Notes under the pieces: generated by a model
Told to the model about the DNA's origin: nothing
Databases searched by the model: none
What the model saw: only the letters and a program-made list of their open reading frames with translations
Translations under genes and position numbers: made by a program
Assembly (NCBI RefSeq): GCF_001438845.1
Contig: NZ_JQCL01000098.1
Location: forward strand, 1 to 55,120
Direction of reading: 5' to 3'
DNA length: 55,120 bases
From: Lactiplantibacillus xiangfangensis
GTDB lineage: Bacteria > Bacillota > Bacilli > Lactobacillales > Lactobacillaceae
In this document: piece after piece, positions 1 to 55,120 of the stretch
Layout of the letters: every line of letters starts with the position of its first letter
Numbering within the stretch: the first letter of the stretch is position 1

Positions 1-166
1 AGACTGTATCGGGTCCCATTTCGGCCCATACTAAAAAACTCCTTCCTAAGTAAACAAGCTTTAATTATTTGCTTGTCTACTTAAGTAGGAGTATAGCCAA
101 TTTCTGGTTGGCTTTTCCTATTGTTATGGTTGCAAACTAACCGCCTTTTGGCCCACTCTTTTGTGA
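1..166. other. Left-edge intergenic stretch
   Basis: No gene is supported here. It holds the terminator of the leftward LysR gene (listed separately) and about 70 bases of unassigned sequence beyond it. Confidence 0.6.
33..92 (-). terminator. Rho-independent terminator of the LysR gene
   Basis: Arms at 38-59 and 71-92 pair over 22 positions with three non-Watson-Crick positions around an 11-base loop. On the minus strand the hairpin is followed by a run of T (AAAAAA at 33-38 on the plus strand), which fits termination of the leftward gene ending at 167. Confidence 0.7.
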
Positions 167-1066
167 TTAAGGTTCCGCGACAAAGTATTTCTTCACGCAA
201 TTAATAAAGGGTTTCAAAGCGGGATTGTGGTTGTTTTTCAAAAAGGCAATGCCGTAAACGTAAGGTGCTTGGTGGGGATAATTCAGTGGCACAACTTTAA
301 ATTCAGATGAGTCTTTAACACTGGCTAAATTAACCATGATGGCAATACCTAGACCACCTTGCACGAGGGTGTGACTTAGAGAAACTGAATCTGTGTAAAG
401 ATAATTGGCATCCGGACAAGCTTTCTTGATGCGCTGCTGGAGTTTGAATTGACGTGGGGGGCAGATGTTAGCGTTAAATAAAATGATAGTCTCGTGTTGT
501 AGATCCGCAATTGAGAGGGCTTTATGTTGAGCTAACGGATTATTTGCGGGGGTAATGCAGGCAAACTGACCCGTGATGAGTGGGATAAATTGAATGTCTT
601 CCGAGTCGATGATGCTGTCTTGCATCGGAAAAATAACGTCACATTGTTGACTGACGAGGTGTTGTTTTAAGATATTGTGATCGAAGTTCTCTAAATACAA
701 ACGTGAATTCGGATATAACTTATTAAACTCTTTAATGACTATCGGAAAACGCCGAATCTCGTAATACGTGTTGGTATAGCCAATCAGAAGTGAAGAAAAG
801 TCCTTTTCTTCGACGGCTCTGGCCCCGCCGATAACTAAATCGAGCTTGAGTAGTAATGACGGAATATTGTTACAGAGAAATTGCCCCGCACGCGTCAGCG
901 AAACCTTGCGTTTCGTGCGGTTGAAGAGCTTGAAGCCTAGTTCCTGTTCAAGCTTATTAATGGCGTGGGTAACGGCGGGTTGAGTTAGATGTAGGTTCTT
1001 AGCGGTTTGCGAAAAGCTGAGGGTTTCTGACAGGTTAATAAATAGTTTTAAGTATTCGATATTCAT
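167..1066 (-). CDS. LysR-family transcriptional regulator
   Basis: A 299-residue protein of normal LysR length. Residues 1-60 form the winged helix-turn-helix (SQTAKNLHLTQPAVTHAINK, then LGFKLFNR), and the rest matches the periplasmic-binding-like effector domain. The ATG at 1066 has an AGGAG site a few bases upstream. It is transcribed divergently from the fumarate-reductase-type flavoprotein at 1192 across about 125 bp, the classical arrangement in which a LysR protein controls its neighbour and itself. The inducer cannot be read from the sequence; an organic acid such as fumarate, or a related electron acceptor, is inferred only from the neighbour. Confidence 0.9.
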   Translation of the reverse strand: MNIEYLKLFINLSETLSFSQTAKNLHLTQPAVTHAINKLEQELGFKLFNRTKRKVSLTRAGQFLCNNIPSLLLKLDLVIGGARAVEEKDFSSLLIGYTNTYYEIRRFPIVIKEFNKLYPNSRLYLENFDHNILKQHLVSQQCDVIFPMQDSIIDSEDIQFIPLITGQFACITPANNPLAQHKALSIADLQHETIILFNANICPPRQFKLQQRIKKACPDANYLYTDSVSLSHTLVQGGLGIAIMVNLASVKDSSEFKVVPLNYPHQAPYVYGIAFLKNNHNPALKPFINCVKKYFVAEP

Positions 1067-1131
1067 AAGTTGATCTCCTTACTTATAACAATCCTTTATT
1101 AATGATAATACTATTTCATTTCACGGTAAAT

Positions 1132-1146
1132 GGATATCGTGATACC
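1132..1146. promoter_or_regulatory. Candidate LysR operator
   Basis: The near-palindrome GGATATCGTGATACC lies between the divergent LysR and flavoprotein genes and has the dyad form typical of LysR sites. Assignment to this regulator is inferred from position only. Confidence 0.3.
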
Positions 1147-1159
1147 CTTAATTTGTTTA

Positions 1160-1173
1160 TAAAAGCGTTTTCA
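1160..1173 (+). promoter_or_regulatory. cre-like CcpA site before the fumarate reductase gene
   Basis: TAAAAGCGTTTTCA matches the 14-bp catabolite-responsive element pattern TGWAANCGNTNWCA at every position but the second. It lies 5 bases before the AGGAGG site of the gene starting at 1192, so bound CcpA would block early elongation or initiation. Confidence 0.55.
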
Positions 1174-1191
1174 TTTTTAGGAGGGCTAATC

Positions 1192-3021
1192 ATGAGTACA
1201 GAGTTAAATAGTGGCACTTATAACGTTACGGCTGAAGGGTATGAAAATAATTCTACAAAGTTAAAGATTGTGATCGATCACAACCGGGTGGAAAAAATCA
1301 TTCCAGAAAAGGATATTATTCCGAATACGCTAGAAGATGCGGTCTTTACCCAGATTCCAGAGCAAATTATTGCGAACCAATCACTGGCCGTGGATGCCTT
1401 AACTGGGGCGTCACATTCCAGCAAGGGTTTGATTGCTGCGGTCGGCCAAGCGATTGAATTAGCTGGCGGTGATCCTAAAGACTTTGACTACCAGGCCCAG
1501 GTGAACCATGATGCGCTGAAAAAGCCGACACCCGTTACAAATGATGAGAAGACGACTTATGCTGATTGGCGAAAAAAGCCTGCTGAAATTACGAAGAAAA
1601 TTAAAACTGACTTTTTGATCATTGGTGCGGGGATTTCAGGCCTCGCCGCTGCGGTTCAAGCTGGCGAAGAAGGTATTCAAACGACCGTTATTGAAAAGAA
1701 CGGTTTCGTTGCCGGTAACGGTGGTGGTGTTGAAGGCATCTTCGGGATCAACACCGATATGCAAAAAGCGGCCGGCATCCATGCGGAGAAGGAAGAAATT
1801 ATTGCCCGTGAACAAGAATTAGGACAATACCGGGCAGATGGCTCATTCTGGGTCGACCTAGTGAACCATTCAGCGGAAAATATTGATTGGCTTGTTAAAC
1901 AGGGCGTTCAATTAACTAAAGTTGATGATTACCATGGGACCTGTGCATTCCCAACCTTCCACTGGTTTAAAGGCGGATTTGCTTCTGAAGGCTACGTCCC
2001 ATACATGAAGAAACGGGCGGACGAACTTGGTGTTAAATTCATTTTGAATGCGAGTGCTGAAGGTATTATTTATGATGGTGACCGGGCTGCCGGGGCTTAC
2101 ATCGCAACGCCTGAAGGTAACGTCGAAATTGACGCGAAGGCCACGTTGTTAGCAACTGGTGGTGTGGGACATAACCCTGACCTGATTGCCAAACAAGGCT
2201 GGCAGACAAAGAACTTACACTACTGCTCAATGCCAAGTAACACTGGGGATGGCTATATGATGGCGATGTCGCTCGGTGCAAAGGACATGTTGACTGAATC
2301 AGCAGAGTTCATGATGAACTACATTCAGGCGTTGCCACACGAAGGTGTGCATCTATACATTGACCCGATCAACGGGTTCATGTCGCTTCCTTCCGGCGGC
2401 CCGGTTGTCTTTGTCAATCAAGATGGTGTTCGGTTAGTTAATGAAAATGTGAAGAAGGATAACTTGTTATACCAGCGGATGGCTATCAAGTCGACGAAGG
2501 TTACTTATGAAGTCTTCAGTCAGAAGATTTACGACCAAATTACGGCCGGGGTACCGGGTGCCGATGACGTGCTTGCCAAGGCGGTTCAAACTAACGAAGG
2601 TGACTCCCTGTATAAGGCAGATAATTTTGAAGACTTGGCTAAGGCGGTTGGACTCCCAGTCGATTCACTAGTTAAGACGCTTCAACAATATAACCGTTTT
2701 GCAGCCAATGGTAAGGATGAAGAATTTAACAAAGATCCTGAAATGTTAGTTGCCCTCGATGAAGGTCCATTCTACATTGCACGGTTGGACCCGTCTAACT
2801 TGATTGGAATCGGCGGGGTTGCCTCAAACCGGCAATTTGAAGTGATTAAAGACGACTTTGAAAAGATTCCTGGTCTCTACGTTTCCGGGATGGATAGTAC
2901 GATGCAATACCGTAGCGTTTACACGATTACACTGGGCGGTTCTGCGTGTGCACATAACGTGAATTCAGGACGCCACGCGGCAATCAATGCTAAAAAATAC
3001 ATGGCAACGTTAAACAACTAA
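1192..3021 (+). CDS. Fumarate-reductase-type flavoprotein (FMN-binding + FAD-binding)
   Basis: A 609-residue soluble flavoprotein. About residues 10-95 form an FMN-binding domain with the motif DALTGASHS, resembling the site where FMN is joined covalently to a Ser/Thr. From about 145 onward is an FAD-binding succinate dehydrogenase/fumarate reductase domain, with the dinucleotide motif IIGAGISGLAAA and late motifs SNTGDGYMMA and TITLGGSACAHN. There is no signal peptide, so it should act in the cytoplasm, probably passing electrons from reduced flavin to fumarate or a similar enoate. The ATG at 1192 is chosen over an upstream in-frame start because AGGAGG lies at 1179-1184. A cre-like site and the divergent LysR gene suggest carbon-source control. 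A urocanate or methacrylate reductase is possible. Confidence 0.88.
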   Translation: MSTELNSGTYNVTAEGYENNSTKLKIVIDHNRVEKIIPEKDIIPNTLEDAVFTQIPEQIIANQSLAVDALTGASHSSKGLIAAVGQAIELAGGDPKDFDYQAQVNHDALKKPTPVTNDEKTTYADWRKKPAEITKKIKTDFLIIGAGISGLAAAVQAGEEGIQTTVIEKNGFVAGNGGGVEGIFGINTDMQKAAGIHAEKEEIIAREQELGQYRADGSFWVDLVNHSAENIDWLVKQGVQLTKVDDYHGTCAFPTFHWFKGGFASEGYVPYMKKRADELGVKFILNASAEGIIYDGDRAAGAYIATPEGNVEIDAKATLLATGGVGHNPDLIAKQGWQTKNLHYCSMPSNTGDGYMMAMSLGAKDMLTESAEFMMNYIQALPHEGVHLYIDPINGFMSLPSGGPVVFVNQDGVRLVNENVKKDNLLYQRMAIKSTKVTYEVFSQKIYDQITAGVPGADDVLAKAVQTNEGDSLYKADNFEDLAKAVGLPVDSLVKTLQQYNRFAANGKDEEFNKDPEMLVALDEGPFYIARLDPSNLIGIGGVASNRQFEVIKDDFEKIPGLYVSGMDSTMQYRSVYTITLGGSACAHNVNSGRHAAINAKKYMATLNN

Positions 3022-3076
3022 AATAGAGCGCGATAAACTGCCTTTTGCTACACGCTTCAATCGCAATAATGGAAAG

Positions 3077-3113
3077 ATAACCGTTCAGAAAAATATTTCT
3101 GAGCGGTTATTTT
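3077..3113 (+). terminator. Terminator with TTCAGAAA core (family copy a)
   Basis: A 15-bp hairpin (ATAACCG outer stem, TTCAGAAA inner stem) ending in TTTT, downstream of the flavoprotein gene. It belongs to the family of hairpins sharing this core. The preceding CCTTTTGCTACACG at 3034-3047 matches the box seen upstream of other copies. Confidence 0.75.
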
Positions 3114-3224
3114 AGTCCTATCTCAGATCCGTTTTTTGTTTAAAAAATGGTCCTCAATGTTTTTTTAGATTGGTGCAATCATATATTTTATTTATATAAA
3201 TTAATAATTATGTCCCGATGTGGC

Positions 3225-3253
3225 TTGATAACGTCCCGCCCGAACTATACAAT
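3225..3253 (+). promoter_or_regulatory. Promoter of the serine hydrolase gene
   Basis: TTGATA at 3225-3230 and TACAAT at 3248-3253 are separated by 17 bp and lie 17 bp before the ATG at 3271. Confidence 0.65.
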
Positions 3254-3270
3254 GGTTCAGGGAGAAAATT

Positions 3271-4998
3271 ATGAATTTTATGAAAAATATTAGTATGACA
3301 AGTAAATTAGTTAGTCACATCGGCCGGATGAGCTTGCTGGCCGGGGTCGTTGCAATCGTTACGACGGTTGCCATTGGTCAGACAACGTTCCAAGAAAAAC
3401 ACAGTGGCTCGACCGTTGTACAAGCCGCAACGCTGCCAGTCCACTTAACGTCGAAGTACCGAACGGTCAACGACGCCGTTCAAATCAAGCCTACATATCG
3501 AAATTCAACGCACAAAGCGTACGACGTCATCAACGGCGTTGCGGGCAATAATCAGCGAATCAGCCTAAAGGGTAAATATCGGCTTAATAAGCTTAATATT
3601 TTGTATGTTGATCAGCGAATGAACATTGATAAAGGGGTCTACTACCACTTTAAGATTGGGAAGAAGAGTGGTTGGATTTGGCGTGGCTACACGCAACCGT
3701 ATACCCCTAAATATGTTGCTGGTAAGAGCAAAAAAATCAATAAGACGGTGTACGTTCAACCAGCGTACCGGGCTGCGACGAGCAAGAAAAAAGTATTTGG
3801 CTTCAAGGTTGTGCGTCACCACACTAACTTTAAGACCAAATATAAGTTAAATAAATTTACTAAGTTTAAAGCCACTAAAAAGATGAAGGTCAAAAATGCG
3901 GTTTACTACTACGTCACTAGTGGGACCAAAAAGGGCTGGGTTTGGCATGGCTATACCACGACGAAAAAGCCACTGGTCAATACGTATTTAGCGACGGAAA
4001 TTAAGCAGACCATGAACAAGTACCACTTACGCGGTAAGGTGCTCGTCGTTAATGGTAAGCAAAGTAACCGTGACGCTGAAGGGGTCGGCTATGCGAACTA
4101 TGGCCGCCGGATCTTAAATAATAAGTCGAACGTGGTGTATCAAGGGGCTTCCTTGCAAAAAGCCATGACGGGTTCGATGATGGTGCAAGTCATTACGGAG
4201 TCTCAAAAGACGGGGCGCCGGATTACTCAAAACACGGCAATCAGTCGGTGGTACCCGGGACTAAAAGGGGCAAACAACATTACGGTCGGAAATTTACTGA
4301 CGCAGACGTCGGGAATTACTGATCATAATTCAGAGGTCGTTCCCAGCCAAAAGTTGAGTGAACAACAGGCCATTGACCAAGCGGTAGCCCGAATCAATCA
4401 ATCGGGTGTTTCTGAGAAATCGTATCATTACAATAATGATAATTATATTTTGTTAGCAGGGATTATTCGGGCCGTTACGGGCCAGTCGTATGAGCAGAAT
4501 TTAAATCAACGAATTATTAAGCCACTAGGATTGAAGCATACTTATATGTGGAATTCCGTTTCAAGTAAGTACGTCAAAGCACGCAGTTACAAATATATTA
4601 ATAAGAACTATCAACACGGGGTTAATCCTAACGATAAGTTATTATCTTATATTATCGGTGCGGGTAATATGTACACGACCGTTAACGACTACGAAACCTT
4701 TGAACATGGGCTGAAGAACGGTAAGATTCTTAATAGTTCCGACTACCATTATCTGACCAACATTAATAGCAAGTCCGGCAGTGGTTATTCTGGCGGGATG
4801 TACGTTCGCCATAATGGCAACGTGAAGGCCGTCTATGGCACGTTGGCCAAGAACCACGTGGGTAACTGGGTCCAGTTGACGAAGAACAATGGTCAGGGAA
4901 TTATTCTTTTTGCTAATCAAAGTAACAGTGCTGACGACGTTAAGCAGGCTGGTTATGAAATATTGAGCCGTTTCTCAAACCAGTTTGACGCACGGTAA
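3271..4998 (+). CDS. Secreted beta-lactamase-family serine hydrolase with SH3/GW-like repeats
   Basis: A 575-residue protein with an N-terminal hydrophobic export segment (about 18-40). Two related modules of about 75 residues follow, each ending in a GW motif (SGWIWRGY and KGWVWHGY), resembling GW/SH3 wall-binding modules. From about residue 240 is a beta-lactamase/class C penicillin-binding-protein-like domain. The nucleophile motif is SLQK (SxxK, Ser about 294), the second is YNN (about 386), and HNG (about 513) stands where KTG or HTG usually sits. The family includes D,D-peptidases and esterases, so a peptidoglycan or ester substrate outside the cell is likely but not proven. It stands alone with its own promoter. 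Confidence 0.85.
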   Translation: MNFMKNISMTSKLVSHIGRMSLLAGVVAIVTTVAIGQTTFQEKHSGSTVVQAATLPVHLTSKYRTVNDAVQIKPTYRNSTHKAYDVINGVAGNNQRISLKGKYRLNKLNILYVDQRMNIDKGVYYHFKIGKKSGWIWRGYTQPYTPKYVAGKSKKINKTVYVQPAYRAATSKKKVFGFKVVRHHTNFKTKYKLNKFTKFKATKKMKVKNAVYYYVTSGTKKGWVWHGYTTTKKPLVNTYLATEIKQTMNKYHLRGKVLVVNGKQSNRDAEGVGYANYGRRILNNKSNVVYQGASLQKAMTGSMMVQVITESQKTGRRITQNTAISRWYPGLKGANNITVGNLLTQTSGITDHNSEVVPSQKLSEQQAIDQAVARINQSGVSEKSYHYNNDNYILLAGIIRAVTGQSYEQNLNQRIIKPLGLKHTYMWNSVSSKYVKARSYKYINKNYQHGVNPNDKLLSYIIGAGNMYTTVNDYETFEHGLKNGKILNSSDYHYLTNINSKSGSGYSGGMYVRHNGNVKAVYGTLAKNHVGNWVQLTKNNGQGIILFANQSNSADDVKQAGYEILSRFSNQFDAR

Positions 4999-5412
4999 CT
5001 ATCTGAATATCATCATTTAAGCAGACGTATCAACCGGGGGACTAATGGGTTGGCATGGCTGCTTTTTGATTGGAAATTAAAGAAAAATGGACAAAAAAAA
5101 CACCATAACCCCCTCATCGTGATGTCACGTTAGTTGCGGCACTTGTTTGACTAAGCTGCCATTATAAGCCGGTGCCCCGCGTAATGTAAGTAGTATTTGG
5201 CTCCCGTGAGCAACAAATATTACGGGTATAAATTCCCCCAGCTAAATGACCACTGGTTGATAGTGCTTACGGTTTCCGGATTCCCCAATGTTAAAAATGT
5301 AACCCATTTACCTTAAACATCTATGAACCATATACATTCTATATCTTGTTTGATGATTCATAGTAATGTTTTTAGACATTAGGTAGGTTAACTAACTTAT
5401 TGAATGAGAACT
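4999..5412. other. Convergent intergenic region without a recognised gene
   Basis: Holds an imperfect hairpin followed by TTTTT at about 5020-5067, the likely terminator of the serine hydrolase, and a second hairpin (AACAT.TATGAA paired with TTCATA..ATGTT, about 5318-5375). No ORF with a ribosome site was found. Confidence 0.5.
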
Positions 5413-6588
5413 TTATTGAAAAACATTAGTGTGCCGTTCAATTAAGAAACCAATGACCAAAATTGCGATTGCGAGCACTAAACAGCTCAGTAACGTGCTT
5501 AGCCACGATCCGCTCCAGCTTTTTAAGAGGCCGAATGAAAAGGGACCAGCGGCGGCAAAAAGATAGCCAAAGGTCTGCGCCATGCCAGAGACTTCAATTG
5601 TTTCGCTTGGATTACTCGTTTTTTGTGTGAAAAAGATAATGGCAAGGTTGAATGAAAAACCTGAAGCAACGCCCATCAATAAGGCTAACGTGACGCCAAA
5701 AGCTAGGGTGTGCAGCGGCAAGTAAACGCCAATTGTCCCGAGGCCAAACCCGATCCCGATAATCCACAGCATCAGTTGTTTTCCTAACTTAGAACTGGCA
5801 AAGATTGGCGTCAGCAGGGCACATGCTAAGCAAGCTAATTGTAAGATTGTTACTAACATGGCAGCCACGTTAGCGTCGTAGCCAACAGTTTGGAAGATGT
5901 TTGGCAACCACGTCACTAGTGAATAGTATAGCAAGGCTTGAATGCCAAAAAAGAGCGTGATCAACCAGGCCAGCTGATCAGTCCAAATTGATTTTGGAAG
6001 TTTAGCGGTGGTATTGGTGGCTTTCACGGTATCAGCAGGGTGACGGTCAGTCAGTAATAGACAACCAATGACGCTGATTAGGGAGAGCACGAAGAGGACA
6101 ACCATGGTCGTTGTCAGCGAGAATTTAGCCGTTAGCGGGCCGACGATCCCAGTTGCAAGGGAACTCATCAGGACCATCGCGGTGGTATACAGGCTAACGC
6201 CTAACGTGGGGCGGTTTGGCAAGCGGTCTTTGATGACTGCTGGAATGATGACGTTACCGCCATCGATGCCCAAGCCAATTAAAAAAGTGCCCAGCAGCAG
6301 TGGGGTGACCTGTGGTAAAATTCGCAAAGCCGCGCCACAACTTAAAATGATAAAAGCAATCAGGAGAACTTTGAATTCACCCCAGCGTTGACTGGCTTTA
6401 GTGAAAACCGATGAAAAGATTGCGAAGGTCAGGAGTGGAATCGAAGTGAGTAACCCAGCCACCGTTGCCGATAAACCGCTAGCTTGCTGGAGATTTGGCA
6501 AGATGGGTGGAATGGCCGTGATGGGTAAGCGCATGTTGATGGCAACCAGCACAATCCCGAGTGCGGTAAAACCCTTGCGACGCTGCAT
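5413..6588 (-). CDS. MFS transporter, CynX/NimT-like
   Basis: A 391-residue integral membrane protein with about twelve hydrophobic segments. The opening NMRLPITAIPPILP resembles the N-terminal signature of the cyanate/nitroimidazole (CynX/NimT/YycB) branch of the major facilitator superfamily. The substrate cannot be inferred. The ATG at 6588 is preceded by AAGGTG. The gene is divergent from the methionine T-box operon, and no partner gene or regulator lies beside it. Confidence 0.85.
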   Translation of the reverse strand: MQRRKGFTALGIVLVAINMRLPITAIPPILPNLQQASGLSATVAGLLTSIPLLTFAIFSSVFTKASQRWGEFKVLLIAFIILSCGAALRILPQVTPLLLGTFLIGLGIDGGNVIIPAVIKDRLPNRPTLGVSLYTTAMVLMSSLATGIVGPLTAKFSLTTTMVVLFVLSLISVIGCLLLTDRHPADTVKATNTTAKLPKSIWTDQLAWLITLFFGIQALLYYSLVTWLPNIFQTVGYDANVAAMLVTILQLACLACALLTPIFASSKLGKQLMLWIIGIGFGLGTIGVYLPLHTLAFGVTLALLMGVASGFSFNLAIIFFTQKTSNPSETIEVSGMAQTFGYLFAAAGPFSFGLLKSWSGSWLSTLLSCLVLAIAILVIGFLIERHTNVFQ

Positions 6589-6713
6589 AAAAACACCTTC
6601 TTAGAGAAAAAGTTTTGTTATCAATATATTAATATTATACCGTTTAAGGGTAGCTGGCACGGCCTTTTTAATGATCAGTGAATCCGCTGATTAAAATTTA
6701 ATTAAAGAAATCC

Positions 6714-6742
6714 TTGACAACTTTTAATCGTTTAGCCATAAT
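6714..6742 (+). promoter_or_regulatory. Promoter of the metQNI operon
   Basis: TTGACA at 6714-6719 and CATAAT at 6737-6742 are separated by 17 bp, placing the transcript start just before the T-box leader. Confidence 0.75.
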
Positions 6743-6748
6743 TAGAGC

Positions 6749-7014
6749 CATCAAGAAAGATGAGTAGCAATTGTTAACCGGCAACAGAGAGTCACTGACT
6801 GCTGAAAGGTGATCCGGAGCGCGTTGTGAAGATGGTCTTTTTAAACGAATTCAATTGGTGAGCGTACGCGTAAGCCAGTTGCGGCAAATGCCCGTTATCG
6901 CAGCAGTTAGTTCTGCATGAGTGGGTGTCCTAGTGACACTATTAAGGTGGTACCGCGGCCGTGGAAGTCGTCCTTGTTATTTATTTATATATAACAAGGA
7001 CGACTTTTTTTATT
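6749..7014 (+). ncRNA. T-box leader (methionine) with terminator
   Basis: A T-box riboswitch. The conserved T-box AAGGTGGTACCGCG is at 6944-6957, and its TGGT at 6948-6951 can pair with a tRNA acceptor end carrying discriminator A. It is followed by a 14-bp terminator hairpin (6967-6980 with 6991-7004) and T7. An ATG in the context GAAGATGGTC at 6832-6834 is the probable specifier codon. Uncharged tRNA-Met should stabilise the antiterminator and switch on metQ-metN-metI, whose products import methionine. The specifier call is inferred from the downstream genes and local sequence, not from a folded structure. Confidence 0.92.
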
Positions 7015-7048
7015 ACCTTAAAATTAAAAGAGAGATGAGGATTAGATT

Positions 7049-7888
7049 ATGAGAAGAAATACAAAGTGGTTATTAGCGTTAGTTGGGGTCATCGTCGTTT
7101 TTACAGGGATTTGGGGTTTTAGTCACAATAGTGATGGTCAAGCCAGTGGCAGTAAGTTAAAGACGGTTAAGATTGGTGTGGCTGCGGGCCCTTACGGAGA
7201 CATGGCGACGAAGGTGTTAGGACCGTTATTGGAAAAGAAAGGCTACAAAGTCGTTACGAAAGAATTTAACGATTACGTGCAGCCTAATAAGGCGTTGAAT
7301 TCTGGCGAAATCGATGCTAATTTGTTCCAACACTCACTTTACTTAAAGACGTTTGCTAAGGCGAACCATTTAAAATTATCCGCAATTTCTGAAACGCCAA
7401 CGTTGGGCATGGGGATCTATTCCAAGAAGCTTAGCAAGTTGAGTACGTTAAAGGACGGTGCCACGGTTTCCATTCCGAATGACCCATCAAACTTGGCCCG
7501 CGCCTTACAGTTGCTTGCCGCTCAAAAATTAATTACCTTGAAAAAACACATTAACGTGACGACGGCTAGCAAGGTCGACATTGCGACGAACCCAAAGAAT
7601 TTGAAAATCAAGACTTTGGACGCCGCACAATTGCCACAATCACTCAGCAACGTTGCTATTACCGTTGTTCCTGGGAACTACTCTTGGAGTGCGAAGTTGA
7701 ATCCTTCTAAGGCCTTGGCGTTAGAAAAACTACAAGATGACTATAAAGAAGTTTTCGTCGTTAAAACGAGCAATAAGAACGCCGCTTTTGCGAAGGCAGT
7801 CAAATCCGTTTTGAATAGTAAAGAATTCAAGCAAGCCATCGCTAAGTCACAATTCAAAGATTTCGACAAACCAACGTCGTGGCAGTAG
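7049..7888 (+). CDS. metQ: D-methionine-type ABC transporter substrate-binding protein
   Basis: A 279-residue NlpA/MetQ-family solute-binding protein that should deliver methionine to the MetNI transporter. Family signatures include KIGVAAGPYGDMA, NLFQHSLYLK, SIPNDPSNLARAL and the late VPGNYSW region. The N-terminus is a single hydrophobic segment (about 7-25) with no cysteine in or after it, so the usual lipobox is absent and the protein is probably held by an uncleaved membrane anchor or released. It is the first gene behind the T-box leader, with metN starting 12 bp downstream. Confidence 0.92.
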   Translation: MRRNTKWLLALVGVIVVFTGIWGFSHNSDGQASGSKLKTVKIGVAAGPYGDMATKVLGPLLEKKGYKVVTKEFNDYVQPNKALNSGEIDANLFQHSLYLKTFAKANHLKLSAISETPTLGMGIYSKKLSKLSTLKDGATVSIPNDPSNLARALQLLAAQKLITLKKHINVTTASKVDIATNPKNLKIKTLDAAQLPQSLSNVAITVVPGNYSWSAKLNPSKALALEKLQDDYKEVFVVKTSNKNAAFAKAVKSVLNSKEFKQAIAKSQFKDFDKPTSWQ

Positions 7889-7900
7889 GGAGGCCCTTGT

Positions 7901-8929
7901 ATGAGTCAAATTGAGTTAAAAAATATTGATGTGACGTTTAAGCAAAAGGGCCGGACGGTATCAGCGGTCAAGGATGTCTCCCTCAACATTGAAAAGGGTG
8001 AGATTTTTGGAATTGTCGGTTTGTCCGGTGCCGGTAAGTCAACCTTAGTACGGACTATCAATTATTTACAAGTTCCTAGTAAGGGTCAGGTGGTCGTTGA
8101 TGGAACTGATTTGACCCGTGCTAATGGGAAAACAATTGCGCAGGTTCGGCGTAAGATTGGCTTTATCTTTCAAAACTTTAACTTAATTAACAACCGGACT
8201 CTGGCACAGAACTTAGCGTTTGCGCTCACTGCCGGGGGTTACCCGGAAAAGAAGCAACCCGCCCGAATTACGGAACTTTTAAAATTAGTCGGTTTAGCAG
8301 ACCGTCAAGATAATTACCCAAGCCAGCTATCTGGCGGGCAAAAGCAACGGGTCGGGATTGCCCGGGCCCTCGCTAATGACCCTGACATCTTATTATGTGA
8401 TGAAGCGACCAGTGCGTTGGACGTGGAAACGGCTGAAGAAATCATTGAGATTTTAAAGGGCATCAATCAACGGCTCAATATTACGATCGTGTTCATTACC
8501 CACCAATTGGAAGTGGCCCGCAGTCTGTTTGACCGGGTGGCCGTCATGGAGAATGGAAAATTAGTGGAAAAATCATCCACTTACGACCTGTTTGCGGCGC
8601 CACAATCAGACATGGGACAACGGCTGGTCAGCCGGTTCTTGGACACTAAGTTACCGGAAAAAGTTCAGGCCCAGGTGACGAGCCAATCCGGGCAATTACT
8701 TGCTTTGCGCTATCGGGGGAGCGATTCACTGACACCCATCATTACGAAGATTGCAAAGGAGACCGACGTCGACATTAACATTATTCAAGGCCGGGTGGAA
8801 TTTATTCAAGACCGAGCCATCGGGGTGCTTGTCGTGTATTTAACGGGGAAACCAGTTGCGGTCAGTCGGGCGATTCAAGCCTTTCAGGCACGGGTCGATT
8901 ACGTAGAGGAGGTTGAAAATCATGAATGA
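7901..8929 (+). CDS. metN: Methionine ABC transporter ATP-binding protein
   Basis: A 342-residue ATPase. Residues 1-240 hold Walker A (GLSGAGKST), the Q-loop (FQNFNL), signature LSGGQKQR, Walker B (ILLCDEATSALD) and the switch histidine (FITHQLEV). About residues 265-340 form the NIL/ACT-like domain that in MetN proteins binds methionine and inhibits transport when internal methionine is high. It should pair with MetI at the membrane to energise uptake. The 3' end overlaps metI by 8 bp, indicating translational coupling. Confidence 0.95.
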   Translation: MSQIELKNIDVTFKQKGRTVSAVKDVSLNIEKGEIFGIVGLSGAGKSTLVRTINYLQVPSKGQVVVDGTDLTRANGKTIAQVRRKIGFIFQNFNLINNRTLAQNLAFALTAGGYPEKKQPARITELLKLVGLADRQDNYPSQLSGGQKQRVGIARALANDPDILLCDEATSALDVETAEEIIEILKGINQRLNITIVFITHQLEVARSLFDRVAVMENGKLVEKSSTYDLFAAPQSDMGQRLVSRFLDTKLPEKVQAQVTSQSGQLLALRYRGSDSLTPIITKIAKETDVDINIIQGRVEFIQDRAIGVLVVYLTGKPVAVSRAIQAFQARVDYVEEVENHE

Positions 8930-9584
8930 AACGATTACGATTTTACAACAGAATTTAGGGACGGCGTTGTGGGATACGGCTAAAATGGTCTTTATCTCCG
9001 GGTTTATTGGTATTATTTTTGGCACCTTAATTGGCCTATTCTTGTACTATTTTTCCAACCCATTGTTTGCGCCCCGACCACTGGTCAATAGTATCTGCGG
9101 CTTCATTATTAACGCTATTCGTTCCTTGCCATTTTTGATTTTAATGGTGGTGCTGATTCCGTTTGCCAAGTTAGTTGCTGGCGACCCGTATACGCCACTG
9201 GGTGGTGCGGTTTCCTTGTCCGTAGCGGCGATTCCGTTCTTTGCCCGTTTGGCAGAAGGGGCATTTGCGGAAATTGACGCGGGGGTTGTGGAAGCGGCCC
9301 GGTCGACTGGGGCCGGTTTCTTCCTGATTTTTCAAGAAGTTTTATTCCCAGAAGCCTTGCCCGCATTGATCCGTGGCGTTGTCTTGACCTTGATCAGTCT
9401 GTTAGGATACTCCGCAATGGTTGGGACCATTGGCGCCGGGGGTATCGGGGACTTGGCCATTCAATTCGGGTACAACCGCTATAATACGGGCGTGCTCGTT
9501 AGTGTCATCGTCATCTTGATCGTCATTGTTCAAATCGTACAGTGGTGTGGCGACCGTTTAGCGGAACATTATACGCGCGTTTAA
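8922..9584 (+). CDS. metI: Methionine ABC transporter permease
   Basis: A 220-residue permease with about five membrane segments and the EAA-type coupling loop (EAARSTGAGFFLIFQEVLFP), which contacts the ATPase. It forms the channel of the MetNIQ importer. The ATG at 8922 is chosen because AGAGGAGG lies at 8905-8912; it overlaps the end of metN. A terminator follows at 9604, closing the three-gene operon. Confidence 0.94.
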   Translation: MNETITILQQNLGTALWDTAKMVFISGFIGIIFGTLIGLFLYYFSNPLFAPRPLVNSICGFIINAIRSLPFLILMVVLIPFAKLVAGDPYTPLGGAVSLSVAAIPFFARLAEGAFAEIDAGVVEAARSTGAGFFLIFQEVLFPEALPALIRGVVLTLISLLGYSAMVGTIGAGGIGDLAIQFGYNRYNTGVLVSVIVILIVIVQIVQWCGDRLAEHYTRV

Positions 9585-9603
9585 GGGTTAATTAGTTACC
9601 GAG

Positions 9604-9631
9604 AAAGTCGACTTACGGGTCGGCTTTTTTT
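9604..9631 (+). terminator. Terminator of metQNI
   Basis: AGTCGAC at 9606-9612 pairs with GTCGGCT at 9619-9625 (one G-U), followed by T7. Confidence 0.75.
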
Positions 9632-9718
9632 GTGATGATGTTTTCAAAACGAATGAATACGCTTTATTTTACAGGTGTATACTTTAGGTAATGATTATTT
9701 CAAAAGGATCTGATACTA

Positions 9719-10342
9719 ATGAATCTGAGAGCACGCGTGAGTTATTTAACCTTAGTGGTATTGCTATTTATGATTGAAATTGCGGCGGCCGGATTGATGT
9801 GGTTGGACCACAGTATTGATGGGACGATTGTCCACGGTTTACTGGGGCTAGTGATGTTTGTTATCGGGGTGACGGCTTGTACGGCGGCGCAACAACGGCC
9901 AGTGACCATGTTTAATCCGCTAAAAGCGGGCCACATTGTGACTTTGATGTTTGTAAACGTCGGGATGTTGATGGTGATTGCCATTCACGATTGTGATCAT
10001 ATGCGCCAAGCGATGGGCTGGGGGTACCGGTTCACATTGAGCTTGTTACTGATCAATGTGATTGTTTATTTGCCAAACTTGCTTTCGCTGTACCTGATTG
10101 CGCACGGACGCAAAGTGGGAATTTGGGCGACGCTGATTAGTGGCTTGCTTATTGGCGGTTTATTCTTAAAGTTACACTTGCTAGGTGCGTGGTTACCCGT
10201 TTGGGGACCGTGGAACCAGTCGTTCTTCGTCCTCAGAGTAGACGTGATTAGTTGGTGGATCTTAGTGATTACGGCTTTGGCGGGCGTTTTAATTGCGTTG
10301 ATTGCGGCGGAGGTTTACGGCGAAACCCGAGCAAAGATTTAA
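9719..10342 (+). CDS. Membrane protein of unknown function
   Basis: A 207-residue protein with about six hydrophobic segments (roughly 7-27, 36-56, 72-92, 104-124, 134-154 and 178-200). I do not recognise a family. Charged residues are few and lie mostly between the segments; the motif HDCDHMRQ falls after the third. An AAAGGAT site precedes the ATG. It stands alone between terminators, so context gives no role. Confidence 0.75.
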   Translation: MNLRARVSYLTLVVLLFMIEIAAAGLMWLDHSIDGTIVHGLLGLVMFVIGVTACTAAQQRPVTMFNPLKAGHIVTLMFVNVGMLMVIAIHDCDHMRQAMGWGYRFTLSLLLINVIVYLPNLLSLYLIAHGRKVGIWATLISGLLIGGLFLKLHLLGAWLPVWGPWNQSFFVLRVDVISWWILVITALAGVLIALIAAEVYGETRAKI

Positions 10343-10351
10343 ACTAGTTCT

Positions 10352-10384
10352 AAAAGGTCGGCGTGTGCACGCGGGCCTTTTTTG
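10352..10384 (+). terminator. Terminator after the membrane protein gene
   Basis: AAAGGTCGGCGTG pairs with CACGCGGGCCTTT around a short loop and runs into T6. Confidence 0.7.
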
Positions 10385-10742
10385 GTGCCTAAACCGGATC
10401 CCAGTACCAATTAAGCATGCAATGAGATATATAAGTAGAAAACATGTCCAAATGCTTAAAAATAACGTGTGCTATTAAATCGGTAATAGTAAAATAATAA
10501 GAAAAAGGAATGGAAAATTTTATCTGAATACCGTTTGCGATTTTCTTCTTAGGCTTGTTGCTTAGTCTTATTAAGTTACAAAACTCTATCCTATGAAATT
10601 GAAAGGGAACTGCTAGAAGACGATGAGACGTAGAAAAATCAGAATCGGCAGTTAATTAATGGATTCGGATGAGTTAATAGGACGTAAAGCGATATGGATA
10701 GGGAAAGCAGTTTACTTTAATTATTCAGAGGGGTAATAAGGG
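10385..10742. other. AT-rich stretch with remnants of tiny hydrophobic ORFs
   Basis: No intact gene is supported. From an ATG at 10510, five codons (MENFI) are followed by TGA. The same frame then continues as a hydrophobic stretch (IPFAIFFLGLLLSLIK) to a stop at 10594, and an adjacent frame reads on as YEIERELLEDDET. This looks like a decayed small membrane protein, but coding use is uncertain. Confidence 0.3.
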
Positions 10743-10892
10743 GTGGAAAATTTGTTTGATTGGTTTACGGATTTATGTGATGGCATCATTTTATTTATTA
10801 CATTGTTTTTCGATATACTGATAGCTTTATTTTGGTTGGGTGTTACAGGTGTATTTATTTATATCATATGGGGTATATTCGCATTAAACTAG
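10743..10892 (+). CDS. Small hydrophobic peptide (49 aa)
   Basis: A GTG at 10743 with AGAGGGG at 10727-10733 opens a 49-codon frame. The product begins MENLFDWFTDLCDG and is then almost entirely hydrophobic, ending IIWGIFALN. A terminator-like hairpin follows at 10919. It could be a small membrane protein, a type I toxin-like peptide or a leaderless bacteriocin-like peptide; nothing beside it (immunity, transport) supports one choice. Existence is inferred from the ribosome site, the stop placement and the terminator. Confidence 0.45.
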   Translation: MENLFDWFTDLCDGIILFITLFFDILIALFWLGVTGVFIYIIWGIFALN

Positions 10893-10918
10893 GGATTAAC
10901 ATGATTAAGTTAAAAGGT

Positions 10919-10948
10919 GAGTAGCGATAAAAATTGCTGCTCTTTTTT
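10919..10948 (+). terminator. Terminator after the small hydrophobic peptide ORF
   Basis: GAGTAGCGA pairs with TTGCTGCTC (10934-10942), followed by T6. Confidence 0.65.
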
Positions 10949-11113
10949 GTTAGTAAGGGTTGTTAATGGGTGCTGAACAAAAGTCCTATGCCTGATTATT
11001 GGCATAGAACTAAGGTAAGGCGTCACAAGTTTCACGCCTATCTGAACTTGCGGGAAGCGGTTGCGCCGGCTCTCACTTTTGCATACACTTATTTTATCAG
11101 GGGGTGCGATTCA

Positions 11114-11314
11114 ATGCAAAGTACAACCATTAAGGAACTAGTAGCGCAAGTCATTAATAGCAATGTGACAGCGTATGCAATTGGTAAGGGATCGGGCGTT
11201 GATATTAGTATGATTAGACGTCTGAAAACAGGTGAAAGACAGATAGAGAACACTACAGTTATGACTGCTCAAAAACTGATCGACTACGGTTATAAGGTAG
11301 GCTTAATCAAGTAG
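11114..11314 (+). CDS. Small helix-turn-helix-like protein (66 aa)
   Basis: The ATG at 11114 is chosen over a longer upstream frame because AGGGGG lies about 10 bases before it and the extension looks non-protein. The 66-residue product contains an HTH-like core (AYAIGKGSGVDISMIRRLKT, then GERQIENTT), as in small Cro/XRE-type DNA-binding proteins, followed by one more helix. It is short for a complete regulator with an effector domain. It lies downstream of the small hydrophobic ORF and is followed by its own terminator. Confidence 0.6.
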   Translation: MQSTTIKELVAQVINSNVTAYAIGKGSGVDISMIRRLKTGERQIENTTVMTAQKLIDYGYKVGLIK

Positions 11315-11320
11315 TACAGA

Positions 11321-11347
11321 GGTAACGGCGTTTGCTGTTGCCTTTTT
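11321..11347 (+). terminator. Terminator after the small HTH gene
   Basis: GGTAACGGC pairs with GCTGTTGCC around GTTT, followed by T5. Confidence 0.75.
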
Positions 11348-11413
11348 GGTATAACTCGTGTTGGTAGGGTGGCCGCGCCGTTTTTCAGTTGACAAGCCCT
11401 CCGGAAAGAGTTT

Positions 11414-11453
11414 ACATGAATACGTGAGCGACGGTTCATGTGTGGGTTATAAT
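11414..11453 (+). promoter_or_regulatory. Promoter and candidate operator of the ArsR gene
   Basis: TATAAT at 11448-11453 is a clear -10 box; the -35 region is weak. ACATGAA (11414-11420) and TTCATGT (11435-11441) form a perfect inverted repeat across the -35 region. ATGAA/TTCAT half-sites are usual for ArsR/SmtB repressors, but the 14-bp gap is wider than typical. Confidence 0.45.
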
Positions 11454-11501
11454 GGAATGATTCATAAGGATTTTCAACGAAAACAAATAAGAGGATTATG
11501 T

Positions 11502-11861
11502 ATGGCAGAAGAAAACTTTGAGCAGGAACACCAAAAGGCACTGACTAATTTAAAAGCAGAACTGCCGAACGACGAGGCCCTAGGTGCGATGGTGAACATT
11601 TTTAAGGCCTTCGGTGATATGACCCGGGTCAAGATTATCTTAGCGTTGGCTGAGACACCACTAAGTGTGGGCGAAATTGCGGACACGTTAGGGATGAGCC
11701 AGTCCTCGATTTCACACCAACTAAGCGTCTTAAAGCAACTGAACCTAGTGTCTAACGCTCGGCGTGGTCGGAATATTCATTATCGTTTGAGTGACCAACA
11801 CATCATCACAATTTTTCGCCAAACGCAGGAACACATTATTGAAGACGAAAATGATTATTAA
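11502..11861 (+). CDS. ArsR/SmtB-family metal-sensing repressor
   Basis: A 119-residue winged-helix protein. The recognition region is VGEIADTLGMSQSSISHQLS followed by the wing (RRGRNIHYRLS). The C-terminal helix carries D-x-H-x10-H-x2-E (SDQH ... EHIIE), the alpha-5 zinc site of SmtB/CzrA-type sensors; the CxC motif of the alpha-3N sites is absent. It should therefore release DNA on binding zinc or a similar ion. The ATG at 11502 follows AAGAGGA. No metal exporter lies next to it, so its target may be elsewhere or only its own promoter. Confidence 0.88.
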   Translation: MAEENFEQEHQKALTNLKAELPNDEALGAMVNIFKAFGDMTRVKIILALAETPLSVGEIADTLGMSQSSISHQLSVLKQLNLVSNARRGRNIHYRLSDQHIITIFRQTQEHIIEDENDY

Positions 11862-11906
11862 TTGATAGGTAGTTGTTGGACGATGTTTAAAATAAATTCG
11901 ATGAAG

Positions 11907-11934
11907 ACTGTGATCGTAAATCACGGCCTTTTTT
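11907..11934 (+). terminator. Terminator of the ArsR gene
   Basis: CTGTGAT (11908-11914) pairs with ATCACGG (11920-11926), then T6. Confidence 0.65.
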
Positions 11935-11962
11935 GTGTTGAGCTATTTATATAGGGAAAAGA

Positions 11963-12010
11963 AACCGCTTTCTGCCCGCTGTTGACATTCTAGTCAGAAA
12001 ACGGTTAGAT
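11963..12010 (+). promoter_or_regulatory. Promoter with overlapping inverted repeat
   Basis: TTGACA at 11982-11987 and TTAGAT at 12005-12010 are separated by 17 bp. AACCGCTTTCTG (11963-11974) and CAGAAAACGGTT (11995-12006) form an inverted repeat (11 of 12 positions) bracketing the -35 and touching the -10, as expected for a repressor operator. Confidence 0.55.
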
Positions 12011-12083
12011 TACTTATTAGAGGTAAAAATAAATTTACTTAATAGGATGGGGCTTGTTGAGTAGGATCTTTTGGAGGAAACTA

Positions 12084-13745
12084 ATGGGACTTAATAAGAA
12101 GTTACTATTAACGACTACGCTGGCGTTAGGTGTGATCTTAGCACCGGCGACGGGACGGGCGGCTGAAACTAGCCAACCGAGTGCGGCTAGTCAATCTAGC
12201 GCAGTTGCCAGCAGTACGACAGCGACGAGTTCGACGCAGGCTAGTCAGCAGAGTTCCAGTCGGACAACCAGTACTAGTGCGAGTCACCCGGCTAAACGGC
12301 TTGATGCGCCGACTGTCAAAACCAGTCAAACGTCAACTACAACCGCTAAAAAAACGCAGGAAACTTTGGCACTGACGGATGTCAAAGTGACGAAGACGGC
12401 GGTTACTGGACACACCACTGCTGGTACCACGGTACAAGCAGTGGGCTTAGATCAGGCCGTTTTAGGAACTGCCAAGGCCGATGCGCAGGGCAACTTTAAG
12501 CTGGTGGCTGGACTAACTGGTACGTCGTTTAGCTTGCGAGCGACTAAAAATGACATGCAAAGTGCTACTTGGAAATATACGGCTAAGCTGAAAGTATCCA
12601 AGGTGAAGGTTGCTAAGACGATTGTCAGCGGGCAAACGTTGGCTGGCGCTAAGATCAAACTCGTTAACCAGAAAAAGAAAACGGTCGGCACGGCGATTGC
12701 TAGTTCGAATGGCCAGTTCACGCTCCATGCCACTAAAAAGGTTAACACCACACCATTTACGTTAAAGATAACGAAGTCAGGGTATCACGCCGCTAGCTGG
12801 AAATATACGGCACCCCTCAAGGTCAGCAAAATCAAAGTGACGAAGCACAAGGTGACGGGGCACACCACGGCTGGCGCTACGGTAAAAGTCACCAATTTGA
12901 AAAAGCAATTATTAGGACGAGCAGTTGCCAATAAAAAAGGGACGTTTGCCGTTCATACGACTAAGAAAGTCAGTACCAAGCCATTTAACCTGAGTGTCAC
13001 TAAGTCACGTTATAAGAAGGTTGCTTGGAAGTATACGGCACCACAAAAGGTGACACGGATTGCGGTGCACGGCAAAAAAGTTACCGGGCACGCGGTAGCT
13101 GGTGCGACCATTAAGTTGGTGGCATCGCATAAAGTTGTCGGGACGGCCAAAGCCAATTCGAAAGGAAACTTCACCGTGCACGCGACCCGGAGTTTGACGA
13201 CGAAGACCTTTACCGTTAATGCAACTAAATCCCGTTATCACAAAGCGCATTGGAAGTATGCGGCGAAGAAGCTGAACGTCCCGTTGATTGCCCAACGGCC
13301 TGAATTACCAACTGGGTGTGAAATCACGGCGGTGACCATGATGCTACGTTATAAGGGCTGCAAAGTGACTAAGACGAGCTTAGCGCTTGAGATGCCCCGG
13401 AGTAGTAACCCGAATAAGGGATTTGTCGGCAACCCATACACGAGTTATGGCTGGACCATTTACCCAGCTGGCTTGATGAAGCTGGTGAAGCGGCATGCTC
13501 ACTCGGCCGTTAATTTGACCGGCGTTTCCATTTCTCAGTTAAAGAAGCAAATCAATAAGAAGCATCCCGTGACGCTATGGGTCACCGGTGTCGATGGGTT
13601 TAACACCCACGCTTTAACGATGACGGGCTACAGCCCAACCCGGATTTACTATAATGATCCGTGGACGAATCGTAAAACGAGTATGAAAACTTCGAGCTTT
13701 AAATCACATTGGAAACGTGACGGCTACCGCGCGCTGAGTTATTAA
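12084..13745 (+). CDS. Secreted C39-like cysteine peptidase with repeat domains
   Basis: A 553-residue exported protein with a signal peptide (cleavage after GRAA, about residue 26) and a Ser/Thr/Ala-rich linker to about 95. Four related modules of about 75 residues follow, each with a VxGHTxAGA-like turn and ending W-K-Y-x-A, resembling bacterial Ig-like repeats. The final 150 residues form a peptidase C39-like domain: Cys in PTGCEITA (about 411), His in NTHALTMTGY (about 509) and Asp in YNDPW (about 524). The ATG at 12084 follows TTGGAGGAAA. It probably acts at the wall; its substrate is unknown. It is not linked to a bacteriocin ABC transporter, so processing of a double-glycine leader is unlikely. 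Confidence 0.86.
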   Translation: MGLNKKLLLTTTLALGVILAPATGRAAETSQPSAASQSSAVASSTTATSSTQASQQSSSRTTSTSASHPAKRLDAPTVKTSQTSTTTAKKTQETLALTDVKVTKTAVTGHTTAGTTVQAVGLDQAVLGTAKADAQGNFKLVAGLTGTSFSLRATKNDMQSATWKYTAKLKVSKVKVAKTIVSGQTLAGAKIKLVNQKKKTVGTAIASSNGQFTLHATKKVNTTPFTLKITKSGYHAASWKYTAPLKVSKIKVTKHKVTGHTTAGATVKVTNLKKQLLGRAVANKKGTFAVHTTKKVSTKPFNLSVTKSRYKKVAWKYTAPQKVTRIAVHGKKVTGHAVAGATIKLVASHKVVGTAKANSKGNFTVHATRSLTTKTFTVNATKSRYHKAHWKYAAKKLNVPLIAQRPELPTGCEITAVTMMLRYKGCKVTKTSLALEMPRSSNPNKGFVGNPYTSYGWTIYPAGLMKLVKRHAHSAVNLTGVSISQLKKQINKKHPVTLWVTGVDGFNTHALTMTGYSPTRIYYNDPWTNRKTSMKTSSFKSHWKRDGYRALSY

Positions 13746-13800
13746 TCAGAGTGTGACAAGTTGCTTTTTGGCATACATTTTGGCTAGAAAATCCAAGAAA

Positions 13801-13851
13801 AAAAGATAGCGGTTCAGAAATCATTTTAGGATTTCTGAGCCGCTATCTTTT
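13801..13851. terminator. Bidirectional terminator with TTCAGAAA core (family copy b)
   Basis: A 22-position hairpin between convergent genes. The outer stem AAAAGATAGCGG surrounds the constant TTCAGAAA/TTTCTGA core, and both ends carry A/T runs. A box TTTTTGGCATACATTTTGG at 13765-13783 resembles those preceding other copies. Confidence 0.8.
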
Positions 13852-13880
13852 ATGATGTTTCAGTTTTGATTAAATTAGGT

Positions 13881-14846
13881 TTACTTTGCGACCTTGCTCA
13901 AACCATTGGCATAGTTTAATTTCATGCCGGGTTGGGTATTCGGCAGGTAAAGGTTGAATTTGATCTTCTTTGAACCAATCGATTGAGCCTGCATTTTAAC
14001 GCCGCGGGCGAGCAATTCATGGTTTTTAAAGACGGGGGTGACCCGGTAACGAACGTAATGCTTAGGGCTTGCTTTTAAATAGGCGGCCACTTTGTTTTCA
14101 TACTTCGACATGCCGGGATCGTTTAATTGGCGCGTTCCCGTAATCAAGTTCTTCATGTTATTGTTTTGACCAGTTAATTGGTAGCCGATGAGGTGACTCC
14201 GGTTATATAACCAGCCGGATTTGATCCGTTTGTTATGCCAACCGGTGGGATTGATGTATAAAGCTTCTCGTTTGGCTCTAGGCATCAACTTTTTGTTAAG
14301 TAACGCGTTAGCAGCCGTTGCCCGGTTATAAACATCTAATTGACCATATTTTTGCCACGGGCCCTTTTTAATGGAAAGGGTCGCCTTGCTAAAGCCCGGC
14401 CGGTTCTTGTTGATAACTTTTACGCGGTACTTGGCTTTTTTAGTCGTCTTTTTAGAGGCCTTCTTTTTCTTTGCTGGTTTCTTTTTAGCAACTTTTTTCT
14501 TAGTTGTTTTCTTAACAGCTTTCTTTTTAGTCACTTTTTTCTTTTTGGCGACTTTTTTGACGGTCTTTTTCTTAGTGACCTTCCGTTTGGCTGGTGCCTT
14601 TTCAGTACCGGATAACGTTAATCCGCGGTGCTTGGCAGTCGTCAGAGATACGGCGTAGACCTTTTTAGCACGGTTCAGCCCGCGGTCGTGCTTGTTATAA
14701 AAATAATGTTTCCCCGTCCGTGTGACGTAAACGGTCTTAGCGTGGGCGACCGTGGCTGGCGTTACCGCAGTGGTTGCGCTCACACTACCGAGTAACAACA
14801 CGAGCATTAGGAACCACTTAGTCCAAGTGGCAGCGTGTTTCTTCAT
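13881..14846 (-). CDS. Secreted DNA/RNA non-specific endonuclease
   Basis: A 321-residue protein starting at the ATG at 14846 (GAGGAG 11 bases upstream; an in-frame GTG lies slightly further up). It has a signal peptide (about 1-36). A highly basic region of about 60 residues follows, made of KKK/KKT/KKA blocks (about 80-145). The C-terminal nuclease domain contains YNRSHLIGYQLTGQNNN, the counterpart of the D-R-G-H motif of EndA/NucA-type beta-beta-alpha-metal nucleases, with His about 218 as general base. It should degrade extracellular nucleic acid; the lysine tract may bind DNA or anionic wall polymers. Confidence 0.88.
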   Translation of the reverse strand: MKKHAATWTKWFLMLVLLLGSVSATTAVTPATVAHAKTVYVTRTGKHYFYNKHDRGLNRAKKVYAVSLTTAKHRGLTLSGTEKAPAKRKVTKKKTVKKVAKKKKVTKKKAVKKTTKKKVAKKKPAKKKKASKKTTKKAKYRVKVINKNRPGFSKATLSIKKGPWQKYGQLDVYNRATAANALLNKKLMPRAKREALYINPTGWHNKRIKSGWLYNRSHLIGYQLTGQNNNMKNLITGTRQLNDPGMSKYENKVAAYLKASPKHYVRYRVTPVFKNHELLARGVKMQAQSIGSKKIKFNLYLPNTQPGMKLNYANGLSKVAK

Positions 14847-15005
14847 TATAAAACTCACTCCTCAAAAGTAATTTTGAATCTGACCTGCTTCCCCAAGTAA
14901 GTCAAACTATTAATTATTTTATATTAAGTTGAAAAATATAACCATAGCTAGCTGACAATTCGAATGACTAAATCAGTGGCTTGTGGAAAACGGTGTAGCG
15001 GGTTG

Positions 15006-15023
15006 TTATCCACTTGTGGATAA
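15006..15023. promoter_or_regulatory. Inverted pair of DnaA boxes
   Basis: TTATCCACT at 15006-15014 (one mismatch) abuts TGTGGATAA at 15015-15023 (an exact DnaA box on the minus strand). The pair lies in the divergent region between the nuclease and thioesterase genes. Binding by DnaA is inferred from the consensus only. Confidence 0.45.
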
Positions 15024-15114
15024 ACATCGCTTGAATTCCCATAATCTGCTTTATTCAAGGCCAGTCTTCCTCTAAAATAGAATTAATAATATTTGAACAT
15101 ATCTACGGGGGTGC

Positions 15115-15618
15115 ATGATGGACACAATCAAAGGATCGCAAACTTTATCAATCAGTAATCACCGGGTCTTTTCAGCGGATTTGAATGAACACGATACCGT
15201 ATTTGGCGGTAAAATTTTAGCCACCGTTGACGATAACTCGTCAATTGCGGCGTCACGACTGGCACGAATTGAAACCGTGACGGCGTCGGTTGATCAAGTC
15301 AATTTCTTGATGCCGTTCCGGGTCCAAGATTCGATGTGCGCGGAGTCGTACGTTTCAGGTGTCGGTCACCGCTCGATCGAAGTCTTCACGAAAATTATTG
15401 GGGAACATTTGAAAACTGGGGAACGCTTCCTCGGATTGACCTGTTTTTCAACTTTTGTTGTGACGCAGCCGGGGATCGAATTACCGACGCTGGTCGCTGA
15501 CAAGCCGGAGTACGCCTTTGTGATGGAAGGTTATGAACAACGTCAAGCGGAGCGCCTAGCACGCTTAAAGCAGCAAGAACATTTTAATTCACATATTAGT
15601 GTCGACGTGCCATGGTAA
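15115..15618 (+). CDS. Acyl-CoA thioesterase, hotdog fold (YciA-like)
   Basis: A 167-residue single hotdog-domain protein. The segment NEHDTVFGGKILATVDD matches the conserved N-x-x-x-T-x-F-G-G-x-(I/L) region of acyl-CoA hydrolases, with the acidic residue of the active site in DD. It should hydrolyse acyl-CoA to free acid and CoA in the cytoplasm. Two adjacent ATGs (15115 and 15118) are possible starts behind ACGGGGGTGC. It stands alone, followed by a terminator. Confidence 0.88.
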   Translation: MMDTIKGSQTLSISNHRVFSADLNEHDTVFGGKILATVDDNSSIAASRLARIETVTASVDQVNFLMPFRVQDSMCAESYVSGVGHRSIEVFTKIIGEHLKTGERFLGLTCFSTFVVTQPGIELPTLVADKPEYAFVMEGYEQRQAERLARLKQQEHFNSHISVDVPW

Positions 15619-15625
15619 GCTAAAT

Positions 15626-15672
15626 AAAACGCATTTGTCTGGAGAGTTATCCACAGACAGGTGCGTTTTTTG
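15626..15672 (+). terminator. Terminator containing a DnaA box
   Basis: ACGCATTTGTCTG pairs with CAGACAGGTGCGT (two G-U) and is followed by T6. TTATCCACA at 15647-15655, an exact DnaA box, spans the loop. Confidence 0.7.
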
Positions 15673-15800
15673 TTGTTAATAAAAATACATAAACTTTGCA
15701 TGATTTTTACAGGTTCACAACACACGCTTGCTATGCTGACTTTAGTGTATTCAATCAACATTTAACGCTGGTGACAAATGATTAATAGGAGGGGATTAAA

Positions 15801-16811
15801 ATGGCGAAGCGGCGGACACGTGACCGAGTACTAGGCACACTGTATGGGCAAGCAATTGGGGATGCGCTGGGGATGCCCACCGAACTCTGGCCAATCGCCA
15901 CGATTCACCAAGTGTTTCCGCAGAGGATAACGACCTTTGTGGACGGACCTGCAAGTAACGCGGTGGCGAAGAATTATCAGGCCGGGGAATATACCGACGA
16001 TACTGGTCAAGCGCTAGCAATTCTGGATTCATTAATTGAAACGCATTGGCAGCCACAACCCGTCAACTTGGTTCAGCACATTTTAGCTTGGGCCGATGCG
16101 GCGGATGCTTGGGAACAAAATATATTGGGCCCGAGCAGTAAAGCGGCCTTACTGGCAATCAAAGCGGGGCAACCGGTGCAGGGGATCACAGCCCAAGCCC
16201 TGACAAATGGTGCGGGAATGCGGATTGCCCCGTTAGGAACGTTATTTGAACCGGACCAGTTGGATGACTTAGTCACAATGGTGGCCACCGTAACTAAGAT
16301 CACGCATTCAAGCGATGTTGCGCTGGGGGGCGCTAGCTTGATTGCTGGTGCGGTGACGGCGGCCATGGCGGACGATGATTGGGATGCCATTATGACGTAC
16401 GCGTTGCGGGCCTGTGACCGGGGCTATCAGCTAGGAACCCCAACGTGGGCGGCAAAGCTCCGGTCCCGCGTTGAGTTGGGGCTAAAACTTGCTGATGAAT
16501 ACCGATTTGACGCGTCCCGGTTTAGTCGGGCGGTCTATGACCTGTTAGGTACTGGGACCATGTTGTCAGAGAGCGTGCCAGCGGCCGTGGCGATTGCCTA
16601 TTACACGCGGGACGTTCAAAAGTGTGCGTTGATGTGTGCCAACCTTGGTGGCGATACGGACACGATTGGCGCGATGGCGACGGCAATCTGTGGTGCTAAA
16701 AATGGGGCAACCGCGATTGATCCGGCGTGGTGTCAAATCATTGATCAGTGTAATCCGCAGCATGACTTGCAGTGGTACGCAGATCAAATCATGAATGTGC
16801 CAAATACTTAG
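15801..16811 (+). CDS. ADP-ribosylglycohydrolase-family protein (YegU-like)
   Basis: A 336-residue protein with the metal-binding motifs of the family: GQAIGDALGMPTE near the N-terminus, YTDDTGQA (about residue 65) and GGDTDTIGAMATAICGA (about 277). Members remove ADP-ribose from proteins or split related N-glycosides. AGGAGG lies upstream of the ATG. It is the first gene of an apparent operon with an NCS1 permease and a PfkB kinase. With those neighbours, cleavage of an imported N-riboside to base plus ribose is more likely than reversal of protein ADP-ribosylation; that is inference. Confidence 0.9.
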   Translation: MAKRRTRDRVLGTLYGQAIGDALGMPTELWPIATIHQVFPQRITTFVDGPASNAVAKNYQAGEYTDDTGQALAILDSLIETHWQPQPVNLVQHILAWADAADAWEQNILGPSSKAALLAIKAGQPVQGITAQALTNGAGMRIAPLGTLFEPDQLDDLVTMVATVTKITHSSDVALGGASLIAGAVTAAMADDDWDAIMTYALRACDRGYQLGTPTWAAKLRSRVELGLKLADEYRFDASRFSRAVYDLLGTGTMLSESVPAAVAIAYYTRDVQKCALMCANLGGDTDTIGAMATAICGAKNGATAIDPAWCQIIDQCNPQHDLQWYADQIMNVPNT

Positions 16812-16832
16812 CTTTTTGGGGGAGAAATTTGA

Positions 16833-18203
16833 ATGAATAATGAAAATGTTAAAGTTCTAGATAAGGATAAAACCTTAACACCGAGTAAATTATTTTATAA
16901 TTGGTTTGCCGCTAACGTAGGGATTATGGGGTTTGTTTTCGGCGCCATGATTGTGGCTTACCACTTATCATTTGGACAAGCAATTTTTGCATCATTAATT
17001 GGGGGATTGTCATTTTTAGTGCCCGGTTGGGTGGCCATGATTGGCCAACGCGAAGGCGTCACAACGTTTAAGCTGAGTCGGGCGACGTACGGAACGCATG
17101 GAAACAAGATTCCTAACGCCATTGCGTGGTTTAACATGGTCGGCTGGTTGGCGGTTAACGTCATTACCGGGACCATGTTACTGATTGCGATGTATGACGT
17201 GATTAACGTTCCTAAAAATGGGCTTACTAAAGCCATTGCTTTAGCTGTTTTTGGGGGATTGGTCTTATTTTCAGGACTTTTAACGGAAGCAGCGCTGGGT
17301 AAGATTCAAACGTGGATCAGTTACATTTTTGGCGCCTTAACCGTTGTTATCTTGATCTTCTTTTTGATGAAGGCCAATTGGCAAGTGGCGTTAAGTCGAC
17401 CAAGTGGGAGCTGGTTGAGTGGCGTTTTACCCGCAATTAGTATCGTTGCCGCTGGCTCAGGGATTTCTTGGTCAATGGCCGCCGCGGACTGGGGGGCCTA
17501 CGTCCGACCAGGAACCCGACCAAGTCATACCTTCTGGAGTACGACGCTGGGAGGCGCGATTCCACTGTTCCTATTGATGGCGGGTGGTGTCTTGTTGAGT
17601 ACGATTAAACCAGGTCTAGCAACGGCCAGTGATCCGTTTGGGATGATGTATTCTGCTTTACCAAGCTGGTTTGGCGTCATCTACTTTTTAGTAGCGGCTG
17701 GTGGGTTGATTCCACAATGTATCGTTTCACTGCGCTCGGCACGAATTAACTTGGCGACGATTGGGATTCGAATTTCACAGCCAGTGTCGTTAACGTTGCA
17801 CGGGGCAATCGTCATCTTGATTCCGGTATACGTCCTGTTTATTTCGGGCAACTTTTTGGGAAGCTTTGAAATTTTCCTCAGCTTCCTCGGCATCTGTTTA
17901 GCCAGTTGGGTCGCAATCTTCCTGTGTGATAGTGCGATGTTTAGAATGAACGGGTACGACGTGGCATTAATGGCGCCGAGCTCCCGGGTACACTATAATT
18001 GGGGTGGCATTATTTCGTGGGGAATTGCGACGTTGACTGGATTCCTGTTCACTAATAATGCGGTTTGGAGCGGCCCGTTCGCACGCGGTATTTTCCGTAA
18101 TAATAGTTTGGGTGTGTTTGTCGCGGCGATTGTCGCAATCATTTGCATGTTCATCGTCAAAATGATTACCAATCGGATTGGGGTTTCTGAGGCGCAATCA
18201 TGA
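16833..18203 (+). CDS. NCS1-family permease (cytosine/purine/allantoin type)
   Basis: A 456-residue membrane protein with about twelve segments and the family features GFVFGAMIVAYHLSFGQAIF near the N-terminus and GSGISWSMAAADWGAYVRPG in the middle, as in CodB-like nucleobase symporters. It lies 21 bp after the glycohydrolase gene and overlaps the kinase gene by an ATGA junction, so it probably imports the compound these two enzymes process. In E. coli yegTUV the transporter belongs to a different family, so this is a substitution within a similar module. Confidence 0.9.
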   Translation: MNNENVKVLDKDKTLTPSKLFYNWFAANVGIMGFVFGAMIVAYHLSFGQAIFASLIGGLSFLVPGWVAMIGQREGVTTFKLSRATYGTHGNKIPNAIAWFNMVGWLAVNVITGTMLLIAMYDVINVPKNGLTKAIALAVFGGLVLFSGLLTEAALGKIQTWISYIFGALTVVILIFFLMKANWQVALSRPSGSWLSGVLPAISIVAAGSGISWSMAAADWGAYVRPGTRPSHTFWSTTLGGAIPLFLLMAGGVLLSTIKPGLATASDPFGMMYSALPSWFGVIYFLVAAGGLIPQCIVSLRSARINLATIGIRISQPVSLTLHGAIVILIPVYVLFISGNFLGSFEIFLSFLGICLASWVAIFLCDSAMFRMNGYDVALMAPSSRVHYNWGGIISWGIATLTGFLFTNNAVWSGPFARGIFRNNSLGVFVAAIVAIICMFIVKMITNRIGVSEAQS

Positions 18204-19087
18204 GCCGTGCCTTAGTCTTAGGGGCCGTTTTTGTCGATATCGTTGTTGACGTGCCACAATTGCCGTTATCGGGCGAAGACGCCACTGGTGAAATGGTGGC
18301 GAGTCACGTTGGTGGTTGTGCCTATAACGTTTATGGCGCCATTCGTGCAGCGGGACAATCAGCGACACTGTTTGTTCCCGTCGGCGTGGGCCAGTACGCT
18401 GACGTGGTGCGGGCGGACTTTGCGCATAAGCAGGTTCCCGTGAAGATTCCGGTTACTGGCGCGGATAACGGCTGGGACCTCGCCATGGTGGAACCAAACG
18501 GTGAACGGACCTTTTTAACCATCGACGGAATCGAACGGCACTGGCAACCTAGTTGGTTTGACCGGGTTGATCTGGCGGCTTACGATTACTTCTATATCAG
18601 TGGGTACGAGCTGGAAAATCCGCAATCAGCGCGGGTCATTTTGGCGGCGCTAGCGCAACGACCAGCGGGTACGACTGTGATTTTTGATCCGTCACCACGG
18701 GTTGCGCACCTTCCCGCGGCGGTTCGAACGGGCATTTTAGGGGCCGAGGTCATGGTACACTGTAATGAAGTTGAAATCGGCCATTTAATGCCCGGTGAAG
18801 AAACCTTGCAGGCTAAGATGCGCAGACTGTTTGAAGTTACGCACTGTCCCGTAATTGTCACCCTTGGCGAACGGGGCGCCATTTTTGATGACGGTCAGGT
18901 CTGTCAAACGGTCACCGGTGAAAGCGTGCCGGTCACTAACACGATTGGTGCTGGCGATAACCATTGCGGTGGGTTAATTGCAGGTTTGATGGCGGGGCTG
19001 GCATTGCCAACTGCGATGCAACGGGCAAATGAGTTAGCGGCAAAAGTAGTTCAACAAACGAGTGGCTGCTTAGATTTCAACAAGTAG
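18200..19087 (+). CDS. PfkB-family carbohydrate/nucleoside kinase (YegV-like)
   Basis: A 295-residue ribokinase-fold kinase. The N-terminal substrate-binding motif is GGCAYNVYGAIRAAG, and the C-terminal NTIGAGDNHCGGLIAGLMAG carries the anion-hole GAGD with the catalytic aspartate. It should phosphorylate a ribose-like sugar or nucleoside with ATP. The start overlaps the permease stop (ATGA), indicating tight coupling. Ribokinase, pseudouridine kinase and other nucleoside kinases all share this fold, so the substrate is unresolved. Confidence 0.88.
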   Translation: MSRALVLGAVFVDIVVDVPQLPLSGEDATGEMVASHVGGCAYNVYGAIRAAGQSATLFVPVGVGQYADVVRADFAHKQVPVKIPVTGADNGWDLAMVEPNGERTFLTIDGIERHWQPSWFDRVDLAAYDYFYISGYELENPQSARVILAALAQRPAGTTVIFDPSPRVAHLPAAVRTGILGAEVMVHCNEVEIGHLMPGEETLQAKMRRLFEVTHCPVIVTLGERGAIFDDGQVCQTVTGESVPVTNTIGAGDNHCGGLIAGLMAGLALPTAMQRANELAAKVVQQTSGCLDFNK

Positions 19088-19113
19088 TGGGGAAAACTAG
19101 AATAATGAATAGC

Positions 19114-19158
19114 ATCCCCCTCAAGTTATCCACAGTGGACAACTTGAGGGGGATTTTT
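19114..19158 (+). terminator. Terminator containing a DnaA box
   Basis: ATCCCCCTCAAGTT (19114-19127) pairs perfectly with AACTTGAGGGGGAT (19141-19154) before T5. TTATCCACA at 19126-19134 is an exact DnaA box within the upper stem and loop. Confidence 0.8.
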
Positions 19159-19182
19159 GGGTTCGATTTGCACTTAAGATAT

Positions 19183-19241
19183 TGTAAAATTTGTAAAAAA
19201 ACTTAATTTATGTAATCAAACTGTAAAAAAGCTGTTATACT
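19183..19241 (+). promoter_or_regulatory. WalR-like boxes and promoter of the AAAKK-repeat protein
   Basis: TGTAAT-CAAAC-TGTAAA at 19211-19227 fits the WalR (YycF) box TGTWAH-N5-TGTWAH. It lies 8 bp before TATACT at 19236-19241 and replaces a recognisable -35, as expected for a site where an activator substitutes. A second pair, TGTAAA-ATT-TGTAAA, is at 19183-19197 with a shorter spacer. Confidence 0.5.
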
Positions 19242-19301
19242 ACTAAGCGGTTACAAAAATAATGCCGGAACAGATCCGGTCGAGATTAAGGGGATATCAT
19301 A

Positions 19302-20330
19302 ATGAAAAAATTTATGACCGCATTGACAGGCTTAGTAACAATCGCCACAATCGGTGCGACGGTTACGGTACCAACTACTGGGATTACCGCAAATGCCGCA
19401 ACTAAGACGACGAAGAAGGTTACTAGTCCAAGCTTGAAGGTCAGTGCCATCTATAATAACTCTAAGACCATCACCGGGACGGCAACTAAGAGTTCTAAAA
19501 TTACGGTTAAAGCAACTAAGCATGCTAAGAAGAACTTAGGTTCTGCAACGGCTGCAAAGAACGGGAAGTACACGGTTAAACTTGCTAAGAAATTAAAGAC
19601 TAACAGCAATGTTTATGTCTATGCAACTAACCCAAAGACCAAAGCTTACTACTACGAAATTATTCGGGTTCAATCCGCTGCTCAAAAAGCTGCCGCAAAG
19701 AAGGCCGCAGCTAAGAAAGCTGCTGCCAAGAAGGCCGCAGCCAAGAAAGCCGCAGCTAAGAAGGCTGCCGCAAAGAAAGCCGCAGCTAAAAAGGCCGCAG
19801 CCAAGAAAGCTGCCGCAAAGAAAGCCGCAGCTAAAAAGGCCGCAGCTAAGAAGGCTGCCGCAAAGAAAGCTGCCGCAAAGAAGGCCGCAGCCAAGAAAGC
19901 TGCCGCAAAGAAGGCTGCTGCCAAGAAAGCCGCAGCCAAGAAAGCTGCCGCTAAAAAGGCCGCAGCTAAGAAAGCTGCCGCTAAGAAGTTTGATATCAAA
20001 GCCCCAGCCGGTACTTGGAAGTCAAATACGGCTAAGAAGTACAGCCAAGTTTGGTCATTCAGCGCCAAAAAAGGCTTCAACCAAAAACTTTACAAGAATG
20101 ACAAAAAAGTTAAGACCTTAGTTTCATATGCTAGCTACAAAGCAGCTGCAACTAAGACAGCCAATGTTTGGAAGTTAACTTATAAGCCTAGTGGTTCAAA
20201 GAAGAGTAGCACTGTTTACATGCGTTACACTTCAGCTAAGAAGTTCAAGCTTGTTAACGCTAAGAACAAGGTCGTTGCTACTAAAGCCGGCGTTGCCCCA
20301 GCAGCAAAGTGGAGTTTCACTCAAAAATAA
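19302..20330 (+). CDS. Secreted protein with 20 tandem AAAKK repeats
   Basis: A 342-residue protein with a signal peptide (cleavage near ITANA, about residue 31). About residues 42-125 form a domain like the Ig-like module of bacterial adhesins ([15 protein letters not shown] pattern). Residues 130-229 are exactly 20 copies of AAAKK, encoded by 20 units of 15 bp (19689-19988) with mixed synonymous codons. A C-terminal domain of about 110 residues follows that I do not recognise ([17 protein letters not shown] start, KWSFTQK end). The repeat should form a long cationic helix able to bind teichoic acid or nucleic acid. AAGGGG precedes the ATG. Confidence 0.8.
19689..19988 (+). repeat. Coding tandem repeat, 20 x 15 bp
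   Basis: Twenty in-frame 15-bp units encode AAAKK. Codons vary (GCT/GCC/GCA, AAG/AAA), so units are similar but not identical. The length is an exact multiple of the unit and any gain or loss would keep the frame. Confidence 0.95.
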
Positions 20331-20341
20331 GCAACCTAAAT

Positions 20342-20376
20342 TAAAAGGAGTTGTGGCCTCGGTCACAGCTCCTTTT
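20342..20376. terminator. Terminator between convergent genes
   Basis: AAAAGGAGTTGTG pairs with TCACAGCTCCTTTT (one G-U) around a 7-base loop. Confidence 0.75.
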
Positions 20377-20396
20377 GTTATCTCTGAATATCGTGA

Positions 20397-20678
20397 TTAG
20401 CGTGGCGTGACAACGACTTGAACGGTATCGCCAATATCTTTATTTAGCGTTTGACGAATACTTTTTAGGATTCCTAAAATATAACAGATTTGCCCATCCG
20501 CCGTTTTTAACCCCATATTAACGATCGAGCCGTCGTAGGGGCAAACGTCAAACGTGGCGTGGACCTTGACGCGGCCTTGGTGGAATTCTTGACGAATATC
20601 GTAGGGAAAGATAACGTAAGCACCGCCTTTGCCAGCGGTAGCGGCGTGAATCGTTGCTTCAAATTGATAAGTTTTCAT
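20397..20678 (-). CDS. DUF1905-domain protein
   Basis: A 93-residue protein that is almost entirely a DUF1905 domain: F-E-A-T-I near the start, GGAYVIFPYDIRQEF, GRVKVHATFDVCPYDGSIVNMG and a closing IGDTVQVVV. The family is small, cytoplasmic and of unknown function; some members carry an extra YdeI-like domain, absent here. AAGG precedes the ATG at 20678. Confidence 0.88.
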   Translation of the reverse strand: MKTYQFEATIHAATAGKGGAYVIFPYDIRQEFHQGRVKVHATFDVCPYDGSIVNMGLKTADGQICYILGILKSIRQTLNKDIGDTVQVVVTPR

Positions 20679-20797
20679 CAGGCGAACCTTCCTTAGATTT
20701 TGCTTCTAGAATGACTGTTAGCTGTAAATTTGTCAATGAGAACTAATTAATTGACGTCCATGCTAGAATAAATTTGTACAGAAAAGGAGCTGGTGAG

Positions 20798-21193
20798 ATG
20801 CCTAAAATGATGATTGGTGACGCGTTGATGGCGCTGTTACAGCGTAAAGGACGCTCCCAACAAGAATTGGTGTTAATAACTGATGACGGTGGCGGCAAGT
20901 ATTCGTTACACGGTGGGGCTTGTACGATTGGAACTAAGTTTACCCTGGTTGCCCTTAATCAGCCTGATCCGGACTACCCGGTCAAAGTGACAAATAATCA
21001 GGGCTTGCATCTCTGGACGTCGGACTACGATTTGATGTTCTTAAATACTGGAGTAACAATGGACTACCGGCAAGGGCGTATTTTCATTAAAGATGATGCC
21101 CATATTTTGGATCAAGCGGTGCAAATTGCGGACGGCGATGCTGTTTTAGCCGCATTTAAAAATGGCACAACGGCGGAAGGCTCCGGATGCTAA
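20798..21193 (+). CDS. YqkB/HesB-like iron-sulfur biosynthesis family protein
   Basis: A 131-residue protein. The segments LVLITDDGGGKYSLHGGACT, FTLVALNQPDPDY and a C-terminal beta-rich half match the YqkB-type branch of the IscA/HesB fold common in lactobacilli. The paired C-terminal cysteines of true IscA are not conserved (only one Cys mid-protein and one at the end), so a scaffold role is doubtful. The ATG at 20798 is preferred to an upstream in-frame start because AAAAGGAGC lies at 20782-20790. Confidence 0.65.
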   Translation: MPKMMIGDALMALLQRKGRSQQELVLITDDGGGKYSLHGGACTIGTKFTLVALNQPDPDYPVKVTNNQGLHLWTSDYDLMFLNTGVTMDYRQGRIFIKDDAHILDQAVQIADGDAVLAAFKNGTTAEGSGC

Positions 21194-21230
21194 GCCGGCA
21201 CCAGAAAAAATTGTTAAAGTTTATTAACTG

Positions 21231-21260
21231 ATCATCAGTCAAAACGGCTGGTGATTTTTT
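21231..21260 (+). terminator. Terminator before the copper operon
   Basis: ATCATCAGT (21231-21239) pairs with GCTGGTGAT (21247-21255), then T6. Confidence 0.65.
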
Positions 21261-21285
21261 GTTTGTATAGCGGTAAATTTTATCG

Positions 21286-21337
21286 TTGACAATTGTAAAC
21301 GATGGCGGTATGATTACTTCTGTTGATTACAGATGTA
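21286..21337 (+). promoter_or_regulatory. Copper operon promoter with two cop boxes
   Basis: TTGACA (21286-21291) and TATGAT (21309-21314) have a 17-bp spacer. TACAGATGTA at 21328-21337 is an exact CopY box (TACANNTGTA), and GACAATTGTA at 21288-21297, overlapping the -35, differs at one base. CopY-type repression released by copper is expected. No copY gene lies in this window. Confidence 0.8.
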
Positions 21338-21392
21338 AACATAGTGTTTATAAAAGTGGCATAAGGATCTGAAATAAGAGGAGGAGTTTAAA

Positions 21393-21764
21393 GTGATTAA
21401 AATCATTGTCTTGGTAGTCGGGTTAGCCGTGATTGGATTTATTGCGTGGTGGTTCTTCGGTAAACACGAAGTAGCGGAAGTTAATGCCCAAACGGCTGGT
21501 AACCAGCAGCAAATTAATATCGAGGTTAGTGGGGGTTATTCACCCGAACACATTGTCTTGAAAAAGGGTGTACCCGCGGTTTTGAACTTTACGCGTAAGG
21601 ATGCCTCCAGTTGTCTGGATCACGTTGTTTTCAGTGATTTTGGGATTAACCGCGCCCTACCTAAGGATCAAGCGGAAAGTATTGAAATTGACACTAGCAA
21701 ATCCGGCGAATATCAATGGGCGTGTGGCATGGACATGTTCCACGGCAAGCTAACGATTAAATAA
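21393..21764 (+). CDS. Membrane-anchored cupredoxin-like copper protein
   Basis: A 123-residue protein with one N-terminal membrane segment (about 2-22) and an outward cupredoxin domain. Candidate copper ligands lie in SSCLDHVVF and in the C-terminal ACGMDMFHGK (Cys, Met, Met, His). It starts at GTG 21393 behind GAGGAGG. It leads a three-gene copper operon with a soluble paralogue 11 bp downstream and a copper ATPase. A role in binding or handing over Cu(I) at the outer membrane face is inferred. Confidence 0.85.
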   Translation: MIKIIVLVVGLAVIGFIAWWFFGKHEVAEVNAQTAGNQQQINIEVSGGYSPEHIVLKKGVPAVLNFTRKDASSCLDHVVFSDFGINRALPKDQAESIEIDTSKSGEYQWACGMDMFHGKLTIK

Positions 21765-21775
21765 CGGAGGTCGCA

Positions 21776-22051
21776 ATGATGCAAACAAAACAACAAGTCA
21801 ATGTCGTCGTTAATGGTGGTTACGCCCCACAAGTGATTGCGTTAAAGCAAGGGGTTCCCGCTGAGCTAACGTTTACCCGGACCAGTGACCAAGGCTGTTT
21901 AGACGTGGTACACTCTGACGCCCTCAATTTTAAAACGGCGTTGCCCCTCCAACAACCTCAGACGGTGAAAGTTCCCACTGATCAGGCCGGAACCTTTGAA
22001 TTTAGCTGTGGGATGGACATGTTCAGTGGAAAGGTTGTGATTAGTGTATGA
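21776..22051 (+). CDS. Cytosolic cupredoxin-like copper protein
   Basis: A 91-residue paralogue of the preceding protein, without signal or membrane segment. The matching motifs are [10 protein letters not shown] and [10 protein letters not shown], with the last His replaced by Ser. It overlaps the ATPase start by ATGA. Since the ATPase lacks its own N-terminal metal-binding domain, this protein may act as its cytoplasmic copper donor (inference). Confidence 0.82.
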
Positions 22052-23973
22052 GTATTACAAAACGTTTTTGGATTGCATTAGTCTTTTCACTACCGATGTT
22101 AGCCAACATGATTTTAATGCCGTTTGGCTGGATGATGCCCGGTGGTAATTGGACCCAGCTCGTTTTGACAACGGTCGTCATGGTGGTTTCGGCAGGGCCG
22201 TTTGTTCAAAGTGCCTGGGCATCGTTTACGAAGCACCACTCAAACATGGATACGTTAGTCGCAATTGGAACGGCAACTGCTTATTTTTACAGTATTTATG
22301 CCATGATTGTTGGACAAGCGGTGTTCTTCGAAAGTGCGGCCTTTGTCACGACCTTCGTGTTATTAGGACAAGTTTTTGAGGAGCGGATGCGTAATAACGC
22401 GTCGAGTGCCGTTGAAAAACTCGTTAATTTACAAGCTAAGGACGCCGAAGTTTTGCGGGATGGTGAGTACGTTCGTATTCCGTTAGAACAGGTGGTGCTA
22501 GGTGACGTCATTCGAGTGAAGCCCGGGCAAAAGATCCCGGTTGACGGGGTGGTCATCAAGGGCAGTTCCAACGTGGACGAATCGATGGTGACTGGTGAAA
22601 GTATGCCGGTTCAAAAAAATGTTGATGACGCCGTGATTGGCGCAACGATTAATAGTAACGGGACTTTCCTGTTCAAAGCCAATAAGGTTGGCGATCAGAC
22701 CATGTTGTCACAGATTGTCGAATTGGTTAAAAAGGCGCAGAATAGTCACGCCCCAATTCAAAAATTGACGGATAAGGTTTCGGATATTTTTGTTCCAATC
22801 GTTTTAATTTTAGCCATTGCGACTTTTCTGACTTGGTACGTTTTCTTAGGTGCTAGTGTGACCAGCGCGTTGATCTTTGCGGTCTCCGTTGTCGTGATTG
22901 CTTGCCCATGTGCGCTTGGTTTAGCGACACCGACCGCTTTAATGGTTGGAACGGGCCGTGGTGCCAAGATGGGAATTTTGATTAAAAACGGTGAAGTTTT
23001 GGAAGCCGTCAACGATGTTAAAACGGTCGTTTTTGATAAGACCGGGACGATCACTGTGGGTAAACCCCAAGTGACGGACGTAATTGGAGATCAAAACCAA
23101 GTGTTAGCGATTGCTGCGAGTTTGGAAGAAGCTTCCGAACATCCGTTAGGCGCGGCGATTTTAAACCGGGCAAAAGCCCTGGCCATTCAACACCAGCCGG
23201 CTGAAGCCTTTCAAGCCGTTGAGGGTAAGGGCGTTCAGGCGCAGATCGATGGGCATACGGCGGTCGTTGGTAACCATAAGTTATTAGCGAACTTTAAGTT
23301 TGACCCAGCGATGGAACAACAAGAAGCCGCGTTACAAGATGCCGCTAAAACCGTCGTTTACGTTGGTTTAGACGACCAAATCATTGGGATGATCGCGATT
23401 CAAGACGTGGCGAAGGCTACTTCGAAAACGGCGATTGCCGATCTTAAGGCCCGGGGTCTAAAGACCGTCATGTTAACGGGTGATAATCAGCGGGTCGCCG
23501 ATGCGGTTGCTAAGCAGGTCGGGATTGACCAAGTGATTGCGGACGTTTTACCAGGTGATAAAGCCGATCACGTGCAAGCCTTACAAAAGACGGGTAAGGT
23601 GGCTTTTGTCGGTGATGGTATCAATGATGCACCGGCGCTGACAGCCGCCGATGTCGGCATCGCAATGGGGTCTGGGACCGACGTGGCGATTGATGCCGGT
23701 GGAATTGTGCTAGTTAAAAACGATTTGCGGGATGTCGATAAGGCGTTGGCACTCAGCAAGAAGACCTTCAGTCGGATTAAGCTGAACTTATTCTGGGCGT
23801 TCATTTACAACGTGCTTGGAATTCCGGTCGCAGCCGGGGTGTTCTTTGCCCTTGGCGTGTCACTGAGCCCTGAATTAGCCGGACTAGCGATGGCATTTAG
23901 TTCGTTATCCGTGGTCACTAGTTCTGTCATGTTAAATAAAGCTAAAATCACAACTCGCGCGCGGGTTGCTTAA
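22048..23973 (+). CDS. copA: Copper-exporting P1B-type ATPase
   Basis: A 641-residue P-type ATPase. It shows the actuator motif TGES, membrane [10 protein letters not shown], phosphorylation site DKTGT (Asp about 330), SEHPLG nucleotide-binding histidine, [10 protein letters not shown] hinge, and the copper-selective residues YN in the seventh and MAFSS in the eighth helix. These indicate Cu(I) export (PIB-1). The N-terminal heavy-metal (CxxC) domain usual in CopA is missing: the protein starts at the first membrane helix. Coupled by ATGA to the soluble cupredoxin. The symbol is by class only; copB naming is equally used for such genes. Confidence 0.92.
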
Positions 23974-23978
23974 CTAAA

Positions 23979-24023
23979 GTGGGTATCACGGTGAAATAGC
24001 GACCGGTATACCCGCTTTTTTTT
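23979..24023 (+). terminator. Terminator of the copper operon
   Basis: GTGGGTAT (23979-23986) pairs with ATACCCGC (24008-24015), then T8. Confidence 0.75.
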
Positions 24024-24095
24024 GGTTGGTCGAGCAACCACCGTGGCAAGTCTTTACGGTATAATTAACGTAATAATTGGGAACGGAGTTGAGGT

Positions 24096-24719
24096 ATGGT
24101 GAAGTATGAATGGCGCAAGCAGGAAAAGGCGTTTTATATGGCTAAAAAGGAGCCGGTCATTTTGGATGTGCCCGCCCAACGTTTTATCAGTTTACACGGG
24201 ACGGGAGATCCTAACGGTGCAGATTTTAAAACTAAGCTAGAGGCATTGTATCCGGCCGCGTATGGGCTTAAAGCGGCGTACAGAAAGGTTACCGAGGAAT
24301 CTGCTGAATTCGAGGATTACGTCGTATTTCCATTAGAGGGTGTTTGGTCACTGACTACGAAGGGCCAGCAGATGGATCACTTGGATAAAAATGAATTTAG
24401 TTATGACATTATGATTCGGGTGCCGGACTTTGTTCCGGAAGAACTCATCCAACCGACGCTAGCTACGGTCCGGGATAAAAAACAATTGTCATTAATTGGT
24501 GAGATTACCGTGCAACACTTTGAAACGATGCAAGTGGCGCAAATTTTACACGTTGGGGCTTACGATGATGAACCCGGTAGCTTTGCCAAGATGGACGAAC
24601 TCGTCGCGTCCAAGGGATTGCAACGGATCAGTAAGGTTCATCGGGAAATATATCTATCGGATGCCCGGCGAGTTGCCCCAGAACGGCTAAAGACCGTGTT
24701 GCGGTACCGGGTAGGTTAA
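24096..24719 (+). CDS. GyrI-like small-molecule-binding protein
   Basis: A 207-residue protein of the GyrI-like/SAV2-type family: YEWRKQEKAFYMAKKEP start, FISLHGTGDPNG, VVFPLEGVW, a central repeat of the fold and HVGAYDDEP in the second half. Related domains form the effector part of multidrug-sensing regulators, but there is no DNA-binding domain here. It probably binds or modifies a small hydrophobic compound; function unknown. The gene stands alone. Confidence 0.82.
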   Translation: MVKYEWRKQEKAFYMAKKEPVILDVPAQRFISLHGTGDPNGADFKTKLEALYPAAYGLKAAYRKVTEESAEFEDYVVFPLEGVWSLTTKGQQMDHLDKNEFSYDIMIRVPDFVPEELIQPTLATVRDKKQLSLIGEITVQHFETMQVAQILHVGAYDDEPGSFAKMDELVASKGLQRISKVHREIYLSDARRVAPERLKTVLRYRVG

Positions 24720-24759
24720 GCGGGGGAAACTGTCTTTTTTTGCATGTCTCAACCATAAT

Positions 24760-24818
24760 AAAAGACAAATAACGATTCAGAACTAGCTTGTATTTCCGAA
24801 TGATTATCTGTCTTTTTT
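24760..24818. terminator. Bidirectional terminator, diverged TTCAGAA core (family copy c)
   Basis: Between convergent genes. Outer arms AAAGACA and TGTCTTT with inner ATTCAGAA facing TTTCCGAAT. The preceding CAACCATAATAAAAG resembles that before copy f at 40.46 kb. Confidence 0.7.
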
Positions 24819-24830
24819 AGTGCACACTCT

Positions 24831-25079
24831 TTAGAATAAATCGTTAATATTGGTCGATTCGTCAGCGTTGAACGTCCAACTGTTGTCACTATTTTTGGCG
24901 TAAGCCATTTCGGTGACTTTGCCGGTTTTCATGTCGGTAAAGATGAACTTGATTTCGTCATCGTTGCGCGTCGCATAGCGCACGCTTAAACCGTTACTGG
25001 CGTTATTCTTGATCTGTTCAACGGCCGCGCCGAGCGCTGGACCGCTGGGATACTGACTTGCTAATTCAAACTTTGCCAT
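24831..25079 (-). CDS. Small conserved-looking protein (82 aa), function unknown
   Basis: An 82-residue soluble protein starting at the ATG at 25079 (GGAG 10 bases upstream). It has a helical N-terminus (FELASQYPSGPALGAAVEQI) and a probable beta-rich middle (SVRYATRNDDEIKFIFTDM, then GKVTEMAYAK), ending NINDLF. I do not recognise it. No partner gene is evident. Confidence 0.65.
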   Translation of the reverse strand: MAKFELASQYPSGPALGAAVEQIKNNASNGLSVRYATRNDDEIKFIFTDMKTGKVTEMAYAKNSDNSWTFNADESTNINDLF

Positions 25080-25242
25080 TATTTTCAACTCCAATTAAGA
25101 TGATGCTTTATTATAGCATTAGTCGAGTTACGCCAAAGACCGGAATCAAACGTGAGATGAATTTTTTGGTGCAAAGCCTTGCATTGAAGTAACTGTAAGG
25201 GACTATAGTAAGGTGGTAAATAAAGTATTGGAGGAATTATTG

Positions 25243-26283
25243 ATGAAAACAGCAGTCTTCGTAGAACCCGGTAAAATGGAAGTTCGTGAGTTACCAAAAG
25301 CTGAAATTAAGAAACCCACGGATGCGGTTTTAAAAATTGTCCGGGCCTGTGTTTGTGGCTCAGATTTATGGTGGTATCGTGGAATTTCTAAAAGACAACA
25401 GCCATCCGCCGTTGGTCATGAAGCAATTGGGGTTGTTGAAAGTGTCGGTGCGGAAGTCACCAACGTTAAACCCGGCGACTTTGTAATTGCGCCGTTTACG
25501 CACGGATGTGGGCACTGTGCTGCTTGTTTAGCGGGCTTTGACGGTGACTGTGTCAATAATGATGATGATGAAATCGTTGGCTATCAAGGAGAGTATTTAC
25601 GGTTTACTAACGCTAACTGGGCGTTAGTGAAAGTTCCTGGTCAACCTAGCGACTATAGCGACGCACAATTGAACGATCTGTTAACGTTGGCGGACGTGAT
25701 GGCGACTGGTTACCACGCTGCCACGACGGCGGAAGTCAAGGCTGGCGATACCGTGGTTGTGATGGGCGATGGTGCCGTTGGGTTATGTGGTGTTATTTCT
25801 GCGAAGTTATTAGGGGCTAAGCGGATCATTGCCATGAGCCGTCACGCTGACCGGCAGGCATTAGCCCGTGAATTTGGCGCAACCGACGTTGTTGCTGAAC
25901 GTGGCGACGAAGCCGTAAAGAAGGTCTTTGCGATGACGGATGGCGCTGGGGCCGATGCGGTTCTAGAATGTGTTGGAACCGAACAATCAGTTGATACGGC
26001 GGTTAAAGTCGGGCGTCCTGGTGCGGTGGTTGGCCGGGTTGGTGTACCACAAAAAGCGGAAATGAATACGAATAATTTATTCTGGCGAAATATCGGTCTT
26101 CGCGGCGGGATTGCTTCGGTGACGAGTGACGACCACAACGTCTTGTTAGACGCCGTGCTCAATGGAACGATTCACCCGGGTAAGGTGTTCACAAAGCGAT
26201 TTGATTTAGCCCACGTTCAGCAGGCCTATGAAGCCATGGATAAGCGGGAAGCTATCAAGTCATTGTTGGTTATTAGTGACTAG
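25243..26283 (+). CDS. Zinc-dependent alcohol dehydrogenase family protein
   Basis: A 346-residue medium-chain dehydrogenase. Catalytic zinc ligands are in VCGSDLWWYRG (Cys) and GHEAIG (His, Glu). The structural-zinc loop is complete (GCGHCAACLAGFDGDC). The Rossmann motif GDGAVGLCG at about 177 is followed by SRHADR, where Ser/Arg rather than Asp at the end of the second strand hints at NADP. It probably oxidises or reduces a small alcohol or aldehyde. The ATG at 25243 is chosen because TTGGAGGAATT lies just upstream. Confidence 0.88.
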   Translation: MKTAVFVEPGKMEVRELPKAEIKKPTDAVLKIVRACVCGSDLWWYRGISKRQQPSAVGHEAIGVVESVGAEVTNVKPGDFVIAPFTHGCGHCAACLAGFDGDCVNNDDDEIVGYQGEYLRFTNANWALVKVPGQPSDYSDAQLNDLLTLADVMATGYHAATTAEVKAGDTVVVMGDGAVGLCGVISAKLLGAKRIIAMSRHADRQALAREFGATDVVAERGDEAVKKVFAMTDGAGADAVLECVGTEQSVDTAVKVGRPGAVVGRVGVPQKAEMNTNNLFWRNIGLRGGIASVTSDDHNVLLDAVLNGTIHPGKVFTKRFDLAHVQQAYEAMDKREAIKSLLVISD

Positions 26284-26292
26284 CTAAAGTTT

Positions 26293-26592
26293 GAAAGTTA
26301 AATTTAGGAATTGATTACTGTTGTATCAGTATTTAGACTAATACAAATGAGTTAGTCCGGTTGCCGCTGATAACATGCGGTTATCCAAATCACAATAGTA
26401 AATCTGTTTTGAGCGCAGTCGGGTAGTCTTGGTGTGCTGTGACGGCAAGATTGGCAGGTGTTTCTTATCTGCCAATCTTGCGGGGCAATTCAAAGACGTG
26501 GGCTATCGGCTTTGAATTGAGGGAGCAGACCGTACTTCGGCTACGACCATCCCCCATAGCACACCGAGGCTACTCGACGGAGCAAATAAGCG
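26293..26592. repeat. Structured repeat element, copy A (module 2 only)
   Basis: Similar along its length to 36455-36915, except that copy B carries an extra internal module. Its core is a multi-branched fold. A 21-position closing stem (26418-26438 with 26558-26578) pairs throughout, 18 Watson-Crick and 3 G-U. A 13-bp perfect hairpin lies at 26445-26457/26469-26481, and a 10-bp hairpin at 26486-26495/26510-26519 has loop ACGTGGGCTATCGG. A conserved CAGACCGT..CTT.GGCT segment precedes the closing arm. No ORF is seen. It lies between convergent genes. It may be a structured RNA or a non-autonomous mobile element. Confidence 0.75.
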
Positions 26593-26605
26593 ATCAATAA
26601 AAAAT

Positions 26606-26650
26606 AAAATGAGTGTCACAAAGCCAAAACGGTTTTGTGACACTCATTTG
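26606..26650. terminator. Bidirectional terminator between adh and the Apf-like gene
   Basis: ATGAGTGTCACAAA pairs with TTTGTGACACTCAT with A/T runs on both sides. Confidence 0.8.
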
Positions 26651-26667
26651 TTATTTGAGAATTAAAT

Positions 26668-27063
26668 TTAATACCAGTGGTGTTGTTGCCAGAACTTCTT
26701 GGCTTTAGTCCAAGAACCGTAACGGCCAGCGACGTAGCTGTTAGCCCGTTTTTCTTGGTTGACTGGTGATAAGTTGCCGTGTAAGTAACCGATTAGTAAT
26801 TGGTAACGGCCATAACATCTGCCGTTACGAGCGGTGTAGCTATAGCCGGATTCACGGTAAGCAATCCATTTTTTAGCAGCGCGCTGCTTTTTCGATAAGC
26901 GCGCATTGATTTTCTTGATTTGTTTAGCCTGACTCTTTTTTGAAGAAGCCTCTGCCGTAATGGCTGTTTGTGGTACAAAACTAGAAGCAACGTTGGCCAC
27001 TAATCCGAAAACACAGCCGATTGCGACCAGTAGTAAAATTGATTTTAATTTAAAATTTTTCAT
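26668..27063 (-). CDS. Apf-like secreted cell-wall protein
   Basis: A 131-residue protein with a signal peptide (KLKSILLLVAIGCVFGLVAN, about 5-24) and a basic linker. Its C-terminal domain of about 65 residues (KKWIAYRESGYSYTAR to RYGSWTKAKKFWQQHHWY) is the compact lysozyme-like domain of aggregation-promoting-factor proteins; the Glu of RESGY is the likely catalytic acid. It should be extracellular and act on peptidoglycan or affect cell shape. The ATG at 27063 is chosen because the signal peptide begins there. The domain is nearly the same as that of the protein at 42784. Confidence 0.85.
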   Translation of the reverse strand: MKNFKLKSILLLVAIGCVFGLVANVASSFVPQTAITAEASSKKSQAKQIKKINARLSKKQRAAKKWIAYRESGYSYTARNGRCYGRYQLLIGYLHGNLSPVNQEKRANSYVAGRYGSWTKAKKFWQQHHWY

Positions 27064-27338
27064 GATGTCCGCCCCGTCTATATAAATTAATGACTCAACA
27101 TCCATAAGAATACACGCATAATGTTGCAGGAGTGTTAACGCGACGTTACTGACTAATTAAATCAATATTTTGCCAATGAAATAATTGTCGCATTTGATTA
27201 AAAATGCTGGTTCACAGTGAAAAATTATATGATTATCATTAAAAATCAATCTACTTATTTTATGGGTCGACTAACCTTAGAGGTACAAGCTGTTTTAATG
27301 GCAGTTTACTAATTTAAAGTGAGTAGTGGGGCGAAAAA

Positions 27339-28823
27339 ATGGCTGAAAAAAATGATGAGAAAATCACCTTAATGGCGTTAGTCATGATGATTTTTACCAC
27401 GGTTTTCGGGTTTGCGAACGGCACGATTGCTTTTTACTTAATGGGGTATTCGTCCATTCTGTTTTATCTAATTGCCGCGGTTTTGTTCTTTATTCCGTTT
27501 GCGTTGATGATGGCGGAATACGGCGCTGCAATCAAGTCGGATAGTAGTGGGATGTACAAGTGGTTGGAGGTCAGTGTGAACGCGCGTTTTGCGTTTGTTG
27601 GGACCTTCATGTGGTTTGCTTCTTACATTATCTGGTTAGTTTCAACGTCTGCAAAGGTGTGGATACCATTCACAACGATCTTCTTCGGGAGTGATCAGAC
27701 ACAAAAGTTTGCACTGATGGGATTAAACGCGACCCAAGTTATCGGGATTTTATCCTGTTTATGGATGGTCTTAGTGACCTTTGTCTCAATCAAAGGGATG
27801 AAGGGCATCGTGCGGATCACGAGTTTAGGTGGGGTCGCCGTCACGAGTTTAACAGCAATTCTATTAGTTGTTTCTGGTATTATTTTAGGCTTAAACCACG
27901 GGCACTTTGCCCAGCCGTTACAACACGTGTTGACTTCACCTAACCCAAGTTACCAACACCCAGTGGGCTTGTTAGGGTTCGCAGTGTTTGCCATCTTTGC
28001 TTACGGTGGTTTGGAAGTGCTCGGTGGGATGGTCGATAAGACTAAGAATCCTGAGAAGACCTTCCCCCGCGGGATTATTATTTCCGCCATCGTGATTACG
28101 ATTGGTTATGGCTTGGGGATCTTCTGCTGGGGAATTAGCACGAACTGGCAAGCCGTTTTGGCCAACCCGACGACCAACATGGGGAATATTAGTTACGTGA
28201 TGATGCGGAACTTAGGTTACGTATTGGGCCAAGCATTAGGATTAAGCACGGTAGCGGCTACCACGATTGGTTTGTGGTTTGCCCGCTACACTGGTTTAGG
28301 GATGTTTCTTGCCTATACCGGAGCCTTCTTCACGTTGACCTATTCACCACTAAAGACACTGATCCTCGGGACACCTAAGGAGTTATGGCCAGCCAAGTTT
28401 ACCAAGCTGAATAAAAATGGCATGCCAAGCTACGCTATGATGGTCCAATGTGCAATCGTCATTGTTATTATTCTGGTTGCGTCGTTTGCGACCGGGGATG
28501 CTTCGGCGTTCTATAACATTTTGACTTTGATGGCGAACGTTTCGATGACCTTGCCATACTTGTTCTTGTTATACGCCTTTCCGAAGTTCAAGGAAAATCA
28601 GTCGATTGCAAAACCATTCGAGGTTTACAAATCGATGATGTGGACCAAAATCATCAGTTGGGTCGTGTTCGTAGTCGTTTTAGGCGCCAACGTCTTTACT
28701 TTGATTCAACCAATCTTAGAGACGGGCAAGATTGCAAATACGATTTGGATGCTCGTTGGACCAATCTTATTCGGCGTTGCCGGTATTATCTGGTACCAAG
28801 TACGTGAACGTCACGTGAACTAA
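27339..28823 (+). CDS. yjeM: APC-family amino acid permease, YjeM-like
   Basis: A 494-residue protein with about twelve membrane segments. The N-terminal third (MIFTTVFGFANG, YLMGYSSILFYLIAA, FIPFALMMAEYGAA, FMWFASYIIWLVSTSAKVW) closely follows the E. coli YjeM sequence as I recall it, within the glutamate/GABA-antiporter-like branch of the APC superfamily. The substrate is unknown. It stands alone: the neighbour upstream is divergent and a family terminator follows. The ribosome site is weak (GTGGGGCG). Confidence 0.85.
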   Translation: MAEKNDEKITLMALVMMIFTTVFGFANGTIAFYLMGYSSILFYLIAAVLFFIPFALMMAEYGAAIKSDSSGMYKWLEVSVNARFAFVGTFMWFASYIIWLVSTSAKVWIPFTTIFFGSDQTQKFALMGLNATQVIGILSCLWMVLVTFVSIKGMKGIVRITSLGGVAVTSLTAILLVVSGIILGLNHGHFAQPLQHVLTSPNPSYQHPVGLLGFAVFAIFAYGGLEVLGGMVDKTKNPEKTFPRGIIISAIVITIGYGLGIFCWGISTNWQAVLANPTTNMGNISYVMMRNLGYVLGQALGLSTVAATTIGLWFARYTGLGMFLAYTGAFFTLTYSPLKTLILGTPKELWPAKFTKLNKNGMPSYAMMVQCAIVIVIILVASFATGDASAFYNILTLMANVSMTLPYLFLLYAFPKFKENQSIAKPFEVYKSMMWTKIISWVVFVVVLGANVFTLIQPILETGKIANTIWMLVGPILFGVAGIIWYQVRERHVN

Positions 28824-28882
28824 ATACTGAATTAAGCGGAGCAAGCTACCTTTTGGCACATGTTTTACCCATAAGAATAGTG

Positions 28883-28925
28883 AAAAGTCGTTCAGAAGTG
28901 TTAAATATTTCTGAACGACTTTTTT
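28883..28925 (+). terminator. Terminator with TTCAGAA core (family copy d)
   Basis: AAAAGTCGTTCAGAA pairs with TTCTGAACGACTTTT, followed by TT. The preceding box CAAGCTACCTTTTGGCACAT (28844-28863) is shared with the leftward copy at 46 kb. Confidence 0.8.
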
Positions 28926-28954
28926 GGTGGAATTAGTTTCAGGTAAAACTTATG

Positions 28955-28982
28955 TTGACATTTTTTGACCGTACGATATAAC
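28955..28982 (+). promoter_or_regulatory. Promoter of the LPQTDE surface protein gene
   Basis: TTGACA (28955-28960) and TATAAC (28977-28982), 16-bp spacer, 36 bp before the ATG. Confidence 0.65.
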
Positions 28983-29018
28983 TAAGGTATAAGTCAAAAA
29001 TCTAGGAGGAGATTTTTT

Positions 29019-31415
29019 ATGAAGAATGTAACAAAGGTTGTGACGGGGATTGCGACCGTTGCGGGGGCCCTTTCGTTAGGAAACACTAAGGTGGCCCAAG
29101 CGGATGCAACGACGCAGGCAAATCAGCCAGCGACAAACACGGAAATGAAAACGGATTCTAACACGGTTGAAGCCGTTAAAGAATCGGGAACAACGGTAAA
29201 AGAAGCCGTTAAAACGACGAAGGCTAATATTAAAGATACGGTTGCGGACCAGAAGACGGCCGGTGAGTCGTTAGAATGGGCAAAACAAAACGTTGCGGAT
29301 GCAACTCCTGAAAACGTTCAAAAGAATCAGGATTCACAAGCTCAGGTCAGCGCAAAGATCGTTGATGACCAGGCTGCTGAGAAAACGGCTGAAGATGCGC
29401 TAGCGAACGGGAAACAAGCTCAACAACAAGCGCAAGCTGATGCCGATACGGCTGATCAAAACGTTGCCAAACAACAAACAGCCGTTGATCAGGCGCAAAA
29501 AAATAGCGATGATAAACAAGCGACGGTTAACGCTGATCAACAAAAGTTGACGGATGAACAGGCAGCCAAGGACGCCGCCGAAAAACGGACCCAAACCAAC
29601 GCACAGGATACAGAAGCTGCACAAGCAAAGGTTGACCAGGCGAAGGATGCGGTGACGGCTAAGCAAGCCGAACAAACCACGGCTCAAGCAAACGTGGACG
29701 CGGCTAACAAAGCGGCGCAACCAGCCAAGGATGCGCTGACTGCGGCGCAAAAAGCCCAGCAAAGTGCGCAAGCAGCGGTGGATGCGACCGAAGCTAAAAT
29801 CAACGCTGCAACGGCGACGACTGCTGAGAAGAACACTATTACGTTGGCACCGGGAATCAACAACGCGTTGTTTGACACCTATGACCAGGCAAGTGATGCT
29901 AATAAAGCGGCTGTAACGGCCTCAACTCAGGCTGTCCTGGGAAAGACGAGTGCAATTGCTTCTAATAAGTACCAGTCTAACGCTGCGGATGCAGCTGTGA
30001 CTGTTTCCAATTTGGATAACTTGACCGGGGCGCAACAACAAGAATTGACCCTCTTTGCCGCTAACTTGATCAACCAGTTGCGGACACAGATGGGCAACCT
30101 TAAAGTCGCGGTCACTGCGGATTCGTTGAAGTTTGCTAACGCCGTTGCGAAGCGCTACGTGGCGGATCAGTGGTCATGGAAGGGTCATGACGTTGCCGGA
30201 ATTGAAGCGGTGGCTGCAACGTTTGGTTTGGATAGCACGGGTAATTACTACGAAAACTTAAGTAACGGTTATCTAGCCGATGCAACGACCATGGATGACC
30301 TTAAACAAGGAATTTATAATACCGTCTTAGGGATGGTTGCGGATGACGAGGATTCAGGTTTCGGCCATGCGGATTCTTTAACAGGGCATAATGGTGGTAC
30401 AGAATATAATATTAATGATCAACAGTACCTGGGGATTGCCGTTGACTCAATGGGTCAAGTGCATATCTTAATGGTTATTGATAATCCAGCATATATTACA
30501 ACCCCTGGTAAATTCAACATGACGGATACCATTAATTTGACGCCTAGCGCGACGACGAATACCGATATTGCCGCGTTAAATGCCCAGTTAGTAACTCAAA
30601 AGGCGACCTTAGCCGCTGCAAAGCAGGACGTGGCTGCAAAACAAGGGCCAGTCACACAGGCGCAAGCGAAACAGAATGATGCCCAAAAGGCATTGGACCA
30701 AGTTAACGCGGACCTAACGAAGCTAAACGCCCAGTTAACGGCGGCGCAAAACCAATTGACGCAACTTAAGCAACAGCAAGTAACGGATACCGCTACGTTG
30801 AAGAACGCACCGGCTGAAATTGCGGCGTTACAAGCTAAACTAGCTGATGATATTCAGGCGTTGAAAGACGCCCAACCCGCATTAGTTGATGCCCAAGCAA
30901 GTTTGAAAGCTAGCCAAGCCGTGGCTGCCCAAAAACACGCGACGTTAGACGCTGCTAAGGCCAACGTGGCTCAACTCACGGATGCGTTAGCCACAGCGCA
31001 AGCAACGACCAAAAATGACACTGCAATTTTAGAGTCGTTGTCATTGCAAGCCTATAACTATGACAATGCTGACCAGATCTTAGCAGCTGTTCAAGCTATC
31101 TACGACCAAGTCGGTGTTAACTTGGCTACGTTGCAAGCTTACCTGACTGAATTACAAGCTGCTGAAGGGGATAGCGTTCGCGTCAGTCAGTCGGCTAATG
31201 GTCAAACGACGATGCAGTTAGCGCACCAAGCTAACCGGGTGAACGTGACCTTACCAGCTGTAAAAGCGACTGGGGTACAGGCTGACCGTTTAGGCAATCA
31301 AGCGACGTTGCCACAAACTGACGAGCAGAGTGCGGCACCAATCAGTTTATTGGGCGTTGCGCTATTAGGCCTAGTTGGATTAGGGTACGCAGGATTACGG
31401 CGGAAGTTTCAATAG
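29019..31415 (+). CDS. LPXTG-anchored surface protein with SEC10/PgrA domain
   Basis: A 798-residue sortase substrate. It has a signal peptide (about 1-29), a long Gln/Ala-rich coiled coil (about 110-265), and a globular SEC10/PgrA surface-exclusion domain (about 335-495, from QQELTLFAANLINQLR through VADQWSWKGHD to YLGIAVDSMGQVHILMVI). A second coiled coil (about 515-670) leads to the sorting signal LPQTDE, a hydrophobic span and RRKFQ. LPQTxE is the form preferred by L. plantarum sortase. SEC10/PgrA domains occur in cell-contact proteins of Gram-positives; no conjugation genes lie nearby. AGGAGG precedes the ATG. Confidence 0.93.
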   Translation: MKNVTKVVTGIATVAGALSLGNTKVAQADATTQANQPATNTEMKTDSNTVEAVKESGTTVKEAVKTTKANIKDTVADQKTAGESLEWAKQNVADATPENVQKNQDSQAQVSAKIVDDQAAEKTAEDALANGKQAQQQAQADADTADQNVAKQQTAVDQAQKNSDDKQATVNADQQKLTDEQAAKDAAEKRTQTNAQDTEAAQAKVDQAKDAVTAKQAEQTTAQANVDAANKAAQPAKDALTAAQKAQQSAQAAVDATEAKINAATATTAEKNTITLAPGINNALFDTYDQASDANKAAVTASTQAVLGKTSAIASNKYQSNAADAAVTVSNLDNLTGAQQQELTLFAANLINQLRTQMGNLKVAVTADSLKFANAVAKRYVADQWSWKGHDVAGIEAVAATFGLDSTGNYYENLSNGYLADATTMDDLKQGIYNTVLGMVADDEDSGFGHADSLTGHNGGTEYNINDQQYLGIAVDSMGQVHILMVIDNPAYITTPGKFNMTDTINLTPSATTNTDIAALNAQLVTQKATLAAAKQDVAAKQGPVTQAQAKQNDAQKALDQVNADLTKLNAQLTAAQNQLTQLKQQQVTDTATLKNAPAEIAALQAKLADDIQALKDAQPALVDAQASLKASQAVAAQKHATLDAAKANVAQLTDALATAQATTKNDTAILESLSLQAYNYDNADQILAAVQAIYDQVGVNLATLQAYLTELQAAEGDSVRVSQSANGQTTMQLAHQANRVNVTLPAVKATGVQADRLGNQATLPQTDEQSAAPISLLGVALLGLVGLGYAGLRRKFQ

Positions 31416-31473
31416 AATTAAATAATTAACAAAAACGGTTCGCAAGTGGTCGTTTTCTAAACTACCTTGCGAT

Positions 31474-31521
31474 GGGGCGGTCTTCAGAAAGTAATTCAAT
31501 TTCTGAAGACCGTCCCTTTTT
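31474..31521 (+). terminator. Terminator with TTCAGAAA core (family copy e)
   Basis: GGGGCGGTCTTCAGAAA pairs with TTTCTGAAGACCGTCCC, followed by T5. The outer stem is GC-rich, unlike other copies, while the core is unchanged. Confidence 0.8.
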
Positions 31522-31682
31522 GAACGGTCAATAATTAGGATGGTAGGGTTTAAAAGTAATCCTAGTTTTATTTACGAATATTAGTTCAGCGATATTAATT
31601 GTTAAAAACCGTTATATATTGATTGTGGAACCCGTTAATTTCGGGTACGCTTAGGGAAGATTAGTTTGAGGGAGGAATGGGA

Positions 31683-33407
31683 ATGAAAGTGCTGATGCCA
31701 TACTTTAAACGGTATCACGTAGACGTCTGGGTAGCGATGCTATCCGTGATCATCTTAGTTTTTGCCACCTTATGGCAACCGCGATTACTGCAGGTGGTGA
31801 TGGAAGCCATTATTAAGGACGACCAGCAGACGGTCTTTCGCGAAGGGTTGATGTTACTCGGTTTAGCCGTACTTGGTATTGCCGGTGGGATCGTCAATAC
31901 GGTCTATTCCGCAAAGGTTGCGCTAGGTGTGGCCACGGATTTACGTGCCGACCTATACGCTAAGATTCAGTCATTTGCGTACGCGGACGTTGAAAAGTTT
32001 TCAGCGTCTAACTTAGTTGTTCGGATGACAAACGATATTAATCAAGTTCAACAAATTGTGATGGCGGGTTTCCAACAGATTACTCGGATTCCATTGCTAT
32101 TTATTGGGGCGTTGATTCTTGCCATGGTGACGATGCCGGAACAGTGGTGGGTCATTATTTTGATGATGGCCGTCATCTTACTAGCGTCGTGGATCGCTGT
32201 TAAGCGGATGACCAAATATTTTGGTGAAACCCAACAAGATATTGAAAACGTCAATACGGTTGCGCGTGAAAACTTGATGGGGATTCGCGTGGTTAAATCG
32301 TTCGTTCAAGAACCAAACGAAATTAAGAAATTCTCGACGGCATCGGACCAACTGACCGCCGTGACGGCTAAAATCGGCTACTGGTTCTCAATTTTAATGC
32401 CAATCTTCTTCTTAACGGCGAACTTAGCCGTTGGGATGGCGGTTTATTTAGTTGGGCAAAACATTACGACCCACCCTGGTTACTTAGCTGCCATTACGAG
32501 TTTTATTTCTTATTTGATGCAAATCTTATACGCCGTTATTAACGGGGGCTTTTTGATGACCTTTGCGTCACGGGCCTTCATCTCAATCGGCCGGATTGAT
32601 GAAGTGTTAGCAACACAGCCAAGTATGACGTACGTGGAAGATGACAACGAAGAACCACTGGCTGGCGATATCACCTTTGAACACGTCACGTTTACGTATC
32701 CGGACGACGACCAACCAACGCTGAAGGACGTTAGTTTTAAGATTGCGGCTGGCTCCATGCTCGGCATCGTTGGGGCGACCGGCTCCGGTAAAACGACGTT
32801 GGCGCAGTTGATTGCGCGGTTGTATGATCCGGATAGTGGTCACATTAAGATTGGTGGCGTAGATGTCCGGCAGATTCCAGAAAAGGCGTTGCGTGCTACC
32901 GTTGCGTACGTGCTCCAACGGTCAACGCTCTTTTCGGGAACGATTTCTGACAACTTAAGACAGGTACGTCCAGACGCAGAAGTTAGTCACATGCGCTGGG
33001 CCGCAAACGTTGCGCAGGCATCTGAGTTTATCGAACGTTTGCCACAAAACTACGATGCGCCGGTTGAAGAACGGTCACAAAACTTTTCTGGTGGTCAAAA
33101 GCAACGATTGGCGATTACCCGGGGCGTGATTGCCAGTCCGGAGATCTTGATTTTAGATGACGCGACGTCCGCACTGGATGCACGCTCTGAAAAACTGGTT
33201 CAGGAAGCCTTGGACCGTGACTTGAAGTCCACGACGACCGTGGTCATTGCTGAAAAGATCGCGTCGATCATTCGAGCGGATCAAATTTTAGTCTTGGACG
33301 ATGGCCAAATTAGTGGGAGTGGGACCCACCGTGAATTATTGAAAAATAATGCGATTTATCAAGCCATTTATCAAACGCAAAAGGCACGTGAGGAGGGGAT
33401 TCAATGA
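31683..33407 (+). CDS. Heterodimeric ABC exporter, degenerate half (LmrC-like)
   Basis: A 574-residue half-transporter with six membrane helices and one nucleotide-binding domain: Walker A GATGSGKTT, signature FSGGQKQR and Walker B ILILDDATSALD. The catalytic Glu after Walker B is Asp, and the switch His is replaced (VIAEKIASI), so this half's own ATP site should be poorly active. This matches LmrC/BmrC-type subunits. The signature SGGQ is intact and should complete the active site of the partner. The ATG at 31683 has GGAGGA at 31671-31676. ATGA overlap with the next gene. Confidence 0.92.
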   Translation: MKVLMPYFKRYHVDVWVAMLSVIILVFATLWQPRLLQVVMEAIIKDDQQTVFREGLMLLGLAVLGIAGGIVNTVYSAKVALGVATDLRADLYAKIQSFAYADVEKFSASNLVVRMTNDINQVQQIVMAGFQQITRIPLLFIGALILAMVTMPEQWWVIILMMAVILLASWIAVKRMTKYFGETQQDIENVNTVARENLMGIRVVKSFVQEPNEIKKFSTASDQLTAVTAKIGYWFSILMPIFFLTANLAVGMAVYLVGQNITTHPGYLAAITSFISYLMQILYAVINGGFLMTFASRAFISIGRIDEVLATQPSMTYVEDDNEEPLAGDITFEHVTFTYPDDDQPTLKDVSFKIAAGSMLGIVGATGSGKTTLAQLIARLYDPDSGHIKIGGVDVRQIPEKALRATVAYVLQRSTLFSGTISDNLRQVRPDAEVSHMRWAANVAQASEFIERLPQNYDAPVEERSQNFSGGQKQRLAITRGVIASPEILILDDATSALDARSEKLVQEALDRDLKSTTTVVIAEKIASIIRADQILVLDDGQISGSGTHRELLKNNAIYQAIYQTQKAREEGIQ

Positions 33408-35185
33408 ACGACTTACGAAATGCCGGCAAGTATTACTGGCACTACTTAAAGAAATATTGGCGGGGCTTTATTTTAAGCACGTTATTGATTGCCTTCTCAA
33501 CGTGGTGCATTGTGATTGCGCCGACTTATTTAGGGCGTGCCGTTGAAGAACTGACCACTTACTTAGGTCAGTGGACGAACACGGCGACGCGGGCGCACGC
33601 AAGTTTAGGGACGTTTAACCACACGTTAGTGATTTACATTTTACTTTACGTTGGCGACGCAGCGTCCATCTTTATCTCGAGTTTAATTTTAGCCCGGGTA
33701 ACTGCCTATTCGACGGGGACGATGCGCGTTGGTCTGTTTCGGAAGATGCAACGAATGAAAGTTCAATACTTCGATACGCACAGTGATGGCGATATTTTGG
33801 CTCGCTTTACATCGGACCTAGATAATATTTTTAATGCGATGAACCAGGCGCTGCTGGAAATCTTACTGGCCGTGGCCCAATTTGTTGGGTTGCTGATCGT
33901 GATGTTCAATCAAAACGTGACGATGGCGTGGGTGACCATGGCTTCAACGCCGGTTGCGTTAATTATTGCGGCGTTAGTTATGCGTAAAGCCGGAACCGCA
34001 GTCAATCAACAACAAGATGACATTGGCCGTTTGAACGGGTACATTAACGAACAGATTACCGGTCAAAAAGTGTTGATTACTAACGGTTTGCAACACGATT
34101 CGTTACGTGGCTTTACAAGCTATAACGCGAAAGTTCGACAATCAGCACTGACTGGGCAGATCTGGTCAGGAATTTTGAACCCGTTGATGCAAGGTATGTC
34201 ACTATTAAACACCGCCATTGTCATCTTCTTCGGTTCGTGGTTAGCGTTAAATGGCAGTATGTCCAAAGGGGCCGCCTTAGCGTTAGTCGTTGTGTTCGTC
34301 AACTATGCGCAACAGTACTATCAACCAATTATGTCGTTAACGAGTCTTTACAGTATGATTCAATTAGCCATTACTGGCGCACGCCGGGTCGACGAGGTTC
34401 GTAACCAACCGGATGAAGTTAATCCAGTTGACGGTGGCCAACCAGATGGCATTCAAGACGAATTGAAGATTGATGACGTGCACTTTAGCTATAATCCGGG
34501 TAAAGAAATTTTGCACGGGGTCACGATCAATGTCCACCGGGGTGAAATGGTTGCGTTAGTTGGGCCGACTGGTTCCGGTAAGACAACCGTGATGAACTTG
34601 TTGAACCGCTTCTACGACGTGGACAGTGGGAAAATCACCTTCGATGGTACGGATATTCGGACGTTTGATTTGAACAGCTTGCGGCAAAACGTGGGGATCG
34701 TGCTACAAGAACCTCAATTATTTACCGGAACGATTGCGGATAATATTCGCTACGGTGAACCAACGGCCAGCATGGGACGGGTCATTGACGCCGCTAAGCA
34801 GGCTAATATTCATGATTTTATTGAGGGGTTACCGGATAAATATGAGACACAAGTTTCCGATGAACAGAGTATCTTTTCAGCCGGCCAGAAGCAACTCATG
34901 TCCATTGCGCGGACGATTTTAACGAATCCCCGCTTGTTAATTTTGGATGAAGCCACTTCTAACGTGGATACAGTGACGGAAGCCAAGATTCAGGCCGCCA
35001 TGGATAACGTGATCCAGGGCCGGACGAGTTTTGTTATTGCGCACCGGTTGAAGACGATTCTGAATGCTGATAAAATTGTCGTCTTGAAGGACGGCGCCAT
35101 TATTGAGCAGGGGAATCACGATGCGTTACTCAAAGAAAACGGTTTTTATGCGGAATTATATCGGAATCAAATGGTATTTGAATAA
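33404..35185 (+). CDS. Heterodimeric ABC exporter, catalytic half (LmrD-like)
   Basis: A 593-residue half-transporter. Walker A GPTGSGKTT, Walker B LLILDEATSNVD with catalytic Glu and the switch His (IAHRLKTI) are all intact, while the signature is altered to FSAGQKQ. It is thus complementary to the upstream protein: one consensus site (this Walker pair with the partner's SGGQ) and one degenerate site. Such pairs export amphipathic drugs or lipids. The start overlaps the upstream stop. The gene for the AbrB-DUF998 protein follows after 19 bp. Confidence 0.93.
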   Translation: MNDLRNAGKYYWHYLKKYWRGFILSTLLIAFSTWCIVIAPTYLGRAVEELTTYLGQWTNTATRAHASLGTFNHTLVIYILLYVGDAASIFISSLILARVTAYSTGTMRVGLFRKMQRMKVQYFDTHSDGDILARFTSDLDNIFNAMNQALLEILLAVAQFVGLLIVMFNQNVTMAWVTMASTPVALIIAALVMRKAGTAVNQQQDDIGRLNGYINEQITGQKVLITNGLQHDSLRGFTSYNAKVRQSALTGQIWSGILNPLMQGMSLLNTAIVIFFGSWLALNGSMSKGAALALVVVFVNYAQQYYQPIMSLTSLYSMIQLAITGARRVDEVRNQPDEVNPVDGGQPDGIQDELKIDDVHFSYNPGKEILHGVTINVHRGEMVALVGPTGSGKTTVMNLLNRFYDVDSGKITFDGTDIRTFDLNSLRQNVGIVLQEPQLFTGTIADNIRYGEPTASMGRVIDAAKQANIHDFIEGLPDKYETQVSDEQSIFSAGQKQLMSIARTILTNPRLLILDEATSNVDTVTEAKIQAAMDNVIQGRTSFVIAHRLKTILNADKIVVLKDGAIIEQGNHDALLKENGFYAELYRNQMVFE

Positions 35186-35204
35186 TTAAGTAAGGGGTAG
35201 GTTA

Positions 35205-36386
35205 ATGGCAGGGCAGGCAAAAAAGGTCAGGGTGACGATCCCCGTCTCCATGTTGGAGCGCGCGGGACTGAATCCGGATGACCAGTTACAAGTGAAAGTT
35301 CGTAACGACACCTTGGTGTTGGATAAAGCGGATCAGGCACAACCCGAGCGATTATGGTACTTCATTATTTGGCCATTGATCATCGCGGTAGCTTCAAGCC
35401 TTGCTAGTTACGGCTACTGGGTTTATCGTGGCTTGAAACCGATTGGACTAACCGGTTCGGAATCGGTCGCTAGTTTAACGATTGTGACCGGGGTCGTTAC
35501 CGGCGCAATCCTCTTCATTGGCTTTTTCTTGAAAACACGCAATGATCCGGATAACCGGTTCTCACGCCAGATTTATTGGCGAAGCTTTCCCGTAATTACC
35601 GTGGCGTTTGTCATGATTTTGGCCTTTGCCTTGGTGGGTGCTTTTTGGGTGCTAGGGCTGTTATTTCCAAAAGTGGTTTTTGACCGCTTTACGGCATTGC
35701 TACTCGTAGCCGTGTTTACCTACTTTGCAAACGCATTTATGATTGGAGCTGCGTTGACCATTAATGCCCGGACACTTTCGACAATTTTAACGGTCGTCAT
35801 TGTGAGTGGTTGCGTGATTTCCATGGCGGCTAACGGTCAGCGGCGCTGGTGGCAACATAACCTGAGCTTTTTAGGGACTGAGAGTGCGCGGAACGCTTGG
35901 CAGTTCAATCTGACGTTGATCTTTTCGGCGTTGTTGATGGTCGTGTTGATCGACTACCTCTTTGTTTCGCTGAGCCGGATTTATCCGCGTAATTGGCGCA
36001 CATCGACGTTGCGGGTGTTATTAACGTTAACGGCAATTGACTTTGGGGCCGTCGGGATGTTTCCAAACAACACCGATTTACATTGGTTGCACGATGCGGT
36101 GGCCGGCGGTTTAGTCACGTTACTCGTCCTACTAATCGTTGGTGTTCGGTGGCTACTGCCCGGTGTAACCAAGGACTTCTTGTGGATCTCGTACGGGATT
36201 GGGGTCGGGTTACTGATCCTGAACTTTGGTTTTCGTTGGTTTCGGTTCCCGTCACTAACGGCGTTTGAGATTCAGGCATTTGCCATCTCATTTGGCTGGT
36301 TGTTGTTGTTATTTGGCCAGCTACAAGATCTTGTGAATGAGGGGAGCACACCGCTAGCGGTGGAGCTTGAACAGGATGTCGATTAA
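35205..36386 (+). CDS. AbrB/MazE-like N-terminus fused to DUF998 membrane domain
   Basis: A 393-residue protein. Residues 1-46 resemble a SpoVT/AbrB swapped-hairpin domain (KKVRVTIPVSMLERAGLNPD DQLQVKV, then TLVLDKA). From about 50 onward there are about ten membrane helices; the latter half matches DUF998, including NLSFLGTESARNAW, MFPNNTDLHWLHDAVAGG and a closing helix pair. It lies 19 bp after the ABC exporter genes and probably shares their transcript. The AbrB part would be cytoplasmic; whether it binds DNA from the membrane is unknown. Confidence 0.75.
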   Translation: MAGQAKKVRVTIPVSMLERAGLNPDDQLQVKVRNDTLVLDKADQAQPERLWYFIIWPLIIAVASSLASYGYWVYRGLKPIGLTGSESVASLTIVTGVVTGAILFIGFFLKTRNDPDNRFSRQIYWRSFPVITVAFVMILAFALVGAFWVLGLLFPKVVFDRFTALLLVAVFTYFANAFMIGAALTINARTLSTILTVVIVSGCVISMAANGQRRWWQHNLSFLGTESARNAWQFNLTLIFSALLMVVLIDYLFVSLSRIYPRNWRTSTLRVLLTLTAIDFGAVGMFPNNTDLHWLHDAVAGGLVTLLVLLIVGVRWLLPGVTKDFLWISYGIGVGLLILNFGFRWFRFPSLTAFEIQAFAISFGWLLLLFGQLQDLVNEGSTPLAVELEQDVD

Positions 36387-36401
36387 GTCAGTATCAAAAA
36401 T

Positions 36402-36444
36402 ATTAGCGCTGCAAAACTAGATCGTAGTTTGCAGCGCTAATTTG
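36402..36444 (+). terminator. Terminator of the ABC exporter/DUF998 operon
   Basis: ATTAGCGCTGCAAAACTA pairs with TAGTTTGCAGCGCTAAT over 17 positions; the T-run after it is short. Confidence 0.65.
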
Positions 36445-36454
36445 TATCTTACTA

Positions 36455-36915
36455 AAAGTTAAATGTGAGGATTAGTTACTGTTGTATCAGTATCTAGGTC
36501 AAAAAAATAGCTATTTGTAAACTATTCCGGTTGCCACTGATGACATGCGGTCGTGGGACCGGGGCTAGCCTTAGGAGCGGTCTAGCCCCTCGCCCAGAGC
36601 AATTGCAAAAAGCGCAATTGTTCTGAACCGTCCGTGGTCTAAGGCCGGAAGAATCACCGGTCAAAGACCACCTTCACGACCGATATCATCAGTGGCAACC
36701 TCCGATTATCCGACGGTAATAACAATAGTAAGACTGTTTTGAGCGCAGTCGGGCAGAATTGGTATGCTGTGTCGGCAAGATTGGCGGGCGAATTTTACGC
36801 CAATTTTGCGGGGCACTTCAAAGACGTGGGTTATCAGCTTTGAAGTGAAGTTTCAGACCGTCCTTTGGCTGGAACCGTCCCCCATAGCACCCAATTCTGC
36901 CTGACGGAGCGACTA
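36455..36915. repeat. Structured repeat element, copy B (modules 1 and 2)
   Basis: Homologous to 26293-26592 but with an added module. Module 1 is closed by a 15-bp perfect stem (36529-36543 with 36686-36700) continued by 8 bp (36548-36555 with 36675-36682). It holds three inner hairpins (GGGGCTAG/CTAGCCCC; CAGAGCAATTGC/GCAATTGTTCTG; GTGGTCT/AGACCAC). Module 2 is closed by 36748-36762 with 36892-36906 (15 positions, one G-U) and repeats the two inner hairpins of copy A (36775-36786/36798-36809; 36814-36823/36838-36847). Base changes relative to copy A occur in pairs. It fills most of the gap between the DUF998 and antiporter genes. Confidence 0.75.
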
Positions 36916-37113
36916 ATTTAGAAATAATAATTATTACTGGTGCAATATGGACAATAACGTTAGGACTTCTATGTCTTTAGTATCTAAACCACACTAGTCT
37001 TAAGCAACTTTTTTTGATATGAGGTTATAACTATGCGTTTTTAATCATCAAATGGTATAAATATAAGGGAATGAATTTTAATTGAACGAAAAAACGTTAG
37101 GGGGTGGACGCGG
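36916..37113. other. Upstream region of the antiporter gene
   Basis: AT-rich, with no ORF. It must contain the antiporter promoter, but no -35/-10 pair is clear enough to call. Confidence 0.4.
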
Positions 37114-38700
37114 ATGCACATAATGCTTTCGACGTTTATCTTATTAATTGTGGCCACGATGAGTGTGTTCTTGTCACGGGTCTTTACTAAAATTTCGGTG
37201 AACTATATCAGTATGGTGATGGGGGCGTTGCTCTGCTTAGTCCCATTTTTAGGTAGCCACGTGGGGAACTTTAGCTCGGAAATCTTCATTGGCCTAATTG
37301 TTGCACCGCTGTTATTTTTTGAAGGTCAGGCGACACGCTTGAACGCAGTCGGCAAAGAGTTTCGCTACATTATTGGAATGGCCGTTATCTTGGTTATCCT
37401 GTGCATGATTCTGGCGGGATTCGGTGTCTGGGCCACGGCGGGAGTCAGTTTACCGCTGGCATTCATTTTGGCTGCAATCAGTACGCCGACCGACGCAACG
37501 GCCATGGAATCAGTTAGCAGTGGGCGCAAAATGCCAGTCAGTGAGACGCTGCACCTAAAAATGGAATCCCTGTTCAACGACGCTTCCGGAATTGTTTTAT
37601 TGAACATGGCCGTTTTATGGTATGTCAACGGCTATATTAACTACAGTCAGACCATCGTTGAATTTTTGATCTCCGCAGTTGGTGGAGTGTTATTTGGGTT
37701 TGCCGCTGCCTGGGTGATGGTCCTCTTTCGCCAAATTTTATTGCGGTCTTCGTATAATTCGTTGAACGCGTCGATTTTGCTTTACATCGTCACACCGTTT
37801 GTCCTGTATTATTTGGCCGAAGCGATTCACGTTTCAGGAATCATCGCGGTAGTTTGTGCCGGATTGGTTCATAACGCTGAAATGGCGCGGAGTCGGCTGA
37901 TTAATGCGCAACAAGTCCACTTTGGATTAGACCTGATCTCAATGATTACCGAAATCTTTAATAGTATGGTTTTCGTTATTTTGGGGTTCATGTTTGTCCA
38001 GATTATTAGGGATGAAGGGGCACTATTTAGTTCGTTAAACTGGTTGTTGGTTGGTGTGGTCCTGTACGTGACCAACGTCGTTGTACGCGTCGGGTATGGT
38101 CGACTGCGCCTAAAATTTAGTTGGCGTTCAGCCTGGATTTATGGGCTTGGTGGTGTCCATGGTGCGGTCACTTTGGCCTTGGCCTATACGTTAATTGACA
38201 CAAAAGTTAGCATGGCGGACTTTAACCTCGTCTTGATGGCTGAAAGTGTTCTAATTATTTTGAGTATGCTCGTGCCAACGATTGTTTTCCGGTTCCTGTT
38301 AAAACCGGATATTACTGATGATCAGGCGAATGTTGAAATCGATAAGATTCGGGTTAACATGGTCCACCAAGCGATTGAGGCTGTTCAAAAGATGTATTTA
38401 CCGGAAAACGTCAAAAAATCAGTTATTTTTGATTTAATGACGCAAAAACAACGCACCCGGACCCGTGATTTTGCCCGGGCGTGGTTGGACGTGGTCCGGC
38501 GACCAGAATTCACCGGGGCCGAAAAAGAATTGGAAATGCGGGCGTTCATGAACGCGCTGGAACAGGAACGACAATACCTGGATATGATTTCGCAACAAGA
38601 GGTCAAGTATCAAAGTTACGTGTTTAAATTATATAACGAAACGTTGTTGGCGGAGTCATTGGTAATTGGACCGTCAATCTATGATTCTGATAACGATTAA
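37114..38700 (+). CDS. Na+/H+ antiporter, CPA1/NhaP-like
   Basis: A 528-residue protein with about twelve membrane helices in the first 395 residues and a cytoplasmic tail of about 130. The ion-binding regions are STPTDATAMES (TxD) and ESLFNDASGIVLLN (the ND pair), typical of the CPA1 family. It should exchange Na+ or K+ for protons and serve pH or salt homeostasis. AGGGGGTGG precedes the ATG at 37114; another in-frame ATG follows three codons later. Confidence 0.9.
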   Translation: MHIMLSTFILLIVATMSVFLSRVFTKISVNYISMVMGALLCLVPFLGSHVGNFSSEIFIGLIVAPLLFFEGQATRLNAVGKEFRYIIGMAVILVILCMILAGFGVWATAGVSLPLAFILAAISTPTDATAMESVSSGRKMPVSETLHLKMESLFNDASGIVLLNMAVLWYVNGYINYSQTIVEFLISAVGGVLFGFAAAWVMVLFRQILLRSSYNSLNASILLYIVTPFVLYYLAEAIHVSGIIAVVCAGLVHNAEMARSRLINAQQVHFGLDLISMITEIFNSMVFVILGFMFVQIIRDEGALFSSLNWLLVGVVLYVTNVVVRVGYGRLRLKFSWRSAWIYGLGGVHGAVTLALAYTLIDTKVSMADFNLVLMAESVLIILSMLVPTIVFRFLLKPDITDDQANVEIDKIRVNMVHQAIEAVQKMYLPENVKKSVIFDLMTQKQRTRTRDFARAWLDVVRRPEFTGAEKELEMRAFMNALEQERQYLDMISQQEVKYQSYVFKLYNETLLAESLVIGPSIYDSDND

Positions 38701-38708
38701 GATGGAAT

Positions 38709-38739
38709 GGCGTTCGCTTGATAGCGGGCGCCTTTTTTA
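38709..38739 (+). terminator. Terminator of the antiporter gene
   Basis: GGCGTTCGCT pairs with AGCGGGCGCC around four bases, followed by T6. Confidence 0.75.
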
Positions 38740-38810
38740 GGATCGTTTGCATCAGTTGAACGCAAATGTTAGACTACCAACGTTATGCGATTTTTAAAGG
38801 AGTGAATTTA

Positions 38811-38870
38811 ATGAGTGCGGAAATGCTGTCCGGTAATGTCACTAGCGTAATTTACGCGGTATTCGGCTAG
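38811..38870 (+). CDS. Possible 19-residue leader peptide before the MutS2-like gene
   Basis: An ATG at 38811 preceded by AAAGGAGTG (38796-38804), the best ribosome site in the region, opens a frame of 19 codons (begins MSAEMLSG, ends VFG) that stops 48 bp before the MutS2-like ATG. No obvious run of regulatory codons and no clear attenuator hairpin is seen. It may be a small peptide, a translational coupler or the remnant of a lost gene. Confidence 0.4.
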   Translation: MSAEMLSGNVTSVIYAVFG

Positions 38871-38917
38871 ACAATCGACAGTTAGAATGTGTTGTCTTGC
38901 CTTTAAGGAAAAAACAC

Positions 38918-40438
38918 ATGAACGATACAATTAAACAAACGTTACAACTTGATCAGATCTTAGAAACGGTTGCCAACTTAACTCACAGTCAACTTGCCAC
39001 GGACCAGCTTCGCCAAAGCGCAGTCTTAACTGATTTTGGCGAGGTGCAAGCGCAATTAATATTGACGCACGAGGCCCACCAGCTTTTGGCTGAAGATGTT
39101 CAGTTCACCTTTTTTGATCTGGATCAATTAACGGTCGTTAAGACCAAACTTGCACAGGGACGCTTACTCAATACGGCGCAGTTACAGACGATACTAGCAG
39201 TGCTCACGAGTTGGTCGCGGATTAAAACGGTTTTAGAATTACGTGCTCAAACGGCACCACATCTGGCTGATTTAGCCGGAGACGTCACACCGTTGACCGG
39301 CTTGAAGCGCCGGTTGGAACAAACGTTGGACCGCCACGGTATTCGGGATACAGCGACACCGAAACTGGCCCAGTTGCGGCAAACAAAGCGCAAACAGACG
39401 ACTAAAGTCCAAGCGGCCGTTGCGCAATTTATCCAGAAGCACCCGGCACAATTGCAGAGTCGCCAAGTGATTCAACGTGACCAACATTACGGGGTGCAGC
39501 TAAAGGCGACGTATAAACACCAGTTTCCTGGAACGGTGATTGGACAATCCGCAACGGGTTCGACGGTCTACTTTGAACCGGGGAACGTGGCTCAGAGTGG
39601 CCGCGAACTTGCGACGACTATCGCAGCGGAAGAAGCGGAAATTTATCAAATTATTGCAACCTTGACGGGCGATGTTGATGAGCACTTGGGCGACTTACAG
39701 GCGCAAGTCCAAGCGTTCAGCCAACTCGATCAGATTTTTGCCAAGGGACGTTACGGGTTAGAAACGAAGGCCATCATGCCAGCCTTAAACCAGCAACAGG
39801 TCGTCACCATTAAGGATGGCCGCCACCCGTTACTCGGAACGAAGGCGGTACCGCTGAACGTCAGCCTGGATCAGACACAAAGCTTGATGATTACGGGTGC
39901 TAACTCGGGTGGTAAAACGGTGGTTCTTAAAACCATCGCGCTGTTTTCATTGATGATTAAAGTGGGGTTAGAAGTCCCAGCCGCACCAGGGACTGATTTG
40001 GCCGTCTTTGACCAGATTCTCATTGATATCGGTGATCAACAAAACTTAGCCAATCAATTGAGTACGTTTTCTGGTGAGATGACGACCCTCGTGGGGATTA
40101 CAACTGATTTACGGCCAAATGCGCTCGTCTTGATGGATGAAATCGGTAGTGGGACTGACCCTGAAGAGGGGGCGGCGCTAGGGATTGCCATTATCGACGA
40201 TTTGATTCAGCGGGGCGCCAAGCTGATCGTAACAACACATTATAGTGAAATTAAGCAGTATGCGGTTCGCAAGCCGGCGTTTGTCACGGGCGCGATGGCA
40301 TTTAACCGGGAAACGCTACGACCAGAATATCGACTCTTGTTGAATCAGGTCGGTGAAAGTGAAGCCATGTGGCTGGCCGCACGCTTAGGCTTAGCACCGC
40401 GAATTGTTGCGGCGGCGCGAGCAAGACTGGAAAAATAA
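38918..40438 (+). CDS. MutS2-like ATPase lacking the Smr domain
   Basis: A 506-residue protein with the MutS2 core and lever, then the ATPase: Walker A GANSGGKT, the Walker B region LVLMDEIGSGTDPEEGAA and the THYSEIKQYA switch. It ends just after the ATPase (LGLAPRIVAAARARLEK). The C-terminal part of MutS2 (about 270 residues with the coiled coil and Smr nuclease) is missing and no remnant follows, so it cannot be a full MutS2. The ATG at 38918 follows AAGGA. It may act as a structural or ribosome/branched-DNA-binding paralogue (inference). Confidence 0.85.
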   Translation: MNDTIKQTLQLDQILETVANLTHSQLATDQLRQSAVLTDFGEVQAQLILTHEAHQLLAEDVQFTFFDLDQLTVVKTKLAQGRLLNTAQLQTILAVLTSWSRIKTVLELRAQTAPHLADLAGDVTPLTGLKRRLEQTLDRHGIRDTATPKLAQLRQTKRKQTTKVQAAVAQFIQKHPAQLQSRQVIQRDQHYGVQLKATYKHQFPGTVIGQSATGSTVYFEPGNVAQSGRELATTIAAEEAEIYQIIATLTGDVDEHLGDLQAQVQAFSQLDQIFAKGRYGLETKAIMPALNQQQVVTIKDGRHPLLGTKAVPLNVSLDQTQSLMITGANSGGKTVVLKTIALFSLMIKVGLEVPAAPGTDLAVFDQILIDIGDQQNLANQLSTFSGEMTTLVGITTDLRPNALVLMDEIGSGTDPEEGAALGIAIIDDLIQRGAKLIVTTHYSEIKQYAVRKPAFVTGAMAFNRETLRPEYRLLLNQVGESEAMWLAARLGLAPRIVAAARARLEK

Positions 40439-40472
40439 AATGGTTGTTTGACGCACGTTTGCAACCATAATA

Positions 40473-40519
40473 AAAAAATCCCTATTCAGAAATAGCTAAT
40501 ATTTCTGAATAGGGATTTT
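40473..40519. terminator. Terminator with TTCAGAAAT core (family copy f)
   Basis: AAAATCCCTATTCAGAAAT pairs with ATTTCTGAATAGGGATTTT (19 bp, perfect). The preceding GACGCACGTTTGCAACCATAA (40450-40470) carries the family box. Confidence 0.85.
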
Positions 40520-40542
40520 GTTTTAAGCCGCACCGCGTTTCT

Positions 40543-40710
40543 TTAGTTTTGATCAATCCAATTATAGCCACCGATGCCGAGCAGGAGTAGGTCAACAACG
40601 AATAAGTCGTATTTAACTGGGGCGGCCGGGTAGTCGTTGTCAATAAGGTAAGCTTGACCGGGATAATCATTTTTTTGATTTATTGAAGAGATGACACTGG
40701 CATTGAAAAC
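40543..40710 (-). pseudogene. Possible 3' remnant of a gene
   Basis: A minus-strand frame is open for about 55 codons and ends at TAA (40543-40545). It reads protein-like (PGQAYLIDNDYPAAPVKYDL, then GIGGYNWIDQN) but has no ATG, GTG or TTG start with a ribosome site. An upstream ATG in a neighbouring frame stops after seven codons. It lies on the far side of terminator f and runs into the SOS promoter. I do not recognise the family. Confidence 0.3.
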
Positions 40711-40720
40711 GACGTTCTAG

Positions 40721-40750
40721 TATAATTATCCTATAGGGGAACAAGCGTTC
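40721..40750 (+). promoter_or_regulatory. LexA (SOS) box and -10 of the Y-family polymerase operon
   Basis: GAACAAGCGTTC at 40739-40750 is an exact GAAC-N4-GTTC LexA/DinR site. It lies just downstream of TATAAT (40721-40726) and upstream of the ribosome site; the -35 is poor. Damage-induced expression of the two genes that follow is expected. Confidence 0.8.
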
Positions 40751-40766
40751 TGAAAGGGTGATTGAA

Positions 40767-42287
40767 TTGGCGACGAATCGAATTTATATGGCTATCGACT
40801 TAAAATCATTTTATGCATCGTATGAATGCGTTGCGCATCATTTAGATCCGCTGAACGCTAACTTGGTGGTGGCGGATACGTCGCGAACGGATAAGACGAT
40901 TTGTTTGGCAGTTTCGCCAGCCCTAAAAGCGTTTGGGGTGCCGGGACGGCCACGTTTATTTGAGGTTGAACAGAAGGTACGCCAATTAAACCGTGAGCGG
41001 GCAAAGCAATCATCCTACCAGCACGTCATGCGGTATAAGTCGATTTACCGACAGAAATTACTAAAGGTGCCGGGACTAGGAATTGACTACCGGATCGTCC
41101 CGCCGCGGATGCATGAATACATGCAAAAGAGTGCAGAAATTTACGGCATCTATTTACGGTTTATTAAGCCAGAAAACATTCATGTTTATTCAATTGATGA
41201 GGTGCTCATGGACGTGACGGAATACGTTCAGCAACACCATGTTTCAGCACACGCATTAGCTAAGATGATGATCCATGAAGTTCAAGCTTCAACGGGAATT
41301 ACGGCTACGGCCGGAATTGGGAGCAACTTATACTTAGCCAAAGTGGCGATGGATATCGTGGCCAAGAAAATTCCAGCCGATAAAGATGGTGTACGCATCG
41401 CGCAAATGAACGAGATGCAGTACCGCAAATTTCTGTGGGGTCACCGACCGCTGACTGATTTTTGGCGGGTGGGCCGAGGCTACGCAAAACGGTTAGAAAA
41501 ATTAGGCCTGATGACGATGGGAGATGTTGCACGGTGTTCTTTAGGGACGCTTTCGGATGCGATGAATGAAGAAGTCCTGTACCGGGAGTTCGGTAAAAAT
41601 GCGGAGTTATTGATTGACCATGCTTGGGGTTATGAATCAGCAACCTTGGCAGATATCAAGCAGTATCATGCAAGTGAACACGGTATCTATGCGGGGCAAG
41701 TTTTGATGAAGCCGTATCCCTATGAACAGGGGCGCCAAGTTTTGCGTGGAATGGTTGATTCGGTGGCGTTAGATTTGGTCAAAAAACGGGTCGTAACTGA
41801 TCAAATTGGGCTGCGGATTGATTATGATGTTCAAAGCTTGCAGGAAGCACGGTATCAAGGTGCCGTGACGACTGATTTTTATGGCCGTGAAGTGCCCAAG
41901 CCGGTCCACGTTAACGTGCATCTAAAGGTGGCCACCTCGTCACCAAGGGAACTGCAAGCTGCGTATCGCGCCTTGTATCAACAAGCCGTGGGCCGACAGT
42001 TACTTATTCGCCGGGTGACGGTCGTGGCAAACCACTTAGTCGATGAGCGGCAAGCGGCACAAGTCCCACATTATGAGCAGACGAGTTTATTTGAAAACTT
42101 GCAGCAAACCGTCCATCGAGACCGGCAGGCACAACGGCGGCGGGAACGGGACCGCAAGTTACAAGAAACCATCTTACAATTGCAAAAAACATCGGGTAAT
42201 AAAAACGTTGTCCTGCGGTTAGCAGACTTAACGGCGGGGGCAACGACGATTGAACGGAATGCACAGATTGGAGGCCACCGGGCGTAA
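40767..42287 (+). CDS. Y-family DNA polymerase (UmuC/UvrX-like)
   Basis: A 506-residue translesion polymerase. The catalytic palm motifs are MAIDLKSFYASYEC (first Asp) and YSIDEVLMDVT (Asp-Glu pair), followed by TGITATAGIGSNLYLAKVA and the little-finger domain. The TTG at 40767 is the preferred start (AAAGGGTG seven bases upstream); an in-frame GTG lies inside that ribosome site. It should copy damaged DNA under SOS control, from the LexA box upstream. It overlaps the YolD gene by one base. Confidence 0.92.
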   Translation: MATNRIYMAIDLKSFYASYECVAHHLDPLNANLVVADTSRTDKTICLAVSPALKAFGVPGRPRLFEVEQKVRQLNRERAKQSSYQHVMRYKSIYRQKLLKVPGLGIDYRIVPPRMHEYMQKSAEIYGIYLRFIKPENIHVYSIDEVLMDVTEYVQQHHVSAHALAKMMIHEVQASTGITATAGIGSNLYLAKVAMDIVAKKIPADKDGVRIAQMNEMQYRKFLWGHRPLTDFWRVGRGYAKRLEKLGLMTMGDVARCSLGTLSDAMNEEVLYREFGKNAELLIDHAWGYESATLADIKQYHASEHGIYAGQVLMKPYPYEQGRQVLRGMVDSVALDLVKKRVVTDQIGLRIDYDVQSLQEARYQGAVTTDFYGREVPKPVHVNVHLKVATSSPRELQAAYRALYQQAVGRQLLIRRVTVVANHLVDERQAAQVPHYEQTSLFENLQQTVHRDRQAQRRRERDRKLQETILQLQKTSGNKNVVLRLADLTAGATTIERNAQIGGHRA

Positions 42288-42736
42288 TGAGTGAACCAAA
42301 AGCTAAAATTGAAGCGGGACTATTCAATGATACGTCCATGTATCAGGATATCATGACTCGGCCACACCCTAATTCTAAGGCACATCTACGAATGAACCGT
42401 GGTGATCGGGCAGCTCAGTTTGCGCCATTTGGAGCCTTAACGGGTTATCAAGAATTAATTGATGAAAAGGCACAGCTATACGCGCACAAGCAGTACCCCG
42501 ATGCAACACAGGTTACTTTAGTCACTAACGAGCTACGACAACTGCAACGGCAATCACGGCCGGTGGTGACCCTCAATTACTTTAATGATGACGCGGGCTT
42601 TTATCAGTCAACGACCGCCACACTACTGCAAGTCGATTGGAATCAGGGCGTCGTTCGGTTACAAGACCACGATGTCATTGCAATCGCCAATGTTCGGCGC
42701 ATCGAAGACGTGAATACAAAAAAGGATCAGAAATGA
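42287..42736 (+). CDS. YolD-like family protein
   Basis: A 149-residue protein with the YolD-like region RGDRAAQFAPFGALTGYQEL followed by a helical stretch and a beta-rich C-terminus. YolD-like proteins are regularly encoded next to UvrX/YqjW-type Y-family polymerases in Firmicutes. The one-base overlap (TAATG) with the polymerase supports joint SOS-controlled expression. The biochemical role is not established. Confidence 0.88.
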   Translation: MSEPKAKIEAGLFNDTSMYQDIMTRPHPNSKAHLRMNRGDRAAQFAPFGALTGYQELIDEKAQLYAHKQYPDATQVTLVTNELRQLQRQSRPVVTLNYFNDDAGFYQSTTATLLQVDWNQGVVRLQDHDVIAIANVRRIEDVNTKKDQK

Positions 42737-42757
42737 AAGATTTCTGATCCTTTTTAT
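42719..42757. terminator. Bidirectional terminator with TCAGAAAT core (family copy g)
   Basis: AAAAAGGATCAGAAAT pairs with ATTTCTGATCCTTTTT between convergent genes; its left arm overlaps the last codons of the YolD gene. It keeps the inner TCAGAAA but lacks the upstream box. Confidence 0.75.
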
Positions 42758-42783
42758 CTATGTGTTAGGTTAGAATTTTCTGA

Positions 42784-43521
42784 TTAGTACCAGTTGTGAC
42801 GTAACCAGAAGCGTTTAGCGTTAGTCCATGAACCATAACGACCCGCAACGTACTTGTTAGCAGCCTTTTCTTGGTTGACTGGTGAGTAGTTGCCGTGTAA
42901 GTAAGCTGTCAATAATTGGTAACGACCATAACAACGACCGTTACGAGCGGTGTAGCTGTAACGGGATTCGTGGTAGGCAATCCAATTTTTAGCAGAACGT
43001 TGTGCTTTAGAGAGCTTAGCGTTAATCTTGGCAATTTGTTGGCTTTGTGTCAACTTTTTCTTCTTTTTAGCCTTTTTAGCGGCTTTCTTTAGTGCAGCCT
43101 TTTGGGCCTTCTTAGCAGCTGCTTTTTGTGCTTTTTTGGCCGCTTTCTTAGCGGCTGCTTTAGCCTTTTTAGCGGCTTTCTTTAATGCAGCTTTTTGTGC
43201 TTTTTTGGCCGCTTTCTTAGCCTTTTTAGCAGCTTTCTTTAATGCAGCCTTCTTAGCGGATTTTTTGCTAACTTTCTTAGCTTTTTTAGTTGTCTTCTTT
43301 TTAGAGACGGCTTTTTTAACAACTTTTTTAGTGGCTACTTCAGGAGCCGCCTTTTTGGTGACCTTAGCCGTTTTAGTGGTATTACTTGCAACTACGGATG
43401 AAGCCTCAGCTTCGGTAGTGGTTGCGGCTTGGACAGCCACGTTAGCAGTTAATCCTAAACCACAACTAATGACTAATAAACTAATGATCGATTTTATCTT
43501 AGATTTTTTGTTTTTTTGCAT
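42784..43521 (-). CDS. Apf-like secreted protein with a long Lys/Ala-rich linker
   Basis: A 245-residue protein: signal peptide (about 8-32), then about 120 residues of Lys/Ala-rich low complexity (KKAAKKAKKAAKKAQKAALK and similar). It ends in the same lysozyme-like Apf domain (about 180-245; NWIAYHESRYSYTAR to RYGSWTNAKRFWLRHNWY) as the protein at 26668. The domain should act on peptidoglycan or affect cell shape; the cationic linker may hold the protein to anionic wall polymers. Confidence 0.85.
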   Translation of the reverse strand: MQKNKKSKIKSIISLLVISCGLGLTANVAVQAATTTEAEASSVVASNTTKTAKVTKKAAPEVATKKVVKKAVSKKKTTKKAKKVSKKSAKKAALKKAAKKAKKAAKKAQKAALKKAAKKAKAAAKKAAKKAQKAAAKKAQKAALKKAAKKAKKKKKLTQSQQIAKINAKLSKAQRSAKNWIAYHESRYSYTARNGRCYGRYQLLTAYLHGNYSPVNQEKAANKYVAGRYGSWTNAKRFWLRHNWY

Positions 43522-43908
43522 GTATGTAAACTTCCCCGTTCGTCGAAATTCTTAACCCTATTGAATAGGATACTTTAAGAATGTTGCAGTTGTGTTACTA
43601 AGCGATTACTAGGCAGTTAAAAAAGCGTCACAGTGGCTAAAAGTTAGTCAAAGTGCGGGATGAATGCAAAAAACTGATTTGAGCACTAACGGGTGATTAC
43701 GGATTGGTCTACGAAAGATCATCTTACTATCGATTGACTATCTTAAGTTTTAAACGATACTAGCAGTGTAATTCAAAGCAAAACGCTCAAACAACATAAG
43801 TATCCCAAATAATAGGACTTAGCGGTTGTGAATTTTCAAAAATGGTCTAAACTCTAAGTCATTCATGTGAGAACTTCTCACACGAAATCCAATTGAGAGG
43901 GTTTTGTT
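43522..43908. other. Divergent intergenic region (Apf-like / aspartase)
   Basis: No gene is seen. For the rightward gene, TTGACT (43734-43739) and GATACT (43756-43761) make a plausible promoter. A perfect 17-bp palindrome lies at 43866-43882. On the minus strand an AGTAAT-CGCTT-AGTAAC repeat (about 43594-43610) resembles a degenerate WalR box upstream of the Apf-like gene. Confidence 0.5.
43866..43882. promoter_or_regulatory. Perfect palindrome before the aspartase gene
   Basis: TGTGAGAA-C-TTCTCACA is a perfect inverted repeat with a one-base centre, 27 bp before the ATG. It suits a dimeric repressor or a small 5' hairpin; the binding protein is unknown. Confidence 0.5.
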
Positions 43909-45303
43909 ATGCGAATTGAAGAGGATTGTATTGGTAAACTGCCAGTTGAAGATAATGCATTATACGGTATTCATACAGTACGCGCGGTTCATAACTTTCC
44001 AGTTACGAAAGAACGCATGGACCCGCTACTGATTCATAATTTAATTCAGATCAAAAAAGCGGCTGCGGCCGTGAACTTCAAAGCGGGTACGCTGACTGCT
44101 GATAAACAGCGTGCGATTATTGCCGCTTGTGACCAATTGTTACTGGGGCGGCACGCAGATAGCTTCATTGTACCGGCAATTCAAGGTGGCGCTGGCACTT
44201 CTGCCAACATGAATGTGAATGAAGTGATTGCCAACCTAGCCCATCAACTTGACCCGGACGTTATGGTGCATCCTAACGATGACGTGAACCAATCACAATC
44301 AACTAATGATACTTTTCCGACGGCGGGTAAGATGGCGTTATGCGCGCAGCTACCCGGATTGCTAGGCGCAATTGAACAGTTGTCCCAGGCCTTGTTGATT
44401 AAGTCTAAACGGTATCAAGATGCGATTAAAGTTGGCCGGACGCAGTTGGAAGATGCCGTTCCAACGACGTATGGGCGGACATTCCATGCCTACTATCAAC
44501 TTTTTAACCGGGATTTAGCACGCGTCAAATCAGCGGGCGAACACTTACGAGTTGTCAACTTAGGTGGTACTGCGATTGGGACGGGAATCAACGCGACCAA
44601 GTATTACCAAACACATATTATTGATGCCTTGAACGCAAACGTTCACTTGGCATTACAATCAGCACCTGATTTGGTTGACGCCACACAAAATTGTGACGGC
44701 TTTGTTGAATTTTCGGGTGCCATGAAGATTTTAGCCGCTGATCTTTCTAAATTCAGCAATGATTTACGGTTGCTCGGCAGTGGGCCTCAATCGGGGCTTG
44801 GAGAACTCAATTTGCCGGCGAAGCAAGCGGGATCATCAATCATGCCCGATAAAGTTAACCCGGTCATTCCGGAAGTGGTCAACCAAGTTGCGTTTGAAGT
44901 CATGGGCAATGACGTTACTGTAACGATGGCTGCTGAGGCTGGGCAACTTGAGTTAAATGCGTTCGAACCGATTATGCTGCGGGCGCTGTTGGAGAGCGAA
45001 CGGCATTTGCAACGTGCCATGCAGACGCTCGTTGAGAACTGTGTACGTGACGTGAGTGTCAACCGGAAACGGTGTGCTGACCAAGTCGCGCACTCAACAA
45101 TTACGGCGACCGTTTTATCCCCATACCTCGGTTATGAAGTCACGACTGGATTGATTAAAGAAGCCTTGGCGACTCATAGTTCGGTACCGGCACTATTACG
45201 CGAGCGGCACCTGCTAGTACCAGCCTTAATTGATCAACTGTTCTCACCTGCCGGCTTGACGCAACCTAGAGATACTAGCATTAGTATGACCAAACAGGCT
45301 TAA
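43909..45303 (+). CDS. aspA: Aspartate ammonia-lyase (aspartase)
   Basis: A 464-residue member of the fumarase/aspartase superfamily. YGIHTVRAVHNFPVT at the N-terminus and GSSIMPDKVNPVIPEVVNQV near residue 315 follow the aspartase form (VIPE) rather than fumarase (PTQCE). The signature loop carries the catalytic Ser; the residue after MP is Asp, where aspartases usually have Ala or Gly. It should convert aspartate to fumarate and ammonia, supplying fumarate for a reductase such as the flavoprotein at 1192, though the genes are far apart. GAGAGG precedes the ATG. Confidence 0.87.
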   Translation: MRIEEDCIGKLPVEDNALYGIHTVRAVHNFPVTKERMDPLLIHNLIQIKKAAAAVNFKAGTLTADKQRAIIAACDQLLLGRHADSFIVPAIQGGAGTSANMNVNEVIANLAHQLDPDVMVHPNDDVNQSQSTNDTFPTAGKMALCAQLPGLLGAIEQLSQALLIKSKRYQDAIKVGRTQLEDAVPTTYGRTFHAYYQLFNRDLARVKSAGEHLRVVNLGGTAIGTGINATKYYQTHIIDALNANVHLALQSAPDLVDATQNCDGFVEFSGAMKILAADLSKFSNDLRLLGSGPQSGLGELNLPAKQAGSSIMPDKVNPVIPEVVNQVAFEVMGNDVTVTMAAEAGQLELNAFEPIMLRALLESERHLQRAMQTLVENCVRDVSVNRKRCADQVAHSTITATVLSPYLGYEVTTGLIKEALATHSSVPALLRERHLLVPALIDQLFSPAGLTQPRDTSISMTKQA

Positions 45304-45326
45304 CACCTTAACTGAATCGATTAATA

Positions 45327-45938
45327 TCAACGTTCGTCAGTAATCTGGCGGACGTTTTTTGCTTTGATAATGCCCCGGTGATCTCGTCGTGCCGTGATTA
45401 ACCCAGTTGTGACGAGCCAGGCTTGAATTGTTATGGCACCGGCAAATTGAAACCCATCAGCTTGCATTTGCTTGGATAATTGTTTGCTGACCGCGGTCTG
45501 GCGGGGAAGGTCACGAAGGTGTTCAACGGATAAGACGAGTTGTTGATAGTGGATTTGGTGCCATAGGTACTGATCAAATGAGCCGTATTGCCGAATTAAC
45601 CGCCGAATAACGTTAGCATTGTGAATCACGGCGCCAATTTTGCGGGCGTTACGGATAATTGTAGGGTTCCGTAGTAGCTCGGCAATGGTCAGTGGGGTCA
45701 TCTGCGCGACTTGGTTAATGTTCCAGTGGGCAAAGGCGGCGTCAAAGGACTGTCGCTTGTTGAGGACGACTTGCCAGTTCAAACCAGCTGCAAAGCCAAC
45801 GAGACTCAGTAGTTCAAAGAGGTGGGCGTCGTTATGAATCGGAATGCCCCACTCATTTTCAAAGTAATAACGGTAATCGGGATTGTCAGGGTAATAACGG
45901 TTAAATAGTGGATCGTCATCGAACCAATCAGTAATCAC
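45327..45938 (-). CDS. DNA-3-methyladenine glycosylase I-like protein, degenerate active site
   Basis: A 203-residue protein that aligns with Tag from DPLFNRYY through NEWGIP, LFELLSLVGFAAGLNW and VLNKRQSF to the C-terminal helices. Tag needs the Glu in the L-E-G motif to bind 3-methyladenine; here it is Val (SLVGFAAGLNW). The His following the conserved Tyr is Phe (YYFENEWG), and the N-terminal Cys and C-terminal zinc-snap ligands are missing. It is therefore probably not a normal 3-methyladenine glycosylase. The start appears to be GTG at 45938 with GAGG upstream. Confidence 0.8.
   Translation of the reverse strand: MITDWFDDDPLFNRYYPDNPDYRYYFENEWGIPIHNDAHLFELLSLVGFAAGLNWQVVLNKRQSFDAAFAHWNINQVAQMTPLTIAELLRNPTIIRNARKIGAVIHNANVIRRLIRQYGSFDQYLWHQIHYQQLVLSVEHLRDLPRQTAVSKQLSKQMQADGFQFAGAITIQAWLVTTGLITARRDHRGIIKAKNVRQITDER
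45329..45359. terminator. Terminator between the aspartase and Tag-like genes
   Basis: AACGTTCGTCAG pairs with CTGGCGGACGTT (two G-U), then T6. It overlaps the last codons of the convergent Tag-like gene. Confidence 0.7.
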
Positions 45939-46042
45939 GGGATGGCCTCAGCTTTCTAAATTGACGGGAATATCTTAAGCGACACTTATAAGTACGCTAA
46001 ATAGCACAATTTTCGGTCAAAAAAAGAGACTGGGGTAAAAAT

Positions 46043-46117
46043 AAAATACCCATTCAGAAATTCCTGAATGGGTATTTTCTATCATGATGGTCGTAACGTG
46101 CGCCAAAAGGTAACTTG
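46043..46117 (-). terminator. Terminator with TTCAG core and upstream box (family copy h)
   Basis: On the minus strand, downstream of the MFS gene, the box AAGTTACCTTTTGGCGCACG (46117-46098) is followed by a hairpin AAAATACCCATTCAG/CTGAATGGGTATTTT (46078-46043). Box and hairpin have the same order and orientation relative to the gene as copy d at 28.8 kb. Confidence 0.8.
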
Positions 46118-46130
46118 TTTCGCTTAACCC

Positions 46131-46173
46131 AGAATCAGCGACCATTCCAAGCCCAGGAATAATCCCTGATTCC
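46131..46173 (-). other. Hairpin between the MFS gene and terminator h
   Basis: AGAATCAG pairs with CTGATTCC over seven positions and ATTCC with GGAAT inside, separated by an internal loop. The purpose is unknown; it may be a processing or stability element of the MFS mRNA. Confidence 0.35.
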
Positions 46174-46211
46174 ACGTTAATGCTCACGAGCCAACCGTCT
46201 CTTGTCTCAGG

Positions 46212-47588
46212 CTAAGTTGTGACGTTAAGGCTTTTTTGCTTTGAGAGGTGCCGGGCGACGACTAATGAAATCAGTAGGAGGGTCAAGCAAACAATGAACC
46301 CCGCTTCGATACCTAAGTAACCGGCGCCGGACCAATGTTGATTGACGTTTGCGACGACGGCAACGATGAGCGCGGTCCCGAATGAAGCGGCGACCTGACG
46401 AATCGTGTTGAAGGTGGCAACACCGTCGGGCACCATGTTATAGGGGAGTAAGCCTAGCGCATGGGTCTGTAACGGAATTAGCATTGTGACTAAGCCGAGT
46501 TGGCGAACCGTTTGGAAAATTGCGAGTACGATTGGGGTACTGTTCGTTCCAATCAAGGCTTGCAAAAGCGTCCCCGTGCAATCGATGGCTAGTCCGGTAA
46601 AGACCAAGATGCGGACGTTCAAGCGGTCGTACAGTCGACCGCTGAGTCGTGAGAGGGTCCCGGTTAAAATGGCGCCGGGAAGAATCACGAGGCCCGAGAC
46701 TAGTGCGCTCCGGTGTTGAATCGTTTGGATCAGCAGTGGTAACAGAATTGCGTTACCGTACATGGTGGCCGTAATGAGCGTATTAATGGTCGTGGCAACA
46801 ACGAACTGTTGGTGGTTGAAAACGTGTAAGTTGATCAGTGGTTGGGCTTGGCGGCGTTGCGATAAGTAGAATAACACTACAAAGACTAACCCTAATACGA
46901 TCAAACCACTGACGCGCCATGACAAAAAGTTGGCTGAAGAGATACTCGAGAGGCCCATTAGCAGTGACCATAAGCCAATACTGATTAGAATGAATCCGCG
47001 GGTGTCAAAAGTAGGCAGTTCGTTGTGCGCAATGTTAGGTAAGATGGCAATTGAGGCAATTAACGTGATGATGATAAATGGAATGATCACGATAAATAAG
47101 TAGCGCCATGATAAGTAATCTAGGATAACACCCGAGACGGTCGGCCCAATGATGGGTGAAAAGTTAAAGGCTAAGCCAATAATACCCATAATAGCCCCTT
47201 TTTTGTCGGGCTGCGCATAGCGAATGGCCAATACGTTGACTAGCGGCATCATCATACCGGCGCCAACCGCCTGGACCATTCGTGCGATGATTACGACGAA
47301 AAATTGTGTTCCAATGGCACCAAGTGCGGTACCTAATAAGAAAATAGTAGTTGCCAGAATAAAGAGGTGGCGGAATGAAAAACGGCGGATCAGGTAGGCA
47401 CTCACGGGAATCATGAGCGCGTTGACTAGCATATAGCCGTTGGTGATCCACTGAACTTGTGCTTCGGTGACGTTAAAAACGGTCATTAATTGTGGTAAGG
47501 CGGTATTCATTGACGTGGAACAGAGAATACCGAAAAAGGTTCCAAACACCATCACAATAAGTGACCGCGCGATCCGTGGATTGGTCAA
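46212..47588 (-). CDS. MFS drug exporter, DHA2 (EmrB/QacA) family
   Basis: A 458-residue protein with about fourteen hydrophobic segments. The first segment pair is followed by MNTALPQLMTVFNVTEAQVQ WITNGYMLVNALMIP, the DHA2 opening, and FNFSPIIGPTVSGVILDYLS carries the antiporter motif C (G-x-x-x-G-P-x-x-G-G-like). It should export toxic cations or lipids using the proton gradient. The start is probably TTG at 47588 behind AAAGGATG; the ATG inside that sequence is in another frame. No regulator is adjacent. Confidence 0.87.
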   Translation of the reverse strand: MTNPRIARSLIVMVFGTFFGILCSTSMNTALPQLMTVFNVTEAQVQWITNGYMLVNALMIPVSAYLIRRFSFRHLFILATTIFLLGTALGAIGTQFFVVIIARMVQAVGAGMMMPLVNVLAIRYAQPDKKGAIMGIIGLAFNFSPIIGPTVSGVILDYLSWRYLFIVIIPFIIITLIASIAILPNIAHNELPTFDTRGFILISIGLWSLLMGLSSISSANFLSWRVSGLIVLGLVFVVLFYLSQRRQAQPLINLHVFNHQQFVVATTINTLITATMYGNAILLPLLIQTIQHRSALVSGLVILPGAILTGTLSRLSGRLYDRLNVRILVFTGLAIDCTGTLLQALIGTNSTPIVLAIFQTVRQLGLVTMLIPLQTHALGLLPYNMVPDGVATFNTIRQVAASFGTALIVAVVANVNQHWSGAGYLGIEAGFIVCLTLLLISLVVARHLSKQKSLNVTT

Positions 47589-47750
47589 TGGTGTTCATCC
47601 TTTCAAATTGAGATTCATAAAAATACACTTCTTTTAGCCTAGCATCACGGGACGAATTGTCAATGTAATGGAGGGTCAACCATGCGAAAAGCACACCGTA
47701 AAACCGATTCCGATTCTACAGTATGCTTTATTTTTGCGTTTGAATTGAGT

Positions 47751-48296
47751 TTAGTGGTGCTTAACGACCTGAAGTTGGTCGAGCATCCCGTAAACTTTTT
47801 TAGCCGCGTGGTCGGCGCGAAGCTGTTTCAAAATATGGGCCTCGCTAACCGTTGCGGTCTGATCAGCTTCGAAGGTGTGTACCCCGAAGCTATCGTAGGT
47901 TACAGTGTGGTCCGCGTTGAGGGTAAACCAGTTTGGTTCTAACTGTTTGGCTTCCTCACGGATATTCTGATCCGGCCAAACGAGGTATTTCGTTTTAGCA
48001 TGACCAGGATAGATTTCCACCTGCCAGCCCTTCTTAAAGTCGGAAACTTCTTGCTAACGCTGAATCTTGAGGTGCTTGACGGCGTAGTAAATAATTCCCG
48101 CGTACTTCAATTCAGGCTGCTTTTTCCAAGTACGGTGGGTTAACGGTGGTACCGATGGTTGAGGCTTCTTCTTGGCAACGGGTGCGGTAGCCGGCTTAGG
48201 CGCTGATTGTGAGTTTTGTTGACTTACAATCAGCAGGGTGCCAGCCAGCAGTAAGATAACGAGTAACCCGCCGCCTAACCAATAACGCTTTTTCAT
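47751..48296 (-). pseudogene. Membrane-anchored protein gene interrupted by an in-frame TAG
   Basis: The ATG at 48296 opens a frame with a membrane anchor (MKKRYWLGGGLLVILLLAGT) and a Pro/Lys-rich linker. It then reads YAGIIYYAVKHLKIQR to TAG at 48056-48054. The same frame continues with no further stop (QEVSDFKKGWQVEIYPGHAK, KYLVWPDQNI, LEPNWFTLNADHTVTYDSFG) to TTA-complement at 47751. The whole would be 181 residues. TAG is one transition from CAG (Gln). The continuous frame and even composition on both sides argue for one gene with a recent nonsense mutation; a sequencing error is possible. It is 7 bp after the GNAT gene. Confidence 0.75.
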
Positions 48297-48303
48297 GGGA
48301 AGC

Positions 48304-48831
48304 CTACAGGCCGAACGCCTTAGAATAGTGGACCGTACCGTGAACGCCGTCAAGCCCGTTTGGCGCCAGTGATTTGATCATGTAAGCATCGTCTGGCACG
48401 TCAAAGCCGGCTTGAATGTCGAATTGGCTAGCAGGACGGTAACCGAACTTGCTGTAATAGTCTGGCCATCCAAGAATGCTGACGTAGGTTGCGCCAGAGA
48501 TGCGAGCCCGTTGTTCTAACTTTTGCATCAAGCGGCGACCAATGCCTTCTTTTTGATGGGCTGGGGCGACGGCTAATGGGGCCAGTGCCAGGCCGGTCGT
48601 TGTCTTGGTGCCGTCACTGATGGTGATGGGACTGAGTACGCCAAGGCCGACGGGTTGTTGTTGACGGTCAAAAGCAACGACTTCTAAGTAAGCCTGGTAG
48701 GCCGGATCTTCGCGCAAGGCGTGGATCAATTCGACTTCACCGTCGTAGCCGTGGTCGGTCTGGGTAAAAGCATCTTTAACTAGTTGATCAACAGCGTCAT
48801 AGTCGGCTGGTTGAATCGTTTTAATTTGCAT
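48304..48831 (-). CDS. GNAT-family N-acetyltransferase (YhbS-like)
   Basis: A 175-residue acetyltransferase. Residues about 80-115 hold the acetyl-CoA-binding motif (LAPLAVAPAHQKEGIGRRLM, i.e. the Q/R-x-x-G-x-G loop), followed by VSILGWPDYYSKFGYRPA, typical of the YhbS-type branch. The substrate is unknown. AAAGGAG precedes the ATG at 48831. The interrupted gene follows directly, so the two were probably one transcript. Confidence 0.88.
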   Translation of the reverse strand: MQIKTIQPADYDAVDQLVKDAFTQTDHGYDGEVELIHALREDPAYQAYLEVVAFDRQQQPVGLGVLSPITISDGTKTTTGLALAPLAVAPAHQKEGIGRRLMQKLEQRARISGATYVSILGWPDYYSKFGYRPASQFDIQAGFDVPDDAYMIKSLAPNGLDGVHGTVHYSKAFGL

Positions 48832-49050
48832 GTTGAAACTCCTTTATTCAATCGATTAAATTTTTAGGTTAGACGTAATTTGAAAATGATAGCGCTTAAA
48901 ATTCAATTATGGACGTTTTTTCTGGGATTGTCTAGTCAGCACTGCAAATGATTGGTTCCCATCATCTGAAATAGCATGGTAGCAGGGCCTAAGCTCATTT
49001 TGGTTATTGAATATTGTAGTGATGGTTGGCTATGGAAATGCTCGCCTATA
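48832..49050. other. Divergent intergenic region (GNAT / zinc-binding lipoprotein)
   Basis: TGATAGCGCTTAAA at about 48887-48900 is a weak cre-like sequence (two mismatches) upstream of the GNAT gene. Nothing else was recognised before the Zur box. Confidence 0.3.
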
Positions 49051-49101
49051 TTGTAAATCGTAAAAATTACTATTTACAAGTGGTGAATGACTTGCTATGA
49101 T
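49051..49101 (+). promoter_or_regulatory. Zur-type box and promoter of the zinc-binding lipoprotein
   Basis: TCGTAAAAATTACTA at 49058-49072 matches the Bacillus Zur box TCGTAATNATTACGA at all but two positions. It lies within a longer inverted repeat TTGTAAAT...ATTTACAA (49051-49079). It abuts the -35 TTTACA (49073-49078), which has TATGAT 17 bp further (49096-49101). Zinc-dependent repression is expected. Confidence 0.7.
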
Positions 49102-49126
49102 TTAAAACGATTCGGAGGATTTTTTG

Positions 49127-50029
49127 ATGTTTAAGGGAAAAGTAATGGGGGTAGTCGTGCTCAGCTTACTAGTGGGTGGGTTGACGTTAAGCGGTTGCCG
49201 GCAAGAGACTAAGTCAGCAACTGGAAAGATTAAAGTGGTCACAACCACTAATTTTTATGGCGAAATGGCGCGGGCGGTAGGTGGTAACCGGGTGAAGGTG
49301 CAATCAATCATCAACCAGCCATCGGTCGATCCCCATGATTATGAGCCGACGCCCGACGTGGCTAAAGCGGTAGCCAATGCGGATATCGCGGTTGCTAACG
49401 GTATCGGTTATGATGGTTGGATGAATAAACTCGTCAAGGCGGCACCGGCGACCCAGTTAATCAGGGTGGGTGAAGACGTGATGCATGAGAAGGCTGGGGC
49501 TAACGAGCACTTGTGGTATAACGTCAAAGCAATGCCGGCAGCGGCTAATTACTTAGCACAACGGTTGGCAAAAAAGGACCCGCAGCATCGAAAAACCTAT
49601 CAACAGAATGCAAAAAAGTACGTTGCCTCGCTGCAGTCGGTAACGCAAGAAGCTAAGCAATTACGGCGTCAAGTTAAGCAATTGCCTAATCGACGGATCC
49701 TAGTTAGTGAGCCAGTCTTTGATAACGCTCTGACGGCACTGGGACTGCGTGTGACGAACGTTAACTTTGAGAATGCGATTGAGAAGGGCACGGACCCGTC
49801 ACCAAAAGTTATCCGGCAGATGCAGATGGATTTGAAACACCGGCGAGTCGTGCTGTTTGTAAACAATAAACAGGTCTCAACGAAAACTGTGTCTAATATG
49901 GTTCAGTTGGCACAGCAAAATCGGATTCCAGTATTAAAGGTTACTGAAACGATGCCGGCTAAAATGACTTATCAACAGTGGATGCTAACGCAATACCGGG
50001 CATTAAGCCGATTGTTGCCAGACAAGTAA
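49127..50029 (+). CDS. Zinc/manganese ABC transporter substrate-binding lipoprotein
   Basis: A 300-residue ZnuA/AdcA-type cluster A-I binding protein. It has a lipobox LSGC (Cys about 24), then VVTTTNFYGEMARAVGG. Metal-ligand candidates are His in VDPHDYEPTP, His in ANEHLWYN and Glu in VSEPVFDNAL. In the third position many relatives have His, so selectivity is uncertain. It should capture Zn2+ (or Mn2+) outside the membrane. The ATG at 49127 follows GGAGG. No permease or ATPase gene adjoins it, so it must use a transporter encoded elsewhere. The Zur-like box supports zinc. Confidence 0.88.
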   Translation: MFKGKVMGVVVLSLLVGGLTLSGCRQETKSATGKIKVVTTTNFYGEMARAVGGNRVKVQSIINQPSVDPHDYEPTPDVAKAVANADIAVANGIGYDGWMNKLVKAAPATQLIRVGEDVMHEKAGANEHLWYNVKAMPAAANYLAQRLAKKDPQHRKTYQQNAKKYVASLQSVTQEAKQLRRQVKQLPNRRILVSEPVFDNALTALGLRVTNVNFENAIEKGTDPSPKVIRQMQMDLKHRRVVLFVNNKQVSTKTVSNMVQLAQQNRIPVLKVTETMPAKMTYQQWMLTQYRALSRLLPDK

Positions 50030-50065
50030 GATTATACTGATAATGTTGATTGTTTTAGAAGACAC

Positions 50066-50099
50066 AAAAAAACGCCTGGAATTTTCCAGACGTTTTTTT
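50066..50099. terminator. Bidirectional terminator
   Basis: AAAAAACGCCTGGAA pairs with TTCCAGACGTTTTTT (one mismatch) between convergent genes. Confidence 0.8.
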
Positions 50100-50109
50100 A
50101 ATGCTAATC

Positions 50110-50682
50110 TTAAAGTGCCCAGGCTTGCATGCCTTGTGCGTTGTAAAGTGCAACGGCTGCGTTGACTTGTGCTTCAACGGAACCACCTGAGATGTGCATG
50201 TTTTGGAACAAGCCGTAAGCACCACTCGTGCTGTTAACGACGTTTGGTTGCCAGTTAGATTCACGCGTAATGATCGTGTTCCAAGTTGAAGCGGAAACGC
50301 CAGTCCGTGATTCCATTTGGCCTAAAACGTAGCTTTGAAGATTGCTGCCAGTGTAGCTGGATGCGTTACTAGTGGTTGATGAAGTCTTGGCACTAGTCTT
50401 AGCAGCAGTATTGTTGGTCGTTGTCGTTGCTACAGTGGCAGTGTTAGTCGTTGACTTCGTACCAATCGTTAATTTTTGGCCAGGTAAGATGAAATGACCT
50501 TTAATGTTATTAGTTGATTCAATCTTGTTCATTGAAGTGTTGAATTTTTGGGAGATTGCCCAAACAGAGTCGCCTGATTTAACCGTGTAAGTTGAGTCGG
50601 CATTTGCGGTTAAGACACCGGCAAATAATAAGCTAACGGCTGCGGCTGAAGTAGTTAAGATAGTAGTTACGATTTTTTTCAA
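50110..50682 (-). CDS. LysM-containing secreted transglycosylase-like protein
   Basis: A 190-residue protein with a signal peptide (cleavage near LTANA, about residue 28), one LysM domain (about 31-74; [20 protein letters not shown] ... ILPGQKLTI), and a Thr/Ser/Ala-rich linker (about 75-115). A C-terminal lysozyme-like domain of about 70 residues follows ([20 protein letters not shown] to QGMQAWAL), with Glu in RESNW the likely catalytic acid. It should bind and cut peptidoglycan. The TTG at 50682 is preferred because AGGAG lies 10 bases upstream; an in-frame GTG at 50691 is too close to it. Confidence 0.88.
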
Positions 50683-51383
50683 AATATACACACTCCTATG
50701 ATTTGTGAACGTCGATTAGTGTCAAATTTATATACGTTGTCTCTCTTTGCTCTCGCTTAACAACAGAACCCAGTCTAACCCCGGCGTGTTACTTGGAAGT
50801 ATCGCGAATTTTAAGAACGCAATGCAAAGATTACAGGAATGGTGGTTGCTGTAATCTTTGTAATGGTTTTGACATCTTCCAAAAAGTGGATAAATCCGTT
50901 ACCAAAGCCCGTATAACTGGGGAAATTGTCATTATTCGCTTGGACCTTAAATGAAGTTTGTTACGGAAAATGGGTACTTTGTTATCTGCGATTTATTGCT
51001 AAAATCATGGATTTTTATCGAAAAAAGCATTGTTTTCGGCTAATTTTATTGTTTTAAACTAAAAATTTGGATTTATATCGGCTAAAAAAGGGGTAATAAT
51101 GGCGAGGTGATTTTTAAAATGGACGGCTTTTAGCGTTGATCAACTCATAATATGGAAGAAAAAAGACAAAGTTAAGTGCAACGAAGTTACTTGAGCCTAA
51201 GGATGGTACGGTTTAGGAGTGATTAGGCAACGGGTTAATAACTGTAGCCATCAAGATAAGTTAAGCTCATTAAAAATAAAAACATATACTTTTGTATAAA
51301 TTAGGGTTGTTTTTTGTTGGGATATCCGTTATTATTTTCTTTGAGGAAAACGTTTTCTAAATGAAGCTTAGGAGGAATAACGG
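50683..51383. other. Long divergent intergenic region (LysM protein / beta-glucoside operon)
   Basis: Seven hundred bases without a supported gene. It contains a 12-bp perfect inverted repeat (CAAAGATTACAG 50824-50835, CTGTAATCTTTG 50848-50859) followed by another TGTAAT. Around 51010-51092 lie two similar AT-rich stretches (GGATTTTTATCGAAAAAAG and GGATTTATATCGGCTAAAAA). Near 51293 is a TGTATAAAT that could be the operon's -10, and a cre-like palindrome sits close to the ATG. No LicT/BglG-type antiterminator site was recognised. Confidence 0.5.
51345..51358 (+). promoter_or_regulatory. cre-like CcpA site of the beta-glucoside operon
   Basis: GGAAAACGTTTTCT contains the perfect palindrome GAAAACGTTTTC and fits the cre pattern except at its two outer bases. 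It lies 11 bp before the AGGAGG of the GH1 gene, so glucose repression is expected. Confidence 0.6.
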
Positions 51384-52772
51384 GTGAATATGAAAGAGAA
51401 GCGACAAATGCCCAAAGGTTTTTTCTGGGGCAACTCAGTTTCAAGTATGCAAACTGAAGGTGCCTACAACCTGGATGGCAAGGGTCAGTCCGTTTACGAT
51501 GTGCGTCCGGCAACGGATAAGACGTCTGATTGGCACGACGCCATTGACGAGTACCACCGTTACGAAGAAGATCTGGATATTATGAAGGATCTCAACATGA
51601 ATATGTACCGGATCCAAATCTCTTGGTCACGGGTCGTTCCGGATGGTGATGGTGACTTTAACGAAGCGGGAATTGCTTTTTACGACCGGCTAGTCGATGC
51701 CATGCTAGCACGGGGGATTACCCCGATGATCTGCCTGTACCATTTCGACATGCCGTTAGCATTGGCTCAAAAAGAAAATGGGTTTATGTCACGCCACGTC
51801 GTTGATGCGTTTGTCCGCTTCGGGGAAAAGATGATTGAACACTTTGCCGACCGGGTGAAGTACTGGATTACCTTTAATGAACATAACCTTTACTTTACTG
51901 ATGAAGTTTTCAACATTTCAGGTTACGAACGTGGTGATAAAAGTGTTAACGATATGTACCGGATTTTTCACCACACCGTTTTAGCGCACGCGCGCTTAGA
52001 CGATTTTGTTCACAGTCATTATGAGAATGTTCAAATTGGCGGGATGTTAGCTTATACGCCGGTTTATCCGGAAACGGCTAACCCAATCGATGTGATGGTG
52101 GCCCGTAAGAGCGACGAGTTCTTGAATAATAACTTGAACGACGCCTATGTCTACGGCCATTATTCACCAGAAGTATTGCATTACGTTGAAGAAACCGGGA
52201 TTGATTATGACTTACAGCCTGGCGATATGGCGATCATCGCAAAAATGAAAGCGGATTTTTTAGCCTTTAGTTATTATCGGTCAGCGGTCGTTAATGGGGA
52301 CAAGGTTCCCGCCGACGCCGTGCCAAATCGTTATTTCAATTATACCTTTGAGGCAAACCGCTTCTTAGATGCCAGTCCGTGGGGATGGACGATTGATCCA
52401 CTGGGTTTTCGGAACCTCATCACGAAGTTATATGACCAGTATCAGATTCCCGTTTTCCCAATTGAAAATGGGATTGGCCTCCGTGAAACTTGGGATGGAC
52501 AACACATGATTAAAGATGATCAACGGATCAAGTATCACCGTGACCATATCAAAGCGATGAAAGACGCCATCTTGATTGACGGTGCCCAGGTCTTAGGTTA
52601 CTTAGGTTGGGGATTAATTGATATTCCAAGTTCACACGCTGATATTGAGAAACGTTACGGGGTCGTTTATGTCAATCGGAGTAATCATGATTTGAAAGAT
52701 TTAAAGCGGGTTCCTAAGAAGTCGTACTACTGGCTACAAGGGATCCTTGCAAAAAATGGAGATGAATTGTAA
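51384..52772 (+). CDS. 6-phospho-beta-glucosidase, glycoside hydrolase family 1
   Basis: A 462-residue GH1 enzyme. The N-terminal signature is FFWGNSVSSMQTEGAYNLDG, the acid/base Glu is in TFNEHN (about 167) and the nucleophile in PIENGIG (about 367). With the PTS permease directly downstream it should hydrolyse phosphorylated beta-glucosides such as cellobiose-6-phosphate or aryl-glucosides. GTG at 51384 is the likely start, since AGGAGG lies at 51370-51375 at good spacing; the ATG two codons on is further away. Stop and next start overlap (TAATG). Confidence 0.92.
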   Translation: MNMKEKRQMPKGFFWGNSVSSMQTEGAYNLDGKGQSVYDVRPATDKTSDWHDAIDEYHRYEEDLDIMKDLNMNMYRIQISWSRVVPDGDGDFNEAGIAFYDRLVDAMLARGITPMICLYHFDMPLALAQKENGFMSRHVVDAFVRFGEKMIEHFADRVKYWITFNEHNLYFTDEVFNISGYERGDKSVNDMYRIFHHTVLAHARLDDFVHSHYENVQIGGMLAYTPVYPETANPIDVMVARKSDEFLNNNLNDAYVYGHYSPEVLHYVEETGIDYDLQPGDMAIIAKMKADFLAFSYYRSAVVNGDKVPADAVPNRYFNYTFEANRFLDASPWGWTIDPLGFRNLITKLYDQYQIPVFPIENGIGLRETWDGQHMIKDDQRIKYHRDHIKAMKDAILIDGAQVLGYLGWGLIDIPSSHADIEKRYGVVYVNRSNHDLKDLKRVPKKSYYWLQGILAKNGDEL

Positions 52773-54220
52773 TGGAAAATAGCGGTAGTAATAGCGCCTT
52801 TAGCAAGTTTGTCAATGACAAGATCATGCCACCGGTAATGAAGTTTGTGAATACCAAAGCTGTTAAGGCCATGCAAGATGGGATGATTTATTCATTGCCA
52901 TTTATCATTATTGGGTCGATCTTCCTGATCTTATCGAACATTCCAATTCCAGCGGTAGCGGCCGCTGTTCAGAGTTCTGGTTGGGCCGCTTTCTTTAGCC
53001 AAGCTTACAATGCTAGTTTCGGTTTGTTATCAATTTGGGCGGTTGTCGGGATTGCCTACGTCTACGTCCGCAATGAAGGTTACGAAGCGTTGCCAGCTGG
53101 TTTGACGGCGTTATCATCATTCTTCTTGATTCAATTGATGCAAATTGATAACCCAGTTAAAACGGCGATGGTCAATGGAACGACTGGTGCGACGGCTAAA
53201 GCCGTTGCAGCCAGCGTCAACCACTTACCCGCAGCTGTTAAAACGTTAGTCACTTCGCCCGTTAACGGCGTCTTTAACTTAACTTGGTTAGGCGGCCAAG
53301 GGATGATTGCCGCTTTGATCGTTGGGTTATTAGTTGGTTGGTCATATTCCGCAATGATTCGTAAAGGTTGGAAGATCACCTTGCCAGAACAAGTGCCAGC
53401 CAGTGTTGCTAAACAATTTACAGCCATGATTCCAGCCGGTGTGATCTTATTCGTTTCCATGTTCATCTACGCTGGTTTCAAGATCTTCATGAATACTGAC
53501 TTCTTACAATGGGTCTACGAATTACTCGAATTACCAATGCAAGGCTTATCAGATTCACTCTTGGGTGCGGTTGTCATTGGCTTTGCCGTTTCATTCTTCT
53601 GGTTCTTCGGGGTCCACGGTGGTTTGATTGTTGGAACCATCGCCGGAGTCTTCTTGATGCCTAATACGGCGGCAAACGCGGCGTTGTCACACGCTGGTCG
53701 TTTAACGTTAGCCAACGGTGCTCACATTGTTACTAATGAATTCTATAACAACTTTATTAACTTGACCGGGTCAGGGATTACGATTGGGCTGGTGCTCTTT
53801 ACCTTGTTCTTTGCGAAATCCAAGCAGTTTAAGACCTTAGGTAAAATCGAATTAGTTCCTGCTATTTTCAATATTAACGAACCATTCCTGTTCGGGTTGC
53901 CATTAGTAATGAACCCATTCTTGGCCATTCCTTTCTTCTTAACCCCCGTGGTCGTTGCCATTTCGACTTACACGGTGATTGCGACTGGAATTGTGCCACC
54001 GCTAAATGGGGTGGCTGCGCCATGGACGACACCAGCAATTATTTCTGGTTTCTTCATTGGTGGTTGGAAGATGGCCTTGTGGCAAGCCTGCACGTTAGCC
54101 ATTTCAACGGCAATCTACTTCCCATTTGCTAAGAAGTACGATGCCATGTTATACAAACAAGAAGAAGCTAAGTTGGCTGCAGAAGCTGCTGCCGGCAACG
54201 CTGAAGCTGAAAAGATCTAA
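52772..54220 (+). CDS. PTS cellobiose/lichenan-type EIIC permease
   Basis: A 482-residue membrane protein of the lactose/cellobiose EIIC family. It opens VMKFVNTKAVKAMQDGMIYS LPFIIIGS, has the conserved FGVHGGLIVG region (about 280) and FNINEPFLFGLPLVMNP (about 370), and ends in a charged tail rich in Ala/Glu. It imports and, with EIIA and EIIB supplied elsewhere, phosphorylates beta-glucosides. The one-base overlap with the GH1 gene shows a two-gene operon. Confidence 0.93.
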   Translation: MENSGSNSAFSKFVNDKIMPPVMKFVNTKAVKAMQDGMIYSLPFIIIGSIFLILSNIPIPAVAAAVQSSGWAAFFSQAYNASFGLLSIWAVVGIAYVYVRNEGYEALPAGLTALSSFFLIQLMQIDNPVKTAMVNGTTGATAKAVAASVNHLPAAVKTLVTSPVNGVFNLTWLGGQGMIAALIVGLLVGWSYSAMIRKGWKITLPEQVPASVAKQFTAMIPAGVILFVSMFIYAGFKIFMNTDFLQWVYELLELPMQGLSDSLLGAVVIGFAVSFFWFFGVHGGLIVGTIAGVFLMPNTAANAALSHAGRLTLANGAHIVTNEFYNNFINLTGSGITIGLVLFTLFFAKSKQFKTLGKIELVPAIFNINEPFLFGLPLVMNPFLAIPFFLTPVVVAISTYTVIATGIVPPLNGVAAPWTTPAIISGFFIGGWKMALWQACTLAISTAIYFPFAKKYDAMLYKQEEAKLAAEAAAGNAEAEKI

Positions 54221-54517
54221 TTTAGAGGAGGAAGCAATCATTAACTAAAACATAGAAAAATGTAGAACTATGTAGAAAAGCATACCAAGCTCCCCACAGA
54301 GAGTAAATATAGAGGTGGCGGGCTTGGCAATGATTAAATCTAGTGATCCGCCATCACAGTTCAATCACTGTAAAAAGTGAAAGTGCGCGATGCGTCTTGT
54401 CCAACTAAGTCAGTCTTGTTTATATTAAAGAAATCATTCTCGATGATCAAATCACTGACATCAATAGTGGCCTAAATTATAATGAGAAGTGAAAAGACAA
54501 CACTAATTTGGGTGGTG
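54221..54517. other. Junction between the PTS operon and the tnpB element
   Basis: A strong AGAGGAGGAAG (54225-54235) is followed by CAATCATTAACTAA, i.e. a ribosome site leading to no ORF, as if a third operon gene had lost its start. A 13-position hairpin (CCAAGC 54285-54290 with GCTTGG 54322-54327, continued inward) resembles the subterminal hairpins of IS200/IS605 ends. No gene is present. Confidence 0.45.
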
Positions 54518-55120
54518 ATGATGCTGATGATTCGAACACAAAAAGTAAGACTTTATCCCAATCGTCATATGAAAAAGGTGCTCGATAGCCTTTGTGATTA
54601 TCGGCGATACTGCTGGAATGAGGGACTGGCTACTTGGAATGACATGTATGATTTATATACACTTGATTCCAATAGTCCCCGTCCTAGTACTTACTCAGTT
54701 CGAAATGAATTAGTTGCGAATAAAGCTGACTGGCAGTATATACTGTCAGCACGTACCTTACAATTAGCAGTTGCTGATTTAGGCAATGCTTGGCAAAACT
54801 TCTTTGATAAATCGCAACCTGATTGGGGTAAACCAACGTTCAAGTCAAAAAGATCTGCTCGGCAAGGATTTAAAACTGACCGGGCAAAAATTGTCGCTGG
54901 TAAGCTTAGGCTGGATAAACCACATGGCGTTAAGGATTGGTATGACATCAGGATTAGTAAGCACGTTGATTTATCAGGTGCGCTGAAAGTGGTTAGTATT
55001 TACCGTGAAAATGGAAAATACTGGGCCAGCCTTCCCTTTGAAGTTGAACTTGATGTTAAGCCAAAAACTGGTGATAATTCAGCCGTTGACGTGAACGTTG
55101 GTCATTTGAATTACACGGCT
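54518..55120 (+). mobile_element. tnpB: IS200/IS605-type tnpB (OrfB), partial at the window edge
   Basis: An open frame from the ATG cluster at 54518-54529 continues off the right edge (about 200 residues visible). It opens RTQKVRLYPN and has YRRYCWNEGLATWNDMY, then LVANKADWQYILSARTLQLAV, then GKPTFKSKRSARQGFKT, the usual TnpB N-terminal order. AVDVNVGHLNYTA holds the first RuvC-like catalytic Asp. TnpB is an RNA-guided nuclease of these elements. No tnpA lies upstream, so this may be a tnpB-only (IS1341-like) element. The 3' end, where its guide RNA would be, is outside the window. Confidence 0.88.

Follow-up and report, generated by a model that had tools for sequence, protein, structure and literature searches.

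Conserved multi-hairpin fold in a short MITE-like repeat family of Lactobacillaceae

A 55,120-nt stretch of the Lactiplantibacillus xiangfangensis genome (contig NZ_JQCL01000098.1, one of the 103 contigs of a 2.99-Mb genome; hereafter the window) carries two intergenic copies, A and B, of a dispersed repeat. It is strongly supported that the domain D2 of this repeat is an evolutionarily conserved fold residing within a MITE-like element. On balance, we favour the reading that the copies represent a short, non-autonomous MITE-like family of the Lactobacillaceae, whose outward-reading RNA domains would serve as tolerated 3' ends of neighbouring transcripts. An earlier note on the same DNA had recognized the repeat and had set a function as RNA against that of a mobile element; the features of both occur together. 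The non-autonomous mobile element, one of the alternatives named there, gains support from end repeats, 7-bp target duplications and dispersal. These end repeats and duplications, a second structured domain, the copy number, a bias towards convergent genes and the family-wide distribution were absent from the earlier description. Among the papers listed in literature searches, none described this element.

The repeat unit reported for the window is real but larger than originally described, as copy B is a full-length element of 529 bp. Leader, core and tail had been said to be shared between the copies. This holds for leader and core (84% over three ungapped blocks) but not for the tail of copy A. 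Of the second domain, D1, copy A retains a single stem arm. No ORF of 80 aa lies within either copy. The parts of both copies are listed in Table 1.

Table 1 Coordinates of the parts of copies A and B in the window
Feature	Position	Strand	Remark
Copy A, truncated element with left end, leader, D1 remnant and intact D2	26284..26589	+	right end not recognised
Copy A, left terminal repeat CTAAAGTTTGAAAGTTAAATTTAGG	26284..26308	+	adjoins stop codon of ORF 25213-26283
Copy A, D1 remnant (one arm of D1 closing stem)	26353..26381	-	
Copy A, D2 domain	26408..26584	+	191 bits
Copy A, D2 stem P1	26418-26441/26555-26578	+	
Copy A, D2 hairpin P2	26445-26457/26469-26481	+	
Copy A, D2 stem P1b	26482-26485/26551-26554	+	
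Copy A, D2 hairpin P3	26486-26495/26510-26519	+	loop ACGTGGGCTATCGG
Copy A, D2 hairpin P4	26521-26528/26541-26548	+	loop ACCGTACTTCGG
Copy B, left target duplication TATCTTA	36445..36451	.	
Copy B, full-length 529-bp element	36452..36980	+	
Copy B, left terminal repeat CTAAAAGTTAAATGTGAGGATTAG	36452..36475	+	
Copy B, D1 domain	36528..36700	-	structured strand is minus
Copy B, gap between the facing 5' sides of D1 and D2	36701..36737	.	
Copy B, D2 domain	36738..36911	+	170.5 bits
Copy B, right terminal repeat	36964..36980	-	GACTTCTATGTCTTTAG on plus strand
Copy B, right target duplication TATCTAA	36981..36987	.	6/7 match to left copy

The core had been proposed to fold into a long closing stem with at least two inner hairpins, and it proves to be a domain of about 177 nt, D2, in which a long stem surrounds three hairpins. 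A 24-bp P1 is followed by hairpin P2 and by a short P1b (GGGG/CCCC) that encloses hairpins P3 and P4. The loops of the latter two read ACGTGGGYTRTCGG (P3) and ACCGNNCTNTGG (P4), their letters are conserved as well, and both hairpins share a conserved AGAC...GGCT. In copy A, all 21 positions of 26418-26438 pair with 26558-26578 as proposed (18 Watson-Crick and 3 G-U pairs), and the equivalent stem of copy B (from 36748 and 36891) pairs over 15 of 15 positions, one of them G-U. The hairpin CAATTCAAAG/CTTTGAATTG is replaced by CACTTCAAAG/CTTTGAAGTG between the copies, exactly as claimed. Little weight can be given to the joint loop change from C..G to T..A that had also been put forward, as 39 of the 40 aligned copies have G in the 3' column. 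Both cores fold far more stably than shuffled sequences: z is -9.6 for copy A, whose stability none of 200 shuffles reached, and -11.4 for copy B, likewise unmatched in 100 shuffles.

The compensated structure is more than a coincidence between two copies. It is seen in an alignment of 40 of 41 cores from the same genome (L020, which carries an internal deletion, was excluded), where 95.4% of 2571 cells pair in a 65-pair model and 32 of the 65 pairs show double changes. Covariation amounts to 0.261, a value that none of 500 shuffles attains (0.119 on shuffling), and sliding the partners lowers it to 0.059 or less, a comparison in which the actual pairing is favoured as the structure was taken from one aligned sequence. 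Conservation in the full alignment is highest in the core (0.81-0.92), about 0.6-0.76 in leader and tail and about 0.4-0.5 in the surroundings. The same fold was recovered across genera, with a compensated double change in 51 of 60 predicted pairs; this alignment, which was not structure-guided, comprised the two window copies and 41 sequences from 6 genera (43 in total), and the 41 lean to the structure of model R1 because all were found with it.

Full copies contain a second branched domain, D1, which lies upstream of D2, is homologous to it and is arranged head to head with it, such that the 5' sides of both domains face the gap and their 3' sides point outwards. The consensus fold of D1 is stronger on the minus strand (-81 versus -60 kcal/mol, 31 copies), and the genome has a second subfamily whose D1 is itself recognised by the D2 model, again on the minus strand. 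Among 63 distinct matches in 40 related loci, from which opposite-strand echoes had been removed, 20 of 21 neighbouring matches no more than 700 nt apart follow the order minus-then-plus (all 10 within the genus and 10 of the 11 from other genera).

A structure that acts as RNA tolerates G-U but not A-C pairs; single-stranded DNA likewise tolerates G-T. On the plus strand of D2, 145 G-U pairs face 44 A-C pairs in the hand-set structure. With consensus folding, which itself prefers G-U so that part of the excess is built in, G-U and A-C counts are 161 and 27 on the plus strand of D2 and 34 and 67 on its minus strand, while D1 yields 119 and 37 on the minus strand and a weaker excess (58 and 41) when folded on the plus strand. 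Matches in other genomes behave like D2 (130 and 45 on plus, 45 and 81 on minus). As G-U exceeds A-C on the plus strand of D2 and on the minus strand of D1, each structure appears to act as one outward-reading strand. The earlier conclusion that paired change reflects selection on structure is thus upheld for the structure of one strand, and this strand is probably RNA in both domains.

Copies in this genome start with CTAAAGGTTGAAA and finish in its inverse; the end repeats are imperfect. Ends of this type occur at 59 sites of the genome when up to 2 mismatches are allowed, versus 8 for a reversed control. Target duplication was assessed for the 19 of 77 D2 copies with both ends recognised, the other 58 lacking one or both at the limits set. 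In these 19, flanking 7-mers match at 0.707 compared with 0.395 ± 0.04 in shuffles; at flank lengths of 4-6 and 8-10 the match deviates from the shuffles by no more than 1.6 sd, and at length 3 by 2.7 sd. Terminal inverted repeats, target duplication, short length, many copies and no coding capacity, the features by which MITEs are recognized, are all present. Among the derivatives, L116 has D1 only, L122-L124 have bodies that are incomplete or rearranged, and L117 is a remnant of 40 bp that consists of end sequence alone. Ends, target duplications and dispersal together point to movement of the element. Inspection of selected end sites of this genome, of unpaired ends and of recurrent neighbour proteins revealed neither a transposase nor an autonomous copy, a strict end pattern run over 21 genomes of the genus retrieved no autonomous copy and matched only 4 of them, and no mobile gene recurred beside the elements. 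Neither of two candidate loci inspected was a clean empty site: the L148 versus L128 locus looks like a deletion because about 14 nt of element end are retained, and that of L151 versus L121 is rearranged. Copy A had no match among plasmids and phages, and a search of viral contigs with one loop pattern gave 0 stretches.

No ORF >600 nt is overlapped by any of the 72 classified D2 copies, placement being based on simple ORF calls with shorter ORFs over the element ignored. The 94 gene pairs that bear an element divide into 46 convergent, 43 tandem and 5 divergent ones, compared with 23, 169 and 63 among 255 pairs without an element, and the enrichment for convergent pairs (Fisher p about 4e-15) is somewhat inflated because the control pairs stem from the same loci, and some of these loci overlap. 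Between tandem genes, D2 shows no orientation bias (13 sense, 13 antisense). The convergent bias may also reflect plain promoter avoidance.

The reading that we favour would combine these properties as follows. A transposase encoded elsewhere would mobilise the element in trans. Transcription of neighbouring genes entering from either side would run in sense through an extended RNA fold, and this domain could provide a 3' end that is defined, stable or processed. Because such an end would be offered to either side, insertion between convergent genes would be harmless or even mildly useful. A host protein or RNase probably binds the conserved AGAC...GGCT hairpins P3 and P4, and the fold would be kept under selection in the source copies that spread and more weakly in resident ones. 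A MITE with two strand-specific, outward-reading RNA domains would offer a direct test of why bacteria tolerate folded repeats between converging genes.

The family extends well beyond the window. R1 yielded 119 matches in the same genome, a lower bound as 150 of 819 candidates were scored, and these correspond to about 106 distinct places once 13 opposite-strand echoes are removed. In wider genome sets, with few candidates scored per genome so that the tallies are lower bounds, R1 matched 17 of 60 genomes (the genome itself, 15 of 20 others of the genus and one of another genus), 73 of 397 Lactobacillaceae genomes (8 of the 40 sampled genera) and 12 of 395 genomes of the order, namely 11 of the family and one weak match outside it (58 bits); the genome of the window is counted in each. 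An exact loop pattern occurs in 34 stretches of named genomes, a set that may omit near relatives of the genome studied here, and these derive only from Lactiplantibacillus pingfangensis and an uncultured Lactobacillus MAG. That the fold had not been recognised as a known RNA class agrees with Rfam 15, which has 0 matches at gathering score in the window. At E<=10, positions 26200-37000 give 11 matches, all below gathering score, to snoRNA, sRNA, microRNA and cis-element models, and a scan of 20 related loci at gathering score identified just one tRNA, outside the elements. A structured RNA family in many Lactobacillaceae with compensatory changes on this scale and no Rfam 15 match would greatly enlarge known bacterial RNA.

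The closest resemblance is to the L. plantarum supermotifs (LPSMs; Wels et al. 2009, as described in PMC5643018, the only paper naming them in our literature search), and the window family could be a strict member of these and hence already known, a reading to which we assign less than an even chance. In the summary given there, LPSMs are multi-copy elements of 800-1000 nt with a large cruciform-like structure; they are reported to be transcribed as stable RNA and to be absent from other Lactobacillus species. The window element is likewise multi-copy and intergenic with a large cruciform-like structure. With 881-967 bp and 30-54-bp inverted ends, seven elements of Lactiplantibacillus genome G019, which were picked as long ones, match the published LPSM size. 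R1 matches 14 of 20 loci from G003, G005, G016 and G019 (E 5e-11 to 1.5e-5), and one domain of the G019-type elements corresponds to the model. DNA comparison detected the L. plantarum-type element in all 4 genomes tried, including G003 and G005 in which R1 had scored zero, and a shorter form of it resides on L. plantarum plasmids; 24 plasmid records match this element type, and in 22 of these the match spans most of the query. However, the window copies do not exceed 529 bp, short of the length described for LPSMs, they differ from LPSMs as described in their ends, the P4 hairpin and the target duplication, and the occurrence of relatives across 8 of the 40 genera sampled contrasts with the reported restriction of LPSMs to L. 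plantarum. We think that LPSMs are relatives of the window family, which may tie them to a wider mobile family.

Other known repeats are analogues in kind. The bcr1-bcr18 repeats of the Bacillus cereus group are described as MITE-like and intergenic, and some have a conserved RNA structure and are present in transcripts (PMC3446304). REP/BIME sequences, as characterized in PMC3733652, are palindromes of 20-40 bp with a GTAG or CGTC tag. They often occur as close, oppositely oriented pairs where the neighbouring genes are convergent or in tandem, and the argument from G-T pairing for RNA has been made for them before. The window element is set apart from the bcr repeats, as far as their description goes, by a head-to-head pair of homologous multi-hairpin domains, one on each strand, and from REP/BIME in size and form by its end repeats, the 7-bp duplications and branched domains of about 177 nt. 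Alu-like SINEs and other folded-RNA parasites resemble it as dispersed elements with a conserved fold; the inverted ends and 7-bp target duplications suggest a DNA transposase rather than reverse transcription.

The changes within individual copies bear on whether the fold matters to residents at all. In a parsimony tree of 136 copies (73 from this genome, 43 from sister genome G004 and 20 from G009), transitions that keep a pair outnumber those that break it on internal (68/24) and on terminal branches (179/98), and among 226 double changes those preserving the pair number 205, against 21 others. Changes shared between copies favour pairing, with kept/broken ratios of 83/34 in D2, 42/30 in D1 and 55/26 across genera, while private changes are about neutral (5/8, 10/5 and 3/3, respectively). 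Seven orthologous pairs between this genome and G004, with flanks about 90-95% identical, gave 20 kept, 12 broken and 3 double changes in what is a small test: 4 of 9 candidates had been dropped for a D2 identity <0.85, and of a second set of 5, L150/L040 (0.77) was dropped, two pairs were duplicates of the first set and two were added. We read this as mixed selection per copy, strong in lineages that spread and weaker in resident copies. A purely selfish MITE, in which the fold, as RNA or single-stranded DNA, would serve movement or recognition only while residents decay neutrally, would account for the neutral singletons alongside shared changes that favour pairing, for the decayed derivatives L116 and L117 and for the layout retained in the diverged copies that G009 has of its own (20 copies shown). 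We nevertheless consider it unlikely, since terminal branches and orthologous pairs lean to pairing and many copies without recognised ends retain D2.

The paired changes might also have arisen at the DNA level, by template switching between inverted arms or by copy conversion, with no selection on RNA. Every stem is an inverted repeat, and at some loci shared with the sister genome the D2 modules are just 62-69% identical (L153/L080, L235/L085, L237/L014), so that modules seem to be replaced. Such an origin predicts equal numbers of G-T and A-C, yet G-T is about threefold higher and on opposite strands for D1 and D2, and conservation extends to the loops of P3 and P4; we regard it as improbable. 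Just as little credence is given to an RNA-dependent DNA transposon, in which the two outward RNAs would be parts of the mobility apparatus and LPSMs its longer relatives. If it were true, the AGAC...GGCT hairpins would bind a transposase or host factor, and movement of an element with terminal inverted repeats would need a folded RNA pair. A divergent pair of trans-acting small RNA genes with promoters in the gap would suit domains whose 5' sides face each other, but is very doubtful, as the gap measures just 15-16 nt in the relatives L050, L067 and L054 and promoter scans of copies A and B found nothing above chance. A terminator scan of both window copies picked out one 19-bp hairpin, located just outside copy A.

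At three loci shared by two sister genomes (L153/L080, L235/L085 and L237/L014), D2, the structured core domain of the repeat element, is just 62-69% identical, whereas the flanks are approximately 89-97% identical. Judged by this difference in identity, the D2 modules appear to have been swapped in place at these loci. In addition, the same two genes flank the element in the genome under study (L024) and in the related genome G009 (L162), with D2 identity amounting to 72%. This shared position may reflect either an old common insertion or a repeatedly used target. At a further locus, L044, a run of N covers a portion of the element, in its left part.

Two hairpins of D2, P3 and P4, enclose different loops in an identical AGAC...GGCT frame, which suggests a putative repeated protein- or RNA-binding motif.

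The L. plantarum-type element is matched by 24 plasmid records, 18 from Lactiplantibacillus and six from Ligilactobacillus, and may therefore move between genera.

Positions of plasmid-borne elements and of repeat arrays
Feature	Sequence	Positions	Relation to ORF
L. plantarum-type element	plasmid locus L210	4001-4306	
L. plantarum-type element	plasmid locus L211		
L. plantarum-type element	plasmid locus L212		
L. plantarum-type element	plasmid locus L213		
Array of 55-nt repeats	window	43066-43372	overlapped by ORF 42784-43521
Array of 15-bp units	window	19627-20046	within ORF 19302-20330

Elsewhere in the window, ORFs 26668-27105 and 42784-43521 have a 257-nt stretch in common (76% identity); neither had a match in a Pfam search. 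The start of ORF 19302-20330 matches Pfam Big_6, a bacterial Ig domain, and the product looks like a repeat-rich surface protein.
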